From Candidatus Brocadiia bacterium (GTDB taxonomy: Bacteria > Planctomycetota > MHYJ01 > JACQXL01 > JACQZI01): DNA of 39,658 bases. A program made the translations under genes and the position numbers. Under the pieces are notes generated by a model. The model was not told where the DNA came from, searched no databases, and saw only the letters and a list, made by a program, of their open reading frames with translations. The stretch spans positions 72,170 through 111,827 of the forward strand of contig JAGVQN010000085.1 in NCBI GenBank assembly GCA_020051675.1. Reading direction: 5' to 3'. Every line of letters starts with the position of its first letter. Position 1 is the first letter of the stretch. This document shows, piece after piece, positions 1 through 39,658 of the stretch.

Positions 1-2
1 CA

Positions 3-245
3 TTGTTTTATTTGTTTATATATATCAATGTTCTTTTGGCTTTGTTTAATATCATCCCGGTTCCCCCGTTGGACGGCTCAAGGATTTTGCGTTATTTTCT
101 TCCATGGGATATGAAAGAATCGTTGGATAGGATAGAGCCTTTTGGCTTTATAATTATCATGGCTTTAGTTATGACCGGAGGATTTTCTTTTCTGAATTTA
201 TTGATGTCAAAGCTGAATTATTTTTTAATAAGCCTTATGAGATAA
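3..245 (+). CDS. Site-2/M50-family metalloprotease, C-terminal fragment truncated by the window edge
   Basis: NIIPVPPLDGSRIL motif typical of the M50 C-terminal metal-binding region (NxxPxxPLDGG-like); followed closely by trpS. Confidence 0.75.
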   Translation: MFYLFIYINVLLALFNIIPVPPLDGSRILRYFLPWDMKESLDRIEPFGFIIIMALVMTGGFSFLNLLMSKLNYFLISLMR

Positions 246-251
246 GAAAAC

Positions 252-1238
252 ATGATAAAACAAAGAATTCTTTCCGGAATGCGGCCGACAGGGAAACTCC
301 ACCTGGGTCATCTGGTCGGCGCCTTGGAAAACTGGGTAAAGCTCCAGTCCGAATACGATTGTTTCTATATGGTCGCGGACTGGCACGCCCTGATGAGCGA
401 ATACGAGGATTCCTCGCACCTGGCGGAATATTCCCTGGATAATGTTACGGATTGGCTGGCCTGCGGAATTGATCCTGAAAGAAGCGTGATTTTCCGCCAG
501 TCTGATATTTCCCAGCACGCGGAACTGCAGCTGGTCTTTTCCTGCATCACGCCTTTGGGGTGGCTGGAGCGATGCCCGACTTATAAAGAGCAGTTGACTG
601 AAATAACCACACGCGACCTGACTACTTACGCGTTTTTGGGATATCCGGTTTTACAGGCGGCGGATATCCTGCTTTATAAAGGCAATGCCGTGCCGGTGGG
701 CGAGGACCAATTGCCGCATTTGGAACTGGCGCGCGAGATTGTCCGCCGTTTCCATCACTTATTTAAATGCGATATATTCCCGGAGCCGAAAGCCCTGCTG
801 ACCAAGACCCCGCGCCTCTTGGGATTGGATAAGCGCAAGATGAGCAAGAGCTACGGCAACGTGATAAATCTTTCCGATCCGATTGACGGGGTTGCCAAAA
901 AGATACAGACGATGTTTACCGATCCCAAGCGCATTAAAAGGAACGACCCTGGCCATCCGGAAGAATGCAACCTTTTTGATTATTACAAGGTCTTTGCGCC
1001 GGACCGCGCGGCTTTGCTTATGCAGGAATGCAAGGTTGCTAAACAGGGCTGCGTTGATTGCAAGAAAGAACTTGCTAATATCGTGGCCGAAAGATTAAAG
1101 CCGATTCAGGCAAAGCGCAGCGAGATAGAAAAAGACAAAGATTACGTCAATAAAATCCTGAAACAGGGCGCCGATAAAGCCGGCGCGATTGCCAGCCAAA
1201 CAATGGCAGAAGTGAAAAAAGCTATCGCTTTGATTTAA
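252..1238 (+). CDS. trpS: Tryptophan--tRNA ligase
   Basis: SGMRPTGKLHLGHLVGAL (HIGH-like) and KMSKSYGN motifs; full-length 328 aa. Confidence 0.96.
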   Translation: MIKQRILSGMRPTGKLHLGHLVGALENWVKLQSEYDCFYMVADWHALMSEYEDSSHLAEYSLDNVTDWLACGIDPERSVIFRQSDISQHAELQLVFSCITPLGWLERCPTYKEQLTEITTRDLTTYAFLGYPVLQAADILLYKGNAVPVGEDQLPHLELAREIVRRFHHLFKCDIFPEPKALLTKTPRLLGLDKRKMSKSYGNVINLSDPIDGVAKKIQTMFTDPKRIKRNDPGHPEECNLFDYYKVFAPDRAALLMQECKVAKQGCVDCKKELANIVAERLKPIQAKRSEIEKDKDYVNKILKQGADKAGAIASQTMAEVKKAIALI

Positions 1239-1239
1239 T

Positions 1240-2142
1240 ATGACAGACTACAAAGTCCAGCTGGAAAATTTCTACGGGCCGTTTGACCTCTTGCTTTACC
1301 TGGTCAGGGAAGAAGAGCTCAATATTTACGATATCCCCATCTCCCGCATTACCGACCAGTATATGTCTTATCTTGAGATGATAAAGCATCTGGATATCAA
1401 TATGGCGAGCGAATTCATGGTAGTGGCGGCAACCCTGATAGAAATGAAAGCCAGTTCTTTGATGCCGCGCGACGAGGAAGAGCCGGAAGAGGATGACCCG
1501 CGCTTTGAATTGGTCAGGAAGCTTATTGAATATAAAAAATATAAGGATATTTCCAAGGCTTTGTCCGCGCTCCTCCAAAGGCAACTACAGCTTTTCCCGC
1601 GCCCTTGTATTAAGGAAGAAGAAATACCGGAAGAAAAGCCCGAGCCGGTTGTTGAGTTGGATCTTTGGCCTTTGGTTAAGACCTTCAACCGCCTGACCAA
1701 AGAAACCGCGCTGGAGACTTCGCTTTCAATTATTTACGAGGATATCCCGCTCGAGCGGTTTATGATTTCGATTCTTGAACGCCTTAAAGACCAGGCGGAG
1801 ATGACCTTTTCCGTGCTTACCGATTATGGCAAGAATAAGATGATTACCCTTAAAAACTTCCTGGCGGCGCTCGAGCTTGCCAAGGAACAGAAGATTACCT
1901 TAAAACAGGAGAGCGATTTCGGGGAAATAATAATAAAAATGGCGCCTCCGGCTGCGCCTATGGCAGTTCCTGAAGCTAATTCAATCATTATACCGGAACA
2001 GGCGCAACCGCAACCAGATGCGGTAAAGCAGGCAGAAATGCCCGAAGCGGCTCCGGAAGCCATTCCTGAAACTGTAAAAGAGACGGAAATTGTTTCCGAA
2101 CAGCAGGATAACCCCCAAATACAAACCGGGCAGGCAGAATAG
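1240..2142 (+). CDS. scpA: Segregation and condensation protein A
   Basis: N-terminus VQLENFYGPFDLLLYLVREEELNIYDIPISRITDQY is characteristic of ScpA. Confidence 0.93.
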   Translation: MTDYKVQLENFYGPFDLLLYLVREEELNIYDIPISRITDQYMSYLEMIKHLDINMASEFMVVAATLIEMKASSLMPRDEEEPEEDDPRFELVRKLIEYKKYKDISKALSALLQRQLQLFPRPCIKEEEIPEEKPEPVVELDLWPLVKTFNRLTKETALETSLSIIYEDIPLERFMISILERLKDQAEMTFSVLTDYGKNKMITLKNFLAALELAKEQKITLKQESDFGEIIIKMAPPAAPMAVPEANSIIIPEQAQPQPDAVKQAEMPEAAPEAIPETVKETEIVSEQQDNPQIQTGQAE

Positions 2143-2180
2143 TATAAATTTTCCCCTAAAGGGGAATTTTCAGAATACCG

Positions 2181-3053
2181 ATGAAACAAGCCAAGAGACC
2201 TAATAGGGATATCAGTATAATAATACCCGCTGCCGGGATAGGCAAAAGGATGCGTAGCGAAGCGGAGTCCCGATTTTCATCGGGGCATGGCGGGTCGCGC
2301 AAGCACTCTGTCCGTAAGCCCTTTATCCGTTTAAAAGGCAAGCCGCTCCTTATACATATTATTAATAAGTTTGTTGCTCTCCCGCGTTTAAGAGAGATTA
2401 TTATCGCTATAAACCCGCAGGATATGGAAAAAGCCGGTAAACTGGTTAGTATATATGTAAAGCGACAGGGAATTGCCATTTTTCATGAGCAAAACCCCCC
2501 GCTCCGCTTCGCTCCGCGGGACGATAGGGAGTCCCTGCCCGATAGAGCAGGGCGCCGCACCTCATATGGTGCGTGGGTAAAGAAGGCCGGAATTAAGCTG
2601 GTTAAAGGCGGCAATGAACGCCGGGATTCGGTTGCCAGGGCTTTAAAGGCGGTAGATAAGGCAAGCCGGGTGGTATTGGTCCATGACGTTGCCCGCCCCC
2701 TGGTTGATAAAGGCGATATAGACACGTTAATAAAAGCGGTTCGCAGGTTCGGGGCGGCTATTTTGGCTGTTCCGGTCGTGGATACTATAAAAATGGCGGA
2801 TAAAAGCGGCTATATCTTAAAAACGCTGAAAAGAGCCCAGCTTTGGGCGGCCCAGACCCCGCAGGGCTTTAAAAAGGATATTCTCGAAAAAGCCTATAGT
2901 AAGCTGGAGTTTGTTGCCGATAAGCATATAATAACGGATGACGCCTCCTTAGCGGAAAATGCCGGCTATAGAGTCAGGATTGTCCGGGGAAGCTATGATA
3001 ATATAAAAATCACCACCCTCGGTGATTTGGAAATTATCAAAGAAAAATTATAA
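2181..3053 (+). CDS. ispD: 2-C-methyl-D-erythritol 4-phosphate cytidylyltransferase with two in-frame repeat-derived insertions
   Basis: IIIPAAGIGKRM, KPFIRLKGKPLL, GGNERRDSVARAL, VLVHDVARPLV, AAQTPQGF, TDDASLAE motifs; extra segments at ~2254-2313 and ~2490-2578. Confidence 0.93.
   Translation: MKQAKRPNRDISIIIPAAGIGKRMRSEAESRFSSGHGGSRKHSVRKPFIRLKGKPLLIHIINKFVALPRLREIIIAINPQDMEKAGKLVSIYVKRQGIAIFHEQNPPLRFAPRDDRESLPDRAGRRTSYGAWVKKAGIKLVKGGNERRDSVARALKAVDKASRVVLVHDVARPLVDKGDIDTLIKAVRRFGAAILAVPVVDTIKMADKSGYILKTLKRAQLWAAQTPQGFKKDILEKAYSKLEFVADKHIITDDASLAENAGYRVRIVRGSYDNIKITTLGDLEIIKEKL
2254..2313 (+). repeat. Palindromic repeat insertion 1 inside ispD (encodes approximately SEAESRFSSGHGGSRKHSV)
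   Basis: Interrupts the IspD GxGxRM...KPF spacing; contains TCCCGATTTTCATCGGGG (2268-2285). Boundaries approximate. Confidence 0.75.
2490..2578 (+). repeat. Palindromic repeat insertion 2 inside ispD (encodes approximately QNPPLRFAPRDDRESLPDRAGRRTSYGAWVK)
   Basis: 58 nt (2497-2554) nearly identical to the reverse complement of intergenic 25618-25673; contains ATAGGGAGTCC core at 2524-2534. Confidence 0.88.
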
Positions 3054-3126
3054 TTTATTAAAGTTATTCGGTTCCGTTTACGATAATTAAATAATCAGGA
3101 TAAAAATTAAATTAATCATAAAATAC

Positions 3127-3154
3127 TTGACTTAAAGCAAGCAAAGAGTATAAT
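3127..3154 (+). promoter_or_regulatory. Sigma70-like promoter
   Basis: TTGACT-16 nt-TATAAT upstream of the secreted protein at 3225. Confidence 0.6.
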
Positions 3155-3224
3155 CGACGAAATTAACTTGGAAACAAAATAACAGATATAGTCTTTAAAA
3201 AATGGAAGGGGGTGAGACAGAATA

Positions 3225-3818
3225 ATGAAAAAACTGACAATTATGGTATTAGCCCTGGCTCTCGTCAGCGGAATGGTTTTATCCGCTAAGGCCGAATCAC
3301 TCGGTTTTGAATTAGGCACGATGTATTACAATTGCAACGATAAGAACGCTCAGAACGGAGGCGGCAGCTTTTTAGCGATCGCTTTACCGGTCGATGCGAA
3401 AACCGATATCGGCTTTTACAAAGAAGGTTCTTCTGTTACATTAGAAGAAGATAAAAACGCCGCGACGCGGGCTACTCTCGTTGATATTGATGTCAGCATC
3501 GAAGCCATGTTATTGGCTCGTAAACTGACGGACAAATTCACAGCCGGATTGCATATCGGTATGGCTGATATACAGGCTTGGGATAACCTCAATGCCGCTA
3601 TCACCCTAAACGATACGACACCGATGGCTGACGTCTTTGTTACATGGGGAGTCGTTTCAGGTGGAGATAAGATCATGACTAACCTGAACGTCACTTTAGG
3701 ATACAGAGTGTTGCAGACAGTGGCCTTTGATCCTGATTTAGCTTTGACCGATTTCGTTGATAACATCAACGATTTAGGTGGTATGTGGGTTGCTATTTCT
3801 TTAGGTATGAAGTTCTAA
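3225..3818 (+). CDS. Secreted, probable outer-membrane beta-barrel protein
   Basis: Signal peptide MKKLTIMVLALALVSGMVLSAKA; alternating strands; C-terminal Phe (SLGMKF); upstream purine-rich RBS aaggggg. Confidence 0.65.
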   Translation: MKKLTIMVLALALVSGMVLSAKAESLGFELGTMYYNCNDKNAQNGGGSFLAIALPVDAKTDIGFYKEGSSVTLEEDKNAATRATLVDIDVSIEAMLLARKLTDKFTAGLHIGMADIQAWDNLNAAITLNDTTPMADVFVTWGVVSGGDKIMTNLNVTLGYRVLQTVAFDPDLALTDFVDNINDLGGMWVAISLGMKF

Positions 3819-3838
3819 CCCAGAACGGTTAACTTAAA

Positions 3839-3877
3839 ATAGCCTCCGGACGAAAGTTCGGGGGCTATTTTTTTATG
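3839..3877 (+). terminator. Rho-independent terminator
   Basis: 13-bp stem ATAGCCTCCGGAC-GAAA-GTTCGGGGGCTAT followed by T-run. Confidence 0.9.
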
Positions 3878-4160
3878 GTATAGGACTATAGTCCTAACCA
3901 CTGAAAATCGTATTGAAATGATCATGAAACGATTTTCTTGGATGTTGATAGCTGTTTATTACGTTACGACCGAAGGAAGTCCCGCTCCTTAAGCGGGACA
4001 ACATTTTATACTTTCAAAGCCGTCAGGGGTTGGAAAGGATGCAAAATATTCTAAAGTCCCGCCCCCGCATTTGCCGATAGTATCCTAATGGCTCTAAAAG
4101 GCAGCGGCTTGGATTGTATCCGGTTAATGGAAAAATCTTATCCAAAAAATGATTTTTCTC

Positions 4161-4188
4161 TTGACATGGAGCTGTTTTTGAGTATAAT
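4161..4188 (+). promoter_or_regulatory. Sigma70-like promoter
   Basis: Consensus TTGACA-16 nt-TATAAT. Confidence 0.7.
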
Positions 4189-4416
4189 CTTCGGAATTTG
4201 CTTGACTCCTTAGAAGCGGTAGCTATAAGAAAGTTTTAGATAACGTTTCTAAAGGGTCTAGAGGGTAATGGTCCTGACATAAAAATAAGAAAGGAGGTGA
4301 GAAAGTAGAAGAGATAAGATGGGAAACCATTAAGACTTGTTGCTTCCTGAAAGCAATAAAATCTTATCTTGATAACTGGACCACCCGATAGTAAGTTTGT
4401 TTTAAAAGGAGGAAAT

Positions 4417-5967
4417 ATGAAGAAACTCGGGTTATTAGGTTTAAGTATAATGTTAGTCGGACTGGTGGCGGGCAGCTCTCTGGCAGAAGTGCCGGCAAGC
4501 TTCAGCCTGTCAGGAGATATTGAGCTTCCTACTGCTTATCGCAGCAAGGAAATCAACAGCTTCCACAACGCAGCGCTTTCTCATAGCGACACTGTTTTAC
4601 TACCTCTCATTACGATTAATACGAAATGGGAATTGGCAGAGAAAGTAACCGCGATTGTCCAGTTTGAAAACCGCCGTTTGGCTGCAACCACCGATGCCGG
4701 CGTAGCCGTAGCAGGCTCTTTCAGAAACGTCGATTTCGGCGGCGGCGACAACATTTCTCCTGCCATTGAACAGGCTTACATCAGGGTAGGTGAATTTTTC
4801 AGCCCTAAGCTAACAATGAGCTATGGTATCCAGGACCTTAAATTAACCCTCAGGGAAGGCGAAGGTGCCTTCTTTATGGATGTTTCCGAAGCACAGAGCT
4901 TCAGCGTGTGGGTTCCTTTTGATCTCGGCGCCGTTGATACGTCTATGACAGGCGTGTTAGATGCGGCAACCACTCGCAGTGTTGCGGAATTCAGCGGTTT
5001 CGTATTTAATTACGGCTCGCTGAAGGACGACCACTATCAAGTCGACTTCGTGTATGGGGTGACCAGGCAGACAGGCGCCCTCCGTGCCAATGATAACTTG
5101 GTCGGGGTGAATGTCGGCTACAAACTACCCGGTGATGACAAGAACATTCTAAAGGTATTAGTTGCCCAGTTGAATAACCCGGATACCAACGGCGCGGCAG
5201 CTTTAAATACCGGAATGAGCGCTATGACCATCGGGTTCGGAGTGGATTATTTCGGTGCGGTGCCCAATCTGGAACTCTATTTTGAGTATTATAACCAGAC
5301 GGGTACTCTTAGCAACGTCGGTTTTGACGCTAATGGATTGACTAAAGACGTTGACCAGGCTGCTTCGGCTTATCGTCTCGGCGGAAGATATGATTTCGTC
5401 GATATGTCGGTAAAGCCCTACGTGGATCTTTCCATGTGGAACGTAAGCGGCGGCGATGATTCAGCCAGCTATACAGTAGGCTCCGCCAAATACACCGAAA
5501 ATAATCATTTTATCTCCTACGAGAACTCACAATCTACCTTGATCTTAGAGGATTCTCTCTACGGTCTGGATCTTGATAGCAATTATAACGCTATTAAGAT
5601 AGAGGCGGGGATTAAAACCTCACTCAAATTGGGCGGGAACCCGATGCCCCTTAACGTGAAGATGCTTATCGGCCAGTTTACGCTTGACAACGCTCCGCTG
5701 ACAAACAGCGCGGGGCCGGATGGCAAGTTCTTTACTGGTGATGATGTGCTCAAGGCGGCAGATGATGCGCTCGGAATGGAAATTGATATTACGGCTACAT
5801 TAAAGTATTCCGATAATGTTAATTTCATGCTGGGATTGGGAATGCTGACAGGCGGCGATTTCTTCGGTTCAATCTATTTTAAAGATGCGACGCCGACAGA
5901 CCCCAACGCCACGGAAAACTTTGACTCGATGACCCTGTTAATGTTTGGGGCCAATGTAAAATTCTAA
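4417..5967 (+). CDS. Porin-like outer-membrane beta-barrel protein
   Basis: aaaggaggaaat RBS before ATG at 4417 (ORF extends to 4369); signal peptide MKKLGLLGLSIMLVGLVAGSSLAE; C-terminal Phe; strand-rich sequence. Confidence 0.75.
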   Translation: MKKLGLLGLSIMLVGLVAGSSLAEVPASFSLSGDIELPTAYRSKEINSFHNAALSHSDTVLLPLITINTKWELAEKVTAIVQFENRRLAATTDAGVAVAGSFRNVDFGGGDNISPAIEQAYIRVGEFFSPKLTMSYGIQDLKLTLREGEGAFFMDVSEAQSFSVWVPFDLGAVDTSMTGVLDAATTRSVAEFSGFVFNYGSLKDDHYQVDFVYGVTRQTGALRANDNLVGVNVGYKLPGDDKNILKVLVAQLNNPDTNGAAALNTGMSAMTIGFGVDYFGAVPNLELYFEYYNQTGTLSNVGFDANGLTKDVDQAASAYRLGGRYDFVDMSVKPYVDLSMWNVSGGDDSASYTVGSAKYTENNHFISYENSQSTLILEDSLYGLDLDSNYNAIKIEAGIKTSLKLGGNPMPLNVKMLIGQFTLDNAPLTNSAGPDGKFFTGDDVLKAADDALGMEIDITATLKYSDNVNFMLGLGMLTGGDFFGSIYFKDATPTDPNATENFDSMTLLMFGANVKF

Positions 5968-5997
5968 CCCTGTATGTAAGTGCTAATTGCACAAATA

Positions 5998-6037
5998 AAA
6001 GCCCCTCGGATATTAAAAATCCGGGGGGTTTTTTATT
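5998..6037 (+). terminator. Rho-independent terminator
   Basis: AGCCCCTCGGAT...ATCCGGGGGGTTTTTT stem-loop plus T-run. Confidence 0.85.
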
Positions 6038-6058
6038 GGCTTTGTTCCACCACAAAGA

Positions 6059-6130
6059 CATCCCGTTCCTTCGGTACGGGACTCCCTATCAATCGGGCAT
6101 CCCGCTACGCACAGCGGAGCGGGGCAAAGG
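6059..6130 (-). repeat. Dispersed palindromic repeat, left arm of a 72-bp perfect inverted repeat
   Basis: Exact reverse complement of 7021-7092 by eye. Confidence 0.95.
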
Positions 6131-6202
6131 TCACAAAGGAATAAGAGAAACTAAATATTTTATCTTTGTGTTCTCTGTGCCTTTGTGGTAAAATAAGAAC
6201 TT

Positions 6203-7000
6203 ATGAAGAGGCTTCATAGGTTTTATATAGCAGAACCGGTTGTTGGTTCAGAAGTCATCCTCGACCAGGAACAATCTTTGCACCTAAGCCGCGTTCTCCG
6301 CCTTGAAACCGGAGATAAAGTGGAACTCTTTGATAAATCCGGCAATATCCGCCACGCCGAAATTATCTCTTTGGGCAATTCCGTCCGTCTTAAGATAATT
6401 GACCGTATTCCCCATTCCGCACTCGACACCCGCCTGAACGGCGCAGTCGGGCAGGTTTGCCATTATATTACTCTTGCCGTCGCCATTCCCAAAGGCAGCC
6501 GCATGGACTGGCTGGTGGAAAAGTGCGCGGAGTTGGGTCTTAACAAACTTATTCCTATGGAAACCAAACGCAGTGTCGTCAAGGACGTCGGGGAAAATAA
6601 GATTAAGCGCTGGAAAAAGATAGCCGTGGAAGCCGCCAGGCAATCCTCCCAATCAACCGTTATGGAAATAGCGGAAATATTGCCATTTAGCAAATTACTT
6701 GATACAATACAGGAATATAATATAAAGCTCTTGGCTTATCCCGACGGAGGAGAGTTAAACCGCGGATTAGACGGATTAAAGTGCGAAGCCTCCCTGAAAA
6801 GGGACAGATTACATTCAAAGATAATATATTGTATCGGTCCTGAGGGTGACTTTTCTCCTGAAGAGGTGGAAAAAGCCAAAGCCGTTGGGTTTAAAGCGGT
6901 CCGGATGCCGGTAGGCGGAATCTTAAGGGTTGAAACCGCCGCCGTGGCAATGCTTTCCATGTTAAAATATATAACCACAGAGAACACAGAGAAAAAATAA
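6203..7000 (+). CDS. rsmE: 16S rRNA (uracil(1498)-N(3))-methyltransferase, RsmE family
   Basis: MDWLVEKCAELGLNKLIPMETKRSV, YCIGPEGDFSPEEV, ILRVETAAVAML motifs; C-terminus TTENTEKK is encoded by a cacagagaacacagag-type repeat. Confidence 0.95.
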   Translation: MKRLHRFYIAEPVVGSEVILDQEQSLHLSRVLRLETGDKVELFDKSGNIRHAEIISLGNSVRLKIIDRIPHSALDTRLNGAVGQVCHYITLAVAIPKGSRMDWLVEKCAELGLNKLIPMETKRSVVKDVGENKIKRWKKIAVEAARQSSQSTVMEIAEILPFSKLLDTIQEYNIKLLAYPDGGELNRGLDGLKCEASLKRDRLHSKIIYCIGPEGDFSPEEVEKAKAVGFKAVRMPVGGILRVETAAVAMLSMLKYITTENTEKK

Positions 7001-7020
7001 CAATTAAATATTCTTTGTGT

Positions 7021-7092
7021 CCTTTGCCCCGCTCCGCTGTGCGTAGCGGGATGCCCGATTGATAGGGAGTCCCGTACCGAAGGAACGGGATG
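7021..7092 (+). repeat. Dispersed palindromic repeat, right arm of the 72-bp perfect inverted repeat flanking rsmE
   Basis: Exact reverse complement of 6059-6130; ATAGGGAGTCC core at 7062-7072. Confidence 0.95.
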
Positions 7093-7110
7093 CCTTTGTG
7101 GTGAAAAAAT

Positions 7111-8514
7111 ATGGCAACAATTAAGAAACTTAAAAAAGCCTTTCGCTGCCAGCAATGCGGTTATGAAACCGGCAAATGGCTCGGCAAATGTTCTGATTGC
7201 GGCGCCTGGGGCAGCCTTATTGAGGAACTGATTACCCCGACCTCCCTGACCGACCGTCCCATCCTCTCCGGTGAAAAACCACAACCCATCAGCAAGATAA
7301 AAAGCATTGATAAAGAACGTGTCTCTACCGGTATAGGTGAGTTAGACCGTATCATGGGCGGCGGCATCGTTGCCGGCTCTGCCACGCTTATCGGCGGCGA
7401 CCCTGGCATCGGCAAATCTACCCTTATCCTCCAGGTTTCCGGCAAGCTCTGTGATGCGGGTAAAAAGGTATTATATGTCAGCGCCGAGGAATCAATTTAC
7501 CAGACTAAAATCCGCGCTGAAAGGCTCGGCATAAACTCGGAGAATTTGCTTATCGTCTCGGAAACCAATCTTGAAATCATCGGCGGCTATGTGGAGGAAT
7601 ACAATCCGGACTTCCTGATAATAGATTCGATCCAGATGGTCTATAAGCCCCAACTTCCCGGCACGCCCGGCACGGTTACCCAGGTGCGCGAATCTACCCT
7701 GGAGCTTATGTATTTAGCCAAGCGCAAGAGTATTGCCTTATTCCTTATCGGACACGTCACCAAGGAAGGCTCCCTTGCCGGCCCACGGACGCTTGAACAC
7801 ATGGTCGATACGGTATTATATTTTGAAGGCGACCGGTTCCAATCATTCCGCATATTAAGGGCGGTCAAGAACCGCTTCGGCTCTACCAATGAAATCGGGC
7901 TCTTTGATATGGATAAGGAAGGCCTGCAGGAAGTAACCAATCCCTCCGCGCTATTTATCGGCGACCATGATGACAATTCAGCTGGCAAGGTCGTCATGCC
8001 CACGATTATCGGCACGCGTCCGCTCTTGGTGGAAATACAGGCATTGACCGCGCCGTCGTTTTATTCCGTGCCTTCGCGGCGGGTAAGCGGGGTGGATTTC
8101 AACCGTGTATTAATGATACTGGCGGTTTTGGAACGCCGCATCGGGTTATCGTTTTCCAATCAGGACGTCTTTGTCAATGTCGTCGGCGGGGTGAAGATAG
8201 ATGAGCCGGCGGCTGATTTGGCGATTGCCTTGGCGATAGTATCATCTATCAAGAATAAACCTATATCCAATGAAACCGTGATGGTAGGGGAGATTGGCTT
8301 GACCGGGGAGGTTCGCGGGGTAAACCAGATAAACCAGCGGGTTAACGAAACCCAGCGCCTTGGGTTTAAATATATTATGATGCCGCTAAAGAATACCAAA
8401 GGCTTAAATCATGCTCCCGAATTAACGCTGGTAAAAATATGTTCGTTAAGGGAAGCCATCTCCAAGTCACAGCTGATAGCATTTCGGAAAGATTTAGACC
8501 CGGCTGAAAAGTAA
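7111..8514 (+). CDS. radA: DNA repair protein RadA
   Basis: N-terminal zinc finger CQQCGYETGKWLGKCSDCGAWGS; Walker A GGDPGIGKST; KNRFGSTNEIGLF; Lon-like C-terminal domain. Confidence 0.97.
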   Translation: MATIKKLKKAFRCQQCGYETGKWLGKCSDCGAWGSLIEELITPTSLTDRPILSGEKPQPISKIKSIDKERVSTGIGELDRIMGGGIVAGSATLIGGDPGIGKSTLILQVSGKLCDAGKKVLYVSAEESIYQTKIRAERLGINSENLLIVSETNLEIIGGYVEEYNPDFLIIDSIQMVYKPQLPGTPGTVTQVRESTLELMYLAKRKSIALFLIGHVTKEGSLAGPRTLEHMVDTVLYFEGDRFQSFRILRAVKNRFGSTNEIGLFDMDKEGLQEVTNPSALFIGDHDDNSAGKVVMPTIIGTRPLLVEIQALTAPSFYSVPSRRVSGVDFNRVLMILAVLERRIGLSFSNQDVFVNVVGGVKIDEPAADLAIALAIVSSIKNKPISNETVMVGEIGLTGEVRGVNQINQRVNETQRLGFKYIMMPLKNTKGLNHAPELTLVKICSLREAISKSQLIAFRKDLDPAEK

Positions 8515-8590
8515 AAATCGGCGTTATAATAGTCTTTCAATAAAGGAGTTATATCGGTGGGAAGTGCCCCGAAATTAAGAGGAGATAAAA

Positions 8591-9400
8591 ATGGCGGTAG
8601 TAAAAAACAAAATGACTTGGGCCTTAAATGATCAAGCAAAGAAAGGTGTTATAGAAGCTATTTCAAACCATACCATTGTGCTTGGTTTGCCAACGAAAAA
8701 TAACTTTCCGGATCATGGGACAGGGGTATTGGTTGAGTTTTCAGAGAGACGATTTGTTGTTACCTGTAAACATGTAGTAAAACCTAGCTATCGAAATAAA
8801 GATTTAAAGTTTATACCCAAAGAATTCGGGAAATTAGAGTTTCTCAACAGGGAAAAGTTACAAAAAACTCCGCTTTCTACGATGAGACGTTCTTATGTAC
8901 GAGGGTTACCTATTATTAAAAGATTTTATTCTGACGATGAAGATGATTTGGTACTTCTGGAATTAGATGCAACCGCAAGGGAAATCGAACAGTGCGTCTT
9001 TCATAAAATACCTGACTCGCACCATAGAACACCACCTGCAACCACACAAGTCTTTACCTTTGGCTTTTCAGATGAATTAGTGAAAGAAATTTCAAATTCT
9101 CATAAATTTTATACACTTCCATCTTATAGTATTAGAAAGATTGTTGAAAAAGATATTGAAAGTTCTGATTTTAATAAGAATAAGCATTTTTTAGTTGATT
9201 ATACAACCACAGAAGAAACTATAAGCCCTCTTGGTTTTAGCGGTTGTGGGGTATGGACACATGCTAAATGCGGGGAAGGCAAACTATGGATTCCAAATCT
9301 TTACCTGGCTGGAGTTCAGACGGGTATCTTTAAGGAAAGCCAGGTTCTGAAAGCAACTAGGATTGAAAGATTATTAGAATTATTCAAGAGTCCTGAATAG
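8591..9400 (+). CDS. Trypsin-like serine peptidase domain protein, no signal peptide
   Basis: Plausible triad: VVTCKHVV (His), DDEDDLVLLELD (Asp), PLGFSGCGVW (Ser); aggaga RBS. Confidence 0.65.
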   Translation: MAVVKNKMTWALNDQAKKGVIEAISNHTIVLGLPTKNNFPDHGTGVLVEFSERRFVVTCKHVVKPSYRNKDLKFIPKEFGKLEFLNREKLQKTPLSTMRRSYVRGLPIIKRFYSDDEDDLVLLELDATAREIEQCVFHKIPDSHHRTPPATTQVFTFGFSDELVKEISNSHKFYTLPSYSIRKIVEKDIESSDFNKNKHFLVDYTTTEETISPLGFSGCGVWTHAKCGEGKLWIPNLYLAGVQTGIFKESQVLKATRIERLLELFKSPE

Positions 9401-9557
9401 CGACAGTCACCACGCCTTGTAACCGGCTGTTTCCTTAGCTTCCGAAATACACTTTTCCTGATTCTTTTCATTCTTCTTTGCACGTCTAAGAGGGAGGAGT
9501 TTCATTTTCCGCGGCCAGGGGATGCTGACTGCCGGATATATACCCCCTTACTACCTC

Positions 9558-9821
9558 AGATATAGAGGGTTATTACGGAAGACATAGATGGGTAATCAGT
9601 CAGATATAGAGGGGTAGTCAGGAAGGCGTAGAGGGATAATCAGATAGATATAGAAGGATAATCAGAAAGGCATAGACGGCTAATCAGAAATACGTAGACA
9701 GGTAATCAGGAAGATATAGACGGATAATCAGGTAGATATAGACGGGTAGACAGGAAGATGTAGAGGGATAAGCAGGGAGATATGGATGGGTAATCAGGAA
9801 GGCATAGAGGGGTAATCAGTA
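9558..9821. repeat. Tandem repeat, 12 units of 22 bp, approximate consensus AGATATAGACGGGTAATCAGGA
   Basis: Units align at exactly 22-bp phase from 9558 (9558, 9580, 9602 ...). Confidence 0.95.
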
Positions 9822-9874
9822 AGGGGGAGAGGGTGGGGAAGGGGGTAGGGGATATCTGGGGGGATATCCCCCTT
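9822..9874 (+). other. G-quadruplex motif followed by hairpin
   Basis: GGGGGAGAGGGTGGGGAAGGGGGTAGGGG then GGGGATATC-TGGGGG-GATATCCCC. Confidence 0.65.
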
Positions 9875-9968
9875 TTCCTATCCTAACCCATTGATATATA
9901 AGGGAAATCATTTTCTGAAGGTATTCACATCTTTAGCGAAGCACGACATTTTCGCCTGTCAAGGCAAA

Positions 9969-10048
9969 TAAACAACAGGATTTAGCTGATTAAACTGATG
10001 ATTTCGAGAAAGAATAAATCCTGCCTAATCCGTTTAATCCTGTTGTTA
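9969..10048. repeat. Imperfect inverted repeat (aacaggatttag...ctaatccgtttaatcctgtt)
   Basis: Terminal halves AACAGGATT / AATCCTGTT. Confidence 0.6.
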
Positions 10049-10236
10049 AATATAATTCCTTCCCCTAAACCCCGATGCTTTCGGGTGGCAGGTTCGCGGG
10101 TGACTTTTTCATAATCATAAACCTGCCCGACTGCTCTCTGTCAGGCGGGTCTGAAATATTTTACCATAATTCCAAGATTTTATGTCCACTTTTGCGCCTT
10201 TGCGGTAATAGCACTATAGCTAGAGGTAATAAGAAA

Positions 10237-10323
10237 ATGATAAATTTTCGGATATTTTTAAGGTTTTTATCTCACATCGACCCCATTTTGGAAATTAAAT
10301 ATGGAGGAAGAAACGAGAAATGA
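10237..10323 (+). CDS. Putative micro-ORF 1 of tandem array: MINFRIFLRFLSHIDPILEIKYGGRNEK
   Basis: Shares M-x-[NY]-F start and Y-G-G at codons 22-24 with the following ORFs; coding status unproven. Confidence 0.4.
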   Translation: MINFRIFLRFLSHIDPILEIKYGGRNEK

Positions 10324-10373
10324 GCTAAAACGCTTAATAGATTAATGATTTAAAGAAAGGGAGAATAAGAAAA

Positions 10374-10484
10374 ATGAAATATTTTCACGTTTTTCTATCG
10401 ATTTTCTGTAACATTTGCCCCCCTTCTGCATTTACTTATGGAGGAAAAGAGGCGAGAAAGCCTCTGAGGCATCCTTCTGGATGA
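10374..10484 (+). CDS. Putative micro-ORF 2: MKYFHVFLSIFCNICPPSAFTYGGKEARKPLRHPSG
   Basis: Y-G-G at codons 22-24; gggag RBS-like motif 10 nt upstream. Confidence 0.4.
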   Translation: MKYFHVFLSIFCNICPPSAFTYGGKEARKPLRHPSG

Positions 10485-10519
10485 TGTAAATATGAATATA
10501 AACGAGATGAGGTAGAAAA

Positions 10520-10609
10520 ATGAAGAATTTTACTAAGAAAATGATTTTTATATATAAGATTTCATTTTTTCCGGCATTTGATTATGGAGGGGAACGGTCA
10601 AGTAAATGA
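10520..10609 (+). CDS. Putative micro-ORF 3: MKNFTKKMIFIYKISFFPAFDYGGERSSK
   Basis: Y-G-G at codons 22-24; strongly similar in DNA to micro-ORF 4 region. Confidence 0.4.
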   Translation: MKNFTKKMIFIYKISFFPAFDYGGERSSK

Positions 10610-10620
10610 CCAATTCTCAA

Positions 10621-10636
10621 TCCCGCCCAGGCGGGA
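10621..10636. repeat. Small palindrome TCCCGCCCAGGCGGGA within a TGACCAATT-flanked 21-bp insert
   Basis: TGACCAATT at 10607-10615 and 10637-10645 flank the 21-bp segment. Confidence 0.85.
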
Positions 10637-10688
10637 TGACCAATTAAATAGGACGTAAATATGAATATAAACGAGATGGAACAAAAAT

Positions 10689-10904
10689 ATGACTAATTTT
10701 ACTAAGAAAATAATTTTTCCATATGACTTTTGGGGTTTTTGGAGGTTAGGTTATGGAGAGAGGAATGATATGAAAGGCCAATTAAATAAGAAATTATCAG
10801 CCAGCCGGCCGTATCTGCAATACGGAGGTGTCTGGAGTATATGCGCAATACTGCGGGACGTTTTACCGGTTAGCTGGCGTAAATTATTGAGAGGAGGTGA
10901 ATAA
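10689..10904 (+). CDS. Putative small ORF 4 of tandem array: MTNFTKKIIFPYDFWGFWRLGYGERNDMKGQLNKK...
   Basis: Y-G-E at codons 22-24; nucleotide similarity to micro-ORF 3. Confidence 0.4.
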   Translation: MTNFTKKIIFPYDFWGFWRLGYGERNDMKGQLNKKLSASRPYLQYGGVWSICAILRDVLPVSWRKLLRGGE

Positions 10905-10905
10905 C

Positions 10906-11709
10906 ATGTTTACCAAGAAGTTTGAGTTGAAACTCTACGTTCCCGAGAACGCGGAGGTGTCGGGCGATATGCCCGACCGCTGGGCAAGAAATCTCAAGGC
11001 TGCGGCTGAAGAGATGAATGACCGGCGTCAGGCCAAGATACCTGATGACGCAACCTTCATTCTTAAGATGGCGACCCCGGCAAATCAGGGTTATAATCCT
11101 TTTGTGCCGCCCGGGTTTATCTCCAAGAGTGACCGTTCGGCTGACGGTATCAAGGGCACCCATGCCAGGAACATTACCACGGCCTTTAACCGCTGGAACG
11201 ATAAAATCAATGCGGCATTTGCTACAAAAGATGGAGTCGTTGCCAAAGAGTTTAAGGAGAGGGTGGATGGTTCCAAGGATCGCTGGGCGCTTCAAATCGG
11301 GGCAAAAGCTCTGCGTTTTACCGGGGATAAAATCCGCGGTCGCGGGGTGGCGCCGATTGCATCCTTTTATCTGGTTGGTGATAACCGCGCTTCGGGTTGG
11401 ACCAGGGAATCCGACCTCGCCGATGGCGCGCCCTATAACATCGCCAGGAACAGGCAAAGGGTAGCCTTAAAGGCGGCGGTTCAGCAACGGCTCATTCAAG
11501 GCGGATTGATGGTGGTCAACCAGGGGTTGAGCGCCGATGCAATGCTCGCCGAGAATACCGTTAATGCGGACCTCCTGAACAGTATGCGCGACCCGGCTAA
11601 GTGCGATGCCTTTGTGGCAGCACCGGCCGCGGACAAGTGCTTCTGTTCATGGCAACAGGATGGCAGCGGGCTACTGTATCTCTGGATACAGGTCGGATTG
11701 ACCGTGTAA
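10906..11709 (+). CDS. Hypothetical protein, no family recognised
   Basis: Strong RBS gagaggaggtgaataac before ATG; coherent composition; hairpin after stop. Confidence 0.7.
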   Translation: MFTKKFELKLYVPENAEVSGDMPDRWARNLKAAAEEMNDRRQAKIPDDATFILKMATPANQGYNPFVPPGFISKSDRSADGIKGTHARNITTAFNRWNDKINAAFATKDGVVAKEFKERVDGSKDRWALQIGAKALRFTGDKIRGRGVAPIASFYLVGDNRASGWTRESDLADGAPYNIARNRQRVALKAAVQQRLIQGGLMVVNQGLSADAMLAENTVNADLLNSMRDPAKCDAFVAAPAADKCFCSWQQDGSGLLYLWIQVGLTV

Positions 11710-11721
11710 GCGGAATCAGCG

Positions 11722-11766
11722 CGGAAGGGTCTCCCGACGTTACGTCGGGGACCCTTCTCTCCGCTC
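11722..11766 (+). other. Stable hairpin after ORFan (possible terminator without T-run)
   Basis: GAAGGGTC-TCCCGACGTTACGTCGGGG-ACCCTTC; centre belongs to the TCCCG...CGGGG palindrome family. Confidence 0.65.
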
Positions 11767-11844
11767 CTCCGTTACCGATGAGCTTTACATACATATAATT
11801 TTTTATTGCCTTGCAATAGTTTTTATCCTACAATAAACAACACT

Positions 11845-12804
11845 ATGCCGGAAATGAAATGCACACGCGAAGCCTGCGGGAGCGCGTTGGTTGAACTGGG
11901 GAAAACAAATCCTAACGTGGTCGTGCTTTCCGCGGACTTAGCCGGTTCTACCAAGGCAAGCGATTTCCAGAAGGCGTTCCCGGACCGCTTCTTCAATATG
12001 GGCATCGCCGAGGCCAACATGATGAATACCGCCGCCGGGCTCGCCCTTTCCGGCAAGATTGCCTTTGCCACCACCTTTGCCATATTCGCCACCGGACGCC
12101 CCTGGGAACAAATACGCAATACCATTGCCTATACCAAAGCCAATGTCAAAATCATCGCCACGCACGGAGGCGTTGCCGTCGGCCCGGACGGCGCTTCCCA
12201 CCAGGGGATAGAAGACCTTGCCCTGATGAGGATTATTCCGGGGATGACCGTAATCGTTCCCTGTGATGCCGTGGAAACACCCAAGGCTATCTTCGCCGCC
12301 GCCCAAATCAAGGGTCCGGTTTATATCCGCCTTTCCCGACCCAAGCTGGCGGTGGTTACAAATCAAATAGATTATTTTAAAGTCGGCGAAGCCAATGTCT
12401 TACGCGAGGGCGGGGACATTACCCCGCCTGAAAGTCGGGCAGGCATTATCGCCTGCGGGATAATGGTTGCCAAGGCGCTGGAAGCGGCAGAATTGCTTAA
12501 GGCGCAGGGTATCAACGCCACGGTGGTTAATCTCCATACCATAAAGCCCCTTGACAACGACAAAATTATCAGCCTTGCCAAAAAGACCGGCGCCATTGTC
12601 ACTGCCGAGGAGCACCTGATTGCCGGCGGGATGGGAAGCGCCGTCTCGGAAGTATTATCACGGAATTATCCGGTGCCGATAGAAATGGTCGGCATAAATG
12701 ACCAATTCGGTCAGTCCGGCGAATCTGATGAACTCTTGAAATATTACCATCTTACCGCTAAGGATATTGTTGAAGCGGTGAATAAAGCTATTAAACGTAA
12801 ATAA
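11845..12804 (+). CDS. Transketolase C-terminal (pyrimidine-binding) subunit with 7-aa palindrome-encoded insertion
   Basis: ADLAGSTKASDFQKAFPDRFFNMGIAEANMMNTAAGLALSGKIAFATTFAIF; GIEDLALMR; GGMGSAVSEVL. Confidence 0.92.
   Translation: MPEMKCTREACGSALVELGKTNPNVVVLSADLAGSTKASDFQKAFPDRFFNMGIAEANMMNTAAGLALSGKIAFATTFAIFATGRPWEQIRNTIAYTKANVKIIATHGGVAVGPDGASHQGIEDLALMRIIPGMTVIVPCDAVETPKAIFAAAQIKGPVYIRLSRPKLAVVTNQIDYFKVGEANVLREGGDITPPESRAGIIACGIMVAKALEAAELLKAQGINATVVNLHTIKPLDNDKIISLAKKTGAIVTAEEHLIAGGMGSAVSEVLSRNYPVPIEMVGINDQFGQSGESDELLKYYHLTAKDIVEAVNKAIKRK
12424..12444 (+). repeat. 21-bp palindromic in-frame insertion CCGCCTGAAAGTCGGGCAGGC
   Basis: Removal restores DITIIACG, matching the usual DVTIIATG spacing; similar to CCTGCCCGACTGCTCTCTGTCAGGCGGG near 10124-10151. 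Confidence 0.8.
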
Positions 12805-12815
12805 AGAGAAGCGAA

Positions 12816-14054
12816 ATGATAGTATCTTTCAGAATCAGCAAGCTCCATCTTGCCATGTTTGTCTTTGCCTTAATCGCGGCGTTCCTGGTGGCGACCAAGA
12901 TATCGGGCGGCTCTTCGGATTCCCAAACCATTGAAAAAGAGGTAAAGAAAATCGTTACGGTTTATGAAATCATAAAGGATAACTATGTCCACGATGTTAA
13001 AACCGAAGACATATTCAACAGCGCCTTTAAGGGGATGCTCAATAACCTCGACCCCTACAGCGATTATTTTTCTCCGGATGAATATAAAGAATTCCAGATT
13101 TCAATGAAAGGGGAGCTGACCGGGGTTGGGATGGAAATAACCATGGAAAACGGGATGCTTAAAGTCATCGCGCCGCTGGAAGATTCGCCCGCTTTCCGCG
13201 CCGGGATACTCGCCGGTGACCATATCCTGGAAATAGACGGCGAATCGACCGAATCCTTCACGCTTTCCGATTGCTTCCGCCGCATCATCGGAAAAGAAGG
13301 AACCGAGGTTACCTTGACGCTCCTGCACCAGGGAGAGGATAACCCTAAGAAAATCACCGTTATCAGGGAGAAGATAAAGATTAAAAGCGTGAAATACGCG
13401 CATATAATAGACAAAGAGGAGAATATCGGTTATATCCGCATTACTAATTTCCAGGAAGATACCAGCGAATCTTTCGTGGAGGAGGTAAAAAGCCTGCAGG
13501 GAAAAGGGATGAAATCGCTCATAATAGATTTAAGATTTAACGGAGGAGGGCTCATGGTTCCGTCCGTGGAGATATCCAATATGTTTATTAAGGACGGCTT
13601 GATTGTTTCCACCAAGGGGCGGGCAGAAGATTCCAGGGAACCATATAAAGCCGAGCCCAAAAACGCTGTGTTTGACGGGTTGCCGTTGGTTATCCTTGTC
13701 AACGGGTATACTGCCAGCGCTTCGGAAATATTTTCAGGAGCCATCCAGGACCATAAAAAGGGAATCCTGGTCGGCTCGCGCACATACGGCAAGGGGCTTG
13801 TCCAGACGCTCGTGGAAATCCCAGGGGATAAATCCGCCGTAAAGCTCACCGTTTCAAAATATTACACGCCTTCCGGCAAATGCCTGCAAAGGCAGAAAGA
13901 TAAAAATTACGGATTGGATCCCGACGAGCTGGTTGAATTGACCACCGCCGAAGAAGTGGAGCTGTTAAAATCGCGCAGCCAGGAGAAACCGGTTGATATC
14001 AAACACGATAAACAGCTTGCAAAGGCGGTAGAGAAGCTGAGCCTGCTTAAATGA
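12816..14054 (+). CDS. S41 family C-terminal processing peptidase with PDZ domain
   Basis: LNNLDPYSDYFSPDEYKEF, PDZ GVGMEI...SPAFRAGILAGDHILEIDGE, VNGYTASASEIFSGAIQDHKKGILVGSRTYGKGLVQ. Confidence 0.95.
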   Translation: MIVSFRISKLHLAMFVFALIAAFLVATKISGGSSDSQTIEKEVKKIVTVYEIIKDNYVHDVKTEDIFNSAFKGMLNNLDPYSDYFSPDEYKEFQISMKGELTGVGMEITMENGMLKVIAPLEDSPAFRAGILAGDHILEIDGESTESFTLSDCFRRIIGKEGTEVTLTLLHQGEDNPKKITVIREKIKIKSVKYAHIIDKEENIGYIRITNFQEDTSESFVEEVKSLQGKGMKSLIIDLRFNGGGLMVPSVEISNMFIKDGLIVSTKGRAEDSREPYKAEPKNAVFDGLPLVILVNGYTASASEIFSGAIQDHKKGILVGSRTYGKGLVQTLVEIPGDKSAVKLTVSKYYTPSGKCLQRQKDKNYGLDPDELVELTTAEEVELLKSRSQEKPVDIKHDKQLAKAVEKLSLLK

Positions 14055-14080
14055 TGGGAAATTCCCCAAGCGCTTAACGG

Positions 14081-14335
14081 TTAAAACTTATCCTTAATCT
14101 GGTCCGCCAGGTTCACCTTATTTTTCTCTTCGTATTCCTGAAGTTTTTCAATCCGTTTGAGGTCATCCTTAATACGATTGACCAGCTTGAAGATATAAGG
14201 TCGGCCTTTTAACCGGTCGCCCAGGTCTTTAAGCATCCTTTCCCAGCTGCCGCCATAGAGTTCGTCCCTCAATGTAATAAGCATTTTTTCCTCCGAAGCT
14301 AGATTTTCCGCAAAAGATTTATTCTTTCCTGCCAT
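14081..14335 (-). CDS. Conserved-looking hypothetical protein, coiled-coil rich
   Basis: ATG at 14335 (MAGKNKSFAENL...); ORF extends to a TTG at 14386; charged helical composition. Confidence 0.55.
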   Translation of the reverse strand: MAGKNKSFAENLASEEKMLITLRDELYGGSWERMLKDLGDRLKGRPYIFKLVNRIKDDLKRIEKLQEYEEKNKVNLADQIKDKF

Positions 14336-14515
14336 AATCGCTGCTATATCTATATTATCAGCTATATTTCGCCTGTAGTTTAGCAAAATTTCAGTAAAAA
14401 AGTAATTTTTATGACGGCAATCGGGCGTTTTTAACCGTCCCTGACCCTATCTGAAAGTCGTTTGGAAACATCTCGCTTTTATTAATTGACTTTTAGCCCT
14501 ACCGGAAGTAATATA

Positions 14516-15247
14516 ATGAGTTTAGAAGTCGATATGAACGATTTGATTGTCCCGGAGCATTTGAGGAATAACCTGGATTTAATCAGGAAGAGGGTTGAAA
14601 AATCGGCTCGTAAGGTAAATCGAGACCCTTCGGAAATCAAACTGATAACCGTTACTAAATATGCGGATATCGAAACCATCGGGCATTTACCCAGGCTTGG
14701 GCTCTTTGATTTAGGTGAAAATAAGGTGCAGGAACTGGTAAAAAAAGCAGGGGTATTGCCTAAGTCCGTGACCTGGCATATGATAGGCCATATGCAGACT
14801 AATAAAATAAGGAAAGGACTGCCTTTTTTTGATTATATGCACTCGCTGGACAGTTTACATCTGGCAGAGGCGCTGGAAAGCGAAGCGGGCAGAATCAATA
14901 AGTATTTAAATGTTTTTATCCAGCTTAATGTGAGCGGGGAGGAATCAAAATACGGCATAAAACCGGAGGAACTCTTTAGTTTTTACGGGAAGCTAAAGGA
15001 TTATCCGCGCCTGAAAATTATCGGGCTGATGACCATGGCTCTGGAGAAAGATAACCCTGAAGAATCCCGCCCGGTATTCCGGAAACTTCGGGAATGCCGC
15101 GACGAACTAAGGGCAAAGCTGCCTGAAGAAACGAGAAATGATTTTTGCCACCTGTCAATGGGCATGACTCAGGATTATGATATCGCGATAGAAGAAGGCG
15201 CGACGTTCATCAGGATTGGAACGGCGCTGTTTAAAGAGGTTGCATAG
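14516..15247 (+). CDS. YggS family pyridoxal-phosphate-binding protein
   Basis: LITVTKYADIETI, GENKVQEL, WHMIGHMQTNKIRK, LSMGMTQDYDIAIEEGATFIRIGTALF; start uncertain (14516 or 14534). Confidence 0.93.
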   Translation: MSLEVDMNDLIVPEHLRNNLDLIRKRVEKSARKVNRDPSEIKLITVTKYADIETIGHLPRLGLFDLGENKVQELVKKAGVLPKSVTWHMIGHMQTNKIRKGLPFFDYMHSLDSLHLAEALESEAGRINKYLNVFIQLNVSGEESKYGIKPEELFSFYGKLKDYPRLKIIGLMTMALEKDNPEESRPVFRKLRECRDELRAKLPEETRNDFCHLSMGMTQDYDIAIEEGATFIRIGTALFKEVA

Positions 15248-15250
15248 AAG

Positions 15251-15786
15251 GTTACAGAAAGTTACAAGAAGTTACAGAAGGTTACGGGGAAGGTTATCCC
15301 GCCAAGGCGGGATTACGGGAGATTACGATGGGGTTGCCAAAAAGAGAAGCGGCATATGAAAAGTTGAAGTTTTATCAGGATATTTGTAATATCAGGCAAC
15401 AGGTTTATCAGATTACGGAAAGGTTTTCTAAAATACACATGAGGTTGGTTTCTCAGATGCGTGATGCCGCACGTAGTTCCAAGCAAAATATCCGGGAGGG
15501 ATATAAGAAAGGAACAATCGGCGAATTTATACACAGTATTAATATCAGCCGCGGGTCATTGGAGGAATTAAGCGGTGATATTGAAGATTGTTTTGAGGAT
15601 AAATTGATTAATAAAGAAGAATTTGATGGTTTATCAAGTCTTTTAAGAAGTGCTGATTATTTATCAAAACGTTATCTTTTTTCGCTCTATAAGATGAAAG
15701 AAAAAGGAACATGGAAAACACCCGGCGAGAAAGCTAAAACGTAACTTTTGTGTAACCTTATGTAACCTTGAGTAACTTTCTGTAAC
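15251..15786 (+). mobile_element. Putative mini mobile element carrying a four-helix-bundle gene
   Basis: Perfect 15-bp terminal inverted repeats GTTACAGAAAGTTAC / GTAACTTTCTGTAAC; further GTTAC iterons at ~10-bp phase inside both ends; ATAGAA at 15244-15249 and 15787-15792. Confidence 0.75.
15328..15744 (+). CDS. Four helix bundle protein (23S rRNA intervening-sequence protein family)
   Basis: YQDICNIRQQVYQITERFSK...LVSQMRDAARSSKQNIREGYKKGTIGEFIHSINISRGSLEEL...DCFEDKLINKEEFDGL matches the IVP family pattern. Confidence 0.9.
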   Translation: MGLPKREAAYEKLKFYQDICNIRQQVYQITERFSKIHMRLVSQMRDAARSSKQNIREGYKKGTIGEFIHSINISRGSLEELSGDIEDCFEDKLINKEEFDGLSSLLRSADYLSKRYLFSLYKMKEKGTWKTPGEKAKT

Positions 15787-15796
15787 ATAGAACAGT

Positions 15797-18670
15797 ATGC
15801 CTCGTTTAATCGTAGAAAAAGGGCCTGACAAAGGCAAATCTATCCGCATCAGCGGAAACGATACCATTGTCATCGGGCGGGAAACCACCGCCAATTTGCG
15901 CTTAAGCGACATCATGGCTTCACGGATGCATTTCCGGATAGAGTTCCGTGCGGATGGCGGATACTACCTTATCGACTTAAACAGTATGAACGGCACCTTT
16001 GTCAACGGTCAGAAAATTAAAGAGCGTGTGCTGAAGTTGGGAGATAAGGTGCAAATCGGCGAAACGCTTTTTACTTTCATGGGAGATATTGAAGCCCAGA
16101 AACAGGGTCCCATCGGCCAGACCATCGGCGGATATACCATTATGGAACGTGTCGGCCGCGGCGGAATGGGCACGGTTTACAAAGCGCTCCAGATTTCCTT
16201 AAATCGAGTGGTTGCTTTAAAGCTTCTCTCGGATGAACTGGTAAAGGATAAAACGTTTATCAACCTTTTTGTGCAGGAAGCCCGAGCGGCTGCCCAGCTT
16301 AACCATCCCAATATCGTCCAGGTTTATGATGTCGGCTCCGAAAAGGACGTATACTTTTTCTCTATGGAGTATGTGCCGGGGGCGAGTCTCCAGGATATAC
16401 TTTCCAAACGTAAGAAACTGCCTCCGGAAGTGGCTGTCGGCATAGTTTACCAGGCGGCCCAGGGGTTGGAATACGCCGAAAAGAAAGGCATTGTCCATCG
16501 CGATATTAAGCCTGATAATCTTATGATGGGGGAAGACGAGGTGATCAAAATAGGCGACCTCGGCCTGGCGAAAAGCCTGAAGGCTCCTTTCGCCGAAGAG
16601 CAGGCAAGCAGTGTTTTTGGTACGCCTCATTACGTTGCCCCGGAACAGGCAACGGGAAAGCCGGTCGATCATCGGGCGGATATCTATTCGCTCGGCTCCA
16701 CTTTTTACCGCATACTTACCGGCATCACCCCCTATTCTGGATCGAGTGTTAAAGAAATTATCACTAAAAAAATCAAGGATGATCCCACACCTCTTAAACA
16801 ATTAGAACCGGGTTTGTCCGGCGAACTCAGCCGGATGGTGGATAAAATGATTAGAAGGAATCCGGATGACCGTTTCCAGACTTTTTCCGAAGTCCTGAAA
16901 GCATTGGAAACGATTAAAAGCGGAGCGGTCAGCACGCGGGAGTCGTCCGTACCGGACGACCTGTCAAAAACCGAAATAGTTAAAGAAGAAGAACCCCAGC
17001 CGAAAAACCTGATGGATAGCATTGTGCTGCCGGTAATACTGACCGCGCTTTCCGGGGTAAGCCTGTTCCTTATCGGCTGGCATTATTATAAAAATATCAG
17101 GCTCGGCGCCGAACCTCCGATTGTTTTCCCGGACGATTCGCAGCTGACTGAAAAACAGATTGTTGCTGAAATAGATAAGCTGGAGGCTGATTTAAAAGGT
17201 GTTTCGCAAGACGATGTTGAGTTTCTTATGGATCTCATCACGCGCCACGATAAATTAACCGAAAAATGCCGCACCGTAAAATTATCGCTGCCGGCGCAAG
17301 TAAAACTGGCCGACCTGGGCAAACGCTTTGACCAAATAAGCGAACCGGTCAGGGAAAAATACAAGGAAAAGAAGTCATCCGAGTTTTTTGCCAGGCTGGC
17401 GGAAGAAACAAGCCGCGAACGTCAGCAGATTATTACGCTTGCCAAAACGGGCGATGTTGATTCCTATATAAAAAAATGGATAAAGGGATGGGAAGATTTC
17501 AAACTTAAATATGCCGGCACGGTTTCTGTCGCCCTTGCGGACGAACAAATACGGCAGGTAAATCTGTTTAAGGCGCGTATAGAAAACAGCCGGGGAAACT
17601 ACGAAAAACTCCAGCCGCGGGTAAGAAACGCCATTAAAGAACATCGCTTTAAAGAAGCCCATGACATGGTTACCGGTTTTATAAATGACGAAAAATTCCA
17701 GGATACTTTATATAATATTATCGTTTCAGAACTGCTTATTGAGATAAAAAACCGCGGATTGGATGATTTCTATGAAATCAAACGCGAAGCGGCTAAGCTG
17801 AAAGGGGAGGAAAAGCTGGAGGAAGCCAAACAGTTGCTGGTGAAAAGACAAGGGTTTTATGGCGACCCTGAAATAGAACAATTGGTTCGGGGTGATCTGG
17901 ACGATATCGAACAGATAATCAAGAGCCTGAAAGATACAGAGTATAGAAAACAGCTGGAGGCAGACGAGGGGATATTCTATTTGACTTATCCTGATGTTCT
18001 GATGATTATCCATATGAGCGATTTGAGTAATCCGGATAAACTCCTTAAAGATGCGGATTCGCTTTTGACTAAAATCAATGTTAAAACGAACGAGTATAAT
18101 GATCGGAAAAAAGATATTATTTATGAGCTAACCTGTGAAGTTATGATAATGAACCGGCTAAAACTCAGCGCCGAGCAATTCATAGGGAAAAAATCTTTCA
18201 GGAACCAGAAAATAAAGGGTATTACCAACAGCGGGGTGGTTTTGCAGGACGGAGAACTCGTTGCCTGGAGTAAAATTTCTTCCCCGGAACTCTTTGATTT
18301 AATCAGCAAAGGATGGAAACTTTCCAGTAGCGAAACCCTTAAACTGGCAGTCCTTTGCCTTAAAAGAGGCGGTATGATAAAGGAGGCGAAGGCTCTCTTG
18401 AATGCAGCCTTGCAGAATAATCAGGATCAAAACGAAATCGACACCATCAATAAATATTTAGGCAAGCTCGAAGAAGCCGTTCGGGTAAGGGAAAAAGACG
18501 CTGATTTTGTTTACCGGCAGGCAAATAAGCAATATAATGATTTTAATTATTACAATGCGTTGAAAAATTATAATCTTCTTAAATACCGATTTGCTGATAC
18601 TGTATTATACAACCAAGCGGAGGCTCATATCAGTAAGAAAATCAGCGAGATTGAAGAAAGGCTGAAATGA
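15797..18670 (+). CDS. FHA domain-containing serine/threonine protein kinase, one predicted TM segment, long C-terminal helical region
   Basis: FHA IVIGRETTANLRLSD...MNGTFVNG; kinase GRGGMGTVYKA, HRDIKPDNLM, GDLGLAK, GTPHYVAPEQ; TM VILTALSGVSLFLIGWHYY. Confidence 0.95.
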   Translation: MPRLIVEKGPDKGKSIRISGNDTIVIGRETTANLRLSDIMASRMHFRIEFRADGGYYLIDLNSMNGTFVNGQKIKERVLKLGDKVQIGETLFTFMGDIEAQKQGPIGQTIGGYTIMERVGRGGMGTVYKALQISLNRVVALKLLSDELVKDKTFINLFVQEARAAAQLNHPNIVQVYDVGSEKDVYFFSMEYVPGASLQDILSKRKKLPPEVAVGIVYQAAQGLEYAEKKGIVHRDIKPDNLMMGEDEVIKIGDLGLAKSLKAPFAEEQASSVFGTPHYVAPEQATGKPVDHRADIYSLGSTFYRILTGITPYSGSSVKEIITKKIKDDPTPLKQLEPGLSGELSRMVDKMIRRNPDDRFQTFSEVLKALETIKSGAVSTRESSVPDDLSKTEIVKEEEPQPKNLMDSIVLPVILTALSGVSLFLIGWHYYKNIRLGAEPPIVFPDDSQLTEKQIVAEIDKLEADLKGVSQDDVEFLMDLITRHDKLTEKCRTVKLSLPAQVKLADLGKRFDQISEPVREKYKEKKSSEFFARLAEETSRERQQIITLAKTGDVDSYIKKWIKGWEDFKLKYAGTVSVALADEQIRQVNLFKARIENSRGNYEKLQPRVRNAIKEHRFKEAHDMVTGFINDEKFQDTLYNIIVSELLIEIKNRGLDDFYEIKREAAKLKGEEKLEEAKQLLVKRQGFYGDPEIEQLVRGDLDDIEQIIKSLKDTEYRKQLEADEGIFYLTYPDVLMIIHMSDLSNPDKLLKDADSLLTKINVKTNEYNDRKKDIIYELTCEVMIMNRLKLSAEQFIGKKSFRNQKIKGITNSGVVLQDGELVAWSKISSPELFDLISKGWKLSSSETLKLAVLCLKRGGMIKEAKALLNAALQNNQDQNEIDTINKYLGKLEEAVRVREKDADFVYRQANKQYNDFNYYNALKNYNLLKYRFADTVLYNQAEAHISKKISEIEERLK

Positions 18671-19497
18671 AAAAAGCACGACTTTTTGATAAGATTAAAA
18701 AGGCAACGGATGCTATCCGCAAAAAATCATCCTTTAAACCTGACGTGGGCATTATTCTCGGCACGGGGCTGGGAAAACTTGCGGAGGAAATCAGGGCGAA
18801 AACAGTATTGCCCTATTCCAAAATACCGTATTTTCCTGTTTCCACCGTCCCTTCCCACAAAGGCGAATTATTGCTGGGCGAATTAAACGGGGCAAAAGTC
18901 GTTGCCATGGAAGGCCGTTTTCATTATTACGAAGGCTACTCGCTTGAAGATATCACCCTGCCGGTGAGGGTAATAAAAGCGCTCGGCGCAAAAACGCTCA
19001 TTGTTTCCAGCGCGGTGGGCGGCTTAAACCCGAAATACCAGCGTGGGGATCTTATTATTATCGAAGATCATATAAATCTCATGGGCGCGAATCCGCTTAT
19101 CGGCCCGAATGATGACGCTCTCGGCACCCGTTTTCCGGATATGAGCGAGCCATATGACCGTCGGTTCATCGCTTTAGCCGAATCCATCGCCAAAAAGCTC
19201 GGCATCAGGGCGCACCGCGGGGTTTATACCGCGCTTACCGGCCCGAACCTGGAAACACGGGCTGAATACCGTTTCCTGCGCATCATCGGCGCGGATGTGG
19301 TCGGCATGTCGACCGTTCCGGAAGTGATTGTCGGAGTCCACGCGGGCTTGAGAATTCTGGGCATTTCCGCCGTGACCGATATGTGCATACCGGAAGTGCT
19401 CCAGCCGGCTAATATAAAAGAAATTATTAAAATCGCAAATAAAGCCGAACCGAAAATGGCCGCTTTAGTTAAAGAATTTATTAAAAGAATAAAGTAG
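18667..19497 (+). CDS. Purine-nucleoside phosphorylase
   Basis: GIILGTGLGKLAEEI, GRFHYYEGYSLEDITLPVRVIKALGAKTLIVSSAVGGLN, GPNLETRAEYRFLRIIGADVVGMSTVPEVIVG. Confidence 0.95.
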   Translation: MKKARLFDKIKKATDAIRKKSSFKPDVGIILGTGLGKLAEEIRAKTVLPYSKIPYFPVSTVPSHKGELLLGELNGAKVVAMEGRFHYYEGYSLEDITLPVRVIKALGAKTLIVSSAVGGLNPKYQRGDLIIIEDHINLMGANPLIGPNDDALGTRFPDMSEPYDRRFIALAESIAKKLGIRAHRGVYTALTGPNLETRAEYRFLRIIGADVVGMSTVPEVIVGVHAGLRILGISAVTDMCIPEVLQPANIKEIIKIANKAEPKMAALVKEFIKRIK

Positions 19498-19511
19498 ATT
19501 AGGAGAGGCAA

Positions 19512-20957
19512 ATGAAAGAACTGACGCAAATAGCTTTAGATACGGCTCAATCCAAGGGAGCCAGTTATGCGGATATCCGAATTATCAAGCTGGATACGGA
19601 AAATATCGGCGTGCGTAACGGACGCATTGCCGCCATGGACCATGATGAATCCTACGGGTTCGGCGTTCGGGTGCTGGCAAACGGCGCCTGGGGCTTTGCT
19701 TCCAGCACGCGTGTCAACACTTCCGAAATAAGCCGGATAAGCGCCCTGGCCGTGGAAATTGCCCAGGCAAGCGCCCGCTTAAAAAAGGAAGATGTCAGGA
19801 TGACCAATGAACCTGTTTATAAGGACAAATGGCAGACTCCTTACCTTGTTGATCCCTTTAAAGTCCCGATGAATGAAAAACTGGAACTTCTTTTTAAGGT
19901 GGATTCCATACTGCGCAAAAATCGCAAGATTGCCGTTGCCATAAGCAGTATGGGTTTCCGCAAGGAACGCCAGTGGCTGGCGACTTCAGAAGGAAGCTTT
20001 ATCGAGCAATTATTGCTGCGCAGCGGAGCCGGCTATTCCGCAACCGCCGTGGATAAGGGGGAATCCCAGATACGCTCTTACCCCACCTCTTTCGGCGGGC
20101 AGTATATGTCGCTCGGCTATGAATTGATAAATAATCTTAAGCTGGCGGAAAACGCCGCACGTACCCGTGACGAAGCCGTCATGCTCCTCACCGCCAAACC
20201 ATGCCCGAGCGGTAAAATGGATTTAATCCTCGGCGGGGCTCAACTGGGTCTTCAGATACATGAATCCGTCGGACATCCGACCGAACTGGACCGCGTATTC
20301 GGCGCTGAGGAAAGTTTTGCCGGCAGGAGTTTCCTTACCCCGGAAAAATATACCGGGCATTTTAAATACGGCTCGCCTATCGTTAACCTGGTTGGCGATG
20401 GCACCGTGCCGGGAGGGCTGGCGACAATCGGTTATGATGATGACGCCGTAAAAGCCCAGCGCTGGCATATCGTGGAAAGCGGTATTTTCAAGGGTTACCA
20501 GACCAACCGCGAATTTGCCGGCAAAGTGGGAGACAAATACAGCCGCGCCTGCTGCCGCGCGGACGGATTCAACCGCATACCCATGGTTCGCAACAATAAT
20601 ATCAGTCTTATGCCCGGAGATTGGGAATTGGACGATTTAATCGCCGATACTAAAAACGGTGTTTATATGGAAACCACACGTTCCTGGAGTATCGACCAGA
20701 TGCGCCTGAATTTTCAGTTTGGCTGTGAAATCGGCTGGGTAATCAAGAACGGCAAAAAAGCTTACATGGTAAAAAATCCGACTTATCAGGGTATTACCCC
20801 GGAATTCTGGAGCTCCTGCGACGCTATCTGCAACGAAAACCACTGGGTTTTATGGGGTGTGCCCAATTGTGGCAAAGGTGAACCGCAACAGACCGCGGAA
20901 ATGTCGCACGGCACCAGCCCAACCCGTTTCCGTAATGTTACCTTAGGCGTAAAATAA
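19512..20957 (+). CDS. tldD: TldD/PmbA family metalloprotease
   Basis: HESVGHPTELDRVFG (HExxxH motif), TNREFAG, NISLMPGD. Confidence 0.92.
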   Translation: MKELTQIALDTAQSKGASYADIRIIKLDTENIGVRNGRIAAMDHDESYGFGVRVLANGAWGFASSTRVNTSEISRISALAVEIAQASARLKKEDVRMTNEPVYKDKWQTPYLVDPFKVPMNEKLELLFKVDSILRKNRKIAVAISSMGFRKERQWLATSEGSFIEQLLLRSGAGYSATAVDKGESQIRSYPTSFGGQYMSLGYELINNLKLAENAARTRDEAVMLLTAKPCPSGKMDLILGGAQLGLQIHESVGHPTELDRVFGAEESFAGRSFLTPEKYTGHFKYGSPIVNLVGDGTVPGGLATIGYDDDAVKAQRWHIVESGIFKGYQTNREFAGKVGDKYSRACCRADGFNRIPMVRNNNISLMPGDWELDDLIADTKNGVYMETTRSWSIDQMRLNFQFGCEIGWVIKNGKKAYMVKNPTYQGITPEFWSSCDAICNENHWVLWGVPNCGKGEPQQTAEMSHGTSPTRFRNVTLGVK

Positions 20958-20961
20958 AAAT

Positions 20962-21945
20962 ATGCTTGATTCTATTCTCGGACAGGAGCAGCCGAAAGCG
21001 CTCTTCGGCGATATCATGAAAAAGCAGAAGCTGGCGCACGCCTATATCTTTGCCGGGCCTGAAGGGGTCGGCAAGTTTCTCTTTGCCCGCGAACTGGCAA
21101 AGGCGATTCTGTGCGAAAAAGCCACCGGCTGCGGCAAGTGCCGTTCCTGCTTGCGCATAGCGCACAAAAACCATCCTTCTTTGAATATCTTATCCGTCCT
21201 GGAGAAAAAGAAAAACATCCCGATAGAAGCCATCCGCGACTTAGAGCATGAAATAGCCTTAAAACCGTTTGAAGGCAAATATAAGATTTTTATCATCGAC
21301 AATGCGGAAACCCTGTCCGAAGAGGCCACTAACGCTATCCTGAAAACACTGGAAGAGCCGCCTCCTTATTCGTTGATTATCCTGGTAAGCTCCAAGCCGG
21401 AAGCGTTGCTGCCGACCATACTCTCGCGTTGCCACCTTATCCGTTTTTATCCATTGCCGGAAAACGTACTTAAAGGATTGTTTTCCAAATCCATAAAGAA
21501 CAAATTAACCGAAGCCGAGCTGAAAATCCTGATAAACCTTTCCGGCGGTTCGGCCGGCCAGGCGATAGAGCTTTACGAAAAAGGCTTTATCACGCACCGG
21601 CAGAAACTTATCCAGGGCGTGCTCCAGCCAAGCTCAGCGCTGGCAGACGATATCATCGGTTTCGCCAAAAAGGAAAAAGAAAACGAGGATATCAGGATAA
21701 GCATCATCCGCCAGCTTAAAATAATCTCGCTGGCATTGCGCGATCTGATGCTTTTAAATCTCGGGATCGGCGACGCTAAAACAATCCTTAATTACGATAA
21801 TATCACATCCTTAAATAAGGCAAAGGGGTTGTTTCCCCTCCGGCGGGTTTCCAAAGCGATTGAAACAATCATCCGTTCGGAGCAGTATATCCGGCTTAAT
21901 ATGAATTACAATCTTGTTGTAACCGATACGGTTATTAATATATAA
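20962..21945 (+). CDS. holB: DNA polymerase III subunit delta'
   Basis: HAYIFAGPEGVGKFLFARELAKAILC, IFIIDNAETLSEEATNAILKTLEEPP, CxxCxxC zinc motif. Confidence 0.92.
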   Translation: MLDSILGQEQPKALFGDIMKKQKLAHAYIFAGPEGVGKFLFARELAKAILCEKATGCGKCRSCLRIAHKNHPSLNILSVLEKKKNIPIEAIRDLEHEIALKPFEGKYKIFIIDNAETLSEEATNAILKTLEEPPPYSLIILVSSKPEALLPTILSRCHLIRFYPLPENVLKGLFSKSIKNKLTEAELKILINLSGGSAGQAIELYEKGFITHRQKLIQGVLQPSSALADDIIGFAKKEKENEDIRISIIRQLKIISLALRDLMLLNLGIGDAKTILNYDNITSLNKAKGLFPLRRVSKAIETIIRSEQYIRLNMNYNLVVTDTVINI

Positions 21946-21956
21946 TAGGGGAAAAT

Positions 21957-22886
21957 ATGTATACAGCAACAATTCGTTACGGGATCGCGCGCTTGATCGG
22001 CGATTTTAAGACCGTTTTAAGCGATTTACGGCGCGGGGAAACGGTCGTGGTAAAAACCGAGCGCGGAACGGAAATCGGCATTGTTATTTCGTCCTCTGCT
22101 CCCACGGAAACCATGGCGCCGGGCAAAGACGCCCGGAAGACAGAAACCGCCCCGGCATTAATATCTCCGGCAACAACACCGCCGGCGGAAAGCACCGGAG
22201 AAGTCTTGCGCCGCCTGACACCGGAAGATCAAAAAGAACTGGATGATATCTGCCAGGCGAAAATCCCCAAGGAAATGGAATTCTGCCAGGCAAAGATAAA
22301 AGTGTTGAACCTGGCTATTAACCTCGTCTGTGCCGAGCACCTCTTGGGAAGCGAAAAGGTTATTTTTTACTTTATTGCCGACGGCCGTATAGATTTCCGG
22401 GAATTGGTTAAGGAACTGGCGCGCGAATATAAAACCCGGATAGAAATGCGCCAGATAGGCGTACGTGATAAAGCCCGCTTCCTTGGGGATTTCGAACACT
22501 GCGGGCAGGAGCTTTGCTGCAAAACATTCTTGAAAGGGCTTGAACCGGTAACAATGAAAATGGCCAAACAGCAGAAAACCATGATGGATCCTTCCAAGAT
22601 TTCCGGGCGGTGCGGGCGCCTGATGTGTTGCCTGCGCTTTGAGGATGAAACATACACCGAGCTTAAATCTAAACTGCCCAAAAAAGGCAGCCGGGTAAGA
22701 ACCGCTAAAGAAGTGGGCGATATCGTTGATGTGGATATCTTAAGCCAAAAAATGCTTATCGAACTTGAAGACAGGGCCAAGGTTAAAATAAACGCCTCGG
22801 ATATCATAGAAATCATACGCGGGCCTATCCTTAAAGTGGGCGCGGAAAAGGAAGAGGAAGAAGAGACCCCGGGGAAACATTCTTGA
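21957..22886 (+). CDS. PSP1 domain protein, RicT-like
   Basis: RYGIARLIG, VKTERGTEIG, CGQELCCKTFL...MDPSKISGRCGRLMCCLRFE. Confidence 0.92.
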   Translation: MYTATIRYGIARLIGDFKTVLSDLRRGETVVVKTERGTEIGIVISSSAPTETMAPGKDARKTETAPALISPATTPPAESTGEVLRRLTPEDQKELDDICQAKIPKEMEFCQAKIKVLNLAINLVCAEHLLGSEKVIFYFIADGRIDFRELVKELAREYKTRIEMRQIGVRDKARFLGDFEHCGQELCCKTFLKGLEPVTMKMAKQQKTMMDPSKISGRCGRLMCCLRFEDETYTELKSKLPKKGSRVRTAKEVGDIVDVDILSQKMLIELEDRAKVKINASDIIEIIRGPILKVGAEKEEEEETPGKHS

Positions 22887-22916
22887 TTTGACTATGCTTT
22901 GTGTTCCGTGTGATTC

Positions 22917-22980
22917 TGCCCCGCTCCGTCCCGCAAGGCGGGACTCCGGGGCACCCCGAATAATTGGGACCTTCGGCCGT
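22917..22980 (+). repeat. Palindromic repeat cluster related to the dispersed family
   Basis: GCCCCGCTCC...TCCCGCAAGGCGGGA...GGGACCTTCGGCC. Confidence 0.65.
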
Positions 22981-23097
22981 AGGGGGGTAGGGAGTTCTCA
23001 CTGACAGGTAGGGGACGGCTAAAACTAATTTATTTGAAATTATATCAGCCTTGTGATAATATTCGGATAAGTTAATCCTTTTGAGAGGAGGTATCTT

Positions 23098-24099
23098 ATG
23101 TCTCCGAAAACACGTTTGTTTATTCGGTTATCAGTAATAATTTTCCTGCTGGGCATCTTTTCATTTTCTATAGCCGGCTTAATGGGACAGGATGAAACAA
23201 AACCTAATGACGGAACCGATGGCAGCGAAAACCCTAAGGAAGATGAAACGCTTCCGGGAGATGAAGAAGTCTTTCCAAAGCCCAAGATTCTAGAGCAGGA
23301 AATGGTCCTGGTAAAAAGCGGGCAGTTTATAAGGGGCAGCAAACCGGAAGACAAAAGTGCGGAAGTCAGCGAACAGCCGCAGGGCAAAGTATATATGAAA
23401 GCGTTTTATATAGATAAATACGAAGTGACCAACGCCATGTATAAGAAATTCGTGGATGCCAAAAGCCACACCCCGCCTAGGCATTGGGTGGATGGCGAAA
23501 TACCTTTCGGCAAGGAGAATTATCCGGTGGTCTATGTCTCCTGGAGCGATGCCGTGCAGTATTGCAACTGGCTTTCCGAGCAAGCCAAACTGAAACCGGC
23601 ATATTCCAAAAAGGGAGAAACGTGGAAATTCGATCCGCAAGCCGATGGTTTACACCTCCCGACCGAAGCCGAGTGGGAAAAGGCCGCCCGCGGTGATGAG
23701 GGTTTTGTCTACCCCTGGGGAGCGGATTTCGATAAGCTCAAATGCAGGAATGCCCTTTCCAATATACGTGATTTAACCTTTGCCAATGACTATGAAACGG
23801 GAAAAAGTCCTTACGAATGCCACAATATGTCCGGCAATGTTTCCGAATGGGTAAACGACTGGTATGACTGGCGCTATTATCGTCAAGATCCGCCGCCGGA
23901 GCGTAACCCGACCGGCCCGGACGAATCGGAAAAGGATTCACAGGGCAACCCGAAATTTCCTTACAAGGTGGTGCGCGGGGGCAGTTGGGGCGACTTTGCC
24001 GAGGACTTAAGATGCGCCATGCGCAGTTCTTATCCGCCTGATTATACATCATTCCGCATTGGGTTCAGGTGCGCCAAAGACGCCAAGGAAGGCGAATAA
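23098..24099 (+). CDS. Formylglycine-generating enzyme (SUMF1/FGE-sulfatase) family protein, secreted or membrane-anchored
   Basis: MVLVKSGQFIRGS, FYIDKYEVTNAMYKKFV, PVVYVSWSDAVQYCNWL, LPTEAEWEKAARG, NVSEWVNDWYDW, VVRGGSW, SFRIGFRCA. Confidence 0.95.
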   Translation: MSPKTRLFIRLSVIIFLLGIFSFSIAGLMGQDETKPNDGTDGSENPKEDETLPGDEEVFPKPKILEQEMVLVKSGQFIRGSKPEDKSAEVSEQPQGKVYMKAFYIDKYEVTNAMYKKFVDAKSHTPPRHWVDGEIPFGKENYPVVYVSWSDAVQYCNWLSEQAKLKPAYSKKGETWKFDPQADGLHLPTEAEWEKAARGDEGFVYPWGADFDKLKCRNALSNIRDLTFANDYETGKSPYECHNMSGNVSEWVNDWYDWRYYRQDPPPERNPTGPDESEKDSQGNPKFPYKVVRGGSWGDFAEDLRCAMRSSYPPDYTSFRIGFRCAKDAKEGE

Positions 24100-24225
24100 A
24101 GAGGTTTAGGTAAAACATCCCGCGAGACAAGGGATCATTTTTTATCGCTTCTTCTGTTTATCAACGAAAAACACCTTACATCTCCATATAATAATTTCTT
24201 TAGTCCCGTAGAGTAAATGGTTTAG

Positions 24226-24280
24226 CCCTGCTCCGCTTCGTTACGAGGGTCATAGGGAGTCCATTAAGCAGAATGGGATG
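24226..24280 (+). repeat. Degenerate copy of the ATAGGGAGTCC-core repeat
   Basis: ccctgctccgcttcg...ATAGGGAGTCC (24252-24262). Confidence 0.7.
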
Positions 24281-24304
24281 GGGGCGTCATTTCTTTCCGC
24301 CTTT

Positions 24305-25570
24305 TTATTTCCCTAACAGGATTGTTCCGGAGCCGGAAAAGAATAAGCCCGCTATCGCGCCTATTACCATACAAGTAATCGTCGCGGCTATCAATGCCTT
24401 AAACCCGATTCGGGCGATGTCCTTGGCACGCTCCGGCACCAGGGAGGTTGTCCCCCCGACAAATATCGCCACAGAAGCAATATGCGCGAATCCGCACAAG
24501 GCATAAGTGGTTATGACCATAGAACGCGGATTGGTGATAACTCCGCTTTTGATATATTCAGCCAGATGCTGGTACGAAGTTGCCTCGGTCAGTATCGAGC
24601 GCTCGCCTAATAACTGCGCCACGGCGGAGACATCCTCACCTGGCACGCCCATCAGATACGCAAAGGGATAAAAGACATACCCCAATATATTCTGGAGCGA
24701 TTGGTGTATAGTAATAACAAGCAGCCAGTTAACCAGTTCCAAAAGCCCCCAGAAAGCCAGAAGTAGTGCGACGATTCCCACGCAAAGCCTAACGCCTTCG
24801 TTAGCGCCCTGGATAACCGCTTCTATCCAGCTGGCGGGCTTTTTGTATTCGTCCTTTACGGTCAAGCCAAGCGTTTCAGGCTGGTCGGTTTCCGGCATCA
24901 TCAGCTTTGAGATGAGTATCGAGACCGGCGCCGCCATAATCGAGGCAGAGACCAGATGACCGGCAATCGCGGGAAATTGTCCTTTAAGGAGGAATGTGTA
25001 AAAGGCAAGCACGCTTGATGCAACCGAACCCATGCCCATAGTGAGAATGGTGCATAGTTCCGAATTGGTCATCCTTGCCAGGTAAGGTCTCACGGTAAAG
25101 GCGGATTCCACCCCGACAAAGATATTGCTGGAGACGTATAAAGATTCTGCCCCGCTGATTCTCATGAGTTTGGTGAAAACCCGGGAAAACCCCCTAACCA
25201 GCAAAGACATCAAGCCGGTATAATATAATAAGGATAGCAATGCGGAAAAGAAGATGATGGTGGGCAATGCCTGGAAGGCAAGTATAAAGCCGATGGATGA
25301 GCCGGCTGAGGGGTCGGTTTCTCCGGGCGAAAGCGCCAGGGGACCGAAGACAAAGAGCATCCCCTTTTTAGCCGAGGCGAGAACCTGTAATACGCCGTCA
25401 TTTATTGTCAGGAATAAATCCCTGCCCGCAGGGACTTTAAAGATAAAGAAGGCGAAGAGAATCGGCAGGACTAAACCCCAAAAGACCACGCGCCAGTTGA
25501 TAATTTTATGGTTTGAAGAAAGCATCCATGCAAACAAGATGAATGCGAATATACCAGCAAGGCTTAGCAT
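24305..25570 (-). CDS. NupC/CNT family nucleoside transporter
   Basis: FGPLALSPG...GFILAFQALPTIIFFSALLSLLYYTGLM, GVESAFTVRPYLARMTNSELCTILTMGMGSVASSVLAFY, YALCGFAHIASVAIFVGG. Confidence 0.93.
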   Translation of the reverse strand: MLSLAGIFAFILFAWMLSSNHKIINWRVVFWGLVLPILFAFFIFKVPAGRDLFLTINDGVLQVLASAKKGMLFVFGPLALSPGETDPSAGSSIGFILAFQALPTIIFFSALLSLLYYTGLMSLLVRGFSRVFTKLMRISGAESLYVSSNIFVGVESAFTVRPYLARMTNSELCTILTMGMGSVASSVLAFYTFLLKGQFPAIAGHLVSASIMAAPVSILISKLMMPETDQPETLGLTVKDEYKKPASWIEAVIQGANEGVRLCVGIVALLLAFWGLLELVNWLLVITIHQSLQNILGYVFYPFAYLMGVPGEDVSAVAQLLGERSILTEATSYQHLAEYIKSGVITNPRSMVITTYALCGFAHIASVAIFVGGTTSLVPERAKDIARIGFKALIAATITCMVIGAIAGLFFSGSGTILLGK

Positions 25571-25617
25571 GTTAGTTAAGGTTATGACGATATTTAACCG
25601 TCATTTCCAATCCGTTT

Positions 25618-25673
25618 CGCCCTGCCTATCGGCAGGGACTCCCTATCGTCCCGCAGAGCGAAGCAGAGCGGGG
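25618..25673 (-). repeat. Intergenic copy of the dispersed palindromic repeat (homologous to the ispD insertion)
   Basis: Reverse complement nearly identical to 2497-2554. Confidence 0.9.
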
Positions 25674-25813
25674 TCATTCCGTGCTTGACACGGAATCCAG
25701 AAATTCATGTCCACTTACTGGATTCCTGCTTTCGCAGGAATGACCTACAGTGCTTGACGTTAATCACTTGTTTATTAACAGTTCAATCCGTTTAATCTAC
25801 GTACAAACAAGTC

Positions 25814-27097
25814 CTATTTCTTACGCTTATGTTTAGGTTTCTTGCTGCCCAGCGGTTTTGCCGGAACGCCGGCCACGGTAACGCCCTGGGGCACGTCATT
25901 GCCTTTGGTGACAACCGCGCCCGCTCCGGTAACCGAATCTTTGCCTAATTTGACCGGCGCAACCAGGACAGTCCCGCTTCCGGTTGAGGCGCCGTCCTCA
26001 ATAACTGTCTGGTGCTTTGATTTCCCGTCGTAATTTGCCGTAATGGTGCCGGCTCCGATATTGACATTATTACCGATGATTGTATCACCGAGATAGCTCA
26101 GATGCTTTGCCTTGGAATGTTCTCCTATCTTGGTCTTTTTGGTCTCGGTGAAATTGCCCACCTCGGCATGGTCTTTAAGGACTGTGCCCGTTCTTAAGTG
26201 GGAAAAGGGACCGACCTCGCAATTGGCGCCGATTTTTACCCCGCTCCTTATTACGGTAAAGGGGAAGATGACGGTATCCGTCCCGATATTCACATCGGCT
26301 TCAATATATGTTTTGGAAGGGTCTATGATAAGCACACCTTGATTGATTAACTTTTTCTGGATGCGTTCCTCCATTATACGGTTTGCCTTGGCGAGCTCTT
26401 CGCGCGAGTTTATCCCGAGGCATTCGGTGGCGTCCTGCGCAACCAAGACCTCGACACGCTCGCCTTTTTTAGCCAGTAGAGAAACCACATCGGGCAGGTA
26501 ATATTCCCCGTTTTTGGAATTGGGCTTTACTTCTTTAATGGCGTCAAACAGCTTCTGCGGATTAAAGGCATAGATGCCGGAATTTATCTCGTTTATGCGC
26601 AGTTGTTCTTCGGTGGCATTGGATGTTTCAATTATAGCCATAAGCTGTCCGGTGGCATTGCGGATAAGTCGTCCGTATTGGTTCGGAGAATTAACAATGC
26701 CGCTTAATACGGTGACGGCGGTGTCTTTATTCATCTCGTGGAGTGAAACGAGCTTATTCAATGTTTCCGCGGTGATTAACGGCGCATCCCCGCACAGGAC
26801 GACCAGGGTGCCGGAGGAATCCCTGAGCAACGGTGCCGCCAGGGAAATGGCATGGGCCGTGCCCATCTGTTTTTCCTGCAGGACCCATTTCAGGTTTTCT
26901 CCTGAAAAAGCGGCTTTTACCTTTTCCGCGCCGTGTCCGATGATTGTGTGGATGGGATTCATATTTGTTTCACGGGCGCAGGCGATGACGTAGGAAAGCA
27001 GTGGCTTCCCGCAAAGGGGATGGAGCACCTTGGACTTTTCCGAGCCCATACGGACGCCCTTGCCGGCGGCTAAAATCACACATGCGGTTTTACTCAT
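25814..27097 (-). CDS. glmU: Bifunctional UDP-GlcNAc pyrophosphorylase / glucosamine-1-phosphate N-acetyltransferase
   Basis: VILAAGKGVRMGSEKSKVLHPLCGKPLL; left-handed beta-helix hexapeptides; NYDGKSKHQTVIEDGASTGSGTVLVAPV. Confidence 0.96.
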   Translation of the reverse strand: MSKTACVILAAGKGVRMGSEKSKVLHPLCGKPLLSYVIACARETNMNPIHTIIGHGAEKVKAAFSGENLKWVLQEKQMGTAHAISLAAPLLRDSSGTLVVLCGDAPLITAETLNKLVSLHEMNKDTAVTVLSGIVNSPNQYGRLIRNATGQLMAIIETSNATEEQLRINEINSGIYAFNPQKLFDAIKEVKPNSKNGEYYLPDVVSLLAKKGERVEVLVAQDATECLGINSREELAKANRIMEERIQKKLINQGVLIIDPSKTYIEADVNIGTDTVIFPFTVIRSGVKIGANCEVGPFSHLRTGTVLKDHAEVGNFTETKKTKIGEHSKAKHLSYLGDTIIGNNVNIGAGTITANYDGKSKHQTVIEDGASTGSGTVLVAPVKLGKDSVTGAGAVVTKGNDVPQGVTVAGVPAKPLGSKKPKHKRKK

Positions 27098-27164
27098 AAA
27101 AGATATCTAATCACTAAGAAGCGAGAAAATCAAGAAAATCCCGCCAGAAGCGTTAATAAGTAAT

Positions 27165-27977
27165 TTAGAAAGATACGCTTTTATAGAACAGCTCTTTTGC
27201 CGGGCCAGTCATACAGAGTGTTCCGTCTGGTGATGCTTCAATCAAAAGCTTCCCACCTTTAAGATGGACGTTGACCTTGCGATTAAGGTGTTTCTTGAAG
27301 ATGCCCGCGGCGACTGATGCCGTGGCGCCTGTTCCGCAGGCGGTTGTTTCACCCACCCCGCGTTCCCAGGTGCGCTGTTTAATAGTGGTTTTATTTACTA
27401 TACGGACGAATTCGACATTGGTGCGCATTGGGAACATCCGGTGCTTTTCGATGAGAGGTCCGTAGCACTCAACCGGAAATTTAGAGGCATCCGGAACGAA
27501 GATAACGCAGTGCGGATTGCCCATGGAAAGCTTTATTGCCTTGAATTTCTTATCCGCAACCTGGATACTACATTCCGCAATGCCTTCGGGTTTGCCCATC
27601 TCCACTCGGATATTTTTCACCTTGTTGTCTTTTATATCCAAATCCAGAGTTTTTACGCCGCCAAGAGTTTCTATTTTTAAGATCTTCTTCCTGGTCAGAC
27701 CGTGTTCGTAGGCGTATTTACCTAGGCATCTGATGCCGTTGCCGCACATCTCCGCTTCGGAGCCGTCGGAATTGAAAATCTTCATCCTGAAATCGCAGTA
27801 AACAGGCGAACTATTGAACTTTTGAACCGGTAAGATTAGGATTATTCCGTCTGCGCCGATGCCTGTTTTCCGGTTACACAGTTTCTTTATAATAGGAACG
27901 GGCAGGCTAACATGAGTTTTTGTGCAGTCGAATACGATATACTCGTTGCCGAGCCCGTGCATTAGAGCTATCTTCAT
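27165..27977 (-). CDS. dapF: Diaminopimelate epimerase
   Basis: MHGLGNEYIVFDC, EAEMCGNGIRCLGKY, GNPHCVIF, WERGVGETTACGTGATASV. Confidence 0.96.
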   Translation of the reverse strand: MKIALMHGLGNEYIVFDCTKTHVSLPVPIIKKLCNRKTGIGADGIILILPVQKFNSSPVYCDFRMKIFNSDGSEAEMCGNGIRCLGKYAYEHGLTRKKILKIETLGGVKTLDLDIKDNKVKNIRVEMGKPEGIAECSIQVADKKFKAIKLSMGNPHCVIFVPDASKFPVECYGPLIEKHRMFPMRTNVEFVRIVNKTTIKQRTWERGVGETTACGTGATASVAAGIFKKHLNRKVNVHLKGGKLLIEASPDGTLCMTGPAKELFYKSVSF

Positions 27978-28063
27978 AAAAGTCTGATAAAACTATTATA
28001 TTGAAAAACCTATCTATTAATGATAAAATTATATAATCTGATTGGAATAAAGGCAATTAATTT

Positions 28064-28978
28064 ATGATGGTAGAAACCGATTTAATCCGAAAGATTAATA
28101 AACTCCGTAAGGAACGTAAAGCCGTAATTGTGGCGCATAATTACCAGAGGCCAGAAGTGCAGGATATCGCCGATTACGTGGGCGATTCGCTGGAGCTGGC
28201 GCAGATTTCCGCTAAGACAGAGGCAAGAGTTATCGTCTTTTGTGGAGTCCATTTTATGGCGGAGACCGCTTCCATTATCGCTCCGGATAAAACCATACTA
28301 ATCCCTGATGAAAACGCCGGATGCCCCATGGCTAATATGATTACCGCAAAGCAATTAAGGGAGCTTAAGGCGAAGCATCCTGATGCAGTGGTGGTTACCT
28401 ATGTCAACAGCAGCGCGGCGGTCAAGGCGGAGAGCGATTATTGCTGCACCTCATCAAACGCGGTAAAGGTGGTTAATGCTATACCTAAAGAAAAGCCGAT
28501 TATATTTATCCCTGACCAGAGTTTGGGCGGTTACACAGCGGTTCAGTCCGGGCGCAAGTTAATCCTATGGAGCGGATATTGCCCGACGCATCACCGTATT
28601 ATGGCAAAGGATATAAAAGCGCAAAAAGAAAAGCATCCTGGCGCTAAAGGAGTCGTCCATCCGGAATGCTTGGAAGAGGTGCTTAACATCGCGGATAAGG
28701 TGGCCTCAACCAGCGGGATTCTTAAATATTGTAAGGAAAGCGGCGCCAAAGAATTTATTATCGGGACGGAAATAGGAATTATCCACCGCTTGAAGAAAGA
28801 AAACCCGGGCAAGGCTTTTGTGGCGGCCTCAAACTTAGCGGATTGTCCGAATATGAAATTAAACACCCCGGAAAAGATTTTGTGGTCGTTGGAAGATATG
28901 GCTTACCGGGTAACGGTTTCTCCGGATACGGCTAAAAAGGCGATGAATTCAATCAGGCGTATGCTTGAGATAGGTTAA
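28064..28978 (+). CDS. nadA: Quinolinate synthase A
   Basis: IVAHNYQRPEVQDIADYVGDSLELA, CGVHFMAETA, WSGYCPTHHRI, HPEC. Confidence 0.96.
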   Translation: MMVETDLIRKINKLRKERKAVIVAHNYQRPEVQDIADYVGDSLELAQISAKTEARVIVFCGVHFMAETASIIAPDKTILIPDENAGCPMANMITAKQLRELKAKHPDAVVVTYVNSSAAVKAESDYCCTSSNAVKVVNAIPKEKPIIFIPDQSLGGYTAVQSGRKLILWSGYCPTHHRIMAKDIKAQKEKHPGAKGVVHPECLEEVLNIADKVASTSGILKYCKESGAKEFIIGTEIGIIHRLKKENPGKAFVAASNLADCPNMKLNTPEKILWSLEDMAYRVTVSPDTAKKAMNSIRRMLEIG

Positions 28979-28980
28979 TT

Positions 28981-29574
28981 ATGATTCTGGTTATTGATAA
29001 TTATGATTCTTTTACCTATAATTTGGTGCAGGCGATAGGTTCGCTGGGCAAGGCAGTAGAAATTTACCGCAACGATGCGATAACAACAAACGAGATAAAA
29101 TCCAAAAAGCCATCTCATATCATAATTTCTCCTGGGCCCAAGACGCCCAAAGAGGCGGGCATTTCAAACAAGGTAATAAAGAAATTCGCCGGGAAGATAC
29201 CGATTCTGGGGGTCTGCCTGGGGCACCAGTGCCTGGTAGCGGTTTTTGGAGGGAAGATTGTCCGCGCGGGAAGATTGATGCACGGGAAGACATCTAGTAT
29301 CTATCATGATAAAAAGACAATCTATAAAGGTTTGCCCAATCCATTTACCGCGGCAAGGTATCATTCGCTTATTGCCGAGCCGAAAAGCCTGCCGGATTGC
29401 CTTGAAATAACCGCCTGGACAGAGATGCCTAAAGGGAAAAAATCCGAGCCGGAAATTATGGGGGTCAGGCACAGGAAAATTCCGGCGCTGGAAGGGATGC
29501 AATTCCATCCGGAATCTTTTATGACGCCAGAGGGTCTCCTGCTTCTTAAGAATTTCCTGGGGCTTAAGGCGTAA
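28981..29574 (+). CDS. Anthranilate / aminodeoxychorismate synthase glutamine amidotransferase component II
   Basis: DNYDSFTYNLVQ, ISPGPKTPKEAG, GVCLGHQCL, ARYHSLIAE, MQFHPESFMTPEG; trpG versus pabA not decidable. Confidence 0.92.
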   Translation: MILVIDNYDSFTYNLVQAIGSLGKAVEIYRNDAITTNEIKSKKPSHIIISPGPKTPKEAGISNKVIKKFAGKIPILGVCLGHQCLVAVFGGKIVRAGRLMHGKTSSIYHDKKTIYKGLPNPFTAARYHSLIAEPKSLPDCLEITAWTEMPKGKKSEPEIMGVRHRKIPALEGMQFHPESFMTPEGLLLLKNFLGLKA

Positions 29575-29642
29575 TTTTTTGCTTGACTTAAAAAGGCTTT
29601 GGGAATTAAAATAACCCGTAATTCGATACTAATGGGATACAA

Positions 29643-31094
29643 ATGATAAAAAACCGGTTTAGAATAACAGGATTAGTAATTACCTGCCTGATATTTGCTT
29701 TAAGCCCCGTATTTATTTTTGCCCAGGCGTCCAAGACTATTTACGAGAAAAACAACGACGCGGTGGTAACCATCCATACTTACAATAAAAAAAATAAAGC
29801 GCTAGCGCAGGGAAGCGGTTTTATCGTAAAAAGTGACGGGATTATTATAACCAACCAGCATGTGATTGAAGAGGCAAAAACAATCGAGGTCAAAACAACC
29901 GGAGGAAAAACCATCGAGGTTGAAAAAGTGATTTATGAGGACAGTGAAAATGACTTTGCCGTATTAAAAATAGACGCTAAGAACATGCCGACCGTGAAAT
30001 TAGGCGATTCCGATAAAATTACGCCCGGAGAAAATGTTTATGTGATAGGAAGCCCTCAAGGTTATGAGAACAGCATTTCCAACGGACTTTTAAGCGCGGT
30101 GCGTAAATGGAAATCAACGAAAGTTTTGCAGATAAGCGCGCCGATTTCCCACGGGAGCAGCGGCGGCCCGGTCTTTAACGAAAACGGCGAAGTTATCGGA
30201 ATCGCAACGCTTACTCAGGAAAACGCTCAGAATGTTAATTTCGCCATGCCGATAAATATCATCAAAGATTATATAGACGAAGATAAACCGTCCGCCTCGG
30301 ATAAAAATACCGGTATGAAATCCAAATACAATAGACAAGCGGTTTATTGGTTCTGGCAGGGGCGTGCTTTAAGTGATGAGAAGAAAATCGAAGAGGCGAT
30401 AGAGGCGTATGAAAAAGCCATAAAAATCGAGCCGGAATATGCCGAGGCGCATAACGACCTCGGTCTGATTTATGAGGAAAATGGCGAATATAAAAGAGCA
30501 GTGCTTTCTTATAAAGCGGCGATACGGATTAATCCGGATTACGCCGATGCATATAACAACCTCGGCCTTGTTTACGGAAAAATGGACGATTACGAACGTG
30601 AAAAGGAAGCCTATATCGAAACCTTGCGAATAGTGCCGGATAGCGCGGTGGCGAATTATAATATCGCGTTTACCTACCGGAAGATGAAGGACTTCAAAAA
30701 CTCCCTTAAACACTATGAAAAAGCAATTGAGTTAGCCCCGGATTATGCGGATGCGTATAACAGTATGGGCTTTACCTATGCGCTTTTGGGTGAAAGCGAA
30801 AAAGCCATAGGGTGTTATAAAAAAGCCATTATGATTAACCCGGATTTTGCCTTGGCGCATTATAATCTTGGTGTAGAGTATGCGATCAAGCGCGAATACG
30901 AGAAAGCAATCGAATCATATAAAGAAGCAATACGATGCCTGCCGAATTACGCCGATGCGCGATATGACCTGGCGCTTGCTTATATTGCAATCGGAGATAA
31001 GAAAAAGGCCGTTGAGCAATACGAGCTTCTGGAGAAAATAGACGAACCGCTTGCGGACCAATTGAGAGAGAAGCTATATCCGGGGAAGGAATAG
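29643..31094 (+). CDS. Secreted HtrA-like trypsin-family serine peptidase fused to TPR repeats
   Basis: Signal peptide; GSGFIVKSDGIIITNQHVI, NDFAVLKID, SHGSSGGPVFN; then repeated Y(A)DAYNNLG/YEKAI TPR units. Confidence 0.92.
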   Translation: MIKNRFRITGLVITCLIFALSPVFIFAQASKTIYEKNNDAVVTIHTYNKKNKALAQGSGFIVKSDGIIITNQHVIEEAKTIEVKTTGGKTIEVEKVIYEDSENDFAVLKIDAKNMPTVKLGDSDKITPGENVYVIGSPQGYENSISNGLLSAVRKWKSTKVLQISAPISHGSSGGPVFNENGEVIGIATLTQENAQNVNFAMPINIIKDYIDEDKPSASDKNTGMKSKYNRQAVYWFWQGRALSDEKKIEEAIEAYEKAIKIEPEYAEAHNDLGLIYEENGEYKRAVLSYKAAIRINPDYADAYNNLGLVYGKMDDYEREKEAYIETLRIVPDSAVANYNIAFTYRKMKDFKNSLKHYEKAIELAPDYADAYNSMGFTYALLGESEKAIGCYKKAIMINPDFALAHYNLGVEYAIKREYEKAIESYKEAIRCLPNYADARYDLALAYIAIGDKKKAVEQYELLEKIDEPLADQLREKLYPGKE

Positions 31095-31107
31095 CCGGTG
31101 TGATGAA

Positions 31108-31836
31108 TTACCTCCCGTGTTTTAATCTTTCCGCCAGTATTTCGGGCAAACCGGCTTTTCTTATTTTGGAGACGGCTTTATCCACGTCATAAGGAATCCT
31201 TTTTATGGAAATCGTCTCGTCCGTATCATCGTAAACGGCATAACAGGCATGGGGATTATCGTCCCGCGGTTGACCGACGCTGCCAACATTAACGAAGAAT
31301 TTGCCGGAGCGGTTTACCTTAAGAGTCGGCTCCGTATTGAAAGAAATGCTCCCCCTCTGCAAAGAGAAAAAAATCGGAACATGCGAATGGCCGATAAAGC
31401 AAACGTCAGTTTCCATGATATTAAATCCGAGCTGGAGGTCGTAGCTGGTTTGAATATATTCAAATAATTCCGGCAGATAGAGGTTAGAATGTGCGATAGA
31501 GACATTGTTTGTTGTCTCAACCAGCTTAAGAGAACCCAGGAACTTTTTTTCTTCATTGCTCAGTTGGTTAGCAGTCCAGCCGATAGCGGCTTTAGCAAAA
31601 TCATTAAAGAAGCCGTTATTAAGAGTGCCGATTGCCGCATAGTCATGATTGCCTGCGACGATAATACAGTCCGGTATGGAACGGACTCTTTTGATACACT
31701 CGTTCGGATCGGCGCCGTAGCCGACGATATCTCCCACGCAAATATAGCGGTCCGGCTTTTCCTTTGCCATATTTCCCATCACCGCTTCCAGCGCTTCTAG
31801 ATTACCGTGGATATCACTGAAGACAGCATATTTCAT
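31108..31836 (-). CDS. Metallophosphoesterase (YfcE/MJ0936-like)
   Basis: MKYAVFSDIHGNLEALEAV, CVGDIVGYGADPNECI, VAGNHDYA, FIGHSHVP, NVGSVGQPRD. Confidence 0.93.
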   Translation of the reverse strand: MKYAVFSDIHGNLEALEAVMGNMAKEKPDRYICVGDIVGYGADPNECIKRVRSIPDCIIVAGNHDYAAIGTLNNGFFNDFAKAAIGWTANQLSNEEKKFLGSLKLVETTNNVSIAHSNLYLPELFEYIQTSYDLQLGFNIMETDVCFIGHSHVPIFFSLQRGSISFNTEPTLKVNRSGKFFVNVGSVGQPRDDNPHACYAVYDDTDETISIKRIPYDVDKAVSKIRKAGLPEILAERLKHGR

Positions 31837-31838
31837 AA

Positions 31839-32741
31839 TCAGCGTATTTCTCGTTTGCTAAATGCCATATTGGCCACCAATAATAACAGTGCATTCCAAA
31901 TAACGGCGTATAAGGTAATCCAGAAAAGATATCCCCATGAAATAGGGTTGGGTAAAATCATACCGGGGGAAACATCCCTTATTATCGGGGAAAACCTTGA
32001 GACTTGTGAAGAAAGGTTGAAATCAGTGAAATTAGGGATGAAAGTATAAAATACATGCGCCGGAATAGCCGCTAAAAATGAGCTTTTCTTTGCCATGGAA
32101 AGATAAATATACGGTGAAATATTTCCGATAATAAAAACCAGGATAATGCTGCCGGCCATAATCGGAAGCGAGAAGAAAAGAGAAACGGTCACGGCAACGG
32201 CGGCGATAATAGTTACCATGAGAAACGAGGCGTAAACACCCTGGAACAGGACAACCCCGTTTAATTTAAGAAAACTAAACGTGTCTTTCCATATGTATGA
32301 GCCTCCTTTTTTTAAATAATAACCGTTTTCCATCCCGCTGTCAATGAACGCGACTCCTTCCTTAAACCAGTAAACAAATAACAAAACAAGCGCCAGGAAA
32401 AACATGGCGACAAAAACCGCCGCGCTGATGCCGATAAACTTGCCGATTATGAATTCTGACCGCCTGAGCGGTTTTGTCAGGGTAAGCAACACCGTTTGTT
32501 TCTCTATATCCGAAGCGACCACAAAATCTGTGCTTAATACCGCCAGGATAATGCCAGCGAAGGTGATGGTCGCCAGCCCGACCTCCCTGAACATGCTCAG
32601 TTCCTGCCCAAACGAAAACAGGGAAAAGGGGGCGGCCAGAAACAGTAAAAGCGCGGAGGCAAAAACGATGATATAATAAATCTGTTGACGAACCGTTTGC
32701 CCGTAGGTTATATTAGAAATAACGTAGAGTCGGCCGAACAT
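31839..32741 (-). CDS. ABC-2 type transporter permease
   Basis: Multiple TM segments; DFVVASDIEKQTVLLTLTKPLRRSEFIIGKFIG typical of ABC-2 permeases. Confidence 0.8.
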   Translation of the reverse strand: MFGRLYVISNITYGQTVRQQIYYIIVFASALLLFLAAPFSLFSFGQELSMFREVGLATITFAGIILAVLSTDFVVASDIEKQTVLLTLTKPLRRSEFIIGKFIGISAAVFVAMFFLALVLLFVYWFKEGVAFIDSGMENGYYLKKGGSYIWKDTFSFLKLNGVVLFQGVYASFLMVTIIAAVAVTVSLFFSLPIMAGSIILVFIIGNISPYIYLSMAKKSSFLAAIPAHVFYTFIPNFTDFNLSSQVSRFSPIIRDVSPGMILPNPISWGYLFWITLYAVIWNALLLLVANMAFSKREIR

Positions 32742-32779
32742 ATTTACTTATAACCGGACTGCCCGATTTAAATTATTAA

Positions 32780-32854
32780 TGCCCCGAACGGGATTTGAAC
32801 CCGTATTGCAGACTTGAAAAACCTGTGTCCTAAACCAGGTTAGACGATCGGGGC
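32780..32854 (-). tRNA. tRNA-Glu(UUC)
   Basis: Acceptor GCCCCGA/TCGGGGC, anticodon stem CAGGT/GTCTG with loop TTTTCAA, T-arm ACGGGTTCAAATCCCGT. Confidence 0.95.
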
Positions 32855-32932
32855 ATTCATCAAATGTTGAATTCAGAGTGTAGAATGCCAAGCAAATCCA
32901 CATCCCAAATCCAACATTCAGAAATTATTAAA

Positions 32933-33005
32933 TGAGGGTGGGCCGGATCGAACGGCCGACCCACGACTTAAAAAGCCGTTGCTCTACCAGCTGAGCTACA
33001 CCCCC
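32933..33005 (-). tRNA. tRNA-Lys(UUU)
   Basis: Acceptor GGGGGTG/CACCCTC, D-arm GCTCAGCTGGTAGAGC, anticodon arm ACGGC-TTTTTAA-GTCGT, T-arm GGCCGTTCGATCCGGCC. Confidence 0.95.
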
Positions 33006-33050
33006 ATATTCATATAAGACAAAGACCAGTTTGTTTCCTTACGGAAGCAT

Positions 33051-33106
33051 AACAGCCGACCCTCCCGACGTAACGTCGGGGTGCTCATCAGCCGAGCTAC
33101 ACCCCC
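33051..33106 (-). pseudogene. tRNA-Lys-like remnant with a palindrome replacing the anticodon arm
   Basis: GGGGGTGTAGCTCGGCTGATGAGCA-CCCCGACGTTACGTCGGGA-GGGTCGGCTGTT aligned to tRNA-Lys GGGGGTGTAGCTCAGCTGGTAGAGCA-ACGGCTTTTTAAGTCGT-GGGTCGGCCGTT. Confidence 0.8.
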
Positions 33107-33146
33107 ATATTAAAACACCGGAAAACCAGATAAATTTTCAGAGAGC

Positions 33147-34361
33147 TTATTTCAATAAATGGCCTAATTTATTCTTTTTAGTAGCCAGATATTTCTTGTT
33201 ATATTCCGAACACGTTATTTCTATCGGCACACGCTCGACGATTTCCAGGCCATATCCGTTTAAAGCGATTACTTTACGCGGATTATTGGTTAACAGTTTT
33301 ATTTTTCTTATGCCTAAGTCAACCAGAATCTGGGCGCCTATTCCGTAATCCCTCAGGTCGGCTGGGAAGCCCAGCGCCTGGTTGGCTTCTACCGTATCCA
33401 TTCCTTTATCCTGCAGGGCATACGCTTTAAGCTTGTTTTCCAGTCCGATGCCCCGGCCTTCCTGCCTCATATAAAGCACAACCCCTTTTCCTTCTTTGGC
33501 AATCATCGCCATGGCGCTTTGCAATTGGTCGCCGCAATCACATCTCAACGACCCGAAAATATCTCCGCTTAAACATTCGGAATGGACCCTGACTAAAACC
33601 GGCTCATCATAAACCTTGCCCGGCTCGGTTCCTATACCGCCCGCGCATAAGGCAATGTGCAAATAGTCATCTATCATGGAACGATAAAGCGAGATATTAA
33701 AATCGCCGTATTTAGTCGGCAATTTGGTATCAACCAGCCGGGTAATCATTTTTTCCGTCGTATTGCGGTAAGCAATAAGATCGGCGATGCTGGCCATTTT
33801 CAATTTATGGGTTTTGCAAAACTCCTTTAATTGGGGAAGTCTTGCCATTGTTCCGTCATCATTCATTATTTCGCAGATAACTCCGGCCGGTTTCAGCCCG
33901 GCGAGTTTTGCCATATCAACCGAGCCTTCGGTCTGCCCGGTCCGCACCATTACCCCGCCGTTCTTGGCCCGCAACGGGAATATATGTCCCGGGCGGGACA
34001 GTTCATTGGGACGGCAATTATCTTTAATCGCCGTTAAAATCGTCCTGGCGCGGTCATGGGCCGAGATTCCCGTAGTCACCCCTGTTTTAGCATCTACCGA
34101 AACAGTAAACGCTGTTCCGAATTTGGAAGAATTATTGTTGACCATATGCGGCAAATCCAGCGCCTCGGCTTTTTCCTCGGTCAATGTTAGGCAAATCAAG
34201 CCGCGCCCGTATTTAGCCATGAAATTAATGGCCTCCGGCGTGATCTTTTCCGCCGCCATGGTCAGGTCGCCTTCGTTTTCCCTGTCCTCATCATCAATGA
34301 GAACAATCATGCGACCGGCCTTAAGCTCTTCCAAAACTTCCGGAATCGGTGACAAATTCAT
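33147..34361 (-). CDS. ribBA: Bifunctional 3,4-dihydroxy-2-butanone-4-phosphate synthase / GTP cyclohydrolase II
   Basis: [77 protein letters not shown]. Confidence 0.96.
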
Positions 34362-34467
34362 ATTTAATCCTTCTCGCCCCGGCGTATGTCGGGGTAGCCG
34401 AAACCCTCAATTATAAATAGATTTTCCGGGAAGTCAATATAAATTAGGGTTGTGCTTGCCGGAGCGG

Positions 34468-35370
34468 TTATTTACCGGCGGGGACTGCTTTTGGCAATAG
34501 GGGTAACCCCATTTTCTCCCTCATTTCAACATAGCCGGAGGCGCATTTGCGCGCCAGTTCCCGAATTCGCGCGATATAGGTGGTGCGCTGTGCCGTACCG
34601 ATGGCGCCGCGCGCATCCAGAATATTAAATGTGTGTGAACATTTCAGGACATAATCATACGCGGGTAAAACCAGCTGTTCTTCCATCAGCCTTTTCACCT
34701 CGCCCGCATACATTTCAAAAAGGTCGAAATGCATTTTAATATCGGCTTTTTCAAAGTTATATTTGGAAAATTGCACCTCGTCTTCATGATGCACCTGCCC
34801 GTAAGAGACTCCCTTAACCCATTCCAAATCATAAACGCTGTCCTTTTTCTGGATGAACATGGCGATTCTTTCCAGCCCGTAAGTTAGCTCCAGGCAAATC
34901 GGGTTAAGTTCAATATTACCCACTTTCTGGAAATAAGTAAACTGGGTTATTTCCATGCCGTCAATCCAGACTTCCCAGCCCAGGCCGCTCGCCCCGAGCG
35001 TGGGCGATTCCCAGTCATCTTCGACAAAGCGGATATCGTGCCTGGACAAATCAACTCCTAAATATTTAAGGCTATCGAGGTAAATATCCTGGGCATCGGC
35101 AGGCGCCGGCTTGATAATAGCCTGGTATTGGTAATAATGCTGGAGGCGGTTGGGGTTAGCCCCGTAACGGCCGTCGGTCGGCCGCCGTGAAGGTTCTACA
35201 TAAGCCGCCTTCCACGGCTCGGGACCGAGTGATTTAAGGAAGGTCGCCGGGTTAAAAGTCCCCGCGCCCTTTTCCATGTCATAAGGCTGGTAAATCACGC
35301 AACCATAATCGGCCCAGTAACGCTCAAGAGCCAGTATGATTTCCTGAAAACTATATGGTTTAGTCAGCAT
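34468..35370 (-). CDS. glyQ: Glycine--tRNA ligase alpha subunit
   Basis: [75 protein letters not shown]. Confidence 0.97.
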
Positions 35371-35373
35371 AGA

Positions 35374-35661
35374 TTATTGTTTTTCCCCTCGGGGTGAGCC
35401 TTCGGGACCTTCGGCCCAGCGTTTTAATCCCAGTTCCTCGCCTATTGCAAAGAATTCCTTTTCAGAAACGCTTTTCAGTGTTTTCCCGTGCTTTTTCAGC
35501 TTCTCATTTATTTTTATGGCAGTTTCCTGCATCTTCTCATGCGTCGGCTCGGACCCTCCCATCAGAATAAAATTAGGTCCCTTGGTCATGCGGATATGTT
35601 TATCCTTATGGTCCAGTCCTAATCCATATAATAAACCCTTGGTCTTTTTCTTATCAACCAT
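35374..35661 (-). CDS. Small conserved-looking protein with repeat-derived C-terminal tail
   Basis: DHKDKHIRMTKGPNFILMGGSEPTHEKMQE; tail AEGPEGSPRGEKQ lies on GGGACCTTCGGCC repeat sequence. Confidence 0.75.
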   Translation of the reverse strand: MVDKKKTKGLLYGLGLDHKDKHIRMTKGPNFILMGGSEPTHEKMQETAIKINEKLKKHGKTLKSVSEKEFFAIGEELGLKRWAEGPEGSPRGEKQ

Positions 35662-35689
35662 AATTAAGAGCGTCTAACAAAATGGCTAA

Positions 35690-35776
35690 TGAGATTGCTT
35701 CAGTCTCCCGCCAAGGCGGGATTCTTCGCAATGACCGTCATTGCGAGTCCCGACGTAACGTCGGGGCGTGGCAATC
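35690..35776. repeat. REP/BIME-like inverted repeat (gagattgctt...cgcaatgac / gtcattgcgag...gcgtggcaatct) with a small palindrome in each arm
   Basis: GCAATGACCGTCATTGC centre; arms contain TCCCGCCAAGGCGGGA (35706-35721) and TCCCGACGTAACGTCGGGG (35748-35766). Confidence 0.85.
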
Positions 35777-35856
35777 TTGTTTTATTACAGAATCTAAGGT
35801 CAGTTTATAATATTATTCGGGAATTGGCAAATAATTAATATAAGGTTATTTTTGCC

Positions 35857-37209
35857 TTATAATTTGATTTGTTTCCATCTGCCTTTAAGATAAAGCATCC
35901 GGAACGCAATGGAGCGAACCAGCCAGTCAAGCGGCATGGCTAACCAGATACCCACCAAACCCATTTCCAGGGTAACCGCAAGCAGATAAGATGCCGGCAG
36001 GCGGACCAGCCAGACCCCGATAAAAGCGACATAAGCGGTGCTTTTGGTATCGCCCGCCCCGCGCAAAGTTCCCTGATGAATCATCGCCACCGCGATAAAC
36101 GGCTCCTCGATTGCGCCGACCATCAGGCAGACCGCGGCAAGCTTAACCACCTCGTAAGATTTATCGGCGTCGACAAATATCCGCACGAGATATTCGGGGA
36201 AAATAAAGAATATGACGGCGAAAGAGCTCATTATTAAAAGAGCGATTTTCAGCGATTCGCGGTAAGCCGATTCGGCTAAATCAATTCTCTTGGCGCCTAA
36301 ATATTGGCCGACCAGCGCGCCGCAGGCAATGGAAAATCCCATCCCCGGCATGAACGAAAGGCTTTCTATGGAAAGGACTATCATGTGGCTGGCAATGGCG
36401 ACTTCCCCGAAACCCGTCACCATAGAATAGACGATGAGCATCCCGAACTGTAAAATCGCCGGCTCCAGCGCCGCCGGGAAACTGACGTTGAATAATGTCT
36501 TAAAATTCCGCCATTGGACTTTAAATAAGGAAGGAATATTTAAAGAAATAACGCCCCGCCTTGAAAATATAAGGATAAGAAACATCACGCCTTCAATGAC
36601 ATCAGCTAAAGCGGTGGATAATGCCGCACCTTCTATGCCCATCTTGGGAAAACCGAAATTCCCGTAAATCAGGCAATAATTTCCCGCGATATTAAACAGG
36701 TTGGCGTAAAGAGAAATTAACATCGGGCTCCTGGTATCGCCGCAGGCGCGCAATATACTGGCGCCGACCATGAATATATATGTAAAACCGAAAGCCGAGA
36801 TGACTATTTTAAAGTAGCTGACCGCTTCAATCCACAACTCCGGCTGTTTATCCTTATCGACATACAGGCTGATTAACTGCGGGGCCAAAAGCGCGCCGAA
36901 ACAGGAGATAATCAAGCCGATTAAAATACCGCTCCATATCGAAGTGGCCGCCTGCTGGCGTGTTTTGGTCATGTCCTTGTCTGTTGAACCGGCTTCCCCG
37001 AACGCGCGGGCAACCGTGGCAAGCGTCCCCACAGCGAGCGCCATCAAAATCAACCGGACCGCCATCAGAAGCGGCCTGTTTACCCCCATTGCCGCTAATG
37101 AAGTTTGGTCATACCGGCCCAGCATAAAGGTATCCACATACATCATCAGGGTCATCAAGAGGTTCTGGATGACCACCGGCCAGGCAAGCTGAAAAACTGT
37201 TTTACGCAT
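35857..37209 (-). CDS. MATE family efflux transporter
   Basis: 12-TM pattern; QNLLMTLMMYVDTFMLGRYDQTSLAAMGV; GALVGQYLGAKRIDLAE. Confidence 0.93.
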   Translation of the reverse strand: MRKTVFQLAWPVVIQNLLMTLMMYVDTFMLGRYDQTSLAAMGVNRPLLMAVRLILMALAVGTLATVARAFGEAGSTDKDMTKTRQQAATSIWSGILIGLIISCFGALLAPQLISLYVDKDKQPELWIEAVSYFKIVISAFGFTYIFMVGASILRACGDTRSPMLISLYANLFNIAGNYCLIYGNFGFPKMGIEGAALSTALADVIEGVMFLILIFSRRGVISLNIPSLFKVQWRNFKTLFNVSFPAALEPAILQFGMLIVYSMVTGFGEVAIASHMIVLSIESLSFMPGMGFSIACGALVGQYLGAKRIDLAESAYRESLKIALLIMSSFAVIFFIFPEYLVRIFVDADKSYEVVKLAAVCLMVGAIEEPFIAVAMIHQGTLRGAGDTKSTAYVAFIGVWLVRLPASYLLAVTLEMGLVGIWLAMPLDWLVRSIAFRMLYLKGRWKQIKL

Positions 37210-37246
37210 ATAGTAACTATTAACTAAAAGTTGTCATCCGTCTTTT

Positions 37247-37336
37247 TAACCCTCCCTTGATGGGAGGGGTTGGGGGAGGGTGGTAACGAACGCTTTTAAG
37301 ACACCCCCACCTTTCCTCCCCCATCAAGGGGGAGGG
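37247..37336. repeat. Inverted repeat CCCTCCCTTGATGGGAGGGGTTGGGGGAGGGTG ... CACCCCCACCTTTCCTCCCCCATCAAGGGGGAGGG
   Basis: Self-complementary arms read directly. Confidence 0.85.
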
Positions 37337-37384
37337 AATCGAGAGAATGGAAACTTTTGATTAATAACCGCTATATAAAATATC

Positions 37385-39346
37385 TTAATACACCCTGACC
37401 GGCATAACAACCAGCTGTTTTCCCTCAAGGGCAAGCCGGCGGTGCAGGCGGAAGGCTGTATCATTATGCAAAAACGAGGTCAGCATATTCTCATTTTTAA
37501 ATACCAGTTTATTGACAAAGAAAACCGTCTGCGGGTATTCGCCGTTTAATTTCGTGCATATATCAATCAGCGTTTCAATGGTATCAACCGAAACATCACA
37601 GCGGCTCTCGGCATAAAAACCGAAATCATTGGCCATTTTAACATATTTTTTCATCGCTTCTTCGGTGCTTTTACGGAGATTTTCCACCTCGCCGATTCCC
37701 TTAAAACGCCCGGTATCCAGCTCCCCGACGCTTACGAAAACATAACGCTTGAATATCTTCGGGAAGAGCTTTTCCACCGAGAAAAATGTATGGACTCCGA
37801 ATCCGTTAAAACTGCCGGCCAGAATCACCGCGGTCGGCTCGCCGACCGCCAGCTTTTCCGGAATAGCCGCCGGCTTTTCCGGCCTGGGCACGTTAACCAG
37901 GATATCATCCAGCCGCTTCAGGGCGCGCCTTGTGGCGGAATAATGCTTCTTCACAACAATCGCCAAAAAGACAAAGCCGGCGGTAATAACCAAGGTCAGC
38001 CAGCCGCCTTCAAAGAACTTAAAGCCTATCAGAATCACCAAAACAGTCAAAGTCAGCAGGAATCCAACTGAGCTGATTAAGAATTTATTCCGCCAAACGC
38101 CTTTTGCTTTGCGCACTTGCAGCCAGTGGCGGCACATCCCGAACTGGGAAAGCGTGAATGTAATAAACACGTTGATACTGTATAATACAATCAAAAAGCT
38201 GATTTGCCCTTTGGCAATCGCCATAACGCCGATAGCGCTCAATCCCATAAATATAATGCCGTTGGAAACAGTCAAGCGCTCGCTTAGATTTGTAAAACGG
38301 CGCGGAAGCCAGTAATCCAATGCCATATTCGCCATAACCTGCGGTCCGCCGATAAAGCCCGTTTGGGCGGCTACAAACAGCAAAGCCGCTTCTGAAAACA
38401 TGGTCAGAATAACCAGCCAGGTTCCAAAGGGGCTGTTCCACGCGGCGACAATGCTTTCAAAGAGGCTGGCATTGAGGGTTTTGCCCGGCTCTTTGACAAT
38501 ACCGAAAAGCCCGTAAAATATAAGAAGCCCGCCGGAAAGCAGCGCCAGGGAAACCGCCATATAAAGCATCGCGGTCTTTCCCGTATGCACCTTAGGCTCG
38601 CGTAATGTAGGCATGGCATTGCTGACTGCCTCGATTCCGGTAAACGTTCCCGCGCCGTGGCTGAATGATTTCAGGATAAGGAGGATTATTCCCCAAACGC
38701 CTATATTGCGGATTGCTTCGCCCGTCTGGATTCCGGTCTGGTCGATATAAGACGGAATAACCGATGACTTTTGTATTAACGCAACCAAAAGGAAAACCAG
38801 ATGCGTCGCTATAAATATCATGAATATCGGCACAAGAATGGTGATGGATTCTTTCACCCCGCGCAGGTTTAAAAGAATCAGTAATCCGACAATCAGGACA
38901 GCCGCAAGAAATTTATACGACTGGTATTCCATGGGGAGAAAGCTGAAAAACGCGTTTATGCCGCCTGTGACCGAAACGGCGACGGTCAGGATATAATCTA
39001 TGACGAGCGCGCTTCCGGCGACCAGTCCGGCCGAAGGATTAATAAGTTTCGTGGCGACAAGATAACCGCCGCCTCCGAACGGAAAAAGCTCGATAATCTG
39101 GCTGTAAGAAAGCGAAATTACGGCAATGGTTAAAATGGTGGCGACCGCCACATAAATATTAAGGAAACTGTTGGCGTTTAAAATAACATAAGCTTCCTCT
39201 GGGCCGTAGCAAGCGGAGGTAAGCCCGTCCGCGCCCAGGCCGACCCAGGCCAAAAGCGCGATAAGCGAAATACGGCGGAATATCGTCGGGTCTTTCGGGT
39301 CTTTTGCCTTACCTACTAAAAAATGCTTTATATCTCCCCATGTCAT
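37385..39346 (-). CDS. APC family permease with C-terminal cytoplasmic domain
   Basis: LLAWVGLGADGLTSACYGPEEAY, FPFGGGGYLVATKLINPSAGLVAGSALVIDYILTVAVSVTGG, GTFTGIEAVSNAMP. Confidence 0.88.
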   Translation of the reverse strand: MTWGDIKHFLVGKAKDPKDPTIFRRISLIALLAWVGLGADGLTSACYGPEEAYVILNANSFLNIYVAVATILTIAVISLSYSQIIELFPFGGGGYLVATKLINPSAGLVAGSALVIDYILTVAVSVTGGINAFFSFLPMEYQSYKFLAAVLIVGLLILLNLRGVKESITILVPIFMIFIATHLVFLLVALIQKSSVIPSYIDQTGIQTGEAIRNIGVWGIILLILKSFSHGAGTFTGIEAVSNAMPTLREPKVHTGKTAMLYMAVSLALLSGGLLIFYGLFGIVKEPGKTLNASLFESIVAAWNSPFGTWLVILTMFSEAALLFVAAQTGFIGGPQVMANMALDYWLPRRFTNLSERLTVSNGIIFMGLSAIGVMAIAKGQISFLIVLYSINVFITFTLSQFGMCRHWLQVRKAKGVWRNKFLISSVGFLLTLTVLVILIGFKFFEGGWLTLVITAGFVFLAIVVKKHYSATRRALKRLDDILVNVPRPEKPAAIPEKLAVGEPTAVILAGSFNGFGVHTFFSVEKLFPKIFKRYVFVSVGELDTGRFKGIGEVENLRKSTEEAMKKYVKMANDFGFYAESRCDVSVDTIETLIDICTKLNGEYPQTVFFVNKLVFKNENMLTSFLHNDTAFRLHRRLALEGKQLVVMPVRVY

Positions 39347-39374
39347 AGCGTTTCTCTATCCTCGCTACTTTCCT

Positions 39375-39457
39375 TCTTTGTGTCCTTTGCCCCGCTCCAC
39401 TTCGTTTCGGGGACACCCGATAATAGGGAGTCCCAGAATGGGGTGCCTTTGTGGTGA
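39375..39457 (+). repeat. Diverged copy of the CTTTGTGT-CCTTTGCCCCGCTCC...ATAGGGAGTCC...GCCTTTGTGGTGAAA repeat
   Basis: Same module order as 7015-7107; core at 39423-39433. Confidence 0.85.
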
Positions 39458-39658
39458 AAGTTAATCTAATAAGATACACCCAAAAAGGCTCTGGGTCAAT
39501 TAAAAGAATATTGGGTGTTTTGATGGGAAAAGAACGAACCATTGGTTAAATCCGCCCCTTTCTGTGTACTGCCTTTGACCATTTGGGACATTTGACCATG
39601 GAAATAGGTTGACCTTTTTACGACTTAATCAACCTGTTTTAGCGCTGCTTTCCTGCCA

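What the first reader, a model, noticed from the sequence alone, without database searches (positions are those of the whole stretch)
15244..15792. Compact mini-element: four-helix-bundle gene between iteron-built terminal inverted repeats and ATAGAA direct repeats
SEEN: the left end GTTACAGAAAGTTAC... (15251) and right end ...GTAACTTTCTGTAAC (15786) are perfect 15-bp inverted repeats. Each is extended inward by GTTAC iterons at 10-11 bp spacing (15251, 15261, 15271, 15281; 15741, 15752, 15762, 15772, 15782). ATAGAA lies immediately outside on the right and one G away on the left. Excision would rejoin GTTGCATAG-AACAGT-ATGCCTCG, a tight yggS-kinase operon junction. KNOWN: four-helix-bundle (IVP) ORFs occur in 23S rRNA intervening sequences and resemble the DGR accessory protein Avd. 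No transposase is present. INFERENCE: a non-autonomous or self-recognising insertion in which the helix-bundle protein may bind the helically phased GTTAC array.
Basis: partly seen in the sequence, partly recalled or inferred. Interest (0 to 1): 0.88.

Follow-up and report, generated by a model that had tools for sequence, protein, structure and literature searches.

The report
Mobile IVP gene with iteron arms
A half-kilobase insertion carrying one small ring-forming protein gene between mirrored arrays of a short DNA word belongs to a very widespread, apparently undescribed class of mini-elements in which each protein family keeps its own word, which suggests that the protein recognises the ends of its own element.

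Summary
Observation confirmed. The element (15250-15786) has 35-nt inverted arms of GTTAC iterons around an IVP/S23p gene (PF05635), inserted between yggS and an FHA-kinase gene. A same-genus genome has only 24 nt there; two other copies in this genome also have empty sites in relatives.

The pattern is general. Of 166 IVP loci from many phyla, including Archaea, 85% have such inverted arrays against 3.4% of 618 control ORFs. The word differs between loci (period 7 commonest, then 8, 9, 10) and follows the protein: three homologues 66-75% identical, with synonymous sites saturated, all keep GTTAC, and each right arm has five copies. Arms are not matched in register and show no G-U bias, so recognition sites explain them better than a conserved hairpin. 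TSDs are not general and 10-bp helical phasing is exceptional. Thirty-nine elements lie inside host genes (DNA methylases, DnaE-type polymerase); 38 leave the host frame open straight through.

Best reading: a mobile 23S-IVS-type element at a non-rRNA site, whose pentameric protein recognises its own iterons. The insertion chemistry is unknown: no transposase was found, and closely related hosts rich in elements have no detectable reverse transcriptase.

The parts
15250..15786 (+). Whole IVP/iteron element, inserted between yggS and an FHA-Ser/Thr-kinase gene
   Evidence: Inverted arms; absent at the same junction in same-genus genome G001, where yggS stop and kinase start are 24 nt apart
15251..15285 (+). 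Left arm: four GTTAC iterons at 10-nt spacing (15251, 15261, 15271, 15281); a weaker fifth unit GTTAT at 15293
   Evidence: in four homologous elements the left arm has 5, 5, 5 and about 8 units
15311..15326 (+). Two GATTAC variants of the iteron (15311, 15321) running up to the start codon
   Evidence: Sequence
15293..15316 (.). Short palindrome GTTATCCCGCC-AA-GGCGGGATTAC inside the element
   Evidence: I11; CCCGCC-N-GGCGGG occurs 3 times in the window against 0.01 expected
15328..15744 (+). IVP/S23p gene, 138 aa, four-helix bundle; GGGAG ribosome-binding-like site just upstream
   Evidence: PF05635 2e-18; TIGR02436 6e-16; AlphaFold pLDDT 87.8, four helices; best PDB fold match XCC0516 2GSC; dN about 0.2 with dS saturated against homologues
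15741..15786 (-). Right arm: five GTAAC iterons (15741, 15752, 15762, 15772, 15782), the first overlapping the IVP stop codon
   Evidence: five units in the right arm of all four homologous elements
15244..15249 (+). ATAGAA, left copy of a possible target-site duplication; overlaps the yggS stop codon
   Evidence: Sequence; such repeats are not above background in the class
15787..15792 (+). ATAGAA, right copy
   Evidence: Sequence
14486..15247 (+). Upstream host gene: yggS-type (Ala_racemase_N) protein
   Evidence: PF01168 2e-14
15797..18670 (+). Downstream host gene: FHA domain plus Ser/Thr protein kinase
   Evidence: PF00498 4e-18, PF00069 1e-55

Best explanation
This is a compact mobile element of the kind known as intervening sequences (IVS) in 23S rRNA, sitting here at an operon junction. 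It consists of one gene, for a pentamer-forming IVP/S23p protein, between two inverted arrays of a short word. Shown: it is an insertion absent from relatives; the gene is under purifying selection; homologous elements at other sites keep the same word while synonymous and spacer sites are randomised; the same architecture with other words brackets most IVP genes surveyed. Inferred: each IVP family recognises its own iteron, probably on the G-rich strand in single-stranded form (ssDNA or RNA) wrapped around the pentamer with about one iteron per subunit, and binding at both ends brings the ends together for the insertion and possibly excision of the element. The strand-transfer chemistry is unknown and may be supplied by host replication or recombination. 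Insertion seems tolerated where it does no harm: after stop codons in operons, and inside genes only where the host frame stays open.
For: Empty sites for three of the four arrayed copies in this genome. Inverted iteron arrays at 85.5% of 166 IVP loci against 3.4% of controls, across more than 20 phyla and Archaea, in Gammaproteobacteria (20 of 26) and on cyanobacterial plasmids. Word follows protein: Mantel rho 0.204 against a maximum of 0.130 in 999 permutations, sequence outside the arms 0.032; the window homologues L057, L250 and L251 all have GTTAC arms at two further sites while the next homologue (32% identical) has GGGAACTAA. Purifying selection, dN about 0.2, dS saturated. Four to five units per arm is commonest, median 4.7 in both arms. 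G exceeds C in the inward-reading strand in 108 of 114 left arms. No in-register arm matching (0 of 72) and no G-U bias (277 against 273). Two about 90% identical copies with the same 8-nt word at unrelated sites of one genome (G033: L078, L140).
Against: No binding or movement was observed directly. Protein-word coupling could partly be plain descent; the Mantel correlation is modest and the sequences are not independent. No general target-site duplication, so the insertion mechanism has no signature. No catalytic domain other than the IVP family was recognised in the protein. In RNA the arms of this element do form a long stem (z=-7.7). Amplified IVP families in G034, G023 and G099 spread without arrays, so arrays are not needed for every IVP gene to multiply. 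Some elements are shared at the same site by related genera (for example L022/L038, L035/L040), so movement is not frequent.
Confidence: 0.68

Rival explanations
1. RNA-level intervening sequence: the arms are kept because the transcript folds into a long stem around the IVP gene, which RNase III cuts out of the polycistronic mRNA as it does for 23S rRNA IVSs.
For: The element folds with z=-7.66 and the arms pair; the Coxiella 23S IVS has a 28-bp terminal stem cut by RNase III and tandem GACAGAT heptamers before its S23p gene (PMC4990558).
Against: No excess of G-U-compatible changes between the arms (277 against 273) and no matching in register beyond the shared word. In 38 of 39 host genes the frame runs open through the element, which cutting or splicing would not require and cutting would defeat.
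Confidence: 0.17
2. MITE-like non-autonomous element moved by an ordinary transposase acting in trans on the terminal inverted repeats.
For: Terminal inverted repeats, small size, possible 6-bp ATAGAA duplication, presence/absence between relatives.
Against: The ends differ in sequence and period from element to element within a genome and covary with the IVP protein. No general TSD. The word is shared by elements in different families of the order.
Confidence: 0.05
3. Retro-element: the IVP is an Avd-like partner of a reverse transcriptase that mobilises the element through RNA.
For: Fold similarity to Avd (4DWL, 8UB7; TM about 0.57-0.60); insertion of IVSs into rRNA would suit an RNA route.
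Against: No RVT_1 match in G001 (14 IVP copies, 97% complete), G003 (6), G055 or G114; the only one in the window genome is on another contig, C63.
Confidence: 0.06
4. Not mobile in any active sense: an autoregulated host gene whose protein binds operator iterons on both sides, gained and lost like other accessory genes.
For: Arrays abut the start and stop codons; purifying selection on the protein; some sites conserved between genera.
Against: Empty sites at several junctions, near-identical copies at different sites of one genome, insertion inside unrelated genes. Operators would not need an inverted, mirror-image array at the far end.
Confidence: 0.04

Closest known systems
Intervening sequences (IVS) of 23S rRNA with S23p/IVP ORF (Coxiella, Leptospira, Brucella)
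   Same: Similar size (428 nt in Coxiella against about 537 nt), same protein family, complementary ends enclosing the gene, sporadic distribution; Coxiella IVS even has tandem heptamers (GACAGAT) before the gene (PMC4990558)
   Different: Here at a protein operon junction, not in an rRNA helix; arms are iteron arrays of a family-specific word; RNase III excision not shown and not supported by arm evolution
XCC0516 of Xanthomonas campestris (PDB 2GSC), the S23p-family homopentamer
   Same: Profile E=2e-33, best fold match, four-helix bundle; 2GSC is a pentamer
   Different: Function unknown there. A relative 58% identical in a gammaproteobacterial genome has GGGAATC arms (L296), the same word as the heptamers reported in Xanthomonas (PMC4692102)
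Avd, accessory protein of diversity-generating retroelements (4DWL, 8UB7)
   Same: Same fold; Avd is pentameric
   Different: No RT near the element, no template/variable repeats looked for or described here; sequence identity about 6-8%
Short intergenic heptamer repeats: cyanobacterial STRR, TAACTGA of Beggiatoaceae (PMC4679880), GGGAATC of Xanthomonas (PMC4692102)
   Same: Tandem 7-nt words in intergenic sites, partly as convergent inverted pairs
   Different: Reported without any link to IVP genes; the link is proposed here, with solo arrays as possible relics
MITEs and insertion sequences
   Same: Small, inverted ends, insertion polymorphism
   Different: No transposase, no fixed end sequence, no general TSD

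Membership tests
IVP/S23p protein family (PF05635, TIGR02436) | Profile match over the curated cut-off | tested here: met
   67 bits against 33.8; 58.7 against 24
IVP/S23p protein family (PF05635, TIGR02436) | Four-helix bundle of the 2GSC type | tested here: met
   AlphaFold pLDDT 87.8; 2GSC best hit, TM 0.62-0.67
IVP/S23p protein family (PF05635, TIGR02436) | Homopentamer | not testable with these tools
   Known for XCC0516 and Avd; inferred only
23S rRNA IVS element | Lies in 23S rRNA (helix 9, 25 or 45) | tested here: not met
   Lies between yggS and an FHA-kinase gene
23S rRNA IVS element | Complementary ends enclosing an S23p ORF | tested here: met
23S rRNA IVS element | Excision from the transcript by RNase III | not testable with these tools
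   No RNA data; arm evolution gives no sign of selected pairing
23S rRNA IVS element | Sporadic presence among relatives | tested here: met
   Empty site in G001
DGR (Avd-type accessory gene) | Associated reverse transcriptase | tested here: not met
   Single RVT_1 in the genome, on another contig (C63); none in G001 with 14 copies
Transposase-dependent IS/MITE | Fixed terminal inverted repeat shared between copies | tested here: not met
   Copies in the same genome have different words and periods
Transposase-dependent IS/MITE | Target-site duplication | tested here: inconclusive
   ATAGAA at this element; class-wide no excess
Transposase-dependent IS/MITE | Transposase encoded by the element | tested here: not met
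   The IVP gene is the only sense-strand ORF of 60 aa or more; one search lists two antisense ORFs of 73 and 83 aa, not searched for homologues

The most novel reading that the evidence does not exclude
A transposase-free class of mobile element, spread over Bacteria and Archaea, in which a small pentameric ring protein reads a family-specific iteron (about five per end, one per subunit, on one strand) to recognise and move its own element; it enters operon junctions, rRNA and, as a two-frame insertion, the inside of protein genes that are translated straight through it. The orphan heptamer repeats of cyanobacteria, Xanthomonas and Beggiatoaceae would be its relics.
Probability: 0.4. Interest if true: 0.93.

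Novelty: new variant of a known kind. Interest (0 to 1): 0.8.

Why it matters
'Four helix bundle protein' genes are present in very many environmental genomes (9 of 9 in this order, 22 of 23 in the class, 48 of 99 sampled in the phylum) and have no assigned function. Tying them to family-specific inverted iteron arrays makes a long-standing question testable: what S23p/IVP proteins and 23S IVSs do, and how IVSs move. It also offers one explanation for several unexplained heptamer repeats, and shows elements that insert into DNA methylase and polymerase genes while leaving the host frame readable, a form of two-frame coding I found no report of in the papers searched.

Tried and rejected
Helical phasing as the rule: rejected, period 7 is commonest. 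TSD as the rule: rejected. Conserved hairpin or RNA stem as the selected feature: not supported by G-U asymmetry or by the register test with TRF-defined arms; an earlier unit-shuffle test suggested some register matching, but it used arms chosen by the alignment itself and was replaced. RT in trans: disfavoured. Y1 transposase in trans: not detected in G055, which carries an element. +2-frame openness as a latent property of all elements: rejected; intergenic elements have near-expected stops (5.4 against 6.1 per 100 codons, the window element has 13), only host-internal ones have none. Literature searches found no report linking IVP genes to inverted iteron arrays; only open-licence papers were searched. 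Phages: no match with one IVP query.

Full report
Observation. The left arm has GTTAC at 15251, 15261, 15271 and 15281; the right arm has GTAAC at 15741, 15752, 15762, 15772 and 15782; the outermost 15 bp are perfect inverted repeats inside a 35-nt pair at 86%. Details not in the finding: the first right iteron overlaps the IVP stop codon; a fifth left unit (GTTAT) and two GATTAC variants continue to the start codon; a GC-rich palindrome of a type found three times in the window lies inside. The gene is a clear member of the IVP/S23p family, predicted as a four-helix bundle with 2GSC, the pentameric XCC0516, as the nearest solved structure.

It is an insertion. The genome (1.2 Mb, 57% complete, G000) has a same-genus relative G001, 97% complete. 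There yggS and the kinase gene are 24 nt apart, with no IVP and no array. Two other IVP copies of G000 also have empty sites: thrS-infC in G001, G004 and G006, and the L003 site in G006 (23 nt) and G004 (overlapping stop and start). A homologous window-type element was found in only 4 of 246 sampled genomes of the phylum, the window's own included.

The architecture is general. In the window's own genome three of the four other IVP genes also lie in inverted arrays, but of different words: TAGATTG (7), AATGCGG (7) and a weaker AT-rich one. Gammaproteobacteria and cyanobacterial plasmids agree. Arrays have period 7 most often, then 8, 9 and 10. Three families (G034, G023, G099), amplified to 13-25 copies, have no such arrays.

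The word goes with the protein. The nearest homologues of the window protein (L057, L250, L251; 66-75% identity among the four, dS saturated, dN about 0.2) lie in other genera, at two further sites, and all have GTTAC arms with randomised spacers; the right arm has five units in all four elements, the left 5, 5, 5 and about 8 (counted by eye). The next homologue, 32% identical, has another word. Over 109 arrayed loci, protein identity and word similarity are correlated (Mantel rho 0.204; highest of 999 permutations 0.130), while sequence outside the arms is not (0.032). Descent contributes, but with synonymous sites saturated the persistence of the word points to selection, most simply for recognition.

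What is recognised. If pairing between arms were selected as RNA, changes compatible with G-U pairs should exceed the others; they do not (277 against 273). Arms defined independently of each other are not matched in register beyond their shared word (0 of 72 below 0.05). So repeated recognition sites fit better than a kept hairpin, although this element would fold as RNA (z=-7.7). The inward-reading strand has more G than C in 108 of 114 left arms, a strand bias that a protein reading one strand would explain. Period 7 would not keep sites on one face of a DNA helix. Median 4.7 units in both arms and five in the window family would suit one unit per subunit of a pentamer, as TRAP reads RNA repeats around a ring (from general knowledge). 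The ring model is inference.

Movement. Two about 90% identical IVP elements with the same 8-nt word lie at unrelated sites, both just after a TGA stop, in one genome (L078, L140). No transposase is encoded. RVT_1 was not detected in G001 (14 copies), G003, G055 or G114, and Y1 transposase not in G055. Direct repeats at element ends are not above background; the ATAGAA pair here is the longest of 104, about what such a survey would be expected to yield. How strands are joined is unknown.

Inside genes. By homology of both flanks, 39 loci have the element between two halves of one host gene: an MmeI/Eco57I-type methylase with a DUF559 domain, a DUF1156 methylase, an N6/N4 methylase and a DnaE-type polymerase. 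In 38 the host frame is the same on both sides, always +2 to the IVP frame, in the same orientation, with no stop; the exception is L155. Synonymous shuffling predicts 1.4 stops per 100 codons in that frame, so openness appears to be selected. In L203 and L219 the IVP frame itself has stops while the host frame is open. These are four host families with many homologous loci, so the number of independent insertions is smaller. Host read-through is inferred; no protein data were available.

Known relatives. The closest known kind is the 23S rRNA IVS. The Coxiella IVS has a 28-bp terminal stem and tandem GACAGAT heptamers before its S23p gene (PMC4990558). Heptamers with convergent pairs in Xanthomonas (GGGAATC, PMC4692102) and TAACTGA repeats in Beggiatoaceae (PMC4679880) were described without IVP genes; a GGGAATC-armed IVP element exists in a gammaproteobacterium (L296), and G001 has what looks like a solo array at thrS-infC. 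I found no paper linking these. The window element is filed as a variant of the IVS kind because it fails the rRNA-site criterion; it is not a DGR, IS or MITE by the features tested.

Limits. Confidence is high that this is an insertion with meaningful arms, moderate that the protein recognises them, low for the ring model and for any particular insertion chemistry.

Noticed in passing
L145-L154, L157, L159-L162, L164-L167, L171-L174, L176, L187, L191, L200, L203, L205, L206, L209, L216, L218, L219; L079, L083, L092: IVP elements inside host genes (DNA methylases, DnaE-type polymerase) with the host frame open through the element, always +2 to the IVP frame (38 of 39 homology-defined cases).
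   Followed up: yes
window 10622-10635, 15298-15311, 35707-35720; also beside the right arm of L002: Repeated CCCGCC-N2-GGCGGG palindrome, 3 in the window against 0.01 expected; looks like a REP-type element of this genome.
   Followed up: partly
L225 (G001 thrS-infC junction): Empty site for the L002 element carries a short solo heptamer array of another word (AGTAGCGAGTAGAGAGTAGCGA on the minus strand), possibly a relic of a different element.
   Followed up: partly
L105-L133 (genomes G034, G023, G099): IVP genes amplified to 13-25 copies, about 72-92% identical over 500-900 bp, without iteron arms: a different way of spreading.
   Followed up: partly
L203, L219: IVP frame broken by stops inside a DUF1156 methylase gene whose own frame remains open.
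   Followed up: partly
L308 (Picosynechococcus sp. PCC 7003 plasmid): IVP element with 8-nt arrays between cas10/cmr2 and a cmr3-family gene; such insertions may explain why '23S rRNA IVP' appears among CRISPR-linked domains in PMC10910872.
   Followed up: no
L305 (Nostoc edaphicum plasmid pNe_5): IVP element with AGGGAGT arrays between the genes for ribonucleotide reductase beta and alpha subunits, in opposite orientation to them.
   Followed up: no
L078, L140: The right end has a G-rich array followed by its inverted copy, a hairpin-like variant of the usual right arm.
   Followed up: no
L241, about 1986-2634: At the site of the L001 element, genome G004 has a different insertion of about 650 nt without an IVP match.
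   Followed up: no
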